From assembly GCA_958295895.1 (NCBI GenBank), contig CATQHI010000032.1, forward strand, positions 1-64,000: a stretch of 64,000 nt of DNA. Reading direction: 5' to 3'. Position numbers and translations under genes: made by a program. Positions 1 to 64,000 of this stretch are shown here, piece by piece. Source of the DNA: Saprospiraceae bacterium (GTDB taxonomy: Bacteria > Bacteroidota > Bacteroidia > Chitinophagales > Saprospiraceae). The notes under the pieces are model-generated. The model was not told where the DNA came from. It saw nothing but the letters and a program-made list of their open reading frames with translations, and ran no database searches. Every line of letters begins with the position of its first letter. The first letter of the stretch is position 1.

Positions 1-898
1 AGTGAAACACGGGCCTACCTGGCCAGCCGCAACGTACGGCTGGATCACTACCAGACCCTTCAGTTGTATATGGCCATGGGCGGCATCCCTCACTACCTAA
101 AGGAGGTGCAGGCGGGTAAAAGTGCCACGCAGAATATCGATGCCATTTGTTTTTCACCGGGCGGCTTATTACGCGATGAGTTTATCGCCCTCTACCCCTC
201 GCTCTTCGAGGAGGCTGAACGGCACATTGCCGTCATTCGGGCACTAGCCGCCCGTCACGGTGGTTTAAATCGGAACGATCTTATCCGACAGGCGGGCTTA
301 TCCGACGGGGGGGCGGGCCGGTCAGGTACTACAGGACCTGGTCAGTTCCGGATTTATCACGCTCTACCCCGCCTACGATGATAAGAAGAAAAATAGCCTG
401 TACCGGCTGACGGATGAGTACTCCCGTTTCTATCTCAAGTTCATCGAAAACAACCGGGAGGACAATCCCGGCACCTGGACGCGCCTGAGCCAGACGCAAA
501 CCTGGCAGTCCTGGAGCGGCTACGCCTTCGAGAGCATCTGTCTCAAGTACATCGACCGCATACGGGCCGCGATGAGTATCGGCGGGATCTACTCCCGGGT
601 AGCCACCTACACCCACCGGGAGACCGACAAACTACCCGGCTTTCAGATCGACCTACTGCTGGACCGTAACGATCAGACCATCAACCTATTCGAGGTCAAG
701 TTTCTGCGGGAACCACTGGCTATCGACCGGGCCTTCAACGAAAAGCTGCAACAATGGGCCGGCTACTTCCGCGCGGCGACGGGCACGACAAAGCAGTTAC
801 TCACCGTACTGATCACGACCTTTCCCGTCGTCGAAAACGCCTATAAGCATACTTTCATCGATCAATTTCTGACGATGGAGGCTCTATTCGAAGTGTAG
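1..898 (+). pseudogene. ATP-binding protein, AAA/DUF234-like C-terminal part (5' end outside window), one frameshift
   Basis: Frame 1 is open from base 1 (SETRAYLASRNVRLDHYQTLQLYMAMGGIPHYLKEV...). It continues in frame 2 (AGQVLQDLVSSGFITLYPAYDDKKKNSLYRLTDEYSRFYLKFIENN...QIDLLLDRNDQTINLFEVKF...) if one G is removed from the G7 run at about 306-312. Confidence 0.7.
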
Positions 899-1387
899 TC
901 GATAATACCACGAATATCTTGCTAGGCGATGGCCATTTGGGCAGCATAGTGCTGAGGTACGGTACCTGGCTCAGATTAAGGCCCGCCGAACCATAGCTAA
1001 GGGCACCCGCTCCTGTTCCAGCCGCAAGCCGGCATTATTTAAATAATCATATAGGGCAAAGCTCCTCCTCGGTTAGATTTTCCAAGCGGGCAACCGGGCT
1101 TCTCGGGGCATCGACGTGGTAATCCGGTAGGGCGTTCAGCGTCGCCTTATCCATTAAAAAGGTCTGCAAATTTGGAAAATACCCGCGTAGCTGATTGACG
1201 ATCTGGAAGCCCGCCGCGTCCAGATCGCCCCAGTATAGCAGTTCAGTTTCGCGCAGCCACTCTACACATTGCAGCTTTCCCACGGCGAACCCACTCCCAA
1301 AGATCGCCACCGTCCCCCCACAGTGCGGCAGGGGTGAGGAAGTTCATCATACTCCCGTAGTTCGTCTTATTCTCCAGGATAATAACC

Positions 1388-1409
1388 CGGCGGGGCCGCA
1401 GGTGCAATG
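1388..1409 (+). repeat. dispersed 22-nt motif copy (in jetD)
   Basis: CGGCGGGGCCGCAGGTGCAATG; consensus GGGCGGGGMCGCAGGTGCRNNG. Confidence 0.75.
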
Positions 1410-1786
1410 CACGAAACCGGGGCAGGGGCATACTCACATCATCCACTCCACTAAACCACGCCTCGGCCATGGACCGATCCAGAAGGCGCATACGGACGAG
1501 CGGTTCCCTGCCCAGCAGACCGTACCGGGCTTCGAAGCCGATTACCCCCCGGTGGGTATCGTCGATTGATTCGGGTGATAGGGTAGCATCCAGCAATTCG
1601 GCAAGAATGGCGCGGTGGTTTTCTACGAATTTGGTGGGGACCGAAATAGGTAATTCTCGAATATAAAATTTATTCCTAACGTGCTCCTCGTCGAAGTAGA
1701 TCACCACCTTCAGTAAATCGGACCATGCGTCGATGTGCTCCAGTAGTTTCTCCGGATTGATTTTTATCCACGGCATTACCATTGGA

Positions 1787-1808
1787 CATTGCACCTGCGT
1801 CCCCGCCC
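1787..1808 (-). repeat. dispersed 22-nt motif copy (in jetD)
   Basis: minus strand GGGCGGGGACGCAGGTGCAATG. Confidence 0.8.
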
Positions 1809-2138
1809 AAAGCTTTTTGAATGTCCCGTAGGCTTCTGACTTCCCCGTGAGGCGCAGGTAGGAGGTGAGATCGGCGACGGAAATGCGGGTAATAAAGCGA
1901 TTGCTGCCCAGGGCACGGGTAGCGATCTCCTCCCAGTGCAGCGAAAATCTACCCGGTGCGGCGGCTACTAGTGCGCGCTGCTCCGCGCTGATGCGGTCGA
2001 AATCTGCCAGCGAGGTGCGGCTGGTGATTTTGCCGATGCGGGGTACGTTACGGGGGAAGATATCCTCACCGGTCAGGTGGGCGCGCAGTACTTCCGGCCA
2101 CCAGCTTACCGCCCGCGCGGCTACTTCTGCCGGCCCAA

Positions 2139-5100
2139 TCACTGGTCTGCCAGTTGCTCACGTCGGAACGCTTCCCGCTCCGCCCGGTACTCCGCAATGC
2201 CGATGTTGCGCACCCGGCTATTCTTACCGTCGGGGTTGTCGACGAAGTGGACGCTGGCCACGTAATCCTCGATGACGTTGATCTTCTGTAGCGGCGTGAC
2301 GATGAGGAGCTGCAAATTCAACCGCTCGAAGAGCCGTAAGCCGTAGCGCGTACTCTCGTCCGAACCCCGCCCAAAGGCCTCGTCGATGACGACGAAGCGG
2401 AAGCTCCGATCCGTACTTTTGCCAATCTGTAGGCCGAACTGAAAGGCAATGGCGGAGGCAAGGATGGTGTAGGCTAATTTCTCCTTCTGCCCGCCCGACT
2501 TACCGCTGCTATCGGAGTAGAATTCGCGACTCTGGTCATCATCACGCCCCCGCTCGTCGGCGCCGAATTCATACCACTGCCTGACGTCCGTGACCCGCTC
2601 CGTCCACCGGCGGTCGGCCTCGGTGGCACCCTCGAAGCGGTCGAGTAGCTCCTTGACCTGTAGGAACTTTTGTTCGTTGTAGATATCCTTGCCCCCACCG
2701 AGCGTCCCACTCAGAATGGCCCGTAGCTGGCTGCGGAATCTTTTGATGTCGTCACTCGCTACCGACTCATGCGTGATGGTGATGTACGTACCCTCGTTGT
2801 AGTCGATGTCACGCAGGTGGCCGTTGATGAGCTCGATCTTGGACAGGATTTCCTGCTGGTTGGTTTTTAGTTTATTCTGGAGTACGACCACGTTGCGGAT
2901 GGTTCCTTCCCGCATCATTTTGCGAAATTTATCCTCGAACCGCGGTAGCTCGTCCCGCTGCAGTTTTTTGAAGATGCGGCGGTAGTCCGGCAGCGCGGCC
3001 AGCTCGGCGTCGATCTCGCGGGCCTCGTCGGGAAAGGCATTGCGGAAGTCCGACATCTGGCGGATGATGCGGCGCTCGGCGGTATGGAGTTTGGCCTGCT
3101 CACGCGCGATTCTGCCGTCGTGTCCGGTGAGTAGTTCGACCATCTTGTTCTCGGCACGCGGATCGCTTTCATCAACACGCTGGAGCAATTTGAAAAGTGC
3201 CGGGGAGGGTTCCAGGGGCTCCACCCCGACCGAATGATAGGCCCGCACTACCTCCTCTATGTTCGGGTCGGTGCGGTCAATTACGATACCCGGCGGGGGA
3301 ATAGCCAGTTGTTGTAGCAGGGCATCGTTACGCCGGGTGAGGCGGACGACTTCCTGTAGTATCCCCCCGCTTGCCTGGATTAATCCATTGATCTCAGTGC
3401 GCGTTGCGGCATGCTCTTTTTCCAACGATTCGATGTGCATCCGCAGCGCGTTCACCTCACTATCCTGGCTACGCAGGTCTTCCTCCTGGCGACGGAGTTG
3501 CTGAAGCCGGAGGCTGCTTCCGGCGAAGTCGATCTCGGGGTATTCTTCGTAACTGCGAATCAGTTCCTGGAGAAGCTCCCGCCGCCGTAGCTGATCGTCG
3601 ATGTCCTGCTGCAGGTCGCGCTGCTTCTTTTCGCGGGGCGCAACTTTACGGTCGATCGACTGGAGTTCCTTTTCGAGGGCGACGATCTTTTCCTCATTCG
3701 TCCAACCCAGGATGTACCGGCGCCGGTCGTCGATGCGGTGTCGGTCGTCCTTGTCATGGCGGAAGCGGCCGGATTTTACCAGGCCCTCCTTGGTGAGCCC
3801 GCGGGGTGACTGCTGGAAGTCGGCCAGCGTCTCGCAGCATTCGTAGTCGTAGCGGGTGCGTAGCTCCCGCTCGAGCCATTCGTAGTGCTCGCTGTCGCCC
3901 CTGATCGTTACTTTATTGACTAAACTATTCGCTACCAGATTTTCTACCTCTCTGCCCCGGTGGGGGAGCGTACGCAGGTAGACTAGCCGCCCGTCCAGGT
4001 ATAACCGGTTAGCGACCTTGTTGACGGCCTGGTAGTGACGCTCGGGTACGAGCAGGCTTAGGCCTAAGCCCCGTAGCACCCGCTCGATGGCTCCTTCCCA
4101 ATCGCGGGCGGCCTCCCGCACGGCGAGGAGTTCTCCGGCGAACGGAAGTTCGGCGGCGGGGATGTCTAGGTCCTGCAGGAGTTTGTGGCGCAGGGAAAGG
4201 CTGCTGCGGGGAATGGACGTCGGGCGTTCGCGGAGGGACTGGAGTTCGGCCTCCGTTTCGCGCCGGTCTTCGTACAGTTTGTTGAGTTCGATGTAGGCGG
4301 ACTGCTTTTCTTCCTGGAGAGTTTCGCGGGTTAGGTCGGTGTGCGCCAGTGCGGATCGGAAGTCAGTGCGCCGCTCCGCGAAGGTGGCCGCGTCATTAGG
4401 TACCGTGAAGCTGCTTTGGTCACTCAGTTGATTGAGCTGCTGCACGGATTCCCGGTAGGTCCGGGCCCGGCGTTGTCGGGTGGTTAGCTCGGCTTCGGTG
4501 CGTTGGATGTCCCCGCCTAGGGCGTTGAGGCGTTGGTAGACGTCGTTACCGCTGAGTTTAGCGCGGAGGTTGTCCAGGGCATGTTGCTGATCGGTCAGCT
4601 GTTGTTCCGTGGTGGTCAGCCTGCTGCGATTAGCGGACCACTTGGCGCCCAGGGCGTCCAGTTCTTGGCGGCTTTCGGTGAGGTTGCGGTAGGCAAAATA
4701 GCGGGGAATTTCCCGGCGGGCGGCGTCCAGTGCCTCCAGTTTTGCGGTGTATTTCTGACGGTCCTTATCCGCGGCCATCATTGGGTCGAGCTGGTCGAGC
4801 TGGCGGCGGGCTACGCGTACGGCCGCGTGGGCGGCGCGGGCATCGTCGAAGCTTTTGATGAGGGCTTCGATGGCCGCACCGATGTCGGTGTGGCCGAGCA
4901 TGCGTTCGCGGACGAACTCGGTGAGGTTACCCACCTGCTTCATGCTGACCGTCTGGTAAAACAGGTCGAGTGCTTCGGGGCGTTTGATGCCGAAGCGGCG
5001 CATGAAGTGGCTCATGTATGCCGTGAACGATTTATGGTCCTGTACGCGCTCATCGTTGCGTAGCCTACGCCGCAGCCGGTTGACGTCCCCACCGAAGTCT

Positions 5101-5588
5101 GCGAAATCACCGGTCACCGTCAACGGTCTTTCGGCAGTGAGGTACATCCTACTGATGTTATTCGCCCCTTCGTACAGTACCTGCGCCAGGGCATAATCGT
5201 TGCCGGTGCCCTCGTTGTAGAAATTGGCGATAATGACGGAGTAGTGCTCGCCGCCGGCGCGGAGGTACACGTCTTTGGCCTTCGCCGTGCCGGACACTTT
5301 TTCGTTCTTGTAGGCCCCCAGCACGTAGGTTTTGAGGGACCGTTCCCGCGTCTCGGCTCCGGCGGCTTTGTTGTAAACGATCTTGCGGCCGGGCACGAGT
5401 AGCGTTGTCACGGCATCGACCAGGGTTGATTTGCCCGAGCCGATATCGCCCGTGAGCAGCCCGTTGTTACCGCCCGGCGTGATGCGCCAGACGCGTTCGT
5501 GGAAGGTGCCCCAGTTGAAGACCTCCAGACTGGCCAGGCGGAAGCCGGCGCGGTGGTTATCGATGTTGGTGTTCAGGTCCAGGGTCAT
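2139..5588 (-). CDS. jetC: Wadjet SMC-like ATPase JetC
   Basis: 1149 aa; Walker A GDIGSGKST, signature SGKSGGQKEKLAYTILASAIAFQFG, Walker B FVVIDEAFGRGSD; long coiled-coil middle; position between jetB and jetD. Confidence 0.93.
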   Translation of the reverse strand: MTLDLNTNIDNHRAGFRLASLEVFNWGTFHERVWRITPGGNNGLLTGDIGSGKSTLVDAVTTLLVPGRKIVYNKAAGAETRERSLKTYVLGAYKNEKVSGTAKAKDVYLRAGGEHYSVIIANFYNEGTGNDYALAQVLYEGANNISRMYLTAERPLTVTGDFADFGGDVNRLRRRLRNDERVQDHKSFTAYMSHFMRRFGIKRPEALDLFYQTVSMKQVGNLTEFVRERMLGHTDIGAAIEALIKSFDDARAAHAAVRVARRQLDQLDPMMAADKDRQKYTAKLEALDAARREIPRYFAYRNLTESRQELDALGAKWSANRSRLTTTEQQLTDQQHALDNLRAKLSGNDVYQRLNALGGDIQRTEAELTTRQRRARTYRESVQQLNQLSDQSSFTVPNDAATFAERRTDFRSALAHTDLTRETLQEEKQSAYIELNKLYEDRRETEAELQSLRERPTSIPRSSLSLRHKLLQDLDIPAAELPFAGELLAVREAARDWEGAIERVLRGLGLSLLVPERHYQAVNKVANRLYLDGRLVYLRTLPHRGREVENLVANSLVNKVTIRGDSEHYEWLERELRTRYDYECCETLADFQQSPRGLTKEGLVKSGRFRHDKDDRHRIDDRRRYILGWTNEEKIVALEKELQSIDRKVAPREKKQRDLQQDIDDQLRRRELLQELIRSYEEYPEIDFAGSSLRLQQLRRQEEDLRSQDSEVNALRMHIESLEKEHAATRTEINGLIQASGGILQEVVRLTRRNDALLQQLAIPPPGIVIDRTDPNIEEVVRAYHSVGVEPLEPSPALFKLLQRVDESDPRAENKMVELLTGHDGRIAREQAKLHTAERRIIRQMSDFRNAFPDEAREIDAELAALPDYRRIFKKLQRDELPRFEDKFRKMMREGTIRNVVVLQNKLKTNQQEILSKIELINGHLRDIDYNEGTYITITHESVASDDIKRFRSQLRAILSGTLGGGKDIYNEQKFLQVKELLDRFEGATEADRRWTERVTDVRQWYEFGADERGRDDDQSREFYSDSSGKSGGQKEKLAYTILASAIAFQFGLQIGKSTDRSFRFVVIDEAFGRGSDESTRYGLRLFERLNLQLLIVTPLQKINVIEDYVASVHFVDNPDGKNSRVRNIGIAEYRAEREAFRREQLADQ

Positions 5589-6184
5589 TCTTCTTCGGCT
5601 TGGCCGCCGCCGTGGCGGCGGCGGTGGTGGTCCTGAAGCGTGTCGTAGATGGTCTGTAGTTCGGTGATCGGCAGGTAGGCTTTGACGATGCGCCTGACCT
5701 CGTAGCGGCTGCTCTCGCCCCTCAGTTTGCCGAGGAAGCCGTACTTGACCAGCTTCTTGATGGCGGTGCCGACGGCTTCTTCCCGCTTGCGTTCGTTCGT
5801 GTCGAGCTCGTCCCAGTAAACGCGCATCATCTCGACCATGTCCCCCTCGGACAGAGACAGGCTGCCCGGGTCGCCGGCGTTCTCGAAGGCGATCAGGCGC
5901 TTGCGCAGTAGCACGAGTAGGACGGTCTGGTAATAACTCAGGTTGCGCCGGCTCATCAGGCGGGGGAAGCTGTCGTCATCCTCCAGCTCGGACTGGCGCA
6001 GGTAGGCGTAACCTTCCGGCTCGTCTACGAAAAGTTGTAGGCGCAGGGGGGCAAAGTAGTCTTCCAGGGCCCGGCGGTGCCGGAGTAGCTGTTCCCAGGC
6101 GTCGGCACGGTCGGCGTACAGAATGCCCCGCAGCAGGTGGACGGCAGCGGCGCCGAAGGCGGCGGGCGCGGTAGTGTCAGCCAT
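5585..6184 (-). CDS. jetB: Wadjet JetB (DUF4194)
   Basis: MADTTAPAAFGAAAVHLLRGILYADRADAWEQLLRHR...; starts inside jetA end and overlaps jetC start; the longer ORF to 6319 is probably over-extended. Confidence 0.88.
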   Translation of the reverse strand: MADTTAPAAFGAAAVHLLRGILYADRADAWEQLLRHRRALEDYFAPLRLQLFVDEPEGYAYLRQSELEDDDSFPRLMSRRNLSYYQTVLLVLLRKRLIAFENAGDPGSLSLSEGDMVEMMRVYWDELDTNERKREEAVGTAIKKLVKYGFLGKLRGESSRYEVRRIVKAYLPITELQTIYDTLQDHHRRRHGGGQAEEE

Positions 6185-7613
6185 GGAGAAAAATGGTTTC
6201 GGGGAAGGTCGCCGTGCGGCTGCCCTTGTTCGTACTGTAGGTGATCGCCTCTTCTCGCTCGGCGTTGATGACGGCTCGCTGGGTCCGTTCGCGGTGGGTG
6301 GCGAGGTTAAAGTAACCAATTAGCTCCGCCAGCCCTTTCTCCACCGGGATGGCCTCGACGACCTCACCCAGCGTAATCTGGGCGCGATTGCGAAGCAGGG
6401 TATCGACGCGGCCGCGTAACTCAGCCGGATCAATGTACTGCTGGGCGTAAAGCGCGGTGGCGACGACCACGTCGGGATCACCGATGGTCGGTTTTGTTCC
6501 CTTCAACTCGAGGTGTTTGGGTGGTGAGAAGGGGAGACGCTCCATGGGAAACTGTACCTCGGCAGCACCTTCAATCGTGGCAAAGCGACGGTCACTGGGT
6601 GGATCGGTGCGCACCGCTACGGCGAGTTTTTCAATCTCCCCGATGAGGTCCGTCAGCCGCTGGTGCTCGGCGTAGGCATGGGTCTGGACGAAGCGACGGA
6701 GTTGCTCCACCAGGCGGTCGGTGGTCCGGTTGACGCGGTCGGCGGCGGCTACGAGATTGGTTTCGAGGCGGGGGAGTTGGCTACGCTTTACCTCACCGGC
6801 GAGTTCCGGCAGGGCAAGGATACGCTGGAGGTAGCCCTCGAGCTCACCGCGGCTTTGTTGGTCCATGAGAAATTCCCAGAAGGCGGCAAAGGTGCGGCCC
6901 TGGTCGGAGTCGAGGATGCGTTCGCGGCTGTCGAAAATACTGTCGAGGGCGCTGCCGCGGCTCTGGTGGCGGTCCATCAATTCTTCGCGGGCCGAGGCGT
7001 TGAGCCGGCGGAAGTTGTCCTCGATCGTGCGAAAATCCGACCGCAGCCGGCCGGCGTTCTCCTCAATGAGGCGAAAGCGTTCGCGGATGCCGGTACCGTC
7101 CAGACCCGGGAGCTCACCCCGGTCGAGGTCGGCGAGTTGGGCATCGATTTCCGCACGTCGATCCTGCAGTTGCCACCGCCGCTCGTCCACGTCCTCGGTC
7201 GTCGATTCGGCAAGTTGGCGGATCATATCGAATACCTGGCGTAGACGACTTTCGGCACCGACGAATTCCGGTTTATTGAGCTCGTCTACCCACTGCAAGG
7301 CCTGCTCCCCGGCGGCGGTGAGCTCGAAGGTTACCTCATCGGAGCCGCTTTCGTAAAACTGGCGCAGGAAGCCGTCGTCTGTCCACGCATCGAGGTAGTC
7401 GCGGGCGGCGCGGGGGTAGGCGGATTCGTCTCCGTCGTTGAGCGCGAACAGGTGGTCATCGAGCCTGGCGGTAATCTCCTGACTGCCGTAGTGATTGCGT
7501 CGTTCCTGGCGAAACGTGGCCCAGAGAAAGCTGATGATCAGCGCCGCGGTGTCTTTACGTAGTAGTTTGACGGCGGGGTGAAGGAGGAGGTGTTTAGTGG
7601 CCGGGTAGGTCAT
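6177..7613 (-). CDS. jetA: Wadjet JetA (DUF3375)
   Basis: MTYPATKHLLLHPAVKLLRKDTAALIISFLWATFRQERRNHYGSQEITARLDDHLFALND...; first gene of the overlapping jetABCD operon; ORF to 7697 trimmed to a more likely start. Confidence 0.9.
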   Translation of the reverse strand: MTYPATKHLLLHPAVKLLRKDTAALIISFLWATFRQERRNHYGSQEITARLDDHLFALNDGDESAYPRAARDYLDAWTDDGFLRQFYESGSDEVTFELTAAGEQALQWVDELNKPEFVGAESRLRQVFDMIRQLAESTTEDVDERRWQLQDRRAEIDAQLADLDRGELPGLDGTGIRERFRLIEENAGRLRSDFRTIEDNFRRLNASAREELMDRHQSRGSALDSIFDSRERILDSDQGRTFAAFWEFLMDQQSRGELEGYLQRILALPELAGEVKRSQLPRLETNLVAAADRVNRTTDRLVEQLRRFVQTHAYAEHQRLTDLIGEIEKLAVAVRTDPPSDRRFATIEGAAEVQFPMERLPFSPPKHLELKGTKPTIGDPDVVVATALYAQQYIDPAELRGRVDTLLRNRAQITLGEVVEAIPVEKGLAELIGYFNLATHRERTQRAVINAEREEAITYSTNKGSRTATFPETIFLHG

Positions 7614-7733
7614 GGTGGTGTGCACAAAGTAGATACACCGGGGCAAATTGCGGAAAGCCAGGGGGGAAACAGGCCGGGCGAAACCTACTTTACCCATTCA
7701 CAGCAACGAACTATACTAAAAAACGCAAACGCT

Positions 7734-8348
7734 ATGCGGTCTACCTCCACCACTGAAAATGCAACAACCCACGTAGATAGCCTTCATGATTACCTACGTA
7801 ACTCAGGTATCCCACTGTCCCCCAACCTCCGTCACCACCTGACCGCTTTCCAATCGCGCAGCTTCCGCAAGGGTGAGTTTATCGCACGCGAAGGCGCGGT
7901 GAGCGGGGGGCTTGATTTCCTGCTTAGCGGCATCGTCCGCCACTATTACCTCGTCGACGATAAGGAGATCACGCGCTGGGTTTCCCTGTCCGGTCATTTC
8001 ATGACTTCCTTCAAGAGCTTTGTGGGAGAAAGCCCCAGTGCCGTCAATTTGGTTGCGGCCGAGCCGGTCGAGGTACTGCGCATCAGCCGTACCGATTTTT
8101 ACGCCCTGCTGGCCGACTTCGCCGAGATGAAAAGCTTCTGGATACGCTGCCTGGAAAACGAGATGGTGAAGTACGAAGACCGCGTATCCTTATTCATCAC
8201 CGCTGAATCGAGGGAACGCTACCTGCACTTCCTGGAGCACTATCCCCAACACGCTCAGCAGGTGCCCCTTAAGTACATTGCCTCGCTACTCGGGATGCAG
8301 CCCCGTCACCTGAGCCGGATCCGAAAGGAATTAGCCGCGGGCGAATAA
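7734..8348 (+). CDS. Crp/Fnr family transcriptional regulator (cyclic nucleotide-binding-like)
   Basis: cNMP-binding fold sequence 'FRKGEFIAREGAVSGGLDFLLSGIVRHYY' and C-terminal helix 'VPLKYIASLLGMQPRHLSRIRKEL'. Confidence 0.85.
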   Translation: MRSTSTTENATTHVDSLHDYLRNSGIPLSPNLRHHLTAFQSRSFRKGEFIAREGAVSGGLDFLLSGIVRHYYLVDDKEITRWVSLSGHFMTSFKSFVGESPSAVNLVAAEPVEVLRISRTDFYALLADFAEMKSFWIRCLENEMVKYEDRVSLFITAESRERYLHFLEHYPQHAQQVPLKYIASLLGMQPRHLSRIRKELAAGE

Positions 8349-8385
8349 GTAGACATATGTCCGGTAATACGGATTGGGGGTCCGC

Positions 8386-8393
8386 TACTTTTG
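8386..8393 (+). promoter_or_regulatory. Bacteroidota-type -7 box TACTTTTG
   Basis: Matches the TAnnTTTG consensus; 24 bp before the likely ATG (8417) of the downstream hydrolase. Confidence 0.45.
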
Positions 8394-8416
8394 CAGCGAT
8401 CAATATACCCCGATGC

Positions 8417-9235
8417 ATGCAAGCCCAGCGCCTACCGATTAATGCCGAAACAATCTCCTTCTACAACGCAGGTGTTGGAGACGTCACGCTACTTTTCCTC
8501 CACGGGGCGTTCATCCATAAGGAGTACTGGTTAGCGCAACTCAACTACTTCGCCGGCCGCTACCGGGTAGTGGCGCCCGACCTGGCCGGCCACGGTGCTT
8601 CCAGTCATGATCGGGCAGATTGGAGCGTGGAGGCTTACGGGCGGGATATCCAGGGGCTGATGCAGGCACTTGACCTGCGCAACGTAATCCTCATCGGCCA
8701 TTCCTTCGGCGCCGACGTCATGCTCGAAACGGTAACGCTAGATCCCACCCGAATCATCGGACTCATCGCCGTAGACCACTTCAAGGCCGTGGGCAGCCCA
8801 CCGCCCGCCGAACTGATTGATCAGTTAGTAGCGGGGCTGCGCGCCGATTTTGCCCCTACGGCCGCCAACTTTGCCCGCCAGGCCCTGCTCTCTACAGATA
8901 CCGATACTGAGTTGGCCCAGCGCCTCTTTGCCGACTACGCAAGCATGAATCCTACGGTAGGCATCGCCATCTTTGAGAACATCCCCACCTACGCGGCGCG
9001 GGAGGCTACACTTTTAAACGGGCTTACTCAGAAACTTTACCTACTACACGTGACCTACAGTCCTACCGATGAGGTTGCGCTACGGCGGCATCTGGGTGAT
9101 CAGTATAAGTTACGTTCGGTAGGAGGGACTTCCCATTACCCAATGGTCGAGGATGCCGCCGCCTTTAACCGGGAAGTAACGAATATAGTGGAGGAGATTC
9201 TCGCGGATACGCTCCGAGTACCTACATTCCGCTAG
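8417..9235 (+). CDS. alpha/beta hydrolase
   Basis: 'LLFLHGAFIHKEYW', 'VAPDLAGHGAS', nucleophile elbow 'LIGHSFGADV'. The ORF also reads back to 8357, but the promoter-like box favours 8417. Confidence 0.85.
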   Translation: MQAQRLPINAETISFYNAGVGDVTLLFLHGAFIHKEYWLAQLNYFAGRYRVVAPDLAGHGASSHDRADWSVEAYGRDIQGLMQALDLRNVILIGHSFGADVMLETVTLDPTRIIGLIAVDHFKAVGSPPPAELIDQLVAGLRADFAPTAANFARQALLSTDTDTELAQRLFADYASMNPTVGIAIFENIPTYAAREATLLNGLTQKLYLLHVTYSPTDEVALRRHLGDQYKLRSVGGTSHYPMVEDAAAFNREVTNIVEEILADTLRVPTFR

Positions 9236-9245
9236 TTGCGGCTGG

Positions 9246-9266
9246 CCGATCAGCACCCGTGATCGG
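9246..9266. terminator. hairpin CCGATCA-N7-TGATCGG between convergent genes
   Basis: Perfect 7-bp stem just after the hydrolase stop; no clear T-run. Confidence 0.3.
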
Positions 9267-9342
9267 TGGTGGTTTGCGGGGGTGGAAGAGGTGTTACAAG
9301 TTTCTGTGCACCTGCGACCCCGGTATCCCCAGAGCTGGGTGT

Positions 9343-10026
9343 TCACCGCGCCCGCACCTCCTCCACCACCGGCAGCACCAACGCTTTCATCACCGCGAAA
9401 CCCCGCTGCGTGGGATGCACCCCATCCGCAGCCAATTCGGCGTCCATACCATTGTCGGCATTGCGTAAAGCGGCGTGGTAGTCGACGAAGGGGATGTCCT
9501 TCTCGGCCGCCAATTCCGCCAGCCGGCGGTTTAATGCGACGATCATTTCTGACCGGTCACCTACTTCGGGCCGCCAGCTGAAGGCCGTCGACGGCACCAC
9601 CGCGGCCAGAATGACCGCGATGTCGTTAGCCTGAGCCAGCTCCACCATCGAGCGGATGTTGCCGACGGTGAAGTCGGGGTCGTACGGGCCGGTGTTCTCG
9701 GCCACGTCGTTGGTGCCGATGTGGACAACGACGGCGGTAGGCTCCAGGTCGATGACGTCCTGGCGGAAGCGCAGCAGGAGCTGGGGAGAGGTCTGCCCAC
9801 TGATGCCCCGGCCGACGAAGTTGTTATCGGCGAAGAAGGCGGAATCTTCCCGTACCCAGCCTTCGGTGATGGAGTTGCCCAGAAAGACCACCCGCTGTTC
9901 GTCTGCGGAGGGGGCGGGGAGGGCTGCGTTGGCGTCTTGGTAGCGGGCTAGGTTGGCGAAGTCACCCTGGGCGGTGGTGGCGGTGAGGGTGAGGAGGAGC
10001 AGGAGGAAGGTGAGTGCGGTACGCAT
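9343..10026 (-). CDS. SGNH/GDSL hydrolase
   Basis: Signal peptide; 'VVFLGNSITEGW', 'GRGISGQTSPQLLLRF', 'VVVHIGTNDV', 'DGVHPTQRGF' blocks. Confidence 0.9.
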   Translation of the reverse strand: MRTALTFLLLLLTLTATTAQGDFANLARYQDANAALPAPSADEQRVVFLGNSITEGWVREDSAFFADNNFVGRGISGQTSPQLLLRFRQDVIDLEPTAVVVHIGTNDVAENTGPYDPDFTVGNIRSMVELAQANDIAVILAAVVPSTAFSWRPEVGDRSEMIVALNRRLAELAAEKDIPFVDYHAALRNADNGMDAELAADGVHPTQRGFAVMKALVLPVVEEVRAR

Positions 10027-10067
10027 GGTAATTAGTTCGGACAGTGGAAAGGTACGGGATTAAGAGT

Positions 10068-10089
10068 CGTTGCACCTGCGTCCCCGCCC
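10068..10089 (-). repeat. dispersed 22-nt motif copy (divergent intergenic)
   Basis: minus strand GGGCGGGGACGCAGGTGCAACG. Confidence 0.85.
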
Positions 10090-10163
10090 TGTGTTTTTGT
10101 CTTACCTTGGTCCGAGGCAACCAGAGCTATTCCCCCAACAGCAGCCTGTAATCTATCTACTGT

Positions 10164-12563
10164 ATGAAACAGCTAATGCTTCTGGGGATCACGCTATTCC
10201 TGTGCGCGGGGGGGCTCTTTTCCCAGCACAACGTACTCATCAATCAGATTGGCTACCGACCGCAGGACCGCAAGGATTTTCGGCTCAACGTGGCGGCTAC
10301 CAGCTTCGAGCTACTGGATAACAGCGGCACTGTCGTGTATCGGGGAGAGGTGGTACAGCAAACCAGACCGGATCAGGGGGCGCTGGAAGAGGTCTGGATC
10401 GGGGATTTTTCCTCCTTTACCGGGGAGGGTGAGGGGTATTACATCCGGCTGGATGACGGAGCGGTATCCGATGCCTTCACCATCAGCGGCGAGGTATACG
10501 ACGAGGTTTTTCGTACGGCGGTGCGAGGACTTTACGTGACGCGGTGTACCTATGCGGTGCGAGATACCGTGGTCAGTCACGGGGTATGTCACGCGAATGC
10601 CGGGGGGGCAGTGGTCGAGATACGCGGTGGGCAGACGACCTACCTGCCCGACGACAGAGAGGTAGCCGGCGGGTGGCATAATGGTGGCGACTACCGCCGC
10701 TCCACCATCAGCGCGGCGCAGGCCATCCATCGCATGCTCAATACCGTAGAGCGCTTTCCCACCAAATTTGACGAATATGCTACCACGCTGGCTCCGGGAG
10801 AGGGCCCCACCGGGTGGCCCGACCTCCTCGTCGAAATCAAATGGGGCCTGGACTGGCTAGCCGGTCTACAGGATAGCGGGGGAGGTATGCCTACCGGCCT
10901 GGGTCCCGTCGGCAACACCCACCCCGGGCGCGTAAAGCCGCAGGACGACACATCGGACTACTTCATCGGTACGGCGCATGCGGCCAACAGCGGCAAGGCC
11001 GGTGCCGTGCTGGCTAGGGCAGCCCGTATTTTCGCGACCTACGACAGCGACCTGGCCACTAGTTACCTGACCAAAGCGGTGAAGGCCTACACGTTTTTGG
11101 AGCAGGGTGGAGGTGTGAATCCTCCTAAATCGATAACCACCTACGAGTTCAATGGAGGCTGGCGGGAGGACTTCCTGTGGCTAGCTCTGGAGTTGTACCT
11201 GACCACCGGGGAGCAGCGGTACCACGATCGGTTCCTGAGCCTGTACGACGCTATCGTGACGGAAAATGACGGGGCCGCGTTTCCGGGCGAGTCGGTGAGC
11301 ACCCACACCATGCGGTCCGAAAACCTTCAGGAAACCCTGCTGCGCTACTGCCTGATCGAAGACCTACCCACCGAGGCTTCGGTCAGGGGATCGATATGGC
11401 AGGCCGCACGCGCTGCCCTGGACCCCCTGGTAGGGCAGTGGCGCAACATGGGTTACGGGTACGTCCTTCCCCCCGCATTCTGGACGCAGCGGCACACCGT
11501 CGGCAATATGCTCCATAAGGCGTGGACCCTGCTGACGGCCTACCACGTCAGCCTGGTCATGGGGCCCGTCCCGCTGAAGGGCTACCGGGATGTGGCATTG
11601 GATCAGGTAAATATCTTGCTGGGACGTAACCCCCTCAACCAAACCTTCGTCACGGGAGTGGGGCGGCGCTTCGTCACCGATCCCCACCTGCGGCTGACTA
11701 CCCTGGGTGGGGTACCCGCGGGCATGCCGGTGAAGGGACCTACCTACGATGATGGTTTTCTAGCGCACCAGCGCGCAAATGGGTTAGCGATCGCTCCCGC
11801 TCCCGCTAGAAACTACATTGACGACAAGTATAAGCACTGGGTGAACGAACCCGACGTGGAGGCCACCGCCTACTTCATCGCCTTTACCGGTTACCTGGCC
11901 TCCGATAAGCGTAGTGGCATTTCACCTACAACCCCACAGCAAGGGGCTTTGGTGATACGTGCCCGCGGAGACTGCGGCGAGGAAACCATGGAGTTGAGAA
12001 TAAACGGGGAGCGGGTAAAAAGCTGGGAGAATGTGGGCACAAGTTTTACTGATTACACCTACGCAGGCTTTACGGGCGGGGAGGTGTCGATCCATTTCAC
12101 CAACGACCGCTACCTATCCGGTGGCGACCCGACCTGCTCCGACCGCAATCTGACGGTCGACTACCTAAAGGCCTGTGGCACCATCTACCAAACGGAAACG
12201 GAGGCTACCGAAACGGCGAACTGCTGCCTGGATAAGCCCGAGAAGCTGTATACGAACGGCGATTTTGATTTCGGAAAGCTGACCTGCAACGGCAGTGCGC
12301 CGGGGTTGGGTAGCCTGAGGCAGGAACGGTTCGAGGAGGTACGGGTGTTTCCCAATCCGGCTCAGGAGCGGGTTGTCATCCAGGGACCGCGACACTACGA
12401 CGTCAGTCTGCACGACCTGTCCGGGCGGGTGGTGCACCAACAAACGGGGCGATCCGGGACGGCTACCCTAGCGGTCGCTACGTTTCCTCCGGGCATTTAC
12501 CTGCTCAGGGTGCGGGATACCGACCTGAAGCTGATGCATACGGAGCGGTTGGTGATCGAGTAA
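10164..12563 (+). CDS. secreted glycoside hydrolase family 9-like protein with CBM60-like domain and T9SS type A sorting domain
   Basis: N-terminal 'VLINQIGYRPQDRKDF' (cellulase N-like), GH9 'GGWHNGGDYRRS' and 'FVTGVGRRFVTDPHLR', 'NEPDVEATAYFIAFTGYLA'; 'IRARGDCGEETMELRINGERV...NDRYLSGGDPTCSDRNLTVDYL' (CBM60/36-like); C-terminal 'VRVFPNPAQERVVI...GIYLLRV'. Confidence 0.85.
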   Translation: MKQLMLLGITLFLCAGGLFSQHNVLINQIGYRPQDRKDFRLNVAATSFELLDNSGTVVYRGEVVQQTRPDQGALEEVWIGDFSSFTGEGEGYYIRLDDGAVSDAFTISGEVYDEVFRTAVRGLYVTRCTYAVRDTVVSHGVCHANAGGAVVEIRGGQTTYLPDDREVAGGWHNGGDYRRSTISAAQAIHRMLNTVERFPTKFDEYATTLAPGEGPTGWPDLLVEIKWGLDWLAGLQDSGGGMPTGLGPVGNTHPGRVKPQDDTSDYFIGTAHAANSGKAGAVLARAARIFATYDSDLATSYLTKAVKAYTFLEQGGGVNPPKSITTYEFNGGWREDFLWLALELYLTTGEQRYHDRFLSLYDAIVTENDGAAFPGESVSTHTMRSENLQETLLRYCLIEDLPTEASVRGSIWQAARAALDPLVGQWRNMGYGYVLPPAFWTQRHTVGNMLHKAWTLLTAYHVSLVMGPVPLKGYRDVALDQVNILLGRNPLNQTFVTGVGRRFVTDPHLRLTTLGGVPAGMPVKGPTYDDGFLAHQRANGLAIAPAPARNYIDDKYKHWVNEPDVEATAYFIAFTGYLASDKRSGISPTTPQQGALVIRARGDCGEETMELRINGERVKSWENVGTSFTDYTYAGFTGGEVSIHFTNDRYLSGGDPTCSDRNLTVDYLKACGTIYQTETEATETANCCLDKPEKLYTNGDFDFGKLTCNGSAPGLGSLRQERFEEVRVFPNPAQERVVIQGPRHYDVSLHDLSGRVVHQQTGRSGTATLAVATFPPGIYLLRVRDTDLKLMHTERLVIE

Positions 12564-12567
12564 ACCC

Positions 12568-12589
12568 CTCTGCCCCCGCGGCCCCGCCC
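12568..12589 (-). repeat. dispersed 22-nt motif copy, 2 mismatches (convergent intergenic)
   Basis: minus strand GGGCGGGGCCGCGGGGGCAGAG. Confidence 0.6.
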
Positions 12590-12592
12590 TCA

Positions 12593-15448
12593 CTACTCCG
12601 TCCCCCGAGCCTCCTCGGTGGCATCCAACAGATCCTGCGTAGCCTTCTTCAGCTCCGCCACCGTACCCTCCGCATCCTCAGTTTCCTCCGCACCCGCGTC
12701 CCCGCCCTTCTTTTTGCCGCGGCGGCGCGTCTTGCGGTGCTCGTCGGCCTCGTCCACCTTGTCTTTGGCTTGTTGGGCAGCGACGGCCTCGGCTTCCGCC
12801 TGCACCTCCGGACTGCTCTCCGCCCCCGACTTCACCGGGAAGGGCTCCTTGCTGAATACGAGCTCGTCGTCGCCGACGTCGGTGTAGATGGTATCACCGG
12901 CCAGAAACTTACCGCTGATTAGGTCCTTGGACAACTCATCGCTCAAGTCCGACTGTAGCACCCGCTTCATGGGCCGGGCACCGAACTGTGGATCGTAGCC
13001 CCGCTCGGCCAGCCAGTCCAGGGCGCGGTCGCTGATCTTCATGACCATGCCCTGGCGGGCGAGCATCTTCTCGGTGCGGCGCAGCAGCAGGCGGGCGATC
13101 TGCTTGATCTCCTTGCGGTCGAGCGGCAGGAACATGATGCGCTCGTCGATGCGGTTGAGGAACTCGGGGCGCAGGTTGTCCTTCAGGGTCTCGAAGACCT
13201 CTTCGCGGGTGGTATTGATGATGTCCTGGCGGTGCTCATCGCCCACGTTGGCCAGGTCCTCGAAGTTTTCCAGGATGGTATCTGACCCCATGTTGGAGGT
13301 CATGATGATGAGGGTGTTCTTGAAGTTGGCCACCCGTCCGCGGTTATCGGTGAGGCGGCCGTCGTCGAGGACCTGGAGGAGGATATTGAAGGTGTCCGGG
13401 TGGGCCTTTTCGATCTCGTCGAGCAGCACAATGGAGTAGGGCCGCTGGCGCACGGCCTCGGTGAGCTGACCGCCCTCATCGTAGCCCACGTAGCCGGGAG
13501 GGGCCCCCACGAGCCTACTCACGGTATGCCGCTCCTGGTACTCGCTCATGTCGATGCGGGTGATGGCCCGCTCGTCATTAAACAGCACCTCGGCCAGCGC
13601 CTTGGCGAGCTCCGTTTTACCTACCCCGGTGGGGCCGAGGAAGATGAAGCTGCCGATGGGCCGGTTCTCGTCCTGTAGTCCGGCGCGGCTACGGCGTACG
13701 GCATCCGATACGGCGCGCACGGCCTCCTCCTGCCCGATGAGTCGTTTGTGTAGCTCGTCTTCCATGACCAGCAGCTTATCGCGGTCGCTCTGCAGCATGC
13801 GCTGGACGGGGATACCGGTGGAGCGGGCCACTACCTCGGCGATGTCGTTAGCGGTGACCTCCTCGTTGGTGAAGCGCTTTTCGTCGGGGAGATTTTCGAG
13901 CTCCTTATCGGCACTGGCGAGTTGCTTTTTGAGGTCCTGCAGCTGGCCGTAGCGGATCTTGGCTACGGTCTCGAAGTCGCTGTTGCGCTCGGCCTTGGCG
14001 GCCTCGTGCTCCAGCTCCTCGATGGTCTTTTTGATGTGCTGACTGTTGTCGACCAGCTCCTTTTCGTTGCGCCAGCGGGCGCGGAGGCTATCGCGCTTTT
14101 CGCGGGCGTTGGCGATCTGCTCCTCGATGATCCTGAGTTTCGGCTCGCTGCCCTCCCGCTTGATGGCTTCGCGCTCGATCTCGAGCTGGCGCACGCGGCG
14201 GTCGCCCTCGTCGATCTCCTCGGGCACGCTGTCGAGCTCCAGGCGCAGGCGGGCGGCACTCTCGTCGATCAGGTCGATGGCCTTGTCGGGCAGGAAGCGG
14301 TCGGAGATGTAGCGGTTGCTGAGCTCGGCGGCGGCCACCAGGGCCTCGTCGAGGATCTCGATCTTGTGGTACACCTCGTAGCGCTCCTGCAGGCCGCGGA
14401 GAATACTTACGGTGTCCTCTACGCTGGGCTCCTCGATGCGTACGGTCTGAAAGCGGCGCACCAGGGCCTTGTCCTTTTCGAAGTACTTCTGGTACTCGTC
14501 CAGGGTGGTAGCGCCGATGGTGCGTAGGTCGCCACGGGCCAGGGCGGGCTTGAGGATGTTGGCGGCGTCCATGGCCCCGTTGCCGCCACCGGCGCCGATG
14601 AGGGTATGGATCTCGTCCACGAAGAGGATGAAGTTGCCGTCGCTCTGGGTCACCTCCTTGATCACCCCCTTGAGGCGCTCCTCGAAGTCGCCTTTGTACT
14701 TGGCCCCGGCCAGCATACCGGCGATGTCTAGTACAAAGATCTTCTTCTCCTTAAGGCTCTCCGGTACGTCCCCCTTGACGATGCGCCAGGCGATGCCCTC
14801 CACGATGGCGGTCTTACCTACGCCGGGCTCGCCGATGAGCAGGGGGTTGTTCTTCTTGCGGCGGCTCAGGATCTGCAGCAGGCGGCGAATCTCCTCGTCG
14901 CGGCCCACGATGGGATCGAGCTTCCCGTTCTCCGCCCGCTCGTTCAGGTTGACGGTGTACTTCTCCAACAGGTTGTAGGTATCGTCGCCGGAGGGTTCCT
15001 CTACGCTACGGCCCTTGCGTAGCTCCTGGATGGCGGTGCGGATACCGTCATTGGTGGCTCCCAGCTCCTTGAGGATGCGGGCCCCTTTATCACTCGCTCC
15101 CTGGATAATTCCCAGCATCATCAGCTCGATGGAAATGTACTGATCCCCGAAGTCGACCAGCATTTTCTTGGCCCGGCTCAGCGCCCGGTTGGCATCACCC
15201 GTCAGGTACTGCTTGGACGTGCCCTTCACGCGGGGGTAGTCGCTCAGCACCTGCTTGAGCTCACGGCGCACGTCGGCGATCCCCACCCCCACTTTTTTGA
15301 GGATGAAGTCGGCCACGCTTTCGTCGACCGTCATGATACCGGCCAGGAGGTGGGGCGTATCCACCTGCTGCTGGTCCATTTCCTTGGCGATCTTCTGCGC
15401 CTGAATGATGGCCTCCTGGGCCTTGGTCGTAAAATTCTCGTAGGTCAT
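12593..15448 (-). CDS. clpB: AAA+ chaperone ClpB/ClpC type with charged C-terminal extension
   Basis: Clp N-repeats, two Walker A motifs (GEPGVGKTAIVEG; GPTGVGKTELAKAL), M-domain, 'STGIPVQRMLQSDRDKLL'; tail 'RKTRRRGKKKGGDAGAEETEDAEG...'. Confidence 0.92.
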   Translation of the reverse strand: MTYENFTTKAQEAIIQAQKIAKEMDQQQVDTPHLLAGIMTVDESVADFILKKVGVGIADVRRELKQVLSDYPRVKGTSKQYLTGDANRALSRAKKMLVDFGDQYISIELMMLGIIQGASDKGARILKELGATNDGIRTAIQELRKGRSVEEPSGDDTYNLLEKYTVNLNERAENGKLDPIVGRDEEIRRLLQILSRRKKNNPLLIGEPGVGKTAIVEGIAWRIVKGDVPESLKEKKIFVLDIAGMLAGAKYKGDFEERLKGVIKEVTQSDGNFILFVDEIHTLIGAGGGNGAMDAANILKPALARGDLRTIGATTLDEYQKYFEKDKALVRRFQTVRIEEPSVEDTVSILRGLQERYEVYHKIEILDEALVAAAELSNRYISDRFLPDKAIDLIDESAARLRLELDSVPEEIDEGDRRVRQLEIEREAIKREGSEPKLRIIEEQIANAREKRDSLRARWRNEKELVDNSQHIKKTIEELEHEAAKAERNSDFETVAKIRYGQLQDLKKQLASADKELENLPDEKRFTNEEVTANDIAEVVARSTGIPVQRMLQSDRDKLLVMEDELHKRLIGQEEAVRAVSDAVRRSRAGLQDENRPIGSFIFLGPTGVGKTELAKALAEVLFNDERAITRIDMSEYQERHTVSRLVGAPPGYVGYDEGGQLTEAVRQRPYSIVLLDEIEKAHPDTFNILLQVLDDGRLTDNRGRVANFKNTLIIMTSNMGSDTILENFEDLANVGDEHRQDIINTTREEVFETLKDNLRPEFLNRIDERIMFLPLDRKEIKQIARLLLRRTEKMLARQGMVMKISDRALDWLAERGYDPQFGARPMKRVLQSDLSDELSKDLISGKFLAGDTIYTDVGDDELVFSKEPFPVKSGAESSPEVQAEAEAVAAQQAKDKVDEADEHRKTRRRGKKKGGDAGAEETEDAEGTVAELKKATQDLLDATEEARGTE
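12686..12707 (-). repeat. dispersed 22-nt motif copy, 1 mismatch (in clpB tail)
   Basis: minus strand GGGCGGGGACGCGGGTGCGGAG. Confidence 0.7.
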
Positions 15449-15463
15449 ATGCGCTCGTATCGC

Positions 15464-16600
15464 TTAGTCAAACCGTAATTTAAAGTATACCCGCACCGGC
15501 CCGGATTGATCCGATACCTCCCAGGCAGAAGATTCGACCAACGTCGTACCCACGTAGTCCATCGTCGCCCGGTCGGGCTGGCCCCGGAAGCGGAAGTCGG
15601 TCAGCGTCCCGTCGGGCTGCACCAAAAAACTCACCCGCACCTTCCCTGCCGGCACCCCCTCCGGCCGGCCGGCCTCGATGCGTTCGCGCAGCTGGCGGTA
15701 TCCTTCTACGGGTAGGGCCCGGCTTTGTTGTTTGATCAGGGGCTCCATGGTGATCTCGGCCCGTGCTGCATTTTCCGCAAAAGCATCTGCCCCCGCCCGT
15801 GAGGCTAGCGGCGTCAGTCCGATCTGCAACTGCTCGTCCACTCCAAAGAGCTCCACGGTCTCCTGCTCGTAGCCGGCGGCGCGTACCATGATCTCGTTGA
15901 GCGTCCGGTCCTGCGGTAGTCGGAAAACGCCGTTGCTATCCGTACGTTCACCCAGGGCCTGGCCTAGCCGTAGCACCTCGGCTCCTACAATAGGGTTGCC
16001 CTCCTCATCCGTCACCTCACCGGTCAGCGGCGGGGGTGGGGCGGGCAGGGTAGGGGTCTCGGTAGCTGCCCGTGGGGCAGGGGCCGACAGCGGTGTAATT
16101 TTGCGGACGGAGGCGGTATTTGCCACCTCCGCGGGTGCTTCCCCGGCAGCCTCCTCTTTCGCCACTTCTTCTACGGGCGCGGCGGTGGATTGGGGCGGGG
16201 CCGCAGGTGCAGCGTCATTGGGCAGGGGCGTAGGGGGCGCTGCCGGCACCGGAGCACGCCGTTCGAGGGCAATCTCAGCCTCGTCACCCGCAGCGAAATA
16301 CTGGGGCAGCAACCACACGGACAGGCCCAGTAGCGTCGCCACGCTGGCGGCAATCGCGTAGGTGGTGTAGCGGGCCCGTGTGCGGGGTACGGCCTTTAGC
16401 CCCGGTTGCACCCGTTCCATCATCCTGGCGATGTGCGCCTGGTGATCGGCCTCGGGGGCGGCTTGCAGTCCGACGAGTGCCTCCCGAAGTTCCGGTTCGC
16501 TCTGGGCACGCCGCTCCAGCTCCGCCTCTTCCGGCGCAGTGATCGCCCCGCTGATCCAGCGGCGCAGGAGGTCCTCGCTTTGGTGGTCCTTAGTTGACAC
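15464..16600 (-). CDS. anti-sigma-like membrane protein with CarboxypepD_reg-like and TonB C-terminal-like domains
   Basis: N-terminal acidic helical region + single TM (YAIAASVATLLGLSVWLLPQYF), 'LTGEVTDEEGNPIVGAEVLRLG...TDSNGVFRLP', C-terminal 'GKVRVSFLVQPDGTLTDFRFRG'; overlaps the ECF sigma stop. Confidence 0.75.
   Translation of the reverse strand: MSTKDHQSEDLLRRWISGAITAPEEAELERRAQSEPELREALVGLQAAPEADHQAHIARMMERVQPGLKAVPRTRARYTTYAIAASVATLLGLSVWLLPQYFAAGDEAEIALERRAPVPAAPPTPLPNDAAPAAPPQSTAAPVEEVAKEEAAGEAPAEVANTASVRKITPLSAPAPRAATETPTLPAPPPPLTGEVTDEEGNPIVGAEVLRLGQALGERTDSNGVFRLPQDRTLNEIMVRAAGYEQETVELFGVDEQLQIGLTPLASRAGADAFAENAARAEITMEPLIKQQSRALPVEGYRQLRERIEAGRPEGVPAGKVRVSFLVQPDGTLTDFRFRGQPDRATMDYVGTTLVESSAWEVSDQSGPVRVYFKLRFD
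16193..16214 (+). repeat. dispersed 22-nt motif copy (in linker of anti-sigma/TonB-like gene)
   Basis: GGGCGGGGCCGCAGGTGCAGCG. Confidence 0.85.
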
Positions 16601-17168
16601 GGGGGGAGTCGGTTTCGGGGGCGTCGGCGGCCTGGGCTTCCAGGCACCGCTTCAAGTTACGCCGGCCGTTCTGTAGATGAGAACGCACCTGCCCTACACT
16701 TAGATTTAAGTTGGCGGCGATGGACTGGTAGCTATGCCCCTCCGCCAGGTAGAACAGGTGGATGCAGCGGCGTTGTGCGTCGCCGAGTTCTTTCATGCAA
16801 CGGTGTAGGGGGCGGGTATCGTCATCGGTAGCATTATCTAATGGATGCTGAAACTCGGCCAATTGCATAAGTCCGTCGTCAGCCCCGGTCAGCGCTAGGG
16901 GGTCGCGCTGCTCCCGGCGCAGCTGCATCAGGCAGTGGTTGCGCACCAGCGTCTGGAGCCAGGAGCCGAAATTACCTACCTCGTGCTCCGGCAGCTTAGC
17001 CAGCAGGATCGGGAACACCTCCGCACCTGCGTCCTCCGCCCGCTGTGGTGTACCGAGGTAGCGCAGGCACCAGCCGTAGATGCGTGCGGCGTAACGCTGG
17101 TAGAGGGGCAGCAGCTCCCGGGGGGTGGGGGAGCGGCGGAAGCGGTCGAGGAGTTCGGCGTCCGACAT
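16590..17168 (-). CDS. RNA polymerase ECF-type sigma-70 factor
   Basis: MSDAELLDRFRRSPTPRELLPLYQRYAARIYGWCLRYL...AEDAGAEVFPILL...HSYQSIAANLNLSVGQVRSHLQNGRRNLKRCL; start trimmed from 17321. Confidence 0.87.
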   Translation of the reverse strand: MSDAELLDRFRRSPTPRELLPLYQRYAARIYGWCLRYLGTPQRAEDAGAEVFPILLAKLPEHEVGNFGSWLQTLVRNHCLMQLRREQRDPLALTGADDGLMQLAEFQHPLDNATDDDTRPLHRCMKELGDAQRRCIHLFYLAEGHSYQSIAANLNLSVGQVRSHLQNGRRNLKRCLEAQAADAPETDSPRVN

Positions 17169-17183
17169 CCCGCAAAGTACAAT

Positions 17184-17198
17184 GCTGCCTCCGGCAGC
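17184..17198 (-). repeat. REP-like triloop hairpin unit 1
   Basis: GCTGCC-TCC-GGCAGC; on the minus strand GCTGCC-GGA-GGCAGC followed by ATTGTAC. Confidence 0.75.
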
Positions 17199-17209
17199 AC
17201 CAGCAAAAT

Positions 17210-17224
17210 GCAGCCTCTGGCTGC
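17210..17224 (-). repeat. REP-like triloop hairpin unit 2
   Basis: GCAGCC-TCT-GGCTGC; on the minus strand followed by ATTTTGCTGG. Confidence 0.75.
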
Positions 17225-17258
17225 GCTGGCTGTTTCTGCTAAATTTAAAACTATTTGT

Positions 17259-17948
17259 ATGTTTACATTGAATAAAACACAAATAGTGAGAATCCAACAC
17301 ATCACCCACACCCCCATCCACCTCACCTACCGTCTCTACGGTAGTATCCCCAATCTCCCCCTCCAGAAACTACATAGTAGCCTATGCTACAAAAAGCTAC
17401 GCCTGAAGCAACAGCTCGATCAGGCTCGGCAACGCAAAGACCGGGAAGAGATAGACCGGTACCGAAGTGCGCTGACCCATACAGAGATCGACCACTATCT
17501 TCAATACGATAACCTCCTCGACCGCCCCGTAGGGGGACCGGCCTACCTTGTGGATGAGCGCGCCAAGCGCATTGTCATAGCCTCCTGGCACCATATTGCT
17601 CACCAGCGCGGACTGCACATTTATGCGATCAGCGTCATGAGTAATCATGTGCATGTACTGTTAGAAACAGTTGATGAAGAAACCCAAGTAAATCTCCCAC
17701 AGATTCTGGAGGATCACAAAAAGTATACGGCTACTCAATTGAATAGACTCCACGGTACGAAAGGCCGCCGTGTGTGGGCGGAAAAAGAGTATTGCCGGGA
17801 GGTGCGGCGGGGTACGTTTGAGCAGGTGCTCTGGTACGTGCTCAGTAATCCGGTGAAGGCCGGACTGACGGACGAGCCGCTAAGCTGGGTAGGGAATTGG
17901 TGGAATAAGGAGGTGTACGCGAGTTTCATAGCCACTCGGGTGGCTTAA
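17259..17948 (+). mobile_element. REP-associated tyrosine transposase (RAYT / Y1_Tnp, IS200-like)
   Basis: 'IYAISVMSNHVHVLLE' (HUH motif) and 'VLWYVLSNPVKAGL' blocks typical of RAYTs; flanked on both sides by REP-like hairpins in inverted orientation; start trimmed from 16935. Confidence 0.85.
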
Positions 17949-17950
17949 GC

Positions 17951-17965
17951 GCAGCCGGAGGCTGC
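17951..17965 (+). repeat. REP-like triloop hairpin unit 3
   Basis: GCAGCC-GGA-GGCTGC followed by ATTTTGCTGG; near-perfect inverted copy of unit 2. Confidence 0.8.
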
Positions 17966-17976
17966 ATTTTGCTGGC

Positions 17977-17991
17977 GCGGTCGGAGACCGC
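17977..17991 (+). repeat. REP-like triloop hairpin unit 4
   Basis: GCGGTC-GGA-GACCGC followed by ATTGTAC. Confidence 0.8.
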
Positions 17992-18002
17992 ATTGTACTA
18001 CC

Positions 18003-18017
18003 GCGGTCGGAGACCGC
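18003..18017 (+). repeat. REP-like triloop hairpin unit 5
   Basis: GCGGTC-GGA-GACCGC followed by ATTGTAC; direct repeat of unit 4 with 26-bp period. Confidence 0.8.
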
Positions 18018-18060
18018 ATTGTACGGGCAAACAATTCAGCAGACAGCCGGTACTACCACC

Positions 18061-19143
18061 ATGAACGAACATACCTACGTAGCCATAATGGCCGGTGGCG
18101 TCGGCTCCCGCTTCTGGCCCGCCAGCCGGGAAGACAAACCCAAGCAATTCCTCGATATCGCCGGCGATGGCCGCAGCCTGCTGCGCATGACCTTCGACCG
18201 CTTCCTGAAGCTCACCTCGGCCGATAAGATCTTCATCGTCACCAACGATAAGTACAAGCAACTCGTCAAGGACCACCTGCCCGAGGTCATCGACCAGCAG
18301 ATCCTCTGCGAGCCCAGCCGCAACAATACCGCCCCCTCGGTGGCCTACACCGCCTTCAAGCTGCACGGTATCGACCCCAAGGCCAACTTCGTGATCGCCC
18401 CCAGCGACGCGCTCATCGTCAACGACACCCTCTTCACCGCCAACATCAACAAGGCTTTGCGCTTCACGGCCGAGAACGACGCCCTCCTCACCCTGGGCAT
18501 CTCCCCCGACGCCCCCCACACGGGCTACGGCTACATCCAGTTCCTCGACGAGCAAACAAATACCGACGACGTCTACCGCGTCAAGCGCTTCACCGAGAAG
18601 CCCGACCTACCCACCGCTAAGAGCTTCCTCAAATCCGGCGACTACCTCTGGAATGCCGGTATTTTCATCTGGCGCGCCCGGACCATCCTCGACGCCTACG
18701 AGCAGTACGCCCCCGATATCTACGCCCTCCTTAGCCAGGGCCTCGACCGCTACAACACCGACCAGGAACAGGCCTTCATCGACGAGTTCTACCCCCAGAC
18801 ACCCAGCATCTCCGTCGACTACGCCATCATGGAGAACGCCGACAACATTTACACCATTCCCGCCCAGTTCGGCTGGTCGGACCTCGGGGCCTGGGGCGCG
18901 CTCTACCACGAGAGCAATAAGGATAAGGACGGTAACGTCCTCACCGGCCGCGTCGTCCTTGAAGATACCCACAACAGCTTCATCCGCGGCCCCAAGGACA
19001 AGCTCGTCGTCGTCGGCGGCGTAGACGATCTACTGGTCATCGATGAGGGTGATGTGCTGCTGGTCTATCCCCGTAACCGCGAGCAAGAAATTAAGGCGTT
19101 GCGGGCGCGGGTGGAGGAGCTGCATGGGGAGGGGTATGTGTAG
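18061..19143 (+). CDS. manC: mannose-1-phosphate guanylyltransferase
   Basis: 'AIMAGGVGSRFWPASREDKPKQFLDI', 'FTEKPDLPTAKSFLKSGDYLWNAGIFIW', 'SVDYAIMENADNIYTIPAQFGWSDLGAWGAL'. Confidence 0.9.
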   Translation: MNEHTYVAIMAGGVGSRFWPASREDKPKQFLDIAGDGRSLLRMTFDRFLKLTSADKIFIVTNDKYKQLVKDHLPEVIDQQILCEPSRNNTAPSVAYTAFKLHGIDPKANFVIAPSDALIVNDTLFTANINKALRFTAENDALLTLGISPDAPHTGYGYIQFLDEQTNTDDVYRVKRFTEKPDLPTAKSFLKSGDYLWNAGIFIWRARTILDAYEQYAPDIYALLSQGLDRYNTDQEQAFIDEFYPQTPSISVDYAIMENADNIYTIPAQFGWSDLGAWGALYHESNKDKDGNVLTGRVVLEDTHNSFIRGPKDKLVVVGGVDDLLVIDEGDVLLVYPRNREQEIKALRARVEELHGEGYV

Positions 19144-19150
19144 TGGTGAA

Positions 19151-19582
19151 CTACCCATACCTAGCAGCAAACTGCACCACCGTAGGCCGAAACCACCAAA
19201 ACGCCCCCAGCATCAGCACCACCAGCCCCAGCGGCTCGAAGTTGTAGGTCAGTAGCGCGATCATCGTAAGCAGGAAGGTGGCACTGGTAATGATGGCCAG
19301 CCGGATGTACACCGTAGCCCGGTAGCTACTCGCCGCCCGCTCCCGGATACCCTTCTGCTTAGCCACCGTGCGTGCACGAAACTGATCGATGAACCAGGCG
19401 CCGCCTACCATACACACCGCGTAGCCCGCCACGACGTAGATGTCCGTTGCCGCATCCATAAAGTACCGCACCGGCCGTCCCCGGATCAGAAACCACACTA
19501 CGACGGCAAAGAGCAGTTGCGCCATGAGCACCGCGTAAAATGCGGTCTGCAGCTGTTGGAACCAGCGGTTACTCGATGCCAT
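19151..19582 (-). CDS. small integral membrane protein, unknown function
   Basis: 143 aa with several hydrophobic helices; immediately downstream of the transporter gene. Confidence 0.6.
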   Translation of the reverse strand: MASSNRWFQQLQTAFYAVLMAQLLFAVVVWFLIRGRPVRYFMDAATDIYVVAGYAVCMVGGAWFIDQFRARTVAKQKGIRERAASSYRATVYIRLAIITSATFLLTMIALLTYNFEPLGLVVLMLGAFWWFRPTVVQFAARYG

Positions 19583-21413
19583 GCATCATCTTTTTCATCC
19601 AGCCGGAGATGGCGACGAAGATCAGGCCCGCCGCAATGGGCACCGCAGCGAAAATACCGAAGAAGCCACTCAGGCCGATCTGCTCAGCGATGGGATCGAT
19701 GTACGACCCCGTGAGACCAGCAGCGAAATTGGCGATGAAGTTAGCCACAAAGAAGACCCCGAACATCAGGCCAACCAGTCGTACCGGAGCTAGCTTAGAG
19801 ACGTAGCTCAGTCCTACCGGCGAGATACAGAGCTCCCCGAGGGTGTGGAATAAGTAAGCCGCGATGAGCCAGAACATGCTTACGCTAGCTGTCTTGGCCC
19901 CGTCAGGGATACTCAATGAGCCGACCGCCAGAATCGCAAAGCCGATGCCAAGCAGGATTAAACCCAGTGCAAACTTGACCGGTCCACGCCGTAAGAAGGA
20001 GATCTTGCGCTCCCAGAGATTAGCAAAGGCCGGCGCAAAGCAAATGATAAACAGACTATTGAAGATCTGGAACCAACCGGCGGGTACCTCCGGGGCTTCC
20101 TCCGTGAACTGCTCGTAAAGCATGTTACCGATCAGCATCCAGATGATGACGAAGGCCATGGCCAGTACCACATTGGATAGGGTATAGGTGCGGAAGGTGA
20201 TGCCAAAAAGCTTCAGCAGCACGTAGGTAAGTACCACCACCGGAATCACCGTAATGAGCGTATTCGCCACCCTAAAAATGCTCGCGCCATCTCCGGTCAG
20301 GGTACGCGCCGTATAGTCCCGCGCAAAGATCGTCATCGACCCCCCGGCCTGCTCGAAGGCCCACCAGAAGAAAATGATGAAGAAGCTAAATACGATGATC
20401 GACCACACCCGGTCCAGCTCCACCTTCTTCAGCGATTTATCACTCACGATCCAGCCTACGAAGGCGATCACCGAGCCCAGAATGATGGGCGGCATAAACT
20501 CCTTGCTAAAGGTCTGTAGCGCGTTGGGTTTGGCCTCGGTAAAGGTCGACAGTAGGTAATAGACCACCGCGGTGATTGCCAGCCCGATGAGCCCCCAGGT
20601 CACCGCCCGCTTGCCGTCGTCATCTCCACCCACCGAGGGCGTAAAGTCTTCCGCCCGCTCCGCCCGACTATCCAGCGTCTGCATGGAAGCATCCACCGTA
20701 AAGCCCTCGGGCTCCACGGCCTCCGCCTCGGTCACGGAGGTTTTAGCCCGGTTGCGCTCGTCAGTCTCCCGCGGCGAGAGGCCAATGTCCCCGAAGATGT
20801 CCTGCGCATACCAGAACTGCACCAGCCCGATGAACATGAATACACCCGCCAGCCCAAAGCCGTAACCATACCCGTAGTTCGGGTTCTCCCCGTAGTAGCT
20901 ACACAGCAGAATACCCAGAAAGGCCCCCGCATTGATACCCATGTAGAAGATGGTGTAGGCACCGTCCTTCCGCTCCGTATCCTTTTCGTACAACTGCCCT
21001 ACAATTGAGGAGATATTCGGCTTGAATAGTCCGTTACCCACAATCAAGAGCCCCAAACCGGTATAGAAGAGCCCCGAGGTCTCAAACGCCATCGCCGCGT
21101 GGCCCAGCGTCATGATGAATGCCCCCAGCACCACCGCCTTGCGGTACCCCAGCAGCCGGTCGGCAATGATGCCCCCGATCATGGGCGTGAAGTACACCAG
21201 CCCCGTATAGATGCCGTAAAGTGCCAGCGCATCCGCCCGGTCCCACGGCTCGTTACCAAAGGCTACGTCCACCAGGAACACCACCAGCAACACCCGCATC
21301 CCGTAATAACTAAACCGCTCCCACATCTCCGTAAAGAAGAGCACGAAAAGCCCCGGCCGGTGCCCGAAAATACTCCCCCCGTCCTCCGGGTGCCTCACTG
21401 TAGTTGCGTCCAT
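19569..21413 (-). CDS. POT/PTR-family peptide MFS transporter
   Basis: 'GHRPGLFVLFFTEMWERFSYYGMRVLLVVFLV', 'FTPMIGGIIADRLLGYRKAVVLG', 'FYMGINAGAFLG', 'FHTLGELCISPVGLSYVSKLAP'. Confidence 0.93.
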   Translation of the reverse strand: MDATTVRHPEDGGSIFGHRPGLFVLFFTEMWERFSYYGMRVLLVVFLVDVAFGNEPWDRADALALYGIYTGLVYFTPMIGGIIADRLLGYRKAVVLGAFIMTLGHAAMAFETSGLFYTGLGLLIVGNGLFKPNISSIVGQLYEKDTERKDGAYTIFYMGINAGAFLGILLCSYYGENPNYGYGYGFGLAGVFMFIGLVQFWYAQDIFGDIGLSPRETDERNRAKTSVTEAEAVEPEGFTVDASMQTLDSRAERAEDFTPSVGGDDDGKRAVTWGLIGLAITAVVYYLLSTFTEAKPNALQTFSKEFMPPIILGSVIAFVGWIVSDKSLKKVELDRVWSIIVFSFFIIFFWWAFEQAGGSMTIFARDYTARTLTGDGASIFRVANTLITVIPVVVLTYVLLKLFGITFRTYTLSNVVLAMAFVIIWMLIGNMLYEQFTEEAPEVPAGWFQIFNSLFIICFAPAFANLWERKISFLRRGPVKFALGLILLGIGFAILAVGSLSIPDGAKTASVSMFWLIAAYLFHTLGELCISPVGLSYVSKLAPVRLVGLMFGVFFVANFIANFAAGLTGSYIDPIAEQIGLSGFFGIFAAVPIAAGLIFVAISGWMKKMMHGIE

Positions 21414-21425
21414 ATCCTAATTATC

Positions 21426-21932
21426 CTATGTTTTCTTGCCGCCGGCCGGCGCTAGCCGGTCCGACTCCGTGTACCTCTTGTCCCAGCAGTCTCTGTGAAA
21501 CCTCCGTGAAACCCTCCGAGTCCTCCGTGGTGAATCCTCGGAAGCACAGCGACGAGCCCCAAGAAACAAAATTACTTCCGACCCCCCCCGCATAGCCACC
21601 CGCACCGCCGCCCCCACTAAGCCCCCTAACCCCGCCGTCACGCCCCCCCACAGGGCCGTCACCACCACCAGCACCCACCCCGTCGCCACCCCAAAGGTCA
21701 CCGCCAACCGATCCCCCAGCCGCCCCTCCGAAGCTACGTGTAAATAGCCCGCATACGCCCCCCACACCATCGCCGCCCCCAGAAAGGCAAACCAGAACCC
21801 ACCCCGCCGCCACACCGGCAGCAGAAAAGCCAGCGCCAGCGCCCCCACCGCCGGAGCGTACCAGCTCGCCCCCGTAACGAGACACAGCACGCACACCCCC
21901 ATCACCCCCAGCAGTAAGATCAGTCGGTACAT
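21426..21932 (-). CDS. hypothetical membrane protein; C-terminal tail reads through an intergenic-type repeat
   Basis: N-terminal TM-rich region; tail 'CASEDSPRRTRRVSRRFHRDCWDKRYTESDRLAPAGGKKT' is encoded by the CACGGAG-like iterons at 21463-21534. Confidence 0.5.
   Translation of the reverse strand: MYRLILLLGVMGVCVLCLVTGASWYAPAVGALALAFLLPVWRRGGFWFAFLGAAMVWGAYAGYLHVASEGRLGDRLAVTFGVATGWVLVVVTALWGGVTAGLGGLVGAAVRVAMRGGSEVILFLGARRCASEDSPRRTRRVSRRFHRDCWDKRYTESDRLAPAGGKKT
21445..21534. repeat. GC hairpin (CCGGC-GCTA-GCCGG) followed by CTCCGTG/CACGGAG iterons, ~11-bp period
   Basis: CTCTGTGAAAC / CTCCGTGAAAC / CCTCCGAGTC / CTCCGTGGTGAA. Confidence 0.65.
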
Positions 21933-21938
21933 CGGCCC

Positions 21939-24356
21939 CTATTCGAATACCCAGCTGCCGATCGGCTCCACTGGTTTAGTCCATCGCGTAAGCTCGTGGT
22001 AGCGGCCCTCGGCCCATTCCCCAAAGCCATTATCGTAGTAGCGGCTTCCCGGATTACCCGATGCACCCCCCGGAAGTGCGCCCCAGCCCCGCGGCTCCGC
22101 GCCTAGCTCGATGACCATCCGCCAGCTACCGCCGAAGTTATCGTCCACCACCCGCGGCGTATTGCGGCCCCCGCCAGTTGTAATCAGCGGGGAGCCGAAG
22201 CCCGGGATCTTGCCTAGGTGATCGATATGCGCATCCCGCTCCTCGGCCCAGGTGGGCGGTAGTTCCCCGTCGAGCTCGTCGAGTAACTCGTCAAACACCC
22301 GCTGGGTCAAGGTCGCCGCCGTCTCACGAAAACTGGTGGAGTCAATATCAAAAATGACATTCCCGGGTTCGTCCCGCATGAGCTCGGTCAACTTCCAGCT
22401 TTCTACCCGCAATAGGCCACTGCCCGGCGCGAACTCATCGAAGGCTAGCGCGTACAGCCGCCGCCCGAAGCGCTCGAACAGCGTAGCCCCCCGGCTCTCC
22501 CCCCCGTAGCGGTAGTCCCACTCCGACAGCAGCCGCAGCAGCCGCCGCCCGTCGGCATCCAGCTGCGTCCGGTCCAGCCGGGCGAGCAGCAGTGGGGTCA
22601 GCTCTTCGGCCTGTAGGGAGTAGTCGTCGAGCTGCAGTTCCTTCATCCTGCGCTGATTCATCGTCGGTTCCCGCTCCAGCACCCGGTTGATGTAGCGGCC
22701 GCGGTACTCGTCGAAGTAGCCAAGGTAGTAGTAGGGATAGCCCGGCCCCGTGGTCACCTGATTGGCCGAGCTCACGTAGCCCCGCGCCGGATTATAATGC
22801 ACCGGCCGCTCGTCAAAAGGGATCACCCCCTGCCAGTTGTTCCGGCTACTATCCCCCTCCCGGATAAATCTGCCCTCCCCCGGCTCCCGCAGCGGAAAAA
22901 AGCCGTTCGGACGGATCGCCACGTCCCCGTCCCGCGCCGCAAACACAAAGTTCTGCGCCGGGTCCACGTAGCCCCGCAGCGCCTCCACGTAGTCGCCGTA
23001 GTCCCGCGCCTGCATCAGCTTCAAAAATGTCATCACCGAAGTATGCGGCCGCACCGCACTACCCGGCTCGTCCTGTGCCCGCCACCGCATGGCCAGTTCC
23101 GCGTAGGGGCCCTCCGTCTCCGGCACCGGACCGAAGTACGTCCAGGGCGTCCGCACGATCCGGTCCTTTTCCCCCTTCACCCGTAGCGTATCCGTGATAA
23201 ACACGGTAGCCACCTCCCGCCCGTCGAGCCGGTAGGCGGTCCGCGCCGTATCCACCCAGTCGATGCGGTACCAGTCCGTCACGTCGTGGCCCACGTTCGT
23301 CTCCCCCCAGGCCACGTAGTCATTGAAGCCCATCATCAGCCCCGGCGCCCCGGCCAGTCCCACTCCCCGCGCACTACAGCCCGGAAAGCTGATTTGCGCC
23401 TCGTACCACACACTCGGAAAACTCAGCTGCAGGTGGGGATCGTTGGCCAGCAGCGGCGCGCGGGTGTTTGTACGGGCGGGAGCCACGGCCCAGTTGTTAC
23501 TCCCATTGTCGGGGTCGGGCGGAACAAGCGTGTACGCAGTACTATCGTCAGACAACCAAGCGGGCGGGGCCGCAGGTGCAAAGTCCATCGAAGGCAAAAA
23601 AGACAACTGACTCGTCACCCCCCGCCCATCCGGCACCACCGGACTGTTTCCGGGAAACCGCTCCGGAAACAACTCGCGAAACTGCTCCGCCGGTAGTACT
23701 GCCCGGGTACGTGTAGCTTCCGCATCCTCGTAGCGCCCGCTCAGTCCGGCCGACATCCCCTTCACCAGCAGCGCCGAGCGGTAGGGCGACCAGCGCAGGG
23801 GGGTATGGCCGAGTAGTTTGTACTCGACGGGGTAGTCTTCGGGGGCGAGCTGGTCCAGGTAGGCATTGACGCCGTCGGAGTAGGCCTGCAGTGCCGCGTA
23901 GTCTGCCGGGAAGTGTTCGCGCATCGTGTCCACGGCAAGCCGGGCCATCTGCCGAAAGCCCCGGTGTATTTGCACCATGTCGCGCTCCACCATCGACTCG
24001 CCCAGCACCTGCGCCAGCGCCCCCTCCGTGGCCCGCGTGCTGATGTCCATCTGCCACATCCGGTCGTAGGCATTGGCGTAGCCCTGTAGGAAACAGGCAC
24101 TCTCCAGGCTACCGGCGATGATGTGGGGTACGCCCCGCTCGTCGAAGTGGACCTCCCCCCGCGCCACGGGGTTATCCAGGTGAAAGCTAAGCTGCTCCGT
24201 GCGCATGCCCTCCCCGGTGTTTTGCCAGAAGCCGCGGGCGGGGTTAAAGAAGTTGCCCAGGGCGGGTAGGGGGAGGCCGGCTAGCCCTGCGACGCTACCG
24301 AGCACGAGCCAGGCGGCTAGGAGTAGGGTGGCGAGTAGGGCGGGGGTCCAGCGCAT
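21939..24356 (-). CDS. penicillin acylase family protein (Ntn hydrolase)
   Basis: 'VHFDERGVPHIIAGSLESACFLQGYANAYDRMWQMD', autocatalytic Ser 'NGSNNWAVAPARTNTRAPLLANDPHLQLSFPSVWYEAQI', 'YVSSANQVT'. Confidence 0.92.
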   Translation of the reverse strand: MRWTPALLATLLLAAWLVLGSVAGLAGLPLPALGNFFNPARGFWQNTGEGMRTEQLSFHLDNPVARGEVHFDERGVPHIIAGSLESACFLQGYANAYDRMWQMDISTRATEGALAQVLGESMVERDMVQIHRGFRQMARLAVDTMREHFPADYAALQAYSDGVNAYLDQLAPEDYPVEYKLLGHTPLRWSPYRSALLVKGMSAGLSGRYEDAEATRTRAVLPAEQFRELFPERFPGNSPVVPDGRGVTSQLSFLPSMDFAPAAPPAWLSDDSTAYTLVPPDPDNGSNNWAVAPARTNTRAPLLANDPHLQLSFPSVWYEAQISFPGCSARGVGLAGAPGLMMGFNDYVAWGETNVGHDVTDWYRIDWVDTARTAYRLDGREVATVFITDTLRVKGEKDRIVRTPWTYFGPVPETEGPYAELAMRWRAQDEPGSAVRPHTSVMTFLKLMQARDYGDYVEALRGYVDPAQNFVFAARDGDVAIRPNGFFPLREPGEGRFIREGDSSRNNWQGVIPFDERPVHYNPARGYVSSANQVTTGPGYPYYYLGYFDEYRGRYINRVLEREPTMNQRRMKELQLDDYSLQAEELTPLLLARLDRTQLDADGRRLLRLLSEWDYRYGGESRGATLFERFGRRLYALAFDEFAPGSGLLRVESWKLTELMRDEPGNVIFDIDSTSFRETAATLTQRVFDELLDELDGELPPTWAEERDAHIDHLGKIPGFGSPLITTGGGRNTPRVVDDNFGGSWRMVIELGAEPRGWGALPGGASGNPGSRYYDNGFGEWAEGRYHELTRWTKPVEPIGSWVFE
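23562..23583 (+). repeat. dispersed 22-nt motif copy (in penicillin acylase gene)
   Basis: GGGCGGGGCCGCAGGTGCAAAG. Confidence 0.85.
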
Positions 24357-24374
24357 GGGGGAAGTGAATAGTCT

Positions 24375-24530
24375 GCGCCTAGCGGCGCGTTGGGTTTACC
24401 ACAGATTGAGCACAGATTAATCACAGATTTCAGCAACCATGAGGTTGTTCTGTATGGAGTACTGAGCCGCGGAGCGGTCTTAATCTGTATTAAATCTGTG
24501 GTGAACTTACCTTTCAGCAGCGGAGCTGCA
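24375..24530. repeat. composite repeat: GC hairpin, CACAGATT iterons (11-bp period) in inverted arrangement, GGA-triloop hairpins
   Basis: GCGCC-TAGC-GGCGC (24375-24388); ACCACAGATTG AGCACAGATTA ATCACAGATTT (24398-24430); inverted TAATCTGTATTAAATCTGTGGT (24481-24502); CCGC-GGA-GCGG (24467-24477); GCAGC-GGA-GCTGC (24517-24529). Confidence 0.7.
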
Positions 24531-24629
24531 CAATCACAGTGAGGCCCAAGGTACGCGACCCACCCAACACCACCCAGCGAACCATCCCCGCCCCCCCACA
24601 TTATACTCCCTCAGCCGTTTATACCCCCG

Positions 24630-25031
24630 ATGCGTCTTCTGGTTCTCTTCTTGCTCTGCATACTTATCACCGCCTGCGACGGGGGCACCCGCGACCGCCG
24701 CGCCGCTCGTGGAGACGACTATGTCAGCGCCCCCGATCACCTCTACTTTCAGAACATCCGCAGCCGCGATTACCGGGCCGCAACCCCGGAGGAGGGTATT
24801 GTAGCCTACCACCACGACGACCTGGGCACTGGGGCCAAGCTCGTGCTGGTAGAATACTGGCTAGAGGACCGCGCCGAGCTCCAACTCGACGGTCAGGCAT
24901 TGGCCCACGACCAAGTGGCGGCGCTGCGGCAAGCGGTGCAGACGGGCAAGAGCGTGGCCTTTAGCGAGGATAAGGCCCGGGCTGCCGCACTGGAGGTGGT
25001 CGACGATTACCTGCGGCTAACGGGCGGATAA
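24630..25031 (+). CDS. putative lipoprotein, unknown function
   Basis: Signal peptide with lipobox 'LLCILITACDGG'. Confidence 0.65.
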   Translation: MRLLVLFLLCILITACDGGTRDRRAARGDDYVSAPDHLYFQNIRSRDYRAATPEEGIVAYHHDDLGTGAKLVLVEYWLEDRAELQLDGQALAHDQVAALRQAVQTGKSVAFSEDKARAAALEVVDDYLRLTGG

Positions 25032-25071
25032 CAATAGAAAACTATCTAGCCTAGGTAACGGTACTTTACCC

Positions 25072-25875
25072 GTGCCCCCCACCACCGACCCCCAGGCCCT
25101 CCTCGACCACTACCACGACCGCTTCAACCGGCCGGCTTTCGTGGCCGACGATCCCATCGGACTGGTACACGCCTTCACCGACCCCCGCGACCGCGAGATC
25201 ATCGCCTTCTGGGTAGCCATGCTCGCCTGGGGCCGCCGGGCCACCATTATCGACAAGGGGCAGCAGCTGATCGAGGGCATGGGCGGTGAACCCTACAATT
25301 TCATCATGAACTGCGGTGACTGCTCAGAATCCATCACCCGCGCGCTCGGTCACTGGAAGCACCGCACCTTCACTCCCACCGATACGGCCTACTTTCTGCG
25401 CTGGTTGCACTGGTTCTATCAGCGCCACGACAGCTTAGAAGAAGCTTTCACCCAGCACCTTACCCCCAAGGATATTACCATCGAGCCCGCCCTACGTGGC
25501 TTCCACGACCTATTCTTCAGTCTGCCAGAGGCCCCCCACCGCACCCGCAAGCACGTAGCCACCCCCGCCCGCAAGTCGCGCTGCAAGCGCCTCTGCATGT
25601 TCCTCCGCTGGATGGTCCGCTCCGACGACCGCGGCGTCGATCTCGGCCAGTGGACCGGCATCCGCCCCGACCAGCTCTGTATCCCCGTCGACGTACACGT
25701 AGAGCGCACCGCCCGCGCCCTGGGCCTCCTGACCCGCAAGCAGTGCGACTGGCAGGCCGTCCTGGAGCTTACCGCTAAGTTGAAGGAATATGATGATAAA
25801 GATCCTACTCGCTACGACTTCGCGCTATTCGGCATCGGAGTAGAAAATGTAGTACTAGAAAACACAACTGCGTAG
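25072..25875 (+). CDS. TIGR02757-like conserved protein
   Basis: 'DPRDREIIAFWVAMLAWGRRATIIDKGQQLIEGMGGEPYNFIMN', 'KRLCMFLRWMVRSDDRGVDLGQWTGI', 'LCIPVDVHVERTARALGLLTRKQCDWQAVLELT'; GTG start. Confidence 0.8.
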   Translation: MPPTTDPQALLDHYHDRFNRPAFVADDPIGLVHAFTDPRDREIIAFWVAMLAWGRRATIIDKGQQLIEGMGGEPYNFIMNCGDCSESITRALGHWKHRTFTPTDTAYFLRWLHWFYQRHDSLEEAFTQHLTPKDITIEPALRGFHDLFFSLPEAPHRTRKHVATPARKSRCKRLCMFLRWMVRSDDRGVDLGQWTGIRPDQLCIPVDVHVERTARALGLLTRKQCDWQAVLELTAKLKEYDDKDPTRYDFALFGIGVENVVLENTTA

Positions 25876-25910
25876 CAGTTCCCCACACTGACCCCGAATG
25901 AAATTCGGGG
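25866..25910. repeat. two triloop hairpins at the 3' end of the TIGR02757-like gene
   Basis: AACTGC-GTA-GCAGTT (25866-25880, includes the stop codon) and CCCCGAAT-GAA-ATTCGGGG (25892-25910). Confidence 0.6.
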
Positions 25911-26070
25911 GACCGAAGGCCAAAAAAGAACCCCCGTACCCAAAAATAGGGGCCGGAGGCTCACTTTACACTCACTAGTATATATGAAACTTAATCAACT
26001 GCCTGAATAACCCCCCGACATCCCCTTTTGTTACCGCCGGGCTCAATTTTTTTCCGGTTTAACACTTACT

Positions 26071-27336
26071 TCACTTTTCGACTACCGCCGCCGGTAATTT
26101 CCCCGTCTTGGCACGGAACAGTTTCCACCAGAACGTAGGACGTATTAGCTGCTTGCGCAACTCGAAGTCGGTGTACATCCTACAGAGTAGTTCCACGAGC
26201 TTGGGGTTGGCGGCTACGATGCCGGTGAGGAAGTTGGTGATCCAGCGGTACTGCATGATCTGCTGCAGGCGGTAGCTCAGGCGCAGCTCGGTCCGTAGCA
26301 CCCGCTCGATGCGTACGTCGTAGGCCGCCAGGAAGGCTGCATCGAAGCGATTTTCTCGCAGGCACCGTTCGGCCAGCTCCGCGGCGATGAAGCCCGAGTA
26401 GGTCGCATTGCCAATGCCCTCCCCGGTCAGCGGGTCGATCAGGTGACCGGCATCGCCCGTGAGCAGGTAGTGGTCGCCGCTCAGGGTGCGGTCCCTGGAG
26501 CCCAGCGGCAGGCCGTAACCTACCGTGGGATCGATCTGCTCCGCCCCCGCAAAGCGGTCGCGAAATTCCTCTGAGGCCACGATCCTGTCCAGTTCCTTGC
26601 GCAGATTAAGTTTCTTCTTCGTCACGATGTCCGAGCGCATGCCCAGCCCCACGTTGGCCTCGCCGTTCGGCAGGGGAAAAATCCAGAAGTAGCCCGGATT
26701 GTACTGCTTCAAAAAGTGTAGCTCGATAAAGTTGTCCGGGTGAAAACCCGTCACCCCCCGGTAGTAGCTGCGCACCGCCGCCGCATAATGGTCCTTATCA
26801 ATTTCCTGCCCCGCCTCGTGCCGACTGAATTTACTCTGTGCCCCACTCGCATCGATCAGTAGCTGACAGTTCCACTCCCGGCCGTCTTTTGCCTTCACGA
26901 AGTAGCCCGTAGCGGTGCGCTCGGTAGCCACGATCTCGGTATCCAAATGCAGGTCCACGTCCGCCCGCCGCCGCACCTCCTCGATCAGAAAGGCATCGAA
27001 GTCGATTCGCTTACTTACGTAGCCCGGCGCCTCGTCCGGCACCCGCTCGTAGCCCACCTTGAAGGGCAGCTCGATCAGCTTTTTACTCGGCGGGAAGAAC
27101 CGTATCCCCCATACATCGGCCGGCGAGAAGCGCTTACGGAAGCGGTCCATGATGGCCGGGTCCAGCCGGTTCAGCAGGGTAGGGACCTTCCCCGAAATAG
27201 CATCTCCACACACCTTATCGCGCGGAAAACTGGCCTTATCCACCAGCACGCTCGGCACCCCCAGGTAGGAAAGCCGCAGCGCCGTAGCCGCCCCCGCCGG
27301 ACCGGCACCAACAATCAGAATTGGAGTAACACGCAT
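26071..27336 (-). CDS. FAD-dependent oxidoreductase, geranylgeranyl reductase-like
   Basis: 'ILIVGAGPAGAATALRLSYLGVPSVLVDKASFPRDKVCGDAISG', 'YLLTGDAGHLIDPLTGEGIGNATYSG'; start trimmed from 27426. Confidence 0.87.
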   Translation of the reverse strand: MRVTPILIVGAGPAGAATALRLSYLGVPSVLVDKASFPRDKVCGDAISGKVPTLLNRLDPAIMDRFRKRFSPADVWGIRFFPPSKKLIELPFKVGYERVPDEAPGYVSKRIDFDAFLIEEVRRRADVDLHLDTEIVATERTATGYFVKAKDGREWNCQLLIDASGAQSKFSRHEAGQEIDKDHYAAAVRSYYRGVTGFHPDNFIELHFLKQYNPGYFWIFPLPNGEANVGLGMRSDIVTKKKLNLRKELDRIVASEEFRDRFAGAEQIDPTVGYGLPLGSRDRTLSGDHYLLTGDAGHLIDPLTGEGIGNATYSGFIAAELAERCLRENRFDAAFLAAYDVRIERVLRTELRLSYRLQQIMQYRWITNFLTGIVAANPKLVELLCRMYTDFELRKQLIRPTFWWKLFRAKTGKLPAAVVEK

Positions 27337-27367
27337 GGTGGCAAGATAGGGCGAGGTCCGTGACGGG

Positions 27368-28240
27368 TCATCCCATTTCGGAGTTCGGGGCGGGGAAGTG
27401 GTTCCCGAGGAGGGTAGCGAACTCACTGGGGGATATTAGGCCCAGCTGGTCCCGACGATTCGCTTCCAGTACCCGGTACTCGTAAAAGGGATTGGGTACA
27501 CGGGGCCGGTCCCGACCAAGATCTACCGAGCGGCTCAGTATGCCTATTCCATAGTCAGTGTCTACGCAGCAACTATAAAGATCACCCCGCGACCGCCATT
27601 TGACGTATGCCTTCCAGGTGGTGCCCGTCCAGGCCCCCTCCACCGGCGTCAGGCGGTAGTCATAGTTCTCCCTGCTGTGAAATACGGTCGGCGGATTGCA
27701 GTCGTGTAGCACGACAAACCCATCCGCTGCTAGGTGGGCCAGGGCATTGCCGATGTCACGATCCACCTGCTCGGCGAGGTGCAGACCATCGATGAATACC
27801 ACCTCGAAACGCTGCTCGGCATGCAGTACCCCGCCGCCGCGCAGGGCGGTAAAGAAGGCATCACTAGTAAGTGGAAAGTCTACCGGGTTAGACACAGCTT
27901 CTACTCCGGGGTCTACTCCGTATTTGGTAGCTGCCTCGATGCGCGTAAAGTTATCCGCCGGTCTCCTTACCCCTATTTCCAGGTAGGTGGCCGGCCGATC
28001 GAAGGTGCTCAGGAGTAAGTTGATGATCTCCGTACGGCTACCCAGCTTGGCTCGCTCCCGGTAGCTCGCCCCGGCGGCCTGCAGTGCATGTGGCCCCCGC
28101 AGCAACTGACGGCCAGAGCGGTAGTAGGTTAGTTGTTGCCTGACCCAGGCCTTCAGTCCCATACTCTTTTCGACAATTGTTAAGCCACAAGATACCCCCT
28201 CCCGCCACGCACGGTATCTGGCGGGGCCGCTCAGCTCCAC
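27368..28240 (-). CDS. class I SAM-dependent methyltransferase (start may be internal, MGLKAWVRQQL...)
   Basis: 'PATYLEIGVRRPADNFTRI', 'FEVVFIDGLHLAEQVDRDIGNALAHLAADGFVVLHDCNP'. Confidence 0.75.
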   Translation of the reverse strand: MELSGPARYRAWREGVSCGLTIVEKSMGLKAWVRQQLTYYRSGRQLLRGPHALQAAGASYRERAKLGSRTEIINLLLSTFDRPATYLEIGVRRPADNFTRIEAATKYGVDPGVEAVSNPVDFPLTSDAFFTALRGGGVLHAEQRFEVVFIDGLHLAEQVDRDIGNALAHLAADGFVVLHDCNPPTVFHSRENYDYRLTPVEGAWTGTTWKAYVKWRSRGDLYSCCVDTDYGIGILSRSVDLGRDRPRVPNPFYEYRVLEANRRDQLGLISPSEFATLLGNHFPAPNSEMG

Positions 28241-28257
28241 ACCTGCACTACACCCCC

Positions 28258-29037
28258 CTACAGGCTATCCCTGAAGTCCCGAAAGGCCACCCGATCATCC
28301 GTCTCCGTGCTACAGTTCTTTTCCTCGGCCCGGGCGTTAATCTCCGCCACCCGGTCACCGGGATTGGGATGGGAACTCAGGAAGGCCGGTGGCTGCGGAC
28401 TGTCCTGGATCATCTCAAAAAATCCCGCCGCCCCGTTGGCGGCATAGCGGGTGTTGCACAGGTAATCTACGGAACGGGCGTCGGCCTCTGACTCATCCGC
28501 CCGGCCGAAGCGTAGACTGAGTAGACTTCCCGCCACCTCGCTCAGCAGGCCGGGATCACCGCCCGTCAGCAGACTCACCAGCGTACTGAAGCCAAACTGC
28601 TGCGTCAGCTGGTCCGTCGAGTGCCGCTCGGCCGCGTGGGCGATCTCGTGGCCGAGCACCCCGGCCAGCTGGTCGCCGCTTGTGAGCGTCTCGATCAGTC
28701 CGGTATAGACGTACAGGAAACCCCCCGGTGTCGCAAAGGCATTCTCGACGTCCCGATCGATCAGGGTGACTTGATAAGGAAATACGTCGGCATAGGGCAC
28801 CTGCCCCTCACGCACAATGTCGTCCACCATGCCTTGCAGGTAATCGTAGGCCGCCGGATTGTCCGCCCGCTCGATAATGGGGTATTCATCCGGCTGGCTG
28901 CGGATCTCGGCGTCGGTCTGCTGGCCCAACTCCAGGTCCTGCTGCACGCTAAAGACGTTGAAGTCGCCGTCTTTGGAGCAGCTGGTGAAGAAGACTAGGA
29001 CTAAGCAGGCTATATATAAGAGGGTCGTAGGTCGCAT
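28258..29037 (-). CDS. M48-family metallopeptidase lipoprotein
   Basis: MRPTTLLYIACLVLVFFTSCSKDG (lipobox), 'NAFATPGGFLYVYTGLI', 'GVLGHEIAHAAERHS' (HExxH), 'ESEADARSVDYL'. Upstream extension of the 672-aa ORF rejected. Confidence 0.92.
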   Translation of the reverse strand: MRPTTLLYIACLVLVFFTSCSKDGDFNVFSVQQDLELGQQTDAEIRSQPDEYPIIERADNPAAYDYLQGMVDDIVREGQVPYADVFPYQVTLIDRDVENAFATPGGFLYVYTGLIETLTSGDQLAGVLGHEIAHAAERHSTDQLTQQFGFSTLVSLLTGGDPGLLSEVAGSLLSLRFGRADESEADARSVDYLCNTRYAANGAAGFFEMIQDSPQPPAFLSSHPNPGDRVAEINARAEEKNCSTETDDRVAFRDFRDSL

Positions 29038-29187
29038 ATCGCTCGAATTTGCTGCATAAACCAAAGTGTTGGCGTGGGATGTTCGGCTTAGTATTCCTTC
29101 CTTTAGGGTTGAGCGTTCCGACCGACAGCTCGGCACGAAAAGAGCATCCCCACGCCGCACCAGTAAACTCGCCTGCCCCTCCACCCA

Positions 29188-29209
29188 CCCCGCACCCGCG
29201 GCCCCGCCC
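29188..29209 (-). repeat. dispersed 22-nt motif copy, 1 mismatch (divergent intergenic, upstream of rnr)
   Basis: minus strand GGGCGGGGCCGCGGGTGCGGGG. Confidence 0.7.
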
Positions 29210-29340
29210 GCATCCCCCCGCCAAAAAACTTTTCCCCTAAGTCCTTCGTTCTCCAGGCGAATTGAAACCCCAGAAAACGCTGCGCCACGATCCGCGCACC
29301 GGTCGCCCAACGGGGGCGGCTGCATTTTTTCCTTCCCTAC

Positions 29341-31581
29341 ATGGCTAAGAAAGCAACGAAGAGCGGTAAGCTCAAGGCCCGCGAGTTGGAGCGCGCCCTC
29401 TACCAGGAGTTCAAGGCTAATGCCCGCAAGCAACTCAATCCCAAACAACTCCAGCGTAAACTCCAGGTCAAGAACAGCAAGGACGCCATCCAGGCCGCCC
29501 TCGATAAGCTCGTGAGTAGCGGCAAGGTGAAGGTCAATGACCAGTTCCGCTACCAGATCGCCGAGAAGGCCCGTAGTAATGGCGACGGCGGTAAGCGCTC
29601 CACCGACTTTGCCGAAGGACTGGTGGACATGACCCGCAGCGGGGCCGGCTACGTCATCATGGACGGTGACGCCAGCGATATCTACGTACCGCAGGCCCGC
29701 ATGAATAACGCCCAGGACGGCGACAAGGTCAAAGTCCGCTACTGGACTCCCGGCGGCCGCCGCAAACCCGAGGGCGAGGTGGTCGAGGTACTGGAACGCA
29801 GCGTGACCCACTTCGTCGGTACCCTCAAAATACACGATAAGTACGCCGAGGTGGTGGTCGACGGCCCCGGCGGTAAGGAGCTGAGCGTAGCCGTACACCG
29901 CTCCGAATTGCTGGAGGCCAAGAACGGCGAAAAGGTCGTGGTCAAGATCACCGACTGGGAGCTCAACCGCTACAAGCAAATCAGCGGACAGATCACCGCC
30001 GTACTCGGCGAGCCCGGTACGAGCAACATCGAGATGCAGGCCATCCTGATCAACAACGGCTTCCAGATCACCTTCCCCGAGGACGTGCTGGCCGAAAGCG
30101 AGGCCCTGCCCGGTGAGATCACCCCACAGGAGATCAACATCCGCCGCGATATGCGCGAGGTGACCACCTTCACGATCGACCCGCTGACCGCTAAGGACTT
30201 CGATGATGCGCTGAGTATCCAGCACCTGGAGGACGGGCAGATCGAGATCGGCGTACACATCGCCGACGTGAGCCACTACGTCAAGCCCGGCAGTGCCCTG
30301 GATAAGGAGGCCGCCGACCGCACCACGAGTGTGTACCTGGTCGACCGCGTCTGTCCCATGCTACCCGAGCGCATCAGTAACGAGCTCTGTAGCCTGCGGC
30401 CTAATGAGGACAAGCTGACCTTCAGTGCCATCTTTAAGTTTCACCCCAAGAGCTTTAAGGTGACGGATCGGTGGTTCGGCCGTACGGTGATCCACTCCAA
30501 CCGCCGCTTCACCTACGAGGAGGCCCAGGAGGTGCTCAATACGGGCCAGGGCGACTTCGTTGATGAGTTGGACCTGATGGACCGCATTGCCGACAAGCTG
30601 CGCAAGCGCCGCTTTAAGGAGGGCTCGATCGACTTTAACACCAACGAGGTCCGCTTTAAGCTCGACGATGAGGGCAAGCCCATCAGCGTCTACGTCAAGG
30701 AGCGCATCGACACCAATATGCTCATCGAGGACTTCATGCTGCTGGCCAACCGCGAGGTCGCCGGCTTCATCAAAAAGAAGGAGGAGCGCCTCAAGACCAA
30801 CATCCCCTTCGTGTACCGCGTGCACGACGAGCCGGACATGGACAAGGTGGCCGAGTTGGCCAAGTTCGCCCTGGCTCTGGGCTACGAGATGGACCTTACC
30901 TCGCCTAAGTCCGTCACCAAGAGCTACAACGCCCTACTCAGCAAGGCCGATGAGGACCCTATGGTGAAGATGCTCTCGCCTATCGCCATCCGCACCATGT
31001 CCAAGGCCGTATACACCACCCAGAACATCGGGCACTACGGACTGGGCTTTGACAACTACAGCCACTTCACCAGTCCCATTCGCCGTTACGCCGACGTGCT
31101 CGTGCACCGTCTACTGGCCGCCAACCTTGAGAAAGGAAGCCTTTACAAGGCCAACGGCGAAAAGCTCGAGGAGGAATGCAAGCACATCAGCGCCCAGGAG
31201 CGCAAGGCCACCACTGCCGAGCGCGAGAGCATCAAGTACAAGCAGACCGAGTACATGCTCGACCACGTGGGCGATGAGTTCACCGGTGTCATCAACGGCC
31301 TGGCTGACTTCGGCGTCTTCATCGAGGTCGTCGAGAACTTCGTGGAGGGCATGATCTCCTACGATAAGATGGACGAGGCCTACGACCTCAGCGCCGGCAA
31401 GCTCTACATCACCGGTAAGAAGTCCGGCAAGAAGCTCAAGATGGGCGACCTGGTCCGCGTGAAGATCGAGGACGTCGACCTGGATCGCCGCCGCATCGAT
31501 ATGTCGCTGGTCGAGGTGCTACAGGTACACGGCGTGGAGAAGGTGGAGAAGAAGACACGGTCGCGGCGGCGCAAGTCGTAG
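29341..31581 (+). CDS. rnr: ribonuclease R
   Basis: RNB domain 'TIDPLTAKDFDDALSIQHLEDGQIEIGVHIADVSHYV', 'HFTSPIRRYADVLVHRLL', C-terminal S1 domain. Confidence 0.95.
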   Translation: MAKKATKSGKLKARELERALYQEFKANARKQLNPKQLQRKLQVKNSKDAIQAALDKLVSSGKVKVNDQFRYQIAEKARSNGDGGKRSTDFAEGLVDMTRSGAGYVIMDGDASDIYVPQARMNNAQDGDKVKVRYWTPGGRRKPEGEVVEVLERSVTHFVGTLKIHDKYAEVVVDGPGGKELSVAVHRSELLEAKNGEKVVVKITDWELNRYKQISGQITAVLGEPGTSNIEMQAILINNGFQITFPEDVLAESEALPGEITPQEINIRRDMREVTTFTIDPLTAKDFDDALSIQHLEDGQIEIGVHIADVSHYVKPGSALDKEAADRTTSVYLVDRVCPMLPERISNELCSLRPNEDKLTFSAIFKFHPKSFKVTDRWFGRTVIHSNRRFTYEEAQEVLNTGQGDFVDELDLMDRIADKLRKRRFKEGSIDFNTNEVRFKLDDEGKPISVYVKERIDTNMLIEDFMLLANREVAGFIKKKEERLKTNIPFVYRVHDEPDMDKVAELAKFALALGYEMDLTSPKSVTKSYNALLSKADEDPMVKMLSPIAIRTMSKAVYTTQNIGHYGLGFDNYSHFTSPIRRYADVLVHRLLAANLEKGSLYKANGEKLEEECKHISAQERKATTAERESIKYKQTEYMLDHVGDEFTGVINGLADFGVFIEVVENFVEGMISYDKMDEAYDLSAGKLYITGKKSGKKLKMGDLVRVKIEDVDLDRRRIDMSLVEVLQVHGVEKVEKKTRSRRRKS

Positions 31582-31682
31582 CCCCTTGTCCGCCGAGCGT
31601 TGCGCAGCTTCGTTCGTCGGCCGAGGCACATTGCGCAAGCCTCAGCAGGCGACTGCCCGTTAATATCCCGTTAAAAGCAGAC

Positions 31683-31704
31683 GGGCGGGGACGCAGGTGC
31701 GAAG
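31683..31704 (+). repeat. dispersed 22-nt motif copy (intergenic rnr/ompH)
   Basis: GGGCGGGGACGCAGGTGCGAAG. Confidence 0.85.
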
Positions 31705-31823
31705 CTATAAACGACTGGTAGTGAGTCAGTTGCCCAAAAAAGTCAACGGTTAAACCTTCCTCAACGGAGTAACTTCACCGCCGGTCGTGCGTCTATAGTA
31801 CAACAGAGTGGCCCGGCCCTCTG

Positions 31824-31831
31824 TACTTTTG
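31824..31831 (+). promoter_or_regulatory. Bacteroidota-type -7 box TACTTTTG
   Basis: Matches TAnnTTTG; 19 bp before the ompH start codon. Confidence 0.5.
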
Positions 31832-31850
31832 TGACCCAAAATCAAGTGCC

Positions 31851-32369
31851 ATGCGCCTGCGTACCTATTTGCTGATCGCCGTAATAGCCGTAGCCGGCTT
31901 CGGTGCCCAGCTCACCGCCCAGAAGATAGCCTCCATCGATATGGAGCGTATCCTGAGTAGCATCACCGAATACCAGGAGGCCCAGGAACAACTGGACCAA
32001 CTGGCCGCCACCTGGCAACAGGAGATCAATCAGGAGTACGACGCCATTAAGGGCATGTACAACAAGCACCAGGCCGAGCAGGTCCTGATGAGCGACGACC
32101 AGCGGCAAGCTTCGGAGCAGGCTATTGTAGACCGGGAGACCAAGGTACGCGAAATGCAGCGCGAGCGTTTTGGCCCCGAGGGTGCCCTCTTTCAGCGCCG
32201 GCAGGAGCTCGTCCAGCCCATCCAGGATGCGATCTACGAATCCGTAGAAGCCTACGCCAATCAGAATGGCTACGACTTCATCTTCGACCGGGCGGGTAGC
32301 GCGGGCATCATCTTCTCTACCGACGAGTACGATAAGACGGACGAGGTCTTGCGTAGTCTGAAGAATTAG
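31851..32369 (+). CDS. OmpH/Skp-family periplasmic chaperone
   Basis: Signal peptide; 'QKIASIDMERILSSITEYQEAQEQLDQLA', coiled coil, 'NGYDFIFDRAGSAGIIFS'. Confidence 0.88.
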   Translation: MRLRTYLLIAVIAVAGFGAQLTAQKIASIDMERILSSITEYQEAQEQLDQLAATWQQEINQEYDAIKGMYNKHQAEQVLMSDDQRQASEQAIVDRETKVREMQRERFGPEGALFQRRQELVQPIQDAIYESVEAYANQNGYDFIFDRAGSAGIIFSTDEYDKTDEVLRSLKN

Positions 32370-32381
32370 TTCTGTAGTCTT

Positions 32382-32456
32382 GTAGTTCCGTAGGCCGTCG
32401 TTGGAGGCGTCATATGTAACACATGATACGCCTCCGACGCCGGCCTACAGAACTAC
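32382..32456. repeat. 75-nt near-perfect inverted repeat between the two ompH genes
   Basis: GTAGTTCCGTAGGCCGTCGTTGGAGGCGTCATATGT-AAC-ACATGATACGCCTCCGACGCCGGCCTACAGAACTAC; ~36-nt arms with few mismatches. Confidence 0.8.
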
Positions 32457-32510
32457 CGAACTAACCTACTACCGAACTACACATTTCCCCAAATTGAATC
32501 AATCCTTATC

Positions 32511-33017
32511 ATGAAACAGTTTTTTCAACTAGCCTTTGTTGCCCTTCTCTTGATCGCAGCCACGGCTACCGCAACCGCACAGAAGTTCGGCTTTGTTAAC
32601 AGCGCCGAGATCCTGTCCGAACTGCCCGCCATGAAGGCTGCCGAGTCGAACCTTGAGGCACTGCAGAAACAGCTACAGAAGCAAGGGCAAGCCATGGTGC
32701 AGAGCTTCCAGACCGACTACCAAGCCCTCCAGGCCCAGGCCCAGGAAGGTACCATGAGCCCCAAGCAGCAGCAGGAAGCCGCCGCTAAGCTCCAGGTACG
32801 GGAGGAAGAAATCGGCACCTTTGAAAGCACCATGATGTCCGATCTCCAGAAAAAGCGTGCCGAGTTGCTCGAGCCGATCTACGAGGAGATCAACCAGGCC
32901 ATCGAGGACGTCGCTAAGGAGAACGGTTTTCAGTTCATCTTCGACCAGCAGGTACTGCTGTACGGCGAGGAGAGCCAGGATGTCAGCGCCATGGTGAAGG
33001 CCAAGTTGGGCCTCTAG
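32511..33017 (+). CDS. OmpH/Skp-family periplasmic chaperone
   Basis: Signal peptide; 'QKFGFVNSAEILSELPAMKAAESNLEALQKQLQKQGQ', 'NGFQFIFDQQVLLY'. Confidence 0.9.
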   Translation: MKQFFQLAFVALLLIAATATATAQKFGFVNSAEILSELPAMKAAESNLEALQKQLQKQGQAMVQSFQTDYQALQAQAQEGTMSPKQQQEAAAKLQVREEEIGTFESTMMSDLQKKRAELLEPIYEEINQAIEDVAKENGFQFIFDQQVLLYGEESQDVSAMVKAKLGL

Positions 33018-33019
33018 GC

Positions 33020-33835
33020 GTGACGCTGACCGGCGACCATCACGGATCTATTGGAGTCTTCGACTCCGGCATTGGCGGCCTCTCGGTCGCCAATGCTATT
33101 TGTGGGCTACTGCCCCGGGAATCGCTGCTCTACGTAGCCGATAACGCCCACGCCCCCTACGGTGCGCGTACGGACGCGGAGGTGCTGGACTACAGCCGGC
33201 GGATCACTGACTTCCTACTTGCCGCCGGTACTAAGCTGATCGTGGTGGCTTGTAATACGGCAACTAGTGTAGCCATCGATGCCCTACGGGCGGAGTACGC
33301 GGACGTACCCTTCGTAGGGCTCGAACCGGCGGTAAAACCCGCAGCGGATGGTCGGCACGTAGGCGTGATGGCCACTGCCGTAACCCTACGCAGCGCGCGC
33401 TACCTTGATCTGAAAGCGCGTTATTTAAACGACCGGCCGGTGTGGGAGGATCCCTGCGTGGGGCTGGTGCCGCTGATCGAAGTCTACGGTACGGGCTCTC
33501 CCCAGGTGGAAAGGTATCTACAGGGTTTGCTGGCTCCGGCCGGGGAGTTGGATACCCTGGTACTGGGTTGTACGCACTATCCCCTCATTGTGGAGGATAT
33601 TCGCGGGGTGGTGGGGCGGGCGGTCAACGTCATCGATCCATCCGGCGCGGCGGCGCGGCAGGTGCAACGACTGCTGGAGCGGCGGGGACTGTTAGGACCG
33701 GCGGCAGCAATAGCACGCTACGACTTTCACTGCACCGGCGGCCCCGCCCCCCTGCAACGCACGCTGTGGCAACTGCCGCAGCTGAATGCCCGACGGCGGT
33801 GGGTGGTGCCGTACCTTGCGCTAAACGAAGACTAG
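33020..33835 (+). CDS. murI: glutamate racemase
   Basis: 'IGVFDSGIGGLSVANAI', 'LIVVACNTATSVAIDALR', 'LDTLVLGCTHYPLI'. Confidence 0.95.
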   Translation: MTLTGDHHGSIGVFDSGIGGLSVANAICGLLPRESLLYVADNAHAPYGARTDAEVLDYSRRITDFLLAAGTKLIVVACNTATSVAIDALRAEYADVPFVGLEPAVKPAADGRHVGVMATAVTLRSARYLDLKARYLNDRPVWEDPCVGLVPLIEVYGTGSPQVERYLQGLLAPAGELDTLVLGCTHYPLIVEDIRGVVGRAVNVIDPSGAAARQVQRLLERRGLLGPAAAIARYDFHCTGGPAPLQRTLWQLPQLNARRRWVVPYLALNED

Positions 33836-34306
33836 ATGGATACCGTGGCTACCGACCGGCTTTTTGACCTGCACCGGCAGGCGCGCAAGAATATTCTGGG
33901 GCTGATCACGCCTATGAGTCTGGAGCAACTCAACCGAGTACCGGAGGGGCTGAACAACAATCTGATCTGGAATGCCGGCCACGTGATCGCTACGGCTGAG
34001 TTACTGACCTACGGGCTGGGGGGACACCGTACGCCGAGTGGTAAAGCATTCATCGACCACTACCGGAAGGGGTCGCGGCCCGAGGCACCGGTGAGTCTGG
34101 CGGAGGTGGACCTGATCAAGGCCGAACTCCTGGCCGGAAACCAGCGGATGCGGGAGGACTACGCCGGGCTGGACTGGTCGACCTATACGCCGTACACGAC
34201 CAGCTTCGGGGTAGGATTCGAGAACGTGGAAGAGGCGCTGACCTTCAATAACATGCACGAGACGCTGCACCTGGGGGCTATGTTGGTGCTGCGGCGACTG
34301 GTCTAG
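33836..34306 (+). CDS. DinB-family protein
   Basis: 'NLIWNAGHVIATAELLTYGLGG', 'ALTFNNMHETLHLGAMLVLRRLV'. Confidence 0.8.
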   Translation: MDTVATDRLFDLHRQARKNILGLITPMSLEQLNRVPEGLNNNLIWNAGHVIATAELLTYGLGGHRTPSGKAFIDHYRKGSRPEAPVSLAEVDLIKAELLAGNQRMREDYAGLDWSTYTPYTTSFGVGFENVEEALTFNNMHETLHLGAMLVLRRLV

Positions 34307-34725
34307 GGGTGGGTGATGTGTGGAAAGTGACTACCCAATAGGGCACGAATTTTCTCCTTCTGCAACGGCTTGGCCTCGTGGCCGTCGAGCACCGCGTAGG
34401 CATGGGCGCGGGCGTAGTCGCTATCGCCCACCGAGCTGGTAAGCATGGCAATGGTGACGCGGGCGCGGTGCTCGTCGGCCAGGTGCTGGTAGGTGTCGAG
34501 GAAGGTCCAACCGTCCATAACCGGCATATTAATGTCGAGGAACAGCAGATCAGGTCGGGGGTAATGGCCCGTGGGCAGGGGAGTGGTGAGGTAGTCGAGT
34601 CCCTCCTGGCCGTTGGCGCGCACCACCACTTCTTCGGCGATATTCATCTTGCCGAACCGCCGGGCGTGGATAAAATTGTCGGCCTCGGAGTCGTCGATCA
34701 GGAGGATTCTCCCTAGCTTTCTCAT
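34303..34725 (-). CDS. single-domain response regulator
   Basis: 'ILLIDDSEADNFIHAR', 'DLLFLDINMPVMDGWTFL', 'AKPLQKEKI'. Confidence 0.9.
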   Translation of the reverse strand: MRKLGRILLIDDSEADNFIHARRFGKMNIAEEVVVRANGQEGLDYLTTPLPTGHYPRPDLLFLDINMPVMDGWTFLDTYQHLADEHRARVTIAMLTSSVGDSDYARAHAYAVLDGHEAKPLQKEKIRALLGSHFPHITHP

Positions 34726-34728
34726 GTA

Positions 34729-36237
34729 CTACACGGTGGGTAAGGTGACCCTAAAGGTACTACCCTGGCCCGGTTGACTGAGCACGGTAAGCTGCCCCTG
34801 GTGTAATTGTACGATTTTTTGACAGTATGCCAATCCGATGCCCTGCCCCTCGTAGGTGTGGGCGTTGTGCAGGCGGGTGAAAAGATCGAAGATTTTGTCC
34901 TGGTCGGCGGCCGTCATGCCGATGCCGTGGTCGCGCACGGCGAGGGTGACTCGCCCGTCGTCAGTGTCGGCTACGAAAACATCGACGACCGGGGGGGTGC
35001 CCGGGGCGTGGAATTTGAGGGCGTTGGCCAGTAGGTTCTGGAACAGCTGCCGCAGGGCGATGGGGTAGCCGGGTAGGGTGGGGAGCTCCCCTACGGTCAC
35101 GGTGGCGGCAGACTGCTCGATGGCAAAGTGCAGATTTTCTAAGGCCTCGCGCACTACTTGGTGGAGGTCGACGCGGGGGTTGCGCTGCTCGCCCCGTCCG
35201 ACGCGGCCGTACTGCAGCAGGGAGTCAATGAGCAGGCGCATGCGGTCGGTGCTGCGGTGGATGACCGAAAGGTACTCCAGGCCTTCGGCGTCGAGCTGAT
35301 CGGCGTGGTCCTCCGTGAGTACCTCTACGTAGTTGCTCACGGTGCGCAGCGGCTCGCGCAGGTCGTGGCTGGCGATGTAGGCGAACTGGTCGAGCTCGGC
35401 GTTCTTGCCGTTGAGGCTGGCGATGAGCTCGGTATTGACCTCCTCGATGCGCTTGCGCTCCTCGATCTCGCGGTCGCGGTCGGTGATGATCTGTAGGTTG
35501 CGGGCATAAAGGGGACGCAACTGGGTGTAGATGTAATAGAACACAAAGGCCAGACCTAGCACACCGACGAAGCGTAGTACGGTGGTAATGGCGGAAAGCC
35601 GGTCGACCTGCTGCTGACGCATCTTCACGTCGCTGAGTTCCTCCTGCCGGAGTTGGTCGATGGTGTGGCGGATCTGATCCATCAGCGACCTGCCCAGGTC
35701 ACTTTCCAGCAGCTGGGTGAGGCTATCCCGCTGGCCGGCCGCATCGAGCTGCAGCGTACGCGATAGCTCGGCAAACTTATCTGCCGTAAGCCCACTGACC
35801 CGCTGCAGGCGCAGTTGCTGAATAGAGTCTTCCCGCACCTCGCTACCGATGCGCCGGAGGATAGGCGCTACGGAGTCGAGAGCTAGCCGGTAGGGCTCCA
35901 AATAGGCATCCTTCTCGGTGAGGAGGTAGCCGCGCTGGCCCGTCTCGGCGTCGAGGAGGGTGGAAAGTAGCAGACCGAGGTCGCGTTCGAGTTGGAGGGC
36001 GTTGTCGAGCTTGCGGCGCACGTCAATAGTAGCTACCTCCGTGACCACGGAGGCCAGTACCGCTATCATTAGCAGGATGAGCCCGATGTAAAGGGTGCGA
36101 AAAAGACGGGTACCCTGCTGGGTGATGGCATCGGTGGCAACGGACACGAAGGCGACGGGTAAATGCTTTTGGTAAAGTACGGGGCTAAAGTACGGTGTGC
36201 AGAAAGACCGTATATTCGCGGCGATACAAAATGACAA
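34729..36237 (-). CDS. sensor histidine kinase with CHASE3-like sensor domain
   Basis: CHASE3 'LLSTLLDAETGQRGYLLTEKDAYLEPY', HisKA 'DQFAYIASHDLREPLRTVSNYVEVL', HATPase 'VRDHGIGMTAADQDKIFDLFTRLHNAHTYEGQGIGLAYCQKIV'. Confidence 0.93.
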   Translation of the reverse strand: MSFCIAANIRSFCTPYFSPVLYQKHLPVAFVSVATDAITQQGTRLFRTLYIGLILLMIAVLASVVTEVATIDVRRKLDNALQLERDLGLLLSTLLDAETGQRGYLLTEKDAYLEPYRLALDSVAPILRRIGSEVREDSIQQLRLQRVSGLTADKFAELSRTLQLDAAGQRDSLTQLLESDLGRSLMDQIRHTIDQLRQEELSDVKMRQQQVDRLSAITTVLRFVGVLGLAFVFYYIYTQLRPLYARNLQIITDRDREIEERKRIEEVNTELIASLNGKNAELDQFAYIASHDLREPLRTVSNYVEVLTEDHADQLDAEGLEYLSVIHRSTDRMRLLIDSLLQYGRVGRGEQRNPRVDLHQVVREALENLHFAIEQSAATVTVGELPTLPGYPIALRQLFQNLLANALKFHAPGTPPVVDVFVADTDDGRVTLAVRDHGIGMTAADQDKIFDLFTRLHNAHTYEGQGIGLAYCQKIVQLHQGQLTVLSQPGQGSTFRVTLPTV

Positions 36238-36375
36238 GAGTTCGTGCTACGACCGTGTAGCACCCGCCGGTCTACAGCGACCCCCGGTGGAAAAAGAGAG
36301 CAGGTTGCCGGTCCGCTACCGGCGTTGGTGCCGTGGTGCGCCCCTCCCCCTACTTGTTGGAGTTTTGTGTCGACC

Positions 36376-36399
36376 CACCGGGCCAACGGGGCTCCGGTG
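36376..36399 (+). promoter_or_regulatory. hairpin in the pnp 5' leader
   Basis: CACCGG-GCCAACGGGGCT-CCGGTG about 37 bp upstream of the pnp ATG. Confidence 0.4.
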
Positions 36400-36435
36400 T
36401 CAAACCGTCTATTTCACTATAATCTCCAATTCAAA

Positions 36436-38730
36436 ATGGGTAATCAAACCCCAATGTCGGTCAACTTCGAGCTGCCCAACGGCCGCGAAGTCACCATCGA
36501 GACCGGCAAACTAGCCACCCAGGCCGATGGTGCCGTCGTCGTCACCTGCGGCAAAACCATGCTGTTTTGCTCGGCCGTCTCCAGCACCAGCGTCCGCGAA
36601 GGGCAAAGCTTCTTCCCCCTCAGTGTCGACTATCAGGAAAAATTCGCCGCCGCCGGGCGTATCCCCGGTAACTTCTTCCGCCGCGAGGCACGTCTGAACG
36701 ACTACGAGATCCTGACCTCGCGCCTGGTCGACCGCGCCATCCGTCCGCTCTTCCCCAAGGGTTATATGTTCGATACCCAGATCATCATCAACCTGATCTC
36801 GCTCGACCCCGAGGTGATGCCCGACGCCCTGGCCGGACTGGCCGCCTCGGCCGCCCTGACCTGCTCTAACATTCCCTTCGAGGGCCCCATCTCGGAGTGC
36901 CGCGTAGCCCGTATCGACGGGAAGTACGTCGTCAATCCCGACCGCACTTTGCTGGCCGATGCCGATCTGGACCTCATCGTCGCCGCCGATAAGAACAACA
37001 TCATGATGGTCGAAGGCGAGGCTAAGGAGGTAGAAGAAAGCGCCATCATCGAAGCCCTGCGCGTAGGCCACGAGGCCATCAAGACCATGTGCGACGCCCA
37101 GTTGCGCCTCAAGGAAATGGTCGGCGATAAGGCCACCACCCGCGAGGTGGAAATCCACGAGATCGATCCCGAGGTGCTGAGCTACGTAGAAAGCAAGGTG
37201 AAGGACAAGGTCATGGAGGCCGCCCGCGGCGCGCTCGACAAATCGCAGCGTAAGGATGCCTTTAAGGAGATAAAGACCAATTACAAGGAAGCCGTTCTCG
37301 AGGAGAAGGGCGAGGAGTGGGTCGCCGAGCACCAGGAGGACCTGAGCGCCGCCTACGACAAGGTGCAGAAGAAGACCATCCGCAACATGATGCTCGACGA
37401 GAAAAAGCGTCTGGACGGCCGCGCCTTCGACGAGGTACGCCCCATCTGGACCGAGGTCGACTACCTGCCCATGGCCCACGGATCAGCTATTTTCAACCGC
37501 GGGGAGACGCAGTCGCTGACCAGCCTCACCCTGGGCACCAAGACCGACCAGGCGATGGTCGACGTGGCGCACTCCAACACCTACGACAACTTCATCCTGC
37601 ACTACAACTTCCCGGCCTACTCGGTGGGGGAAACCAAGCCGATGCGCGGCCCCGGCCGCCGCGAGGTAGGGCACGCCAACCTGGCCGGCCGCTCGCTACG
37701 CCAGGTGCTGCCCGATGAGATGACGCACACCATCCGTATCGTCTCCGACATCATGGAATCCAACGGTTCGAGCTCGATGGCGACCGTCTGTGCCGGCTCA
37801 CTGGCTCTGATGGACGGTGGGGTGCAGATCAAGCGCCCCGTAGCCGGTATCGCCATGGGCATGGTGGCCGAGGGCGACAAGATTGCCATCCTGAGCGACA
37901 TCCTCGGCGACGAGGACGCCCTGGGCGATATGGACTTCAAGGTCACCGGCACCGAGCGCGGCATCACCGCCTGCCAGATGGACATCAAGATCGACGGACT
38001 GCCCTACGAGCAGCTCGAGCAGGCGCTGGACCAGGCCCGGGTGGGTCGCTTGCATATCCTGAACGAGATGGCCAAGACCCTAAGCGAGCCCCGTGAGGAC
38101 CTCAAGCCCCACGCGCCGCGCATCGTCAAGCTCATCATCGAGAAGAGCTTCATCGGCGCGGTCATCGGGCCCGGCGGTAAGATCATCCAGGAGCTCCAGG
38201 AGCTCACCGGCACCAACATCAACATCGACGAGGTGGACGGCAAGGGCCACGTGAGCATCGCCAGCTCGGACAAGGCCAGCATTGAGGATGCCGTGGCCCG
38301 CATCAAGAAGATCACCTTTACCCCGGAGGTGGGCGGTGTCTACGAGGGCACCGTCAAGACGATCATGCCCTACGGCGTCTTCGTCGGCTTCGAGGGCGGC
38401 CGCGACGGCCTGCTGCACGTCAGCGAGATGAGCCACAGCCGCATCGAGAACGTCGAGGACGAGTTCGAGGAGGGCGACACCGTCAAGTTCAAGATCGTCG
38501 ACGTCGACGAGCGTACCGGTAAGCTGCGGCTGAGCCGTAAGGCGATCATGCCACGGGCCGACGGTACCATTCCTACCGACGAGGAGTTGGAGGAGGAGCG
38601 CAAGGCTAGTAAGTCGCGTGATCGCGGTGACCGGGGCGATCGGGGCGACCGCCGGGGTGGTGGTGGTCGGGACCGTGGTGAGCGGCGTGGCGGTGGCGGC
38701 GGCCGGGGTGGCCGTCGGGACCGGGATTAA
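36436..38730 (+). CDS. pnp: polyribonucleotide nucleotidyltransferase with RGG/RGD-rich C-terminal tail
   Basis: RNase PH domains, 'KSFIGAVIGPGGKIIQELQELTGTNINIDE' (KH), S1 domain; tail 'RDRGDRGDRGDRRGGGGRDRGERRGGGGGRGGRRDRD'. Confidence 0.96.
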   Translation: MGNQTPMSVNFELPNGREVTIETGKLATQADGAVVVTCGKTMLFCSAVSSTSVREGQSFFPLSVDYQEKFAAAGRIPGNFFRREARLNDYEILTSRLVDRAIRPLFPKGYMFDTQIIINLISLDPEVMPDALAGLAASAALTCSNIPFEGPISECRVARIDGKYVVNPDRTLLADADLDLIVAADKNNIMMVEGEAKEVEESAIIEALRVGHEAIKTMCDAQLRLKEMVGDKATTREVEIHEIDPEVLSYVESKVKDKVMEAARGALDKSQRKDAFKEIKTNYKEAVLEEKGEEWVAEHQEDLSAAYDKVQKKTIRNMMLDEKKRLDGRAFDEVRPIWTEVDYLPMAHGSAIFNRGETQSLTSLTLGTKTDQAMVDVAHSNTYDNFILHYNFPAYSVGETKPMRGPGRREVGHANLAGRSLRQVLPDEMTHTIRIVSDIMESNGSSSMATVCAGSLALMDGGVQIKRPVAGIAMGMVAEGDKIAILSDILGDEDALGDMDFKVTGTERGITACQMDIKIDGLPYEQLEQALDQARVGRLHILNEMAKTLSEPREDLKPHAPRIVKLIIEKSFIGAVIGPGGKIIQELQELTGTNINIDEVDGKGHVSIASSDKASIEDAVARIKKITFTPEVGGVYEGTVKTIMPYGVFVGFEGGRDGLLHVSEMSHSRIENVEDEFEEGDTVKFKIVDVDERTGKLRLSRKAIMPRADGTIPTDEELEEERKASKSRDRGDRGDRGDRRGGGGRDRGERRGGGGGRGGRRDRD

Positions 38731-38752
38731 CGCGAGGTAAGGGGGTAAGGCT

Positions 38753-38793
38753 AAAGCGCCCGGTGGTCTTGGGACTGCCGGGCGCTTTTTTTT
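38753..38793 (+). terminator. Rho-independent terminator downstream of pnp
   Basis: AAAGCGCCCGG-TGGTCTTGGGACTG-CCGGGCGCTTTTTTTT. Confidence 0.9.
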
Positions 38794-38890
38794 GGATCAA
38801 CCTGCCGCAACCCTAAACCATTACGTTTATGATCTTGCCATCAGCCTTTAAGTACGAGGTGGATGGTAGACCACTAAATACGCTACTGAT

Positions 38891-40108
38891 TTGCTACCAG
38901 ATTTGATACACCTAAGGCGCCAACGGTCAGTGAGACTGCTGCTGGTGGCCGTAGGATTGATCTCTTTCCTATTGGCCCGGAGCTTACCGGCGCAAGCCAC
39001 TGACGCCCGGCCCACCGAGTTTCTGATCGCCGCCGAATGCGCTGTCGTTGGCGATAACTTCGACCTACGGCCGGGTGCCGGTACGTCCTCACCGAGCCAT
39101 GTGATCTACCGGGGGCAGACCGCTACCGATTCTCCACCCCCGGATGTAGCGGCTAACCGTATCCGCTTTACCGTGGATGCCGAGGCCGGGGAGTATTACT
39201 TTTTCGCCTATATCCGTGCCCCGGACTCCGGGTCGGATTCCTACTGGCTCCGGATTAACGCTGGCGAGTGGTTCGCTTGGTCGCGGGATCTAACGACCAC
39301 GAACTTCGCGTGGAAGGTGATTTCCGGTCCCCCATTACCCCTTACTGGAGGCATTAATACCATTGATTTCGCTTACCGGGAATCCAATATCTCGCTAGCC
39401 AAACTGGCCGTGAATGCCGCCGGCGTGATTCCTCTGCCGGAAGAAGGACTATCTACCGTAGAGTGTAAAACTCTCCCTTCAGCTGTCCAAATGGGGGGCG
39501 CAGCGAGCCAGTCCGAAAAATTGCCGGAGCCAGATACTACGGGTGAATCGAACCTACCGGTCGAACCTAGTCCGGAAGCCCACGCTACGGCAGTAGCTAC
39601 GGAAGCACTCAGTGGGAAAGTTGCCTCCGAGGTAATTCCCGGCCTCCGGAACGAATTCTGGCTGGAGGCCGAATGTGCCACCGTGGGCGCCTCCTTTGCC
39701 CGCTCAAAGGGCGGGGCGGCCCCGGAGTCGGCCTACGTCACCTACCGCGGTACCCCCTCGATGAGCGAGGCGCCGGCCGATGCCGCGAATCGCGTCCGGT
39801 TCGTGATCGAGCAGGCCATCGCGGGCGAGTACCAGCTCTACGCCCGGGTCAAAGCTCCTGACGGCGACTCCGATTCCTTCTGGGTGCGTATCAATGAGGG
39901 GGCGTGGATCAAGTGGGCCTCGGGGCTGAGGACCCCCACCTTCGCCTGGAAGGCCGTGGCCGCGGGCACCTGTAGCCTCACTGAGGGGACCAATACGATC
40001 GACTTTGCCTACCGGGAACCCAATGCGCAGCTCGATAAACTGCACTTGCAGGTTGGGGGCGCGCGACCTATTGGGTCGGGTAGTCCGTCCGTTGTAAACT
40101 GTAACTGA
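38891..40108 (+). CDS. secreted protein with two tandem copies of a ~135-aa CBM-like domain
   Basis: Copy 1 'AECAVVGDNFDL...HVIYRGQ...YWLRINAGEW...INTIDFAYRESNISLAKLAV', copy 2 'AECATVGASFAR...YVTYRGT...FWVRINEGAW...TNTIDFAYREPNAQLDKLHL'. TTG start in ORF track; start uncertain. Confidence 0.65.
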   Translation: MLPDLIHLRRQRSVRLLLVAVGLISFLLARSLPAQATDARPTEFLIAAECAVVGDNFDLRPGAGTSSPSHVIYRGQTATDSPPPDVAANRIRFTVDAEAGEYYFFAYIRAPDSGSDSYWLRINAGEWFAWSRDLTTTNFAWKVISGPPLPLTGGINTIDFAYRESNISLAKLAVNAAGVIPLPEEGLSTVECKTLPSAVQMGGAASQSEKLPEPDTTGESNLPVEPSPEAHATAVATEALSGKVASEVIPGLRNEFWLEAECATVGASFARSKGGAAPESAYVTYRGTPSMSEAPADAANRVRFVIEQAIAGEYQLYARVKAPDGDSDSFWVRINEGAWIKWASGLRTPTFAWKAVAAGTCSLTEGTNTIDFAYREPNAQLDKLHLQVGGARPIGSGSPSVVNCN

Positions 40109-40239
40109 TCTACGGCGGCAACGTGGCGCCAAGCTAGTGCCCGCAACATCTCCCGTGGCGGATCGACCGCTACCTTAAGGCCTTCGTAGGGCGGCCACGT
40201 GGGCTTGACTGATTTGCCGATTAAGGCGTTAGGTAAGGT

Positions 40240-40821
40240 ATGCACGAAATCATTTCCCAACCCTGGCACTGGAGCGTCAGCGGACTGGCCATCGCCGCGG
40301 TCATGTTCTTACTTCTCTACGCCGGTAAGGAGTTCGGCGTGAGCTCCAATCTGCGCACGATGTGTACAATCGCGGGGGCCGGCAAGAGATACGACTTTTT
40401 CGACATCGACTGGCGCGCCCAAACCTGGAACTTGCTCTTCATCGCCGGCGCGGTGATCGGCGGCTTCCTCGCCTTCTATTTCTTCCCCAGCCCGCACCCG
40501 GTTCAGCTATCCAGTCAGACCGTCGACTACCTACAGGCGGTGGGCATTGCCGCACCCGGTCCGGCCGGCACGCCCTGGTCGTACGTGCCCGTGGAGCTCT
40601 TCGCGGTCGACCGGATCTTCACCCTACGGGGCTTCCTCGTACTGGTCGTCGGGGGTTTCCTGATCGGCTTCGGCACGCGCTGGGCCGGTGGCTGCACGAG
40701 CGGGCATGCGATCAGCGGCCTCGCGAATCTACAACTGCCCTCCCTCCTTGCCGTGATCGGCTTTTTCATCGGTGGGCTCGTAATGAGCTGGCTCGTGCTG
40801 CCCCTCATCCTTCAATTCTAG
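40240..40821 (+). CDS. YeeE/YedE-family (sulfur transport-like) membrane protein
   Basis: '[32 protein letters not shown]'. Confidence 0.85.
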
Positions 40822-40824
40822 ACC

Positions 40825-41238
40825 GTGCGTTACCTGATCTATCTCACCATCGGTATCCTGTTCGGCTTCGTGATGACCAAGTCGGAGGCCATCAGCTGGT
40901 TCCGCATCCAGGAGATGTTCCGCTTCGAGAGCTTCCACATGTACGGCATCATCGGCACGGCGGTATTCGTCGGAGCCATCGGTGTCGCGGTGGCCAGGCG
41001 GTTCGGCATTCACGCCTACGACGGCAGCGACCTACGGCTCAAACCTAAGGATTTTAGCATCCCCCGCTACCTCTACGGCGGTATCATTTTCGGGCTCGGC
41101 TGGGCCATCACGGGGGCCTGTCCCGGACCCATGTTCACGCTGCTCGGGCAGGGCATCTGGGCCATCGGCGTGGTCATCCTGAGTTCCGTGTTCGGCACCT
41201 TTGTCTACGGAGCGGTACGGGATGAGCTGCCGCACTAG
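40825..41238 (+). CDS. YeeE/YedE (DUF6691)-like membrane protein, partner of preceding gene
   Basis: '[28 protein letters not shown]'. Confidence 0.85.
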
Positions 41239-41246
41239 GTCTGTCG

Positions 41247-41268
41247 GGGCGGGGCCGCAGGTGCAAAG
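41247..41268 (+). repeat. dispersed 22-nt motif copy (intergenic)
   Basis: GGGCGGGGCCGCAGGTGCAAAG. Confidence 0.85.
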
Positions 41269-41322
41269 CAGGTAGAACGAGCGGTTTTCGTACTTTCGAG
41301 GTACACCCTTCAACGTCGAGCC

Positions 41323-42339
41323 ATGTCTTCCCTTACCCGCCGCCACTTCCTCCGCCAATCCGCCACCCTGGCCACGCTGCCCCTACTACCCATACCCGCC
41401 CTGTGCACGGGCTACGGTAAGCCCGACTCCCGGATCAAGGGGGTGCAGATCGGTACCATCACTTACTCCTACCGCAGTATGCCGGACCAGAGTGCCGAGG
41501 CCATCCTGGGGTACGTGGTCGATAGCGGCATCAGCGCCGTCGAACTCATGGGCGAGCCGGCCGAAAACTTCGCCGGCGCGCCGGAGGTGAGCTTTGATCG
41601 CGGGCGAATGAACCAGCTGCGCCGACGCAATCGGGAGGACGAACCCCTCACGGAGGAAGAGCAGGCCGAGTACGACACGCTCAGCCAGCAAGCCGAGGAC
41701 TATAACCGCAGTCTCGCCGCCTGGCGCGCCACGGCCGATATGAAGAAATTTACCCAGCTGCGTAAACTGTACGCCACTGCCGGGGTAAGTATTTACGCCT
41801 TTAAACCCAGCACCTTCGGCCAGTCCAGCAGCGAGGCAGAAATTGATTATGGGATGCGTGCCGCCAGGGCGCTTGGTGCTGACCACGTGACCCTCGAACA
41901 CCCCGCTGACGACGCCCAAACCGCCAAACTGGGACGTATTGCCGCCCGCCACGATATCCGCGTAGCCTACCACGGCCACACCCAGCAGACGCCTACCTTC
42001 TGGGACACCGCCCTGGCACAGTCGCCCCACAACGCCATGAATCTTGACATCGGCCACTACATAGCCGCCGGCAACACCGATGCCCTCGAGCTCGTGCGGG
42101 CGCACCACCACGATATCGCCAGCATGCACCTCAAGGATCGTCGCACCCCCGCCGGCAACCAGGAAAATATGCCCTGGGGCGAGGGGGATACTCCGGTGGC
42201 GGAAATTCTGCAACTGATGGCCCGCGAGAAGTATACCTTCCCCGCCACCATCGAGCTGGAATACACTATTCCGAAGGGGTCGGATGCGGTGCAGGAGGTG
42301 GCTAAGTGCCTGGCATACTGTCGCCAGAGTCTAGCCTAG
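41323..42339 (+). CDS. Tat-exported sugar phosphate isomerase/epimerase (xylose isomerase-like TIM barrel)
   Basis: Twin-arginine 'MSSLTRRHFLRQSATLATLPLL'; 'IDYGMRAARALGADHVTLEHP', 'VAYHGHTQQTPTFWD', 'MNLDIGHYIAAGN', 'IASMHLKDRRT'. Confidence 0.88.
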   Translation: MSSLTRRHFLRQSATLATLPLLPIPALCTGYGKPDSRIKGVQIGTITYSYRSMPDQSAEAILGYVVDSGISAVELMGEPAENFAGAPEVSFDRGRMNQLRRRNREDEPLTEEEQAEYDTLSQQAEDYNRSLAAWRATADMKKFTQLRKLYATAGVSIYAFKPSTFGQSSSEAEIDYGMRAARALGADHVTLEHPADDAQTAKLGRIAARHDIRVAYHGHTQQTPTFWDTALAQSPHNAMNLDIGHYIAAGNTDALELVRAHHHDIASMHLKDRRTPAGNQENMPWGEGDTPVAEILQLMAREKYTFPATIELEYTIPKGSDAVQEVAKCLAYCRQSLA

Positions 42340-42354
42340 GAACAGGTCAACGGC

Positions 42355-43068
42355 TTACCGCACCACAATAAAGTCAGTATACTCGTCCCCCTGCGTATCG
42401 TCGACGTACTTGCCGAGGTTGTCATCGTCGTTAATCCAGGCCCAGCCGCGCTCGAAGTCCTGGTAAATCTGCGACGGTTCGCCGGCCTGCGGGAAGTAGT
42501 AATCGCGCGTCTCCCCGGAGTCGATCAGCCACATGAAGCTGAAGTCGCCGCTCCGTTCCCCGCTGATGCCGCGCAGGAAAATGATCTTTGAATCCGGCAG
42601 CGCATCCGACTGCGTGGGCGACCACATATTATGGATGAAGCGTTCGAAGGCCGCCTGGTCCGTGCCGGGCTTAAGCCGCACGTGATGAAGCCCCAGAATC
42701 GCTCCGGGTTGCAGCCAGTGGCGCGTGACCGGCCGGCCCGTTTCGATGATCTCGAAGCTGTTGTTGTACACCTGGTCGAAGCCCTCGCCGCCGGTCAGGG
42801 TGGCACTGGGTTCGGCACTGCCGTCGGGGAGTATCTGTAGCAGGACCTGGCGGCTTTCGTACTGTCCGCGTTCGCCCTTCAGCAGGTAGACGGGCGCGCC
42901 CCCGTCGGTAGTCATGAGCGAATCGGCCCCGTTCTCCGCATCGGAGAGGAAGTAGAGGTTGACCCGGGCCCCTTCGTTGAGCAGGACGGGCTGGGCAAGT
43001 TCCTGCTGGGCCAGCAGCGGCAGTAGCAAAAGGGTACAAAATAGCGAAAGGGTAAAGTGTGTGTGCAT
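42355..43068 (-). CDS. secreted protein of unknown function
   Basis: Signal peptide MHTHFTLSLFCTLLLLPLLAQQ; no recognised domain. Confidence 0.6.
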   Translation of the reverse strand: MHTHFTLSLFCTLLLLPLLAQQELAQPVLLNEGARVNLYFLSDAENGADSLMTTDGGAPVYLLKGERGQYESRQVLLQILPDGSAEPSATLTGGEGFDQVYNNSFEIIETGRPVTRHWLQPGAILGLHHVRLKPGTDQAAFERFIHNMWSPTQSDALPDSKIIFLRGISGERSGDFSFMWLIDSGETRDYYFPQAGEPSQIYQDFERGWAWINDDDNLGKYVDDTQGDEYTDFIVVR

Positions 43069-43144
43069 GGCATGATCGGTTTAGAAAGCGTGTGGCTCCT
43101 AAGTTAGGGGGTACGAGCTTGCCGTGCAAGGGGGTGAAAGGCAC

Positions 43145-43909
43145 CTACAACTTCATCCCCCCCGATACCTCGATCCGCTGCGCGTTGATCCACTTTGCCT
43201 CCCCGGTGCACAGAAAGGCCACCACGCCCCCGATATCGTCCGGCTTACCGGCCCGGCCCAGGGCGGTTACCGAGGCCACCATCTGGTTAAGCTGATCATT
43301 GTCGCGCACCGCCCCGCCGCCGAAGTCCGTTTCGATGGCTCCCGGCGCTACGACGTTCGACCGAATGCCCCGCTCCCCCAGTTCTACGGCCTGGTAGCGG
43401 CTCAGCACCTCCATGGCCCCCTTCATGGCTCCGTAGGCGGCATATCCCGGTAGACAGAAGCGCGCTAGCCCCGTGGAGATGTTCACGATGCCGCCGCCAT
43501 CACGGAGTAGGGGCAGCAGCGCCTGCGTTAGAAAGAAGGGCCCCCGAAACTGAATGTTAAGCAGCTGGTCGAATTGTTCCTCGCTGGTCTCGGCGAAGGG
43601 TACGTGGATGCCGATACCGGCATTGTTGACGAAGTAGTCCAGCCGGTCGCTACCGAAGTCCGCCAACACGGGACGCAACTGCTCCACGAAGCCGGTGAAC
43701 GTACCCCCGGTAGCTGTATCAAGCTGTAGCGCCGCAGCCTGCTGTCCCATTCCTTTGATCTGTTCGACGACGGACTGCGCCTCCGCTTCCTTACTGTGGT
43801 AAGTGAGTACGACGACGAGCCCGTGCTCGGCTAGGCGGAGGGCCATATCCTTGCCGAGTCCGCGGCTGCCGCCGGTAACTAATACGATCTGCTGAGTTGC
43901 CATGCTCAT
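43145..43909 (-). CDS. SDR-family oxidoreductase
   Basis: 'VLVTGGSRGLGKDMALRLAEHG', 'VNNAGIGIHVP', 'YAAYGAMKGAMEVLSRYQAVELGERGIRSNVVAPGAIETDFGG'. Confidence 0.92.
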   Translation of the reverse strand: MSMATQQIVLVTGGSRGLGKDMALRLAEHGLVVVLTYHSKEAEAQSVVEQIKGMGQQAAALQLDTATGGTFTGFVEQLRPVLADFGSDRLDYFVNNAGIGIHVPFAETSEEQFDQLLNIQFRGPFFLTQALLPLLRDGGGIVNISTGLARFCLPGYAAYGAMKGAMEVLSRYQAVELGERGIRSNVVAPGAIETDFGGGAVRDNDQLNQMVASVTALGRAGKPDDIGGVVAFLCTGEAKWINAQRIEVSGGMKL

Positions 43910-43984
43910 GTGTGTTTTGTTACCACAAAGGTCGGCCGCGCGCTGACCCACCACGTACGAAATTCAAAGCGATGGGTACATGCA

Positions 43985-44899
43985 TCACCGCTGCCGCTGC
44001 CGAAAATCAGTCGGCGACTGCCCGCCCCGCTGCCGGAAGAAGGCCGAAAAGTGCGACCGCTCCCGAAAGCCCAGTGCGAAGGCCACCTCGGCTATCGTCC
44101 AGTCGGTATGTAATAGTAATACCCGTGCTTCCTGCAGCAAACGCTGCTGGATCAGAGCGGTAGTAGTGTGTCCCGTAGCTGCCTTGAGCACTGTATTGAG
44201 GTGATTGACGTGTACGGCCAGTTGCCCGGCGTAATCTCCCGCGGCACGCAGCATCAGCGGTCGTTCGGGCCGCAGGCCGGCAAACTGTCGGTGCAGCAGC
44301 TCCCGAAACAGCTCCACCAGTCGGCTACCGTTCGTCGGTGTGCCGCCGGTAGTATCCATCAGCGGCGATAACTTCTGTCCGTAATGGATCAGCTCGAACA
44401 AATAGTTCACGATCGCTTCCTGCCGGTAGGTATAGTCTCCTACGACCTCCCGCCGCAGCTTCGTAAATATACCGTCCACCTCCCGGGCCTGCTCCGCCGT
44501 CAACGCGAATACCGGATACCCCCCCGGCCGGAACAACGGCAAAGCATCGACCCCCGCTCCCCGTGGATCTACCGCCAGGAACGCATCCGTAAACACACAG
44601 AACGTACCTGCCTGCCGCCCTTCTATTGGCGCGTAGTGGTACGGCACCCTCGGACTGGCAAAGAGCAGCGCCCGGTCCGTGATCTCCAGGCTTCGATCAG
44701 CGTACTCCACGCGGTTGCGCCCCTCGATCAGACTGATCTTATAGTAGGCCCGCCGGTTGTAGGGCATCGCATGATCGGGTCCCATCCGCGCGTGCGCCTC
44801 CGCGATCGAAAGCACGGCAAACTCCCCCAGATTGGGTCGCGGCGCGGGAGTAAGGCCTAGGGTACGGTAAAGGTCAGTCAGCTGAATCGGGGCGTCCAT
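43985..44899 (-). CDS. AraC-family transcriptional regulator
   Basis: C-terminal 'TTALIQQRLLQEARVLLLHTDWTIAEVAFALGFRERSHFSAFFRQRGGQSPTDFR'. Confidence 0.92.
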   Translation of the reverse strand: MDAPIQLTDLYRTLGLTPAPRPNLGEFAVLSIAEAHARMGPDHAMPYNRRAYYKISLIEGRNRVEYADRSLEITDRALLFASPRVPYHYAPIEGRQAGTFCVFTDAFLAVDPRGAGVDALPLFRPGGYPVFALTAEQAREVDGIFTKLRREVVGDYTYRQEAIVNYLFELIHYGQKLSPLMDTTGGTPTNGSRLVELFRELLHRQFAGLRPERPLMLRAAGDYAGQLAVHVNHLNTVLKAATGHTTTALIQQRLLQEARVLLLHTDWTIAEVAFALGFRERSHFSAFFRQRGGQSPTDFRQRQR

Positions 44900-44915
44900 A
44901 CGGTCGGTAAGGTAC

Positions 44916-44937
44916 GGGCGGGGCCGCAGGTGCGGAG
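44916..44937 (+). repeat. dispersed 22-nt motif copy (divergent intergenic araC/porin)
   Basis: GGGCGGGGCCGCAGGTGCGGAG. Confidence 0.85.
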
Positions 44938-44949
44938 TAACTTGCGGCC

Positions 44950-46227
44950 ATGCCCCAATTCCGCTACCTCCTTCTTACCCTCCTGCTTGGAAGCGCCGCC
45001 CTTACCGCTCAGAATGCAGATACCACCGCCCTCAGCCGCCTGCTCAACGACTATAAACTCAAGGCCACCGTAGGCCTGCAACTGTGGAGTACCTACTCGG
45101 CCGGCATGTCGGTGTACGATAGTGAAACGGAGGCCTATGCCGGGGTGGAAAACCGCATCAATACCCAGCTTAAGCGGAGCCGCTTCAGCGTGAGTGGACA
45201 GCCCTACGAAACGGTGAAGTTCCAGGTGATCATGGCGCTGGACTTCGTGGGCCGCGACGTGCTGGCCGCCACCGATGCGGGCTTCAACAACGGCGGCTCA
45301 CCCATCTTTCGGGTCTGGAACGTGGCGCTGAACTGGCAACTGGCCCGGCAGAGCGACGGGGCCTACCTACAGGTCGGCTATTTCCCCTCGCCGATCGGAC
45401 GGGAAAGCAACAACCCGGCCCTGCGCAGTACGAGCTACGAAAAGGCCTGGTCGCAGAACTACCTGCGGCGGCACCTGGTGGGCACCGGTCCGGGGCGGGC
45501 CACGGGCTTGCTGTTCGGCGGACAGCTCCATGCCCAGAGCGATCAGCAGCACCTGACCTACGATGTGGCGGTACAGAACGCCTACGTCGGAATCCAGGGG
45601 GGTAATTCGACGGGGCGGCAGGCCAGTCCGCTAGTGACCGGTCGGCTGAGCTTCACGCTGGGCGACGCCGAAAGCGAGACCTACTCGCCGGTGCATAAGG
45701 TCAACTACTTCGGCAAGCGCAGGGGCGTGACCCTGAGCGTGGGTGGGGCCCGGCAGGGGCGGACGGACCTCTTCCGCGAGAATGTCGCCTACGGACTGGA
45801 GCTGCTCGCCAACCACCCGGCCCTTCACATCGATGGGGACGTATACCGGATGCGGCGTACCGGGCAGAGCATTACCACCGCTGGAACTACGGGCTACCTA
45901 CGGGTGGGGAAGAACCTGAACCTGCCGCGGCAGTTAGTGCTGGAACCGGTGGTAAGCTACTGGTTTTACCGGGGCCCTACGTCGGCCGGCGCGATTGGTA
46001 AGGCCAACCGCCTCAGTGAGTTTGCCGGTGAGGACAACGGGCTGGACGTGGGGGCTAACCTGTATTTCAACCCCAACTTCAAGCTATCCGGCTTCTTCGC
46101 CCTACGCAAAGGATCAGCCGGGGAGGGGGATCCGACCACTATCATCAATAACTACTACCAGCAGCCGGGGGTAGGTGCGATTGAGCGGGGCAATTACGGA
46201 GGGCTGGGCCTGGTGGTCATCTTCTAA
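44950..46227 (+). CDS. outer-membrane porin-like beta-barrel protein
   Basis: Signal peptide; 'NRINTQLKRSRFSVSGQPYETVKFQVIMALDFVGRD', 'LQVGYFPSPIGRES', terminal aromatic 'GLGLVVIF'. Confidence 0.7.
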   Translation: MPQFRYLLLTLLLGSAALTAQNADTTALSRLLNDYKLKATVGLQLWSTYSAGMSVYDSETEAYAGVENRINTQLKRSRFSVSGQPYETVKFQVIMALDFVGRDVLAATDAGFNNGGSPIFRVWNVALNWQLARQSDGAYLQVGYFPSPIGRESNNPALRSTSYEKAWSQNYLRRHLVGTGPGRATGLLFGGQLHAQSDQQHLTYDVAVQNAYVGIQGGNSTGRQASPLVTGRLSFTLGDAESETYSPVHKVNYFGKRRGVTLSVGGARQGRTDLFRENVAYGLELLANHPALHIDGDVYRMRRTGQSITTAGTTGYLRVGKNLNLPRQLVLEPVVSYWFYRGPTSAGAIGKANRLSEFAGEDNGLDVGANLYFNPNFKLSGFFALRKGSAGEGDPTTIINNYYQQPGVGAIERGNYGGLGLVVIF

Positions 46228-46275
46228 AGTCGAGGTAGTTCAAACCCAGCGCCCCAAGGCGCACTCGTTACATCA

Positions 46276-46351
46276 GTAGTGTCGTTTTAACACTACACTA
46301 ACTCATTTCGTGGGGCCGTTGTAGTAGCAGTAATAATGGGCTTTTTAGCCC
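46276..46351 (+). terminator. two hairpins downstream of the porin gene
   Basis: GTAGTGT-N7-ACACTAC (46276-46296) and GGGCT-TTTT-AGCCC (46338-46351). Confidence 0.35.
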
Positions 46352-46370
46352 GCATTGACCCTCAGCTCTC

Positions 46371-46583
46371 ATGAATACCTATCTATTCGCCGCCATTATC
46401 CTACTGCTATTTGCCGTTTCCGCCTTTACGGAGGGCCCCGCCAATCGTGTCGACCTGACTACGCCCGACATGGCCGTGATCGAGGACATTGCCCCGGTCA
46501 TGACCGATAGCCTCGCACCACCCACCGCCCTACCTACTGTGGCGGGTGAGCGGAGTGGGAACCATGCCGTATACCTACGGTAG
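46371..46583 (+). CDS. small secreted protein, 70 aa
   Basis: ATG-initiated ORF with hydrophobic signal-like N-terminus MNTYLFAAIILLLFAVSAFTEG. Confidence 0.45.
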   Translation: MNTYLFAAIILLLFAVSAFTEGPANRVDLTTPDMAVIEDIAPVMTDSLAPPTALPTVAGERSGNHAVYLR

Positions 46584-46639
46584 ACTAAACTTCCCGAAAG
46601 CATCGGGGCTTAGGTTGGTACTACCAGCCTAAGCTCTGT

Positions 46640-47152
46640 ATGCCCACCACCCACCTGATCTCTCTATTGCTGCTTTTTGCCATCAGTTGCAGCTCCCCGG
46701 GGCTTCAGCCCGCCCCTACTACTGACACTGTTGCCGAGACCGTCGCCACCCAGCCTTTCGTATTCGGTAGCCGCGGCGGACATGGCGCCGAGACCTATTT
46801 CCTGCTCAAGGACGGTACTCTTTACCGTAGCGCCTACGCTGACCTGCGTACCAATGAGGAAGGTTACGACTTCAACTACGATGATCCGGTCGGCGACGCC
46901 AGCAATTGGGAACGTGTAGGCCCCGCTCCGGCCGAGGCTACTGAACTTGCCGCCGACTTTCCGGAGTCAGCCTTCACCCCCCTCGCCGATACCGAAAACT
47001 GCCCCGCCCTGGCCTACGATGGCAGTTGTCCTTATTTGGGAATAGGGGAGGGACGTAGCTACCAAGCATACTTCGGCGACTTCGGGGACATCCCGCAGGT
47101 GGCGGAATATATGGAGCGGGTGGCCACCCTCGTTGGTCGAATGCTTCAGTAA
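46640..47152 (+). CDS. putative lipoprotein, unknown function
   Basis: MPTTHLISLLLLFAISCSSPG lipobox. Confidence 0.65.
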   Translation: MPTTHLISLLLLFAISCSSPGLQPAPTTDTVAETVATQPFVFGSRGGHGAETYFLLKDGTLYRSAYADLRTNEEGYDFNYDDPVGDASNWERVGPAPAEATELAADFPESAFTPLADTENCPALAYDGSCPYLGIGEGRSYQAYFGDFGDIPQVAEYMERVATLVGRMLQ

Positions 47153-47411
47153 GCGGCCGCAGCCCTTGCTGCAGTTCGTCCACCGAGTGGTAAGTGGATT
47201 TACTCTTAACAAAGTAATACACCTAAAACCTCCACGTCTCCCTACCATAGCGATTAAGAGCTTACCCGCTGATTGGCTTTGTGGCCCTATTCCCGGTATG
47301 CATTAGATCGTGCACTTCGCACTCTTCCATTTACTCCGCACCCTGCGTCCGCGCCGGCCGGGTATAGCAGTGTTGCTCACCACCCCCTTATTCTAGATAG
47401 TTAGTTACCCT

Positions 47412-48706
47412 ATGCTTAAGTGTTTTTTTACCCGCACTCGTTTTCTTATCGTTGTTTTCTTGCACTAAGGAAGTGGAGGTGGCCGCTCCTACTCCCGGAA
47501 AGACACCGGACGCTGTCACGAACCACCGCGTGGCGGGCTTCGTACAGAAAGGTCCCTACCTGAACGGCACGGCCATGGACATCTCCGAAATGGACGAAAA
47601 CCTAGTGCCGACGGGTAAAACCTTTATGACCCGCCTGCTCGATAACCGGGGTTCCTTTGAGATCAAAGGCCTTACAGTAGCCTCACCCTTCGTGCAAACT
47701 GCGGGCCGATGGATTTTACTTCAACGAGGTAACCAACGAAAAATCTTCCGCTCAGCTTACCCTCTTTGCGCTGGCCGACCTTACCCCGCCGAGTACAGTA
47801 GACGGTAGCCCAAGCGTAGGCCAGCGCAGTAGCGTGAATGTCAATCTCCTCACGAGTCTGGAAAAAGCGCGCGTAGAGTATCTGGTAGGTACCGGAATGG
47901 AATTCGCAGCGGCTAAGAAACAAGCACTGCAGGAACTGCTGGATATCTTCTCGGCACCGGCCGTAAACGTCAATGCCTCGGAGCAGCTAGATATCAGCGC
48001 AAACGGGGAGGGCCACGCCATCCTACTGGCTATCTCCATGATCCTACAGGCCGACCTCGACATCGCGGAGTTTTCGGAGTTCCTGGCTAACATCAGCACC
48101 GATATCCGCCAGGATGGAACCTTAGACAGTCAGCCCCTGCGGGCACAATTACTTCACCAGGCACACTCAATCGATGCGGAGCAGATCAAACTTAATCTCA
48201 CCGAGCGCTACGATGACATGGGATTTGCGATCGAAGTACCTGATTTTAAGGAGTACGTCGATGGATTCATAGCAAATACTTCCTTTGCGGCTAATGCTGA
48301 CTTTGAGTATCCGGCCACGCTAGATGCACATAACGGCCCACAAGCTAATCTGCTTTTTAATACTGACGACAAGCTATACATCGGTACAGGGTATAGTATA
48401 ATGGCTTCACTTCCAGAATTCGCTCGTCTGCGGGTAGTGATGAAGGGTGGTACATGGTCCAGTGCTCCAGGTCCAACCCAATACGTTACTCGTTGGTCTC
48501 AGGATGTAATCCATACAGGACCGAACTCCTGGGATTATCTAAATACACTAACTGCTGATGAAGTTGGTCTGGTAAGTGCATCCTTTGAATTCCATACGGA
48601 CTCGCTTGCCCCTCCCAGTGCCTGGAACAACGTCTCCTTCGAACTGTACGAAAATGATGAAGAGACCCCCACCTGGTCCAAGCAATTTACTATCGTGGAG
48701 CAGTAA
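47412..48706 (+). pseudogene. lipoprotein of unknown function, two apparent frameshifts
   Basis: Removing one T from the T7 run (47423-47429) gives MLKCFLPALVFLSLFSCTKEVEV (lipoprotein signal peptide); removing one A at 47696-47698 joins '...VASPFVQ' to 'LRADGFYFNEVTNEKSSAQLTLFALADLTPP...'. Confidence 0.75.
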
Positions 48707-48738
48707 GCTTGGCCGATGAGATCCCCGTCTACGCCTAC

Positions 48739-50748
48739 TCAGGGTTGCCGCCGGAAATCCCCTACTTGTAGTAGGGCCGGCGCGGCGTCTGTCGCTGCTT
48801 TCCAGCTAATATTTAGCCTTTGCGCGGGGCCCGGCACGTAACGCATTGTGACGGGGTGCAAGCCCGCGGCTAGATTAAGCGTGACCGTGTTGTAGGTAGT
48901 GTCAATCAGTCCGTCTTCCTGGTAAAGCAGGTGGATGTCGTGGAGGTCCATGAGAAAGTCCCCGTCGGTAGCCAGGGTAAAGGTGTGTGAGCCCGCGGTG
49001 CGGACCCTTAGGTAACCGGTCCAGGTGATGCCGGGATCAGAAGCGTGTAGATCGGCGAACACCCCGACGGTATCTGCGGTAGCCGTACCCCGATAGGGCG
49101 GGAAGCGAGGTAGCCAGTGACCACTAGTGTCAAAGGGTTGCCGGCTGAGGCCTACCGATACGGGCTCTGCTAGGCTGACTGCTTCAATTTGCGCTGAATC
49201 GTAGGGACGGGGGTAGCGTGGGTCCGGGCGATGGGCCCGGACGGCATAGCGTTGTAAAGCGGTCTGGATCTCGGGCACTTCGCCGGCAATATTGTGGCTT
49301 TCCATGCTATCCGAACTGATATCGTATACCTCGAAGGGCTCGTGATCAGACTGTGTGTCGTAGCGAACCCCCTTATACTTTCCGCTCCGGATGGCTTGCA
49401 TCTCCCCCCGGCGACGGTCACGCGTACTGGGGGGGGAAATCAGCAATCTCGGTGGTCTTACCCGGATGCATATACTCGAAGTAGAGGTACTCCCGGTCCC
49501 TCCCCTGACTCACGCTATCCTGAAGTAGGAGGGGAAGGAGGGATACCCCATCGGTAAATGCCGGAACAAGCTCGCCGGCGACTTGGGCGAAGGTGGCCAG
49601 CCAGTCCCAGTTACCGACCGGCTCGGCGGTGCGGCTGCCGGCGGGGATATGGCCGGGCCAATGGGCGATGGTGGGTACCCGCAGTCCGGCTTCCCACACA
49701 TCGCGTTTAATACCGGTATAGGGGCCGTAAGAACGAAAAAAGGTAGGGTCCTGGCCACCCTCGATGTGGGGCCCGTTATCCGAACTGAATACGAGCAGTG
49801 TATTATCGTCGATCCCGAGATCCTTTAGGAGTTGGAGCAGATCACCCACAGCATCATCGATACGACGGATCATAGCGGCGTGGCGCTTTTCCTCCGCCGG
49901 CCAGTCCTGGTCAGCAAAATCGGGGTGGATGTACGTGTCGATGGAGCCGCGTGCGGTATTGACGTAGGGGGTCTCCGTATCATCGGGACCGGTATAGACT
50001 AGTCCGCCACGGAGACCGCCGCCAGCGGGGTAGGCTACCGTGGGTGCCTGGAGTTTATTGTGGGGAGTATCGTAGGCGAGGTAGAGAAAAAAAGGCTGCT
50101 CGGGTTGTTCCCGGGCCTGTTCGATCAGGTAGGCTTTGGCCCGGGCGGTCCACAGATCGGTGGTGTAGGTCTTGTCCGTACCCGTAGTGATGGTTTCGTA
50201 GCATCGGTTACGAAGGCCCGCTTGTCGGTCGTCCCGTTGCGGGGATAGTGCTCGTGGCCCTCTACGTGATGCAGGTAGCCAAAAAAGTCGGTGAAGCCCC
50301 GACGCAGCGGGTGGGCCTCGTGGTCGGAGTCCCGTTTGCCGGCCAGTCCTGCCTTACCGATGTGAATGGTGCGGTAGCCAGCATCCTGGAGCAACCGGGC
50401 GACGTTCAGCCCGTCCACCAGGGGTTGGTCGAAGCTGTTGTTGCGCACGTGCGAGTGACCCTGGTGGAGGCCCTGTAGAAAGGAAGCCCGGGAGGGTGCG
50501 CAGACGGAAGCGGAGACGTAGTGGCCGGTCAGCATCATACCCTGGGCGGCCAGGCTATCCAGGTAGGGCGTATCGAATTTGCGGGTGCCCGGGCGGGCAT
50601 CCTGGTAGAAACTACCTAGGTCCCCGTAACCCTGGTCATCGGTGAGAATGAAAATGATATTCGGGCGGGTGGACTGAGCGTGTAGGCCACTCCAAATCAG
50701 AAAGCCAGCTAGCAGGATGAAGACGGGAGCGAAAGAATTTCGGAGCAT
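48739..50748 (-). pseudogene. sulfatase with C-terminal PA14-like domain, two apparent frameshifts
   Basis: N-terminal part with CAPSR active site (VCAPSRASFLQG), middle part 'MIRRIDDAVGDLLQLL...', C-terminal 'STRDRRRGEMQAIRSGKYKGVRYD...'. One base missing at ~50196 (GATGCTAC vs GATGGCTAC in the paralogue at 60.6 kb); one extra base in the G8 run 49439-49446. Collinear with the intact paralogue at 59157-61187. Confidence 0.85.
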
Positions 50749-50841
50749 GTGGAAAAGGATTAGCTAGGTTGGATAAGGTAAGTACAATTATCGCTCGACT
50801 GCGCAATCTGCAAACTGCGTGCTCGCCCCTTGTACCTGCTC

Positions 50842-50863
50842 CTACGCACCTGCGGCCCCGCCC
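50842..50863 (-). repeat. dispersed 22-nt motif copy (divergent intergenic sulfatase/susC)
   Basis: minus strand GGGCGGGGCCGCAGGTGCGTAG. Confidence 0.85.
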
Positions 50864-51014
50864 CCTGTGCTGACTGGATAGTTAGGACACTTAACCTAGT
50901 TGTCCGAAAATAATTAATCTTAAGGTGTTGCAGATTACATAAAATTTACTTTCTTTCATGCAAGAAAACCAAAATGTTGTTTGGCCTAGCTCATAATTTG
51001 ATAATTACACTCAC

Positions 51015-54000
51015 ATGAAGACTACCTACCTAATCATGGCGCTACTGCTGCCGTGCACGCTCGCGTACGGCCAGCAAGAGGTCAGCGGAAGCATCACGGA
51101 CAGCGACAACATCCCCCTGACGGGGTGTTTACGTGACCGTGCTGCCGGAGGGGGTAGGTACGGCCAGTGACCTTGACGGTAACTACCAGGTTACGGCCGA
51201 ACAGGGCGATACCCTTCAGTTTTCCTTTATCGGCTTCGCGACCCAGCGCGTGCCGGTAGAAAATCAGACGCAGATCAACGTGGTCATGGGGGGAGAACGC
51301 CCAGCTCATCGACGAGGTGGTGGTGGTGGGGTACGGGGTCACTAGGAAAACCGATTTGGTCTCCTCTGTTTCTCAGGTTAACGGGGAGGTACTGGAAAAC
51401 CAACCGGTCTCCCGGCTGGATCAGGCCCTACAGGGCAGAGCCACCGGTGTTTCCGTGACCTCGAACAACGGGTCTCCCGGTAGTGGAACGACCATACGTA
51501 TACGGGGACGAACTCGGTGAACGGTAACAATAACCCCCTCTTCGTGGTCGATGGCTTCATTGCCGGAAACGACTTCGACCTGAATACGCTGAACGTCAAC
51601 GACATCGAGTCGATCGAGGTGCTTAAGGACGCCACGGCCCTGGCGATTTACGGTACCCGGGGTGCTTCGGGCGTCATACTGGTGACTACCAAAACGGGCA
51701 GCGACGTCACGGCCCAGCGACCAGTAGTATCTATCAATCAATACTATACGGTTCAGCATGCAGCTAACCAGGTCGAACTACTGACGGGAGCCGACTACGC
51801 GCGCTACAGCAATGAAGCGGCGCAGTTCGCACCGGGCGCTGACGGCTTCGGTACCACAGACCCCTCGCTTCCCCTGGTGTTTGACGACCCCCTGACCGCT
51901 CCTAGTACCGACTGGCTCGATATCATCACGCAGCCCGGGCAAGTAGTCAACACCGACCTGTCTATTCGGGGCAACAGCGACCGGAGTAACTACTACGTCT
52001 CGGTGAACCGCTTCGACCAGGATGGCGTGCTCAAGTCGACGGGGTTCCAACGGTACTCGCTGCGTACTAACCTAGACTTCCGAATCGGCGAGAAGTTTAC
52101 CACGGGGATTCGACTGAATTTGTCGCGAACCAATCGGGAGAACGATAAGGTAGCCTATTCACAGATTGTGAATTTCGTACTTCCCACGCGTGCGGTTTTT
52201 AACGAGGAGGGGGAATACACGGCTATCAATCCGGTGAGTGCCAGCGTGCAGCGTAATCCGGTAGCCGACCAGGAGTTGCGGATCGATAATCGCTTCGATA
52301 ACAACCTACTCAGCAATCTCTACCTACAGTTGGAGCCGGTAAAGGGCTTGATTCTTCGTACCAGTTTTGGGGTCGAGATTGACAACTTCAAGCGTAATTT
52401 TTACCTGCCCGGGGCCCTGCCGGAACGAAAGATTGATGGAGCCGGCGGCTTCGCCCAACTAAACACCGCCCAGAGCAACGACCTGCTGAACGAGAATACC
52501 ATCACCTACACCCGAGATTTCGGTAAGCACGGGATCAATCTACTAGGAGGATTTTCCCTGCAGCAGAATCAAACCGAAAGCTTCTCTGCCAGCGCCGACC
52601 GCTTTCCGAACGACGTGGTCGAGTTCAATAACCTGTCGTTCGGGTCCGATCCTACGACCTACCAGTTGAGTTCAGGCTTTGCCCAGCGGAACTTTGTGTC
52701 ATATTTCTCCCGGCCTCAACTACAGCTACGACGGTAAGTACCTGATCTCCCTTACCGGCCGCAGGGATGGCTCCTTCCGTCTTTGAAGAAGGAAATAAGT
52801 ACGCGTTCTTCCCCTCTATTGGTGTCGGCTGGAACGTGCACCGGGAACCCTTCCTAGCCGGGTCTGACCTAATCAGCCGCCTGAAGCTGCGGGCCAGTCT
52901 TGGGGAGGTCGGCGAACAGGGCGTGCCGATCTATAACTCGATCTCCAGCTTCAATAACGTCAACGCCTACTTCAACGAAAACTTAGTGAGTGGCGTCCTC
53001 ATCGGCAGCCTGCCCAGCCGTAACCTAACCTGGGAAACCACCCGCCAGATCGACGTCGGCATAGAACTCGGCCTCTGGCAGGATCGCATCTTCGTCGAGG
53101 CCGAATACTACCGTAAAACCACCGAAGACCTACTGCTGAACCGCGATCTGCCCGGTACCGCCGGGGGGCAGCAACTCCAGAATGTCGGATCGATCCGCAA
53201 CCAGGGCATCGAACTCTCGGTGCGTAGCTTTAACCTCACTCGGGGAGACTTCTCCTGGGAGACCCAGCTGACCCTTTCCGCGAACCGCAACAAGGTGCTC
53301 GACCTCGGGGGCGATGACTTCATCAACCTCCGTAACCCTACCCAACAGGCAGGAGCGGGGCTGCGGCTGATTCCCGGTCAGCCCGCCCCCGTTTTTCTCG
53401 GCGCCATCTACCTGGGTACCTACCGCGACCGGGAGACGATCGTAGCGGACGGGGCGGAGGGCCGGGCCTTCATCGGTTCCCCCCGCTATCAGGATCAGGA
53501 CGGTAATGGCGTGATCAACGATCTTGACTATGTCGTCATTGGTAATCCCCAACCCGATTTTTACGGTGGTATCCGCAACTCGTTTCGGTACAAGGAGGTC
53601 TCCCTGGATATATTCTTTCAGGGCTCCTACGGCAATGATGGGTGTTCAACGGCGTGATCCAAACCGGCCTTTTCGGGCGGGGCGACCAAAATCTGTTGCC
53701 CCAGGTCGTGAATCGGTATATGCCGGGCACCAACGAAAATTCAAACATTCCGCGCGCGGGCACCAGTACCAGCCTGTTTAATCCGAATAGTACGCTGGGT
53801 ATTGAGGATGCCTCTTTCCTGCGACTCAGGACTGCAACACTCAGCTACGATCTGCCGGTGAACGCTTTTGGCATAGATAATATCGTGCGCAACCTCAAGG
53901 TGTACGTGACCGGTACCAATTTGCTGCTCATCACGAACTGGTCCTTCGGCGACCCCGAGGTAAGCAACTACGGCTCATCCCTCGAGCAGGGGGTGGCGAC

Positions 54001-54055
54001 GGGGGAGTATCCCTACGCCCGTTCCTTCACCTTCGGCCTTAACGCCTCCTTTTAG
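51015..54055 (+). pseudogene. susC: SusC/RagA-family TonB-linked outer membrane transporter, about six apparent frameshifts
   Basis: Signal peptide, CarboxypepD_reg-like domain, plug 'QLIDEVVVVGYGVTRKTDLVSSVSQV...[27 protein letters not shown]', '[12 protein letters not shown]', '[30 protein letters not shown]'. Breaks at ~51122, 51288-51293, 51504-51507, 52712, 52775, 53640-53642. Confidence 0.88.
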
Positions 54056-54075
54056 ACCCCCAGAACAGATCAGCG

Positions 54076-55635
54076 ATGAATCAACGCACTAAAGCCTATT
54101 ACCTACTGCTGGCAATTTTTCTCCTTCCCTTTGCCGGCTGTAAGGATTTTCTCGTAGAAGAATTCCGCGATGGCATCACCACCGATAATTTTTTCAATAA
54201 TGATGCCGAGGCACAACTGGCCGTGAATGGTGTCTACCGCATTCTCTATGACGGGAGTCTATACAATACCCGCGGCCTGGATAACTACCTACTCAACGGG
54301 GCGGACGAGGTCGGCCCCAGCCGTAACGTGAACGGTCAGATTCATAACTACCTCATCGACGAGGGCGTAGCCGACGGCTACGGCACCTGGAACGCGCTCT
54401 ACGAAATGGCCCGCAACACGGCCCTCTTTCTCAGCAGCATCGAGGCCAATGAAAGCATCTCCCAGCAAGTCCGTGATCAGGCGATCGGGGAATTGCTCTT
54501 CCTTCGCGCGTTGGCGTACTTCCACCTGACCAATCTGTGGGGCGATGTGCCCTACTTCCGCGAGCTGCTGCCGGTGGAGGAGCTTTCTACGATCGTGCGC
54601 ACGGACAAAGTCCAGATCCGCACCGATATGAAGAATGATCTGGAGCGAGCAATTGAATTGTTACCGGCCGCTTACGGGGACTCCGATCTGGGTCGTGCCT
54701 CCAAGTGGGCCGCCGCAGCCCTGAAGGCTAAATACCATCTGTACGATCAAGAGTGGCAGGATGCTTTGAATGCCAGCACCCTCATCATCGACGATTCCCC
54801 CCACCGGCTGCTCGACACTTACGCCGCGGTCTTTGACCAGAGCGACCCAGCCAATCAGTACAATGACGAATACATCTACGTCGTCGACTTCACCAAAGAT
54901 CCGCTTTTTGGAGCTGGTAATACGCAGCGCACCGATGATTACAATCCCCGCATCCGCGACGAGCCCAGTAACCGGAACGACCGCCCGGACGGACCCGGCA
55001 CGCCCCAGCGGGTAGATTTGCTTAGCGACGCCCTGGCAGAAAGGAATGAGGGAATGACGGGGTTCGGCTGGGCGATCCCGCTACCGGAAATTGCCGACTC
55101 CACTAACTGGGAGGAGGGTGACCTGCGCTACACCGCCTCCATCGTGACCGAGTACCTGGGCTTCGAGCTGAGCTTCCCCTACTACCGCAAAAATTGGAAC
55201 CTGGACCAAGCCAATTCTCCCCGCACAAACCACCCGGAGAATTACATCGTATTCCGTCTGGCCGATATCTACCTCATGGCCGCCGAGGCCGAAAACGAGC
55301 TCAACGGACCGGAGAACGCCTATCAGTACGTCAATGCCGTGCGTGAGCGCGCCTTCGACCCCGATAAGCCCTGGAGCGGCATGAGCCAGGACGAATTCCG
55401 CAGGAATATGTACGACGAGCGTAAGTGGGAGCTCGCTGCTGAGGGCGGTCGTCGCATGGACCTCATTCGCTGGGGCATCCTTTTAGAGACGGTGAAAACT
55501 ACCGTTCACCGCCCGTGGAACAATCCGGGGGCCAATATCGAGCCCAAGCACGTCCTGTTGCCGATTCCCCTGGATGAAATCCAGTTGAACGCCAACCTGC
55601 TGGAAACCGACCCGACCAACAACGGTTACCGCTAG
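54076..55635 (+). CDS. susD: SusD/RagB-family nutrient-binding lipoprotein
   Basis: Lipobox 'LLPFAGCKDFLVEE'; 'RDQAIGELLFLRALAYFHLTNLWGDVPYF'; 'YIVFRLADIYLMAAEAENELNGPENAYQYVNAVRERA'. Confidence 0.94.
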   Translation: MNQRTKAYYLLLAIFLLPFAGCKDFLVEEFRDGITTDNFFNNDAEAQLAVNGVYRILYDGSLYNTRGLDNYLLNGADEVGPSRNVNGQIHNYLIDEGVADGYGTWNALYEMARNTALFLSSIEANESISQQVRDQAIGELLFLRALAYFHLTNLWGDVPYFRELLPVEELSTIVRTDKVQIRTDMKNDLERAIELLPAAYGDSDLGRASKWAAAALKAKYHLYDQEWQDALNASTLIIDDSPHRLLDTYAAVFDQSDPANQYNDEYIYVVDFTKDPLFGAGNTQRTDDYNPRIRDEPSNRNDRPDGPGTPQRVDLLSDALAERNEGMTGFGWAIPLPEIADSTNWEEGDLRYTASIVTEYLGFELSFPYYRKNWNLDQANSPRTNHPENYIVFRLADIYLMAAEAENELNGPENAYQYVNAVRERAFDPDKPWSGMSQDEFRRNMYDERKWELAAEGGRRMDLIRWGILLETVKTTVHRPWNNPGANIEPKHVLLPIPLDEIQLNANLLETDPTNNGYR

Positions 55636-55659
55636 TCTTTCGTGCTTGCCGTGCACTCG

Positions 55660-57120
55660 TTACTCGGGGGTGGACGCCGAGAGTGCCTCCCGCTCAAAGG
55701 CCTCGTCGAATTTCGGATTCTTTTCGGTGGGTACTGGAGCGTCAGTCTGCCGACGCCACTCGCGCATCCGACGAAGTAGTTCATCCCGCACAGCAGCTTG
55801 CTCCGCGGCGAGGTTGTTCCGCTCTCCGATATCCGTATCCAGGTCGTAAAGCTCTATGCCACCGTCCTCGAAGTATTCGTGAAGCTTCCATTTGCCCCAC
55901 CGTAGGGTGGTACCAGGTCGGGTACGGAAGAGGGGGTCACGGGTTTCCGCTCCGGTTTTCCGGTACCGCTGTAGGTAAATGGGAAAGTGCCAGTAGAGGG
56001 TACGGTCGGCCAGGGTGTCCCCGTTCAGTAACAATCCGCTCAGGTCAGCGCCGTCGAGCTCCCCCCGGAGGGCATCCGATTCGGTCAGGCGGGCCAGGGT
56101 GGGGTAGAAGTCAAGATTGATCACCGGGGTGGCATCCTTACGCGGTGCGATCTTTCCCGGCCAGCGGATGATCAGCGGTACCCGGGTTCCGCCCTCGTAG
56201 TACGAGCCCTTGCCCGCCCGCAGGGGATCCTGGTCGGCGTACTCATCAACCCCGCCATTGTCGGAAGTAAAGATCACGATGGTGTTTTCCGCCAGCCCGT
56301 CGCGATCGAGCCGATCGAGGAGCCGGCCGACGTTGCGGTCCATCAACTCCACCATAGCCCGAAAGGTGGCGGTCTTCTGGTCCTCAGGTTCCTGCAGGCG
56401 TAGGTAGCGCTGCACGGTGGTATCGGGTGCCTGTAGGGGGCCGTGAACCGTGTAGTAAGGCACGTACAGGAAGAACGGCCGGTTGGCGGAAGTGTCCACG
56501 AAGTCGATCGCTTCAGTGGTCAGACGATTGGGCAGATACTCTCCCACCGGTCCGTCGGTAATGTTAGGAATCTTATAGGGGCTGAAGTAGGTGCCCCGCG
56601 GATTGCCGTCACTAGCTCCGCCCACATTCACATCAAAACCCTGGGCGAGCGGATCTTCTCCGATGTGCCACTTGCCGAAGTTACCGGTCCGGTAGCCGTT
56701 GCGGTGCAGATACTGTGAGAGTAGCTCGATACTGTCGGGCGGGAAGTGGGTGTTTTCAGTGGGGATCAGCCGGCGGGTACGGTCGTCGCCGCGGTCGGAT
56801 GGACTGACCGTGTATACCCCGGTGCGGGGTGCATAACGGCCCGTCATCAGGGCAGCCCGGCTCGGCGCGCAGTTAGAAGCTCCCGCATATGCATCCGTGA
56901 ACAGGACCCCCTGCCGGCTGAGCCGGTCGATGTTTGGTGTGTGGTAGTGGCCGTTGCCCTGGTAGCCGACGTCCATCCAGCCTAGATCATCGACGACGAT
57001 CATGACGATGTTGGGTTTCCGCTCTTGCTCCGTAAGGGAGGACTGCGCGGGAAGGCCAGGGGAGCAGGCCAGGCAGCTCAGGCACAGGAGGAATAGGTGA
57101 GCTAGTCGAGGGAGAGTCAT
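55660..57120 (-). CDS. sulfatase (formylglycine-dependent, CAPSR)
   Basis: 'PNIVMIVVDDLGWMDVGYQGN', 'ASNCAPSRAALMTGRYAPRTGVY', 'GKWHIGE', 'FTSDNGGVDEYADQDPLRAGKGSYYEGGTRVPLIIRWPGKI'. Confidence 0.94.
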   Translation of the reverse strand: MTLPRLAHLFLLCLSCLACSPGLPAQSSLTEQERKPNIVMIVVDDLGWMDVGYQGNGHYHTPNIDRLSRQGVLFTDAYAGASNCAPSRAALMTGRYAPRTGVYTVSPSDRGDDRTRRLIPTENTHFPPDSIELLSQYLHRNGYRTGNFGKWHIGEDPLAQGFDVNVGGASDGNPRGTYFSPYKIPNITDGPVGEYLPNRLTTEAIDFVDTSANRPFFLYVPYYTVHGPLQAPDTTVQRYLRLQEPEDQKTATFRAMVELMDRNVGRLLDRLDRDGLAENTIVIFTSDNGGVDEYADQDPLRAGKGSYYEGGTRVPLIIRWPGKIAPRKDATPVINLDFYPTLARLTESDALRGELDGADLSGLLLNGDTLADRTLYWHFPIYLQRYRKTGAETRDPLFRTRPGTTLRWGKWKLHEYFEDGGIELYDLDTDIGERNNLAAEQAAVRDELLRRMREWRRQTDAPVPTEKNPKFDEAFEREALSASTPE

Positions 57121-57132
57121 CGGGCAATAGTG

Positions 57133-59094
57133 TTAGTAAGAAAGTGGTGGTCCCTCTCCGAGCAAGAATATGCTGGTTTCGGCACTGCTGCGGAGGTTGT
57201 AGTCCATGTTGCCGTTTTCTCCTGGATCCGTCTCGAGCTGCCTGAGCTTCTCGCGGTACACGGACAGAAATTCCCGGCTGGCATCGCCGGCGTATTGCAT
57301 TTGCTGTAGCGCGGTGAGGGCACGGTGTTGATTTTTATCCAGAGCGTAGTTACGGAGTACCTCCGCCGCCCGGCCGTGGTCCTCGGCGTACCGGACCAAT
57401 GCCCCGGCAGCCAGCATAGCGACGGTTGGGTGGGCATCCTCCAGCGCGTCGTTAAGGGCGGATTCGGTGGTGCGATCCAGCGGCGTACGGCCCAGTGCCG
57501 TAGCTGCCCAGTACCGGATCAGCGGCGATGCAGCGCCGAGGGAGTCGATCAACTGCCCACGCTCTTCGCTGCTTCGCGGATCGAGCCTGGCTGTACGCAG
57601 GGCGCTTTCCAGGGGGTAAGCTTGCCGATCTTGCCGGTATTCGTAGGGCATAGCCAGTTCGGCTAGGGCCACTTCGGGAAGGAAATGCAGGTCACGTTCG
57701 GCCAGTACCCGCTCGGTCAGGAGCTCGCGCATCCGGGCCAGGCGGTCGGCCTGGGCAGCATCATCGATGAGATTGTTTCTCTCCCAGGGGTCCTGCTGTA
57801 GATCAAAAAGGGTCTCGGTGGGCTGGGGCCGGAGAATACGCCCCTGCCCCTCGCTCAGCCTTCCGGCGCGGTCGTCGGCAAGGATGGTCTGCACGATATC
57901 CCCCACGAAGGCGTACTTCTGCGGCTTGAGGATTGGGTACTGGGGCAGGAAGTTGTAGGTGTACAGGTAGCGACCGTCGGTGACGGAGCGGGCCAGGTCG
58001 GGCGTCTCGTCGATACGATTGCGGCCGGTAAAGATGTAGTCGTCGGCCGGAGCGCGGGCCGAACCGAGCATTGCACGCCCCTCCATATAGTCGGGTATCT
58101 CACCGCCGATCAGGCTGATCAGGGTCGGTCCCAGATCCTGAAATACTACCAATTCTTCCGTCGCGCTTCCCGGCGCCCAGGGGGATAGGTCGCGATAGGC
58201 CTCCGGGAACCAGATCGCGAAGGGTACCTGGTAGCCCAGGCCGGTGGCGGTGGCCTTGCCGCCGGGAACGGCCTCGCCGTGGTCGGCGTAGAAGAAGATG
58301 ATGGTGCTGTCGCGCAACCCGTCGGCCTCCAGCCGGTCGAGCAACTCGCCAACCTGAAGATCGGCGTAGTTGATCGCGTTGAGTACCCGGGCCATATGCT
58401 CGCGCATCTCGGGCGAGTCACGGAAAACCGGCGGCATGTGTAGGGTCTCGGCGCTGGTGACCAGGGAGTCCGGTAGGCTATCCAGAATGTTTTTCTCGTA
58501 CCAGACCCGCGGCTTGGTCATCGTGCGTGATTGGTGGCTCGCAAAAATGTTGAATACACTGAAGAAGGGCTGCCCCGGCGCCCGCTTCCACCAGCCGGCC
58601 TGATTGGAGGACTCATCCCACGACTCGGCGATGATCTCCTTGGCCCGCCCGTTGTTGTAGTCCGTCTTGGAATTGTTGGTGGTGTAATAGCCCTGGTCGC
58701 GCACGTAGGCCGGGTAGCCACGGATGAAGTCCGGGATGGGGTACGCACTACGGTGGTGACCGGTGCCGGTCTTGTTAGGACTTACCCCCGTGATGAGGGC
58801 GTTGCGGGCTACGGCGCAGACGGGGGCTGGCGCGAAGGCCCGGTTGAAGCGTACGCCCTCCCGCACGAGGCGGTCCACGTTCGGGGTATGTACGTCGGGG
58901 TTACCGTAGGCACCGATGAACTGGGGGGAGGTGTCCTCGATGGTGATCCAGAGCACATTGGGCCGGGCTGCCGTATTTCGCCGCTCCTCCGACTCACTTT
59001 GCACCTGCGCGCCGCCGCCCTCCTGGGCTTGCAGTTGGGGCGTGAGGCAGAGAATGAGGAGGAGTAACCGGAGTGTATATCCCATGATATTCAT
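57133..59094 (-). CDS. sulfatase with C-terminal HEAT-like region and atypical active-site motif (CAVAR)
   Basis: 'PNVLWITIEDTSPQFIGAYGNPDVHTPNVDRLVREGVRFNRAFAPAPVCAVARNALITG', 'IIFFYADHGEAVPGGKATATGLGYQVPFAIWFPE'; C-terminal alpha-helical repeats. Confidence 0.9.
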   Translation of the reverse strand: MNIMGYTLRLLLLILCLTPQLQAQEGGGAQVQSESEERRNTAARPNVLWITIEDTSPQFIGAYGNPDVHTPNVDRLVREGVRFNRAFAPAPVCAVARNALITGVSPNKTGTGHHRSAYPIPDFIRGYPAYVRDQGYYTTNNSKTDYNNGRAKEIIAESWDESSNQAGWWKRAPGQPFFSVFNIFASHQSRTMTKPRVWYEKNILDSLPDSLVTSAETLHMPPVFRDSPEMREHMARVLNAINYADLQVGELLDRLEADGLRDSTIIFFYADHGEAVPGGKATATGLGYQVPFAIWFPEAYRDLSPWAPGSATEELVVFQDLGPTLISLIGGEIPDYMEGRAMLGSARAPADDYIFTGRNRIDETPDLARSVTDGRYLYTYNFLPQYPILKPQKYAFVGDIVQTILADDRAGRLSEGQGRILRPQPTETLFDLQQDPWERNNLIDDAAQADRLARMRELLTERVLAERDLHFLPEVALAELAMPYEYRQDRQAYPLESALRTARLDPRSSEERGQLIDSLGAASPLIRYWAATALGRTPLDRTTESALNDALEDAHPTVAMLAAGALVRYAEDHGRAAEVLRNYALDKNQHRALTALQQMQYAGDASREFLSVYREKLRQLETDPGENGNMDYNLRSSAETSIFLLGEGPPLSY

Positions 59095-59156
59095 GTTTTC
59101 TTGTGCAGTAGAGCCGTGTTGAGCCGCGGCGAAATAGCTAGTTGGGTGAGGGATTT

Positions 59157-61187
59157 CTACTGTTTTGTGATGGACTCCCGATCGTAGCTCAGATCAGAAA
59201 GCTTAAGTGCTGTGAGTTGCGTACCGGGCACTTGCCAGCGTAGGTATAGTTCGGCTCTTTCCCCCTCGGGGAGGCGGTAGAGAATGGTAAACGGGTGAAA
59301 ACCGGCCTCCAAGTCGAGGGAGGCGGTAACCGTATCCGTACTCGTAGAATGCTCGTTGCGTAGCAGGTGGATGTCGTGCAGGCGGACGTAAACACTGCCA
59401 TTATTTTCAAGCTGGAAGGTATAGTGGCCGGCGCGCGGAGCATTCAGGTAGCCGCTCCACGCATAGGCCTGGCCGCCGGGCAGGCCCTCGGCCACGTCGC
59501 CGGAGGGGCCGCGGGAATCCGGTACGGCCTCACCGATGAATTCCGGCCGCGCCGGGAGCCAGGTGCCGGTAGTGTCGAAGGAGCGGCGGACGATACCATT
59601 ACTCAGCCCCGGCGGCTTGGAGAGGGCGGGTACGGGAGCCTCGTCGTAGGGCCGCTCGGCGCTAGCATCGGGGATCCTGGCCCGGCGACTTATCGCCTGC
59701 ATCCTGCGCTCCAGGTCTGGCATGCTCGCGGCTAGATCGGTGGCCTCGGTGGAATCGGCGGTCAGGTCGTAAAGCTCGAAGGTGTCGTCCGGCCCCTGGA
59801 TGTCGAAACGTACGCCCTTGATATCACCGATTCGGACGGCCTGCATCTGTCCGCGGCGGCGGTCCCGGGCGGTGGGGGGAAATTCGGCGTATTCGGGGGT
59901 AGAACCACCGTGGAAGTACTCCCAGTAGAGGTACTCCCGGTCAAGGGAGGTGACCCGCCTGTCCAGCACGGGTAGTAGAGAGGTGCCGTCCGTGTAGGCG
60001 GGTACGGGCAGGCCGGCGAGTTCGGCGAAGGTGGCCAGCCAGTCCCAGTTGCCGGCCGGCTCGGAGGTGGCGGATGCCGGAGCAATGTGGCCGGGCCAGC
60101 GGACCAGGGTGGGTACCCGGATGCCCCCCTCGTACATGTCGCGCTTGATGCCGGAGAAGGGGCCGAAGGAACGAAAGAAGGTGGGAAGCTGACCGTCGGT
60201 ATTGTGGGGCCCGTTGTCGGAGCTAAAGATCACCACGGTGTTTTCGTCCATGTCCAGATCTACGAGCAGCTGCATCAGGTCGCCGACGGCCGTGTCGATG
60301 CGACGGATCATGGTGGCGAATACTTTTTCCGTTTCGGGCCAGGGCTTGTCCCGGTAGTCTACGTGCACGTAGCTGTCGATCTCACCCCGGGCGGTATTTA
60401 CGTAGGGTGTCTCGGTATTGTCGGTGCCGGTGTACCGTAGTCCGCCGCTGCGGCCGTAGCCCTCCGGGTAGGGACCGGTCGGCAGCTGTAGCTTTTTGTG
60501 GGGCGTATCGTAGGCCAGGTACATGAATACCGGCTGCTCGGGGCGGGTAGCGTGCTGCTCGGTGAGGTAGGCCTTGGCCCGGGCGGTGAACAGATCGGTG
60601 GTGTAGGTCTTGTCGGTACCCGTGGTGATGGTTTTGTAGCCATCGGTTACAAAAGCCTGCTTATCGGTCGTCCCGTTGCGGGGATAGTGCTCGTGGCCCT
60701 CTATATGGTGCAGGTAGCCGAAAAAGTCGGTGAAGCCCCGTCGCAGGGGATGGGCAGCCAGGTCCGATCCACGCTTGCCGGCCAGGCCGTATTTACCGAC
60801 GTGGATGGTACGGTAACCGGCACCGCTCAGTAGCGAGGCTACATTAAGCCCCTCCGGCAGCTCCTTGTCGAACTGGTTATCCCTGATCTGGGAATGCCCC
60901 TGGTGGAGGCCGAGCAGGAAGGAGGCCCGTGAAGGCGCGCAGACCGGGCCGCCGACGTAGTGGTCGGTCAGCATCATGCCCTCCTCGGCCAGCTGATCAA
61001 GGCGGGGAGTATCGAATTTGCGCTCACCCTCCCGACTATCCTGAAAAAACTTCCCCACGTCCTCATAGCCGAGATCGTCGGTAAGAATGAAGATAATGTT
61101 GGGCCTGACAGACTGCGCGCGGACGCCGCCGCAGAGCAGCAGGGTCAGGCAGAGGGCTAGGGGTCCGAATAACGTCTTGCGGTGCAT
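59157..61187 (-). CDS. sulfatase with C-terminal PA14-like domain (CAPSR)
   Basis: 'PNIIFILTDDLGYEDVGKFFQDSREGERKFDTPRLDQLAEEGMMLTDHYVGGPVCAPSRASFLLG', 'FSSDNGPHNTDGQLPTFFRSFGPFSGIKRDMYEGGIRVPTLVRWPGHIA', C-terminal 'AYAWSGYLNAPRAGHYTFQLENNGSVYVRLHDIHLL'. Confidence 0.94.
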   Translation of the reverse strand: MHRKTLFGPLALCLTLLLCGGVRAQSVRPNIIFILTDDLGYEDVGKFFQDSREGERKFDTPRLDQLAEEGMMLTDHYVGGPVCAPSRASFLLGLHQGHSQIRDNQFDKELPEGLNVASLLSGAGYRTIHVGKYGLAGKRGSDLAAHPLRRGFTDFFGYLHHIEGHEHYPRNGTTDKQAFVTDGYKTITTGTDKTYTTDLFTARAKAYLTEQHATRPEQPVFMYLAYDTPHKKLQLPTGPYPEGYGRSGGLRYTGTDNTETPYVNTARGEIDSYVHVDYRDKPWPETEKVFATMIRRIDTAVGDLMQLLVDLDMDENTVVIFSSDNGPHNTDGQLPTFFRSFGPFSGIKRDMYEGGIRVPTLVRWPGHIAPASATSEPAGNWDWLATFAELAGLPVPAYTDGTSLLPVLDRRVTSLDREYLYWEYFHGGSTPEYAEFPPTARDRRRGQMQAVRIGDIKGVRFDIQGPDDTFELYDLTADSTEATDLAASMPDLERRMQAISRRARIPDASAERPYDEAPVPALSKPPGLSNGIVRRSFDTTGTWLPARPEFIGEAVPDSRGPSGDVAEGLPGGQAYAWSGYLNAPRAGHYTFQLENNGSVYVRLHDIHLLRNEHSTSTDTVTASLDLEAGFHPFTILYRLPEGERAELYLRWQVPGTQLTALKLSDLSYDRESITKQ

Positions 61188-61231
61188 TGCGACTAATTTA
61201 CGTTAATCGCGGGTACCGGGGGAGACTTCAG

Positions 61232-62101
61232 TTATTCCGGCAGATCATTATACACCTTCGCCCCCGCCGGCCGCGCAAAAAAGTCGTCCCCCAGCTCCGG
61301 CTTAAATGCGTAATCGCTCACCGTGATCCGCGTCACCGGCTCGCTCGCCGCTCCAGCATTCCACATACTAGTGAGGTAGCCCGCCGGCAGGGTCACGCCT
61401 TCTACGGTCGTCTTGCCCGTCAGTACCATCAGCTTTTCGGGCGTACTGCCGCCATCGGGGAAGTAGCCGGGGTAGGTGACCACGTAGCGTAGGGCATCGA
61501 GCTGGCCGGTGTCGGGATTGAGGTACAGGACGTAGTAGTCGCCCGAGGCATCACCGGTACCCGCATCGAAGGTCACCTTCACCATATCGTAGGTCGTACC
61601 GTTGAGCTCGGCGGGCGGCAGGGCGGCGAAGTTGATCCCCGCATCAGCTAGGACGAAGGGCAGTCCCACGAAGTAGTAGGGCGTCAGCGACCAGAAGCGC
61701 GGGCTCATCCCCTCCACCTTTTCCCCCGTCATCGACCAGGCCTCCTTACCGTCGAAGCCGAAGCGCAGGGTAGAGTCCCCGGCGTAGAGGTGCACGGCCT
61801 TGGCGCTGCGGTAGTCATTGGTCACGTAGGTATTCCGTGGCGTACTGCCGTCCAGCGGCTGGTAATCGAAGTGGTAGTACAGCGGTCCGTTCCCGTACCA
61901 TTTTGTGAGTCCGCCCATGGCGTCGATGGCGCGCAACACTTTACGGGCGGGGTCGCTGGTGCTCAGGCGGGTAGTAGCTGCAACGATGCGATCCTGGTAA
62001 GGACTGATCGGATTTTCCTGGGTTACCCGGTCGGATTCAGCGGCTTGGGGCGTCGTACAGGCAAAAAGCGCCACGAAGAACAAAAGGGGGAGGCACCTCA
62101 T
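61232..62101 (-). CDS. DUF6503-like lipoprotein
   Basis: MRCLPLLFFVALFACTTPQ lipobox (ORF to 62179 trimmed); 'KVLRAIDAMGGLTKWYGNGPLYYHFDYQP'. Confidence 0.65.
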   Translation of the reverse strand: MRCLPLLFFVALFACTTPQAAESDRVTQENPISPYQDRIVAATTRLSTSDPARKVLRAIDAMGGLTKWYGNGPLYYHFDYQPLDGSTPRNTYVTNDYRSAKAVHLYAGDSTLRFGFDGKEAWSMTGEKVEGMSPRFWSLTPYYFVGLPFVLADAGINFAALPPAELNGTTYDMVKVTFDAGTGDASGDYYVLYLNPDTGQLDALRYVVTYPGYFPDGGSTPEKLMVLTGKTTVEGVTLPAGYLTSMWNAGAASEPVTRITVSDYAFKPELGDDFFARPAGAKVYNDLPE

Positions 62102-62171
62102 CTTTGCTTTTTCAAGGGGACGCGCACGGGCCGGAAAGGTTCTCCGGTAGTGCAATGCGCTGTTCGGGGAC

Positions 62172-62193
62172 CGATGCACCTGCGTGCCCGCCC
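62172..62193 (-). repeat. dispersed 22-nt motif copy, 1-2 mismatches (divergent intergenic upstream of GH2)
   Basis: minus strand GGGCGGGCACGCAGGTGCATCG. Confidence 0.65.
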
Positions 62194-62242
62194 CAATTCC
62201 TTACCTTATCCCCGTATTTTTTCACCCGAGCATTACTGTACT

Positions 62243-64000
62243 ATGTCGAAGCACCTTTTTCTTCTTCTCCTTGGCTGCTGTAGCCTTCTCCTGCCCGCCC
62301 AGCAAGACAGCGTACTCCGCTTCGAAATGAGCACCCCCTGGAGCGCCACCGTCAGTCAGACCCAGCCCTGGAACGTCTACCCCCGCCCCCAGCTCAAACG
62401 CGACAACTGGACCAACCTCAACGGGCAGTGGGACTACGCCATCACCGCCATGACCTCCGCCGCGGCCCCGACCCGCTACGACGGAAAGATTCTGGTCCCC
62501 TTTGCCGTGGAATCGTCCCTGAGCGGCGTGAAAAAACTGGTGAAGGAAAACGAGTATTTATGGTACCGCCGCACCTTTACGACGCCAAGTAAGAACGACG
62601 GTGATCTTGTATTGATCCACTTCGGGGCGGTAGACTTCCGCGCCACGGTCTACCTCAACGGGCAGGTCATCGGTGGTCACACCGGCGGCTACACTGCCTT
62701 CACTTTTGACCTCACCCCCTACCTGAAGCAGCGCGGAGAGCAGGAGCTGGTGGTGCGCGTTTCCGACCCCACCGATACCGGCCTCCAGGCCCGTGGCAAG
62801 CAAGTACAGGACCCCGGGGGCATCTTCTACACCCCCGTCACCGGCATCTGGCAGACTACCTGGCTGGAGGTCGTCCCTAAAGACTACATCCGCGGGCTCA
62901 AGACCACCCCGAACCTGAGCGCGGGTGCCCTAAATGTCGAAGTACTGACCAATGCGCTATCCAAAGACCTTACCGCCACGGTAACGCTCTCCGGTGCGGG
63001 CGGTACGCAGGTAGCTAGCCAGTCCGTCGACCTGATGGCCGGCGGCGGGGGGCAGGCCCTGGAGTTGCAGGTACCCGACGCCCGTCTCTGGTCGCCCGAA
63101 GACCCCTTCCTCTATGACCTCGAAGTCACGCTTTCCGACCCCACGGGCGGCCGCGTAGACGGGGTAAGTAGCTACGCCGGTATGCGCGAGGTGAGCCTCG
63201 GAAAAGACGCTAACGGTCACACCGCGATCCTACTCAATGGTAGCCCCTACTTTCAGTTCGGCCCCCTCGACCAGGGCTACTGGCCCGATGGGCTCTACAC
63301 CGCCCCGACCGCGCAGGCCATGGTGTTCGACCTGGAGATGACCAAAAAGTGGGGCTTCAACATGCTACGTAAGCACGTCAAAGTCGAGCCCGCTACCTTT
63401 TATCACGCCTGCGATACCCTGGGCCTGCTGGTCTGGCAGGATATGCCGAGCGGCTACATGCAGAACCAAACCTTCGTCGGCCCCGAAGACGTACAGGACG
63501 CCGACCAACCCTATGCGGCGGCCGTACAGTTCGAGCGGGAGTACAAGGAACTGATCGATCAGCTTTACAGCGTGCCCAGCATCGTCACCTGGGTGCCCTT
63601 CAACGAGGGTTGGGGGCAGTTCGACACCGAGCGGATTGCCGCCTGGACCAAGGCCTACGACCCCAGCCGGATCGTCGATGCACCGAGTGGGTGGACTGAC
63701 CGTGGCGTGGGCGATATGTACGACGTGCATATCTACCCCGGCCCCGGTATGGAACGCCCCGAGGACGACCGCGCCTCCGTACTCGGCGAGTTCGGTGGCC
63801 TCGGCTACCCCGTACCCGATCACCTCTGGTGGGACAAGCGCAACTGGGGCTACCGCACCCTCAGCAGTCAGGAAGAGCTCACCGATGGCTTTGCCGAACT
63901 GATGAACGGTCTGATTGGGCTGCGGCCCCGCGGACTTTCCGCCGCCGTGTACACCCAGACCACCGACGTGGAGGGCGAGATCAATGGTCTGATGACCTAT
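62243..64000 (+). CDS. glycoside hydrolase family 2 protein (C-terminus outside window)
   Basis: MSKHLFLLLLGCCSLLLPAQQDS...; 'WTNLNGQWDYAI', 'YLWYRRTFTTP', 'IHFGAVDFRATVYLNGQVIGGHTGGYTAFTFDLTPYL', 'DPTDTG', 'GIWQTTWLEVVP'; open to the window edge. Confidence 0.92.
   Translation, partial: MSKHLFLLLLGCCSLLLPAQQDSVLRFEMSTPWSATVSQTQPWNVYPRPQLKRDNWTNLNGQWDYAITAMTSAAAPTRYDGKILVPFAVESSLSGVKKLVKENEYLWYRRTFTTPSKNDGDLVLIHFGAVDFRATVYLNGQVIGGHTGGYTAFTFDLTPYLKQRGEQELVVRVSDPTDTGLQARGKQVQDPGGIFYTPVTGIWQTTWLEVVPKDYIRGLKTTPNLSAGALNVEVLTNALSKDLTATVTLSGAGGTQVASQSVDLMAGGGGQALELQVPDARLWSPEDPFLYDLEVTLSDPTGGRVDGVSSYAGMREVSLGKDANGHTAILLNGSPYFQFGPLDQGYWPDGLYTAPTAQAMVFDLEMTKKWGFNMLRKHVKVEPATFYHACDTLGLLVWQDMPSGYMQNQTFVGPEDVQDADQPYAAAVQFEREYKELIDQLYSVPSIVTWVPFNEGWGQFDTERIAAWTKAYDPSRIVDAPSGWTDRGVGDMYDVHIYPGPGMERPEDDRASVLGEFGGLGYPVPDHLWWDKRNWGYRTLSSQEELTDGFAELMNGLIGLRPRGLSAAVYTQTTDVEGEINGLMTY

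Follow-up and report, generated by a model that had tools for sequence, protein, structure and literature searches.

A single-copy RAYT and a family of head-to-tail REP hairpins in Neolewinella-group Bacteroidota

A RAYT gene and its hairpins

The locus described here comes from a marine bacterium and very probably belongs to a RAYT-REP (REPtron-like) system of Neolewinella-group Bacteroidota, in which a single-copy, domesticated RAYT would spread hairpins in trans. RAYT/REP systems are well known, and we arrive at this reading because the hairpins have further copies in the genome, co-occur with the RAYT, lie between genes, show covariation of their stems and turn over at their sites. The initial annotation had already proposed a RAYT with REP hairpins, an assignment that is now strongly supported by the HUH/Y motifs, Pfam, the fold match to 4er8, the additional copies and the co-occurrence with the RAYT.

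Inspection of the window, i.e. the whole stretch of 64 000 nucleotides that was analyzed, reveals five 15-nt hairpins around one gene for an HUH/Y1 transposase of 229 aa (17259–17948, plus strand; assigned by Pfam Y1_Tnp and an AF2 model). All five were found just as initially annotated, with the same stems, GGA loops (AGA in unit 2) and the tails ATTGTAC or ATTTTGC. For the description of the units we chose the reading strand such that the conserved unpaired bases sit 5′ of the stem, as is the usual REP convention. A choice based on hairpin stability was dropped, since the two hairpin strands hardly differ in DNA folding energy (−6.3 to −6.6 kcal/mol), which hence does not indicate the active strand. 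Read in this way, the outer left unit 1 (17176–17201, plus strand; hairpin 17184–17198; 41.9 bits with the covariance model R1 introduced below) has the sequence A-GTAC-AAT-GCTGCC-TCC-GGCAGC-ACC and is followed head-to-tail, with a step of 26 bp, by the inner left unit 2 (17202–17227, plus strand; hairpin 17210–17224; 40.4 bits), which reads A-GCAA-AAT-GCAGCC-TCT-GGCTGC-GCT. On the right side and on the minus strand lie the inner unit 3 with a GCAA foot (17948–17973; hairpin 17951–17965; 42.4 bits), whose GCT end reaches into the RAYT gene by one base, the last of its stop codon, and units 4 (17974–17999; hairpin 17977–17991; 42.5 bits) and 5 (18000–18025; hairpin 18003–18017; 37.8 bits), both of which possess a GTAC foot and the stem GCGGTC/GACCGC. 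The opposite orientation of the two left and the three right units, as well as the inner inverted repeat of about 28 nt, had been recognized before and both hold, the repeat being identical at 26 of 28 positions. The gene is neighbored on the left by a gene for a sigma-70-family factor, ECF-like by our reading (16590–17168, minus strand; from the ORF list and tblastn in the loci of relatives), and on the right by a mannose-1-phosphate guanylyltransferase-like (manC) gene (18061–19143, plus strand; from the ORF list and tblastn).

The protein resembles REP-associated tyrosine transposases

The protein carries the features that characterize RAYT/TnpAREP proteins, namely an HUH motif (NHVH at residues 129–132), a single catalytic tyrosine in a Y-x-x-x-N-P motif (Y193 within YVLSNP, which reads YVLNNP in the orthologs) and a Y1_Tnp domain with a Pfam score above the cut-off; W173 is followed by A174. 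Its best NCBIfam family is REP_Tyr_transpos (REP-associated tyrosine transposase, NF047646; E = 3.5e-15), matched at E ≤ 0.001 by 21 of 21 aligned relatives, and its score of 56.1 bits lies below the curated cut-off of 80 bits, which is a threshold of the model and not a biological feature. The AF2 model (pLDDT 88.5) contains the HUH core and, after β1, an insertion of 57 residues (32–88) that forms a two-helix hairpin (residues 32–59 and 62–88) between strand 1 and helix A. Among PDB folds the model agrees best with 4er8, in which the E. coli RAYT is complexed with a REP hairpin and which also ranked first in the profile search; the transposases of ISDra2 and IS608 are matched by the structure as well.

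In the E. coli RAYT, Gln95 belongs to the region by which GTAG is read (PMC6006769), and the alignment shows an alanine at the equivalent position in 9/9 of the orthologs. A link between this replacement and the foot GTAC/GCAA instead of GTAG is no more than suggested. When the feet of about 40 RAYT loci were called automatically, the fourth foot base was G or A in 14 of 15 loci with a WQ motif and in 1 of 6 with WA; a simple code relating the residue after the conserved tryptophan to this base was kept only as a lead, because of ambiguous loci, a crude foot caller and the relatedness of the loci.

The repeat is a 26-nt unit that mostly occurs as a head-to-tail doublet

The repeat exceeds the 15-nt hairpin. 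On the strand opposite to that of the GGA loops it comprises 26 nt (A-GTAC-AAT-hairpin-GCY), and it is mostly doubled head-to-tail. The consensus is A-GTAC-AAT-GCNGYC-TCY-GRCNGC-GCY, with GCAA, GAAA and GTAA as other feet. Over 95 units of the same genome the foot is G-[T65 C20 A9 G1]-A-[C59 A35 G1], and this pattern differs from the 5′ GT[AG]G tetranucleotide of the strict REP definition. Columns 2 (G), 4 (A), 7–8 (AT), 9–10 (GC), 15 (T) and 22–23 (GC) are invariant in these units, which were collected by a regular expression that itself fixed some of these columns.

Among 78 clusters, 36 consist of a single unit and 42 of several, and in 33 of the latter two units simply follow each other head-to-tail at a 26-bp step. 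An alignment of 29 doublets holds at least 0.5 bit at positions 1–52 and about 0.1 bit outside, so that the 52-nt doublet has sharp ends (A-GTAC...GCT); beyond these ends the same alignment contains no information and thus no conserved target site. The feet within a doublet differ, the first unit almost always having GTAC and the second mainly GCAA or GAAA. Known REP dimers are mostly inverted. Among adjacent pairs within 330 bp in six genomes, however, 213 have the same and 15 the opposite orientation (213/228, 93%), so that the inverted doublets by which REPINs and BIMEs are recognized are the exception here; in Pseudomonas fluorescens SBW25, by contrast, 93% of the REP doublets are inverted (PMC3116915).

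The initial annotation had also pointed to compensatory changes in the stems, and covariation is indeed detected, at two of the six pairs when units of this genome are compared and at four of the six when species are compared, in alignments that lean towards structure. The covariation is hence real, though concentrated in some pairs.

Copies are numerous and lie between genes

In the 4.77-Mb genome we counted 93 occurrences of the half-motif GGA-N6-ATTKTRC and 8 of a reversed control, and in 80 fetched matches that were anchored on the 3′ half alone the left arm is perfectly complementary in 56 and has one mismatch in 10, which places the hairpins clearly above chance. A covariance model (R1), derived solely from this genome (47 distinct units), yields at least 129 matches at E ≤ 0.1 and at least 143 at E ≤ 1, a count that may be too low because 150 candidates per genome were scored. 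Hence, the further copies of which a lack would have spoken against the initial annotation do exist, about 130 by this model. Based on the fetched loci and a rough home-made gene caller, 57 of the 59 clusters sampled lie between genes, in a genome in which about 85% of the bases are coding. The elements are in this respect REPs, i.e. extragenic palindromes in many copies, and the RAYT is, as in known systems, a single-copy, non-mobile gene with inverted flanking REPs and dispersed copies elsewhere.

Many copies lie only a few bases away from the predicted end of a gene. This position and the perfect GC-rich hairpins, together with the influence that REPs can have on mRNA in other bacteria, would suit regulatory or terminator-like RNA elements that are kept at gene ends for the host, with the RAYT being incidental. 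Against such a role, 18 of the 59 clusters lie between divergent genes, no Rfam family matches the hairpins, and conservation extends to the unpaired AGTACAAT foot and the fixed 26-nt step. Moreover, several orthologous sites are without the element and the repeats follow the RAYT ortholog exactly in 21 congeneric genomes (see below). We thus regard an RNA element as highly improbable and a RAYT/REP system as the better reading. At locus L054 of this genome, near position 1500, the upstream gene apparently stops at a TAA supplied by the REP foot (AGTAAAAT), whereas in the sister species it ends in a TAG of its own.

The repeats track a syntenic RAYT ortholog across the genus

The RAYT or an ortholog of it is present in nine genomes of the genus, among them Neolewinella litorea, N. 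xylanilytica, N. maritima and N. aquimaris. The orthologs are 50–65% identical to the protein of the window, and the nine RAYTs form one clade with a support of 0.99. The manC gene adjoins the RAYT gene in 9/9 carriers and the sigma-factor gene lies on the other side in 8/9. In the eight congeners with a syntenic ortholog the covariance model finds at least 12–115 copies each, whereas 0 copies were found in 12 congeners without the ortholog and 0 in 20 more distant genomes of the order. Presence of the repeat hence tracks the RAYT ortholog exactly (9/9 versus 0/12), contrary to the initially considered case of copies unrelated to the RAYT. The probability of this distribution would be about 3 in a million under independence, yet ManC is 83–93% identical to that of this genome in carriers and 71–79% in the non-carriers examined, which suggests that the carriers are one clade and that the co-occurrence may reflect a single gain or loss. 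Most non-carriers possess other RAYT paralogs, some of them flanked by other hairpins. In N. agarilytica (L083/L132), a paralogous RAYT lies between tandem arrays of about 124 bp that contain a GTAA foot and hairpins of several kinds.

The constant position at manC also bears on the question whether the locus might be an ordinary insertion sequence of the IS200/IS605 type with derived MITEs, mobile as a whole and not a domesticated RAYT. IS608 and ISDra2 have the HUH/Y1 chemistry in common with the present system and likewise carry hairpins on the same strand at either end; the direct hairpin arrangement is reminiscent of these left and right ends, and the transposases of both elements were matched by the structure. 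For an IS of this kind, the transposase gene should recur at several sites as part of the element copies, but the gene described here is present once per genome, and the sole other Y1 protein in the genome analyzed is an IS200-type transposase; the gene does not move with the hairpins, and its best profile and fold match is a RAYT. An ordinary IS accordingly has, in our estimation, a chance even slimmer than that of the RNA element.

The RAYT tree places the protein (17259–17948) with those of N. marina, N. litorea and N. xylanilytica, against ManC and the sigma factor, by which N. maritima is the nearest species. Compared to N. maritima, the RAYT is 54.5%, ManC 93% and the sigma factor 72% identical. 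These sequence comparisons make an in-place replacement or a very fast change of the RAYT possible.

With its ManC this similar, N. maritima also served for a comparison of insertion sites. Ten orthologous intergenic sites could be aligned, about 4 of which carry REP-like units in both genomes and about 6 are without an element in N. maritima. One of the ten, locus L054, contains an insertion of about 150 nt, cleanly bounded on its left, that is absent from the neighbor species. Since the difference at some of the shared sites is larger than a clean doublet, the boundaries of the doublet are supported mainly by aligned copies and less by empty sites.

A possible mode of dispersal

By analogy with characterized RAYTs (PMC8266576), the protein would bind the hairpin in single-stranded DNA with the 5′ foot as a guide, and Y193 would cut. 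The recognized strand would be the one with a 5′ A-GTAC-AAT (or GCAA/GAAA) foot, a 6-bp stem, a 3-nt TCY loop and a GC(Y) end. From the same family we infer that mobilization proceeds by ssDNA cleavage; the cuts would lie close to the A-GTAC and GC-T ends, with subsequent movement as ssDNA. The hairpins would thereby be dispersed in trans to intergenic sites while the RAYT gene itself stays immobile, and the usual spreading unit would be the 52-nt head-to-tail doublet of a GTAC-foot unit followed by a GCAA- or GAAA-foot unit. Such a doublet would resemble a minimal IS200/IS605 element with left- and right-end hairpins on the same strand. We tentatively raise the idea, which may well prove wrong, that the doublet is itself the mobile unit, IS200-like with different guide feet, which a RAYT with a foot-matched change of Gln95 to Ala would cut out and reinsert as ssDNA. 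If so, this REP system would have kept the left-end/right-end logic of its IS ancestor and not the inverted form of REPINs.

Comparison with known RAYT/REP systems

Bacteroidetes RAYTs have been published as TnpAREP subclasses 2.4 and 2.6, with flanking REPs or 'atypical structures' (PMC6006769), and short perfect-palindrome REPs with 3–4-nt loops, spaced feet and stems that differ at orthologous RAYTs have likewise been described (PMC8266576, PMC3686654, PMC2817692). Thus, Stenotrophomonas maltophilia possesses short perfect REPs with 3-nt loops and Marinomonas has spaced feet and 4-nt loops (PMC8266576), with similar elements in Pseudomonas (PMC3686654). The triloop is therefore not new, and the initial view of under-described minimal triloop REPs can be retained only in part: what does depart from the published pattern are features absent from that annotation, i.e. 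the foot other than GT[AG]G, the head-to-tail doublets with sharp ends and the two-helix hairpin after β1 near the N-terminus.

The RAYT fits none of the published subclasses exactly. Group 3 RAYTs, or subclass 2.5 (S. maltophilia, Marinomonas REPtron Mb and fluorescent Pseudomonas), share with the present system short perfect palindromes with 3–4-nt loops, a tetranucleotide foot at or 2–3 nt before the stem, several stem types and dispersal in trans; a published REP of the P. fluorescens group, GTAGGAGCTGCCGAAGGCTGCGAT, exemplifies this type (PMC8266576, PMC3686654). Their foot, however, is GT[AG]G instead of GTAC/GCAA/GAAA, their doublets are inverted, and the protein described here has NHVH, WA and YVLxNP motifs in addition to the 57-residue insertion. 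Subclass 2.4 (Bertels RAYT group 4; Cyanobacteria and Bacteroidetes) is similar in its NH[IFV]H and YIxNNP-like motifs, its occurrence in Bacteroidetes and its double-foot palindromes, a few copies of which occur here as well (PMC6006769), but has WQ in place of WA, long REPs, an HUH-Y distance of about 88 instead of about 62, and a REP inside the gene, which the present gene lacks. Subclass 2.6 (RAYT group 5, Bacteroidetes) shares the phylum and non-canonical flanking structures with genomic copies (PMC6006769); its αC-β4 insertion and YIH[QN]NP motif are both absent from the RAYT, which in the tree falls outside the clade of analyzed proteins that bear them. REPINs and BIMEs of Pseudomonas and E. 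coli, finally, resemble the present elements in that the doublet appears to be the spreading unit and singles are probable remnants (PMC3116915). In the largely open-access literature searched, we found no account of dominant head-to-tail REP doublets or of a GTAC foot with such a type of protein.

The system touches on the way in which REPs spread and on the reason for the inverted orientation of REP doublets in other organisms. A clade with one syntenic RAYT, direct sharp-ended doublets and a different foot offers a natural comparison, which separates possible chemical needs of RAYTs (a hairpin and a G-x-A foot) from what may be a habit of lineage (GTAG and inversion), and its nine diverged enzyme-substrate pairs are available for specificity tests.

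Composite and atypical copies

Some copies in the genome deviate from the simple doublet. At L065, L068 and L045 the palindrome has a 'double foot' (GTACAAT...ATTGTAC), near-complete or partial, as has been published for subclass 2.4. At L040, L014, L049, L054 and L057, a recurring mosaic segment (CTCCGGTCGCCGCCAGGGCGGCTCTC and a REP-like hairpin ending in TACGTCT) is joined to REP units, which results in composite elements of about 130–180 bp with the feet pointing outward. A second kind of hairpin, with a loop of GTA and a tail of the GCGGAACA type, is often attached to single REPs (e.g. L044, L059 and L072) and is perhaps a diverged partner unit.
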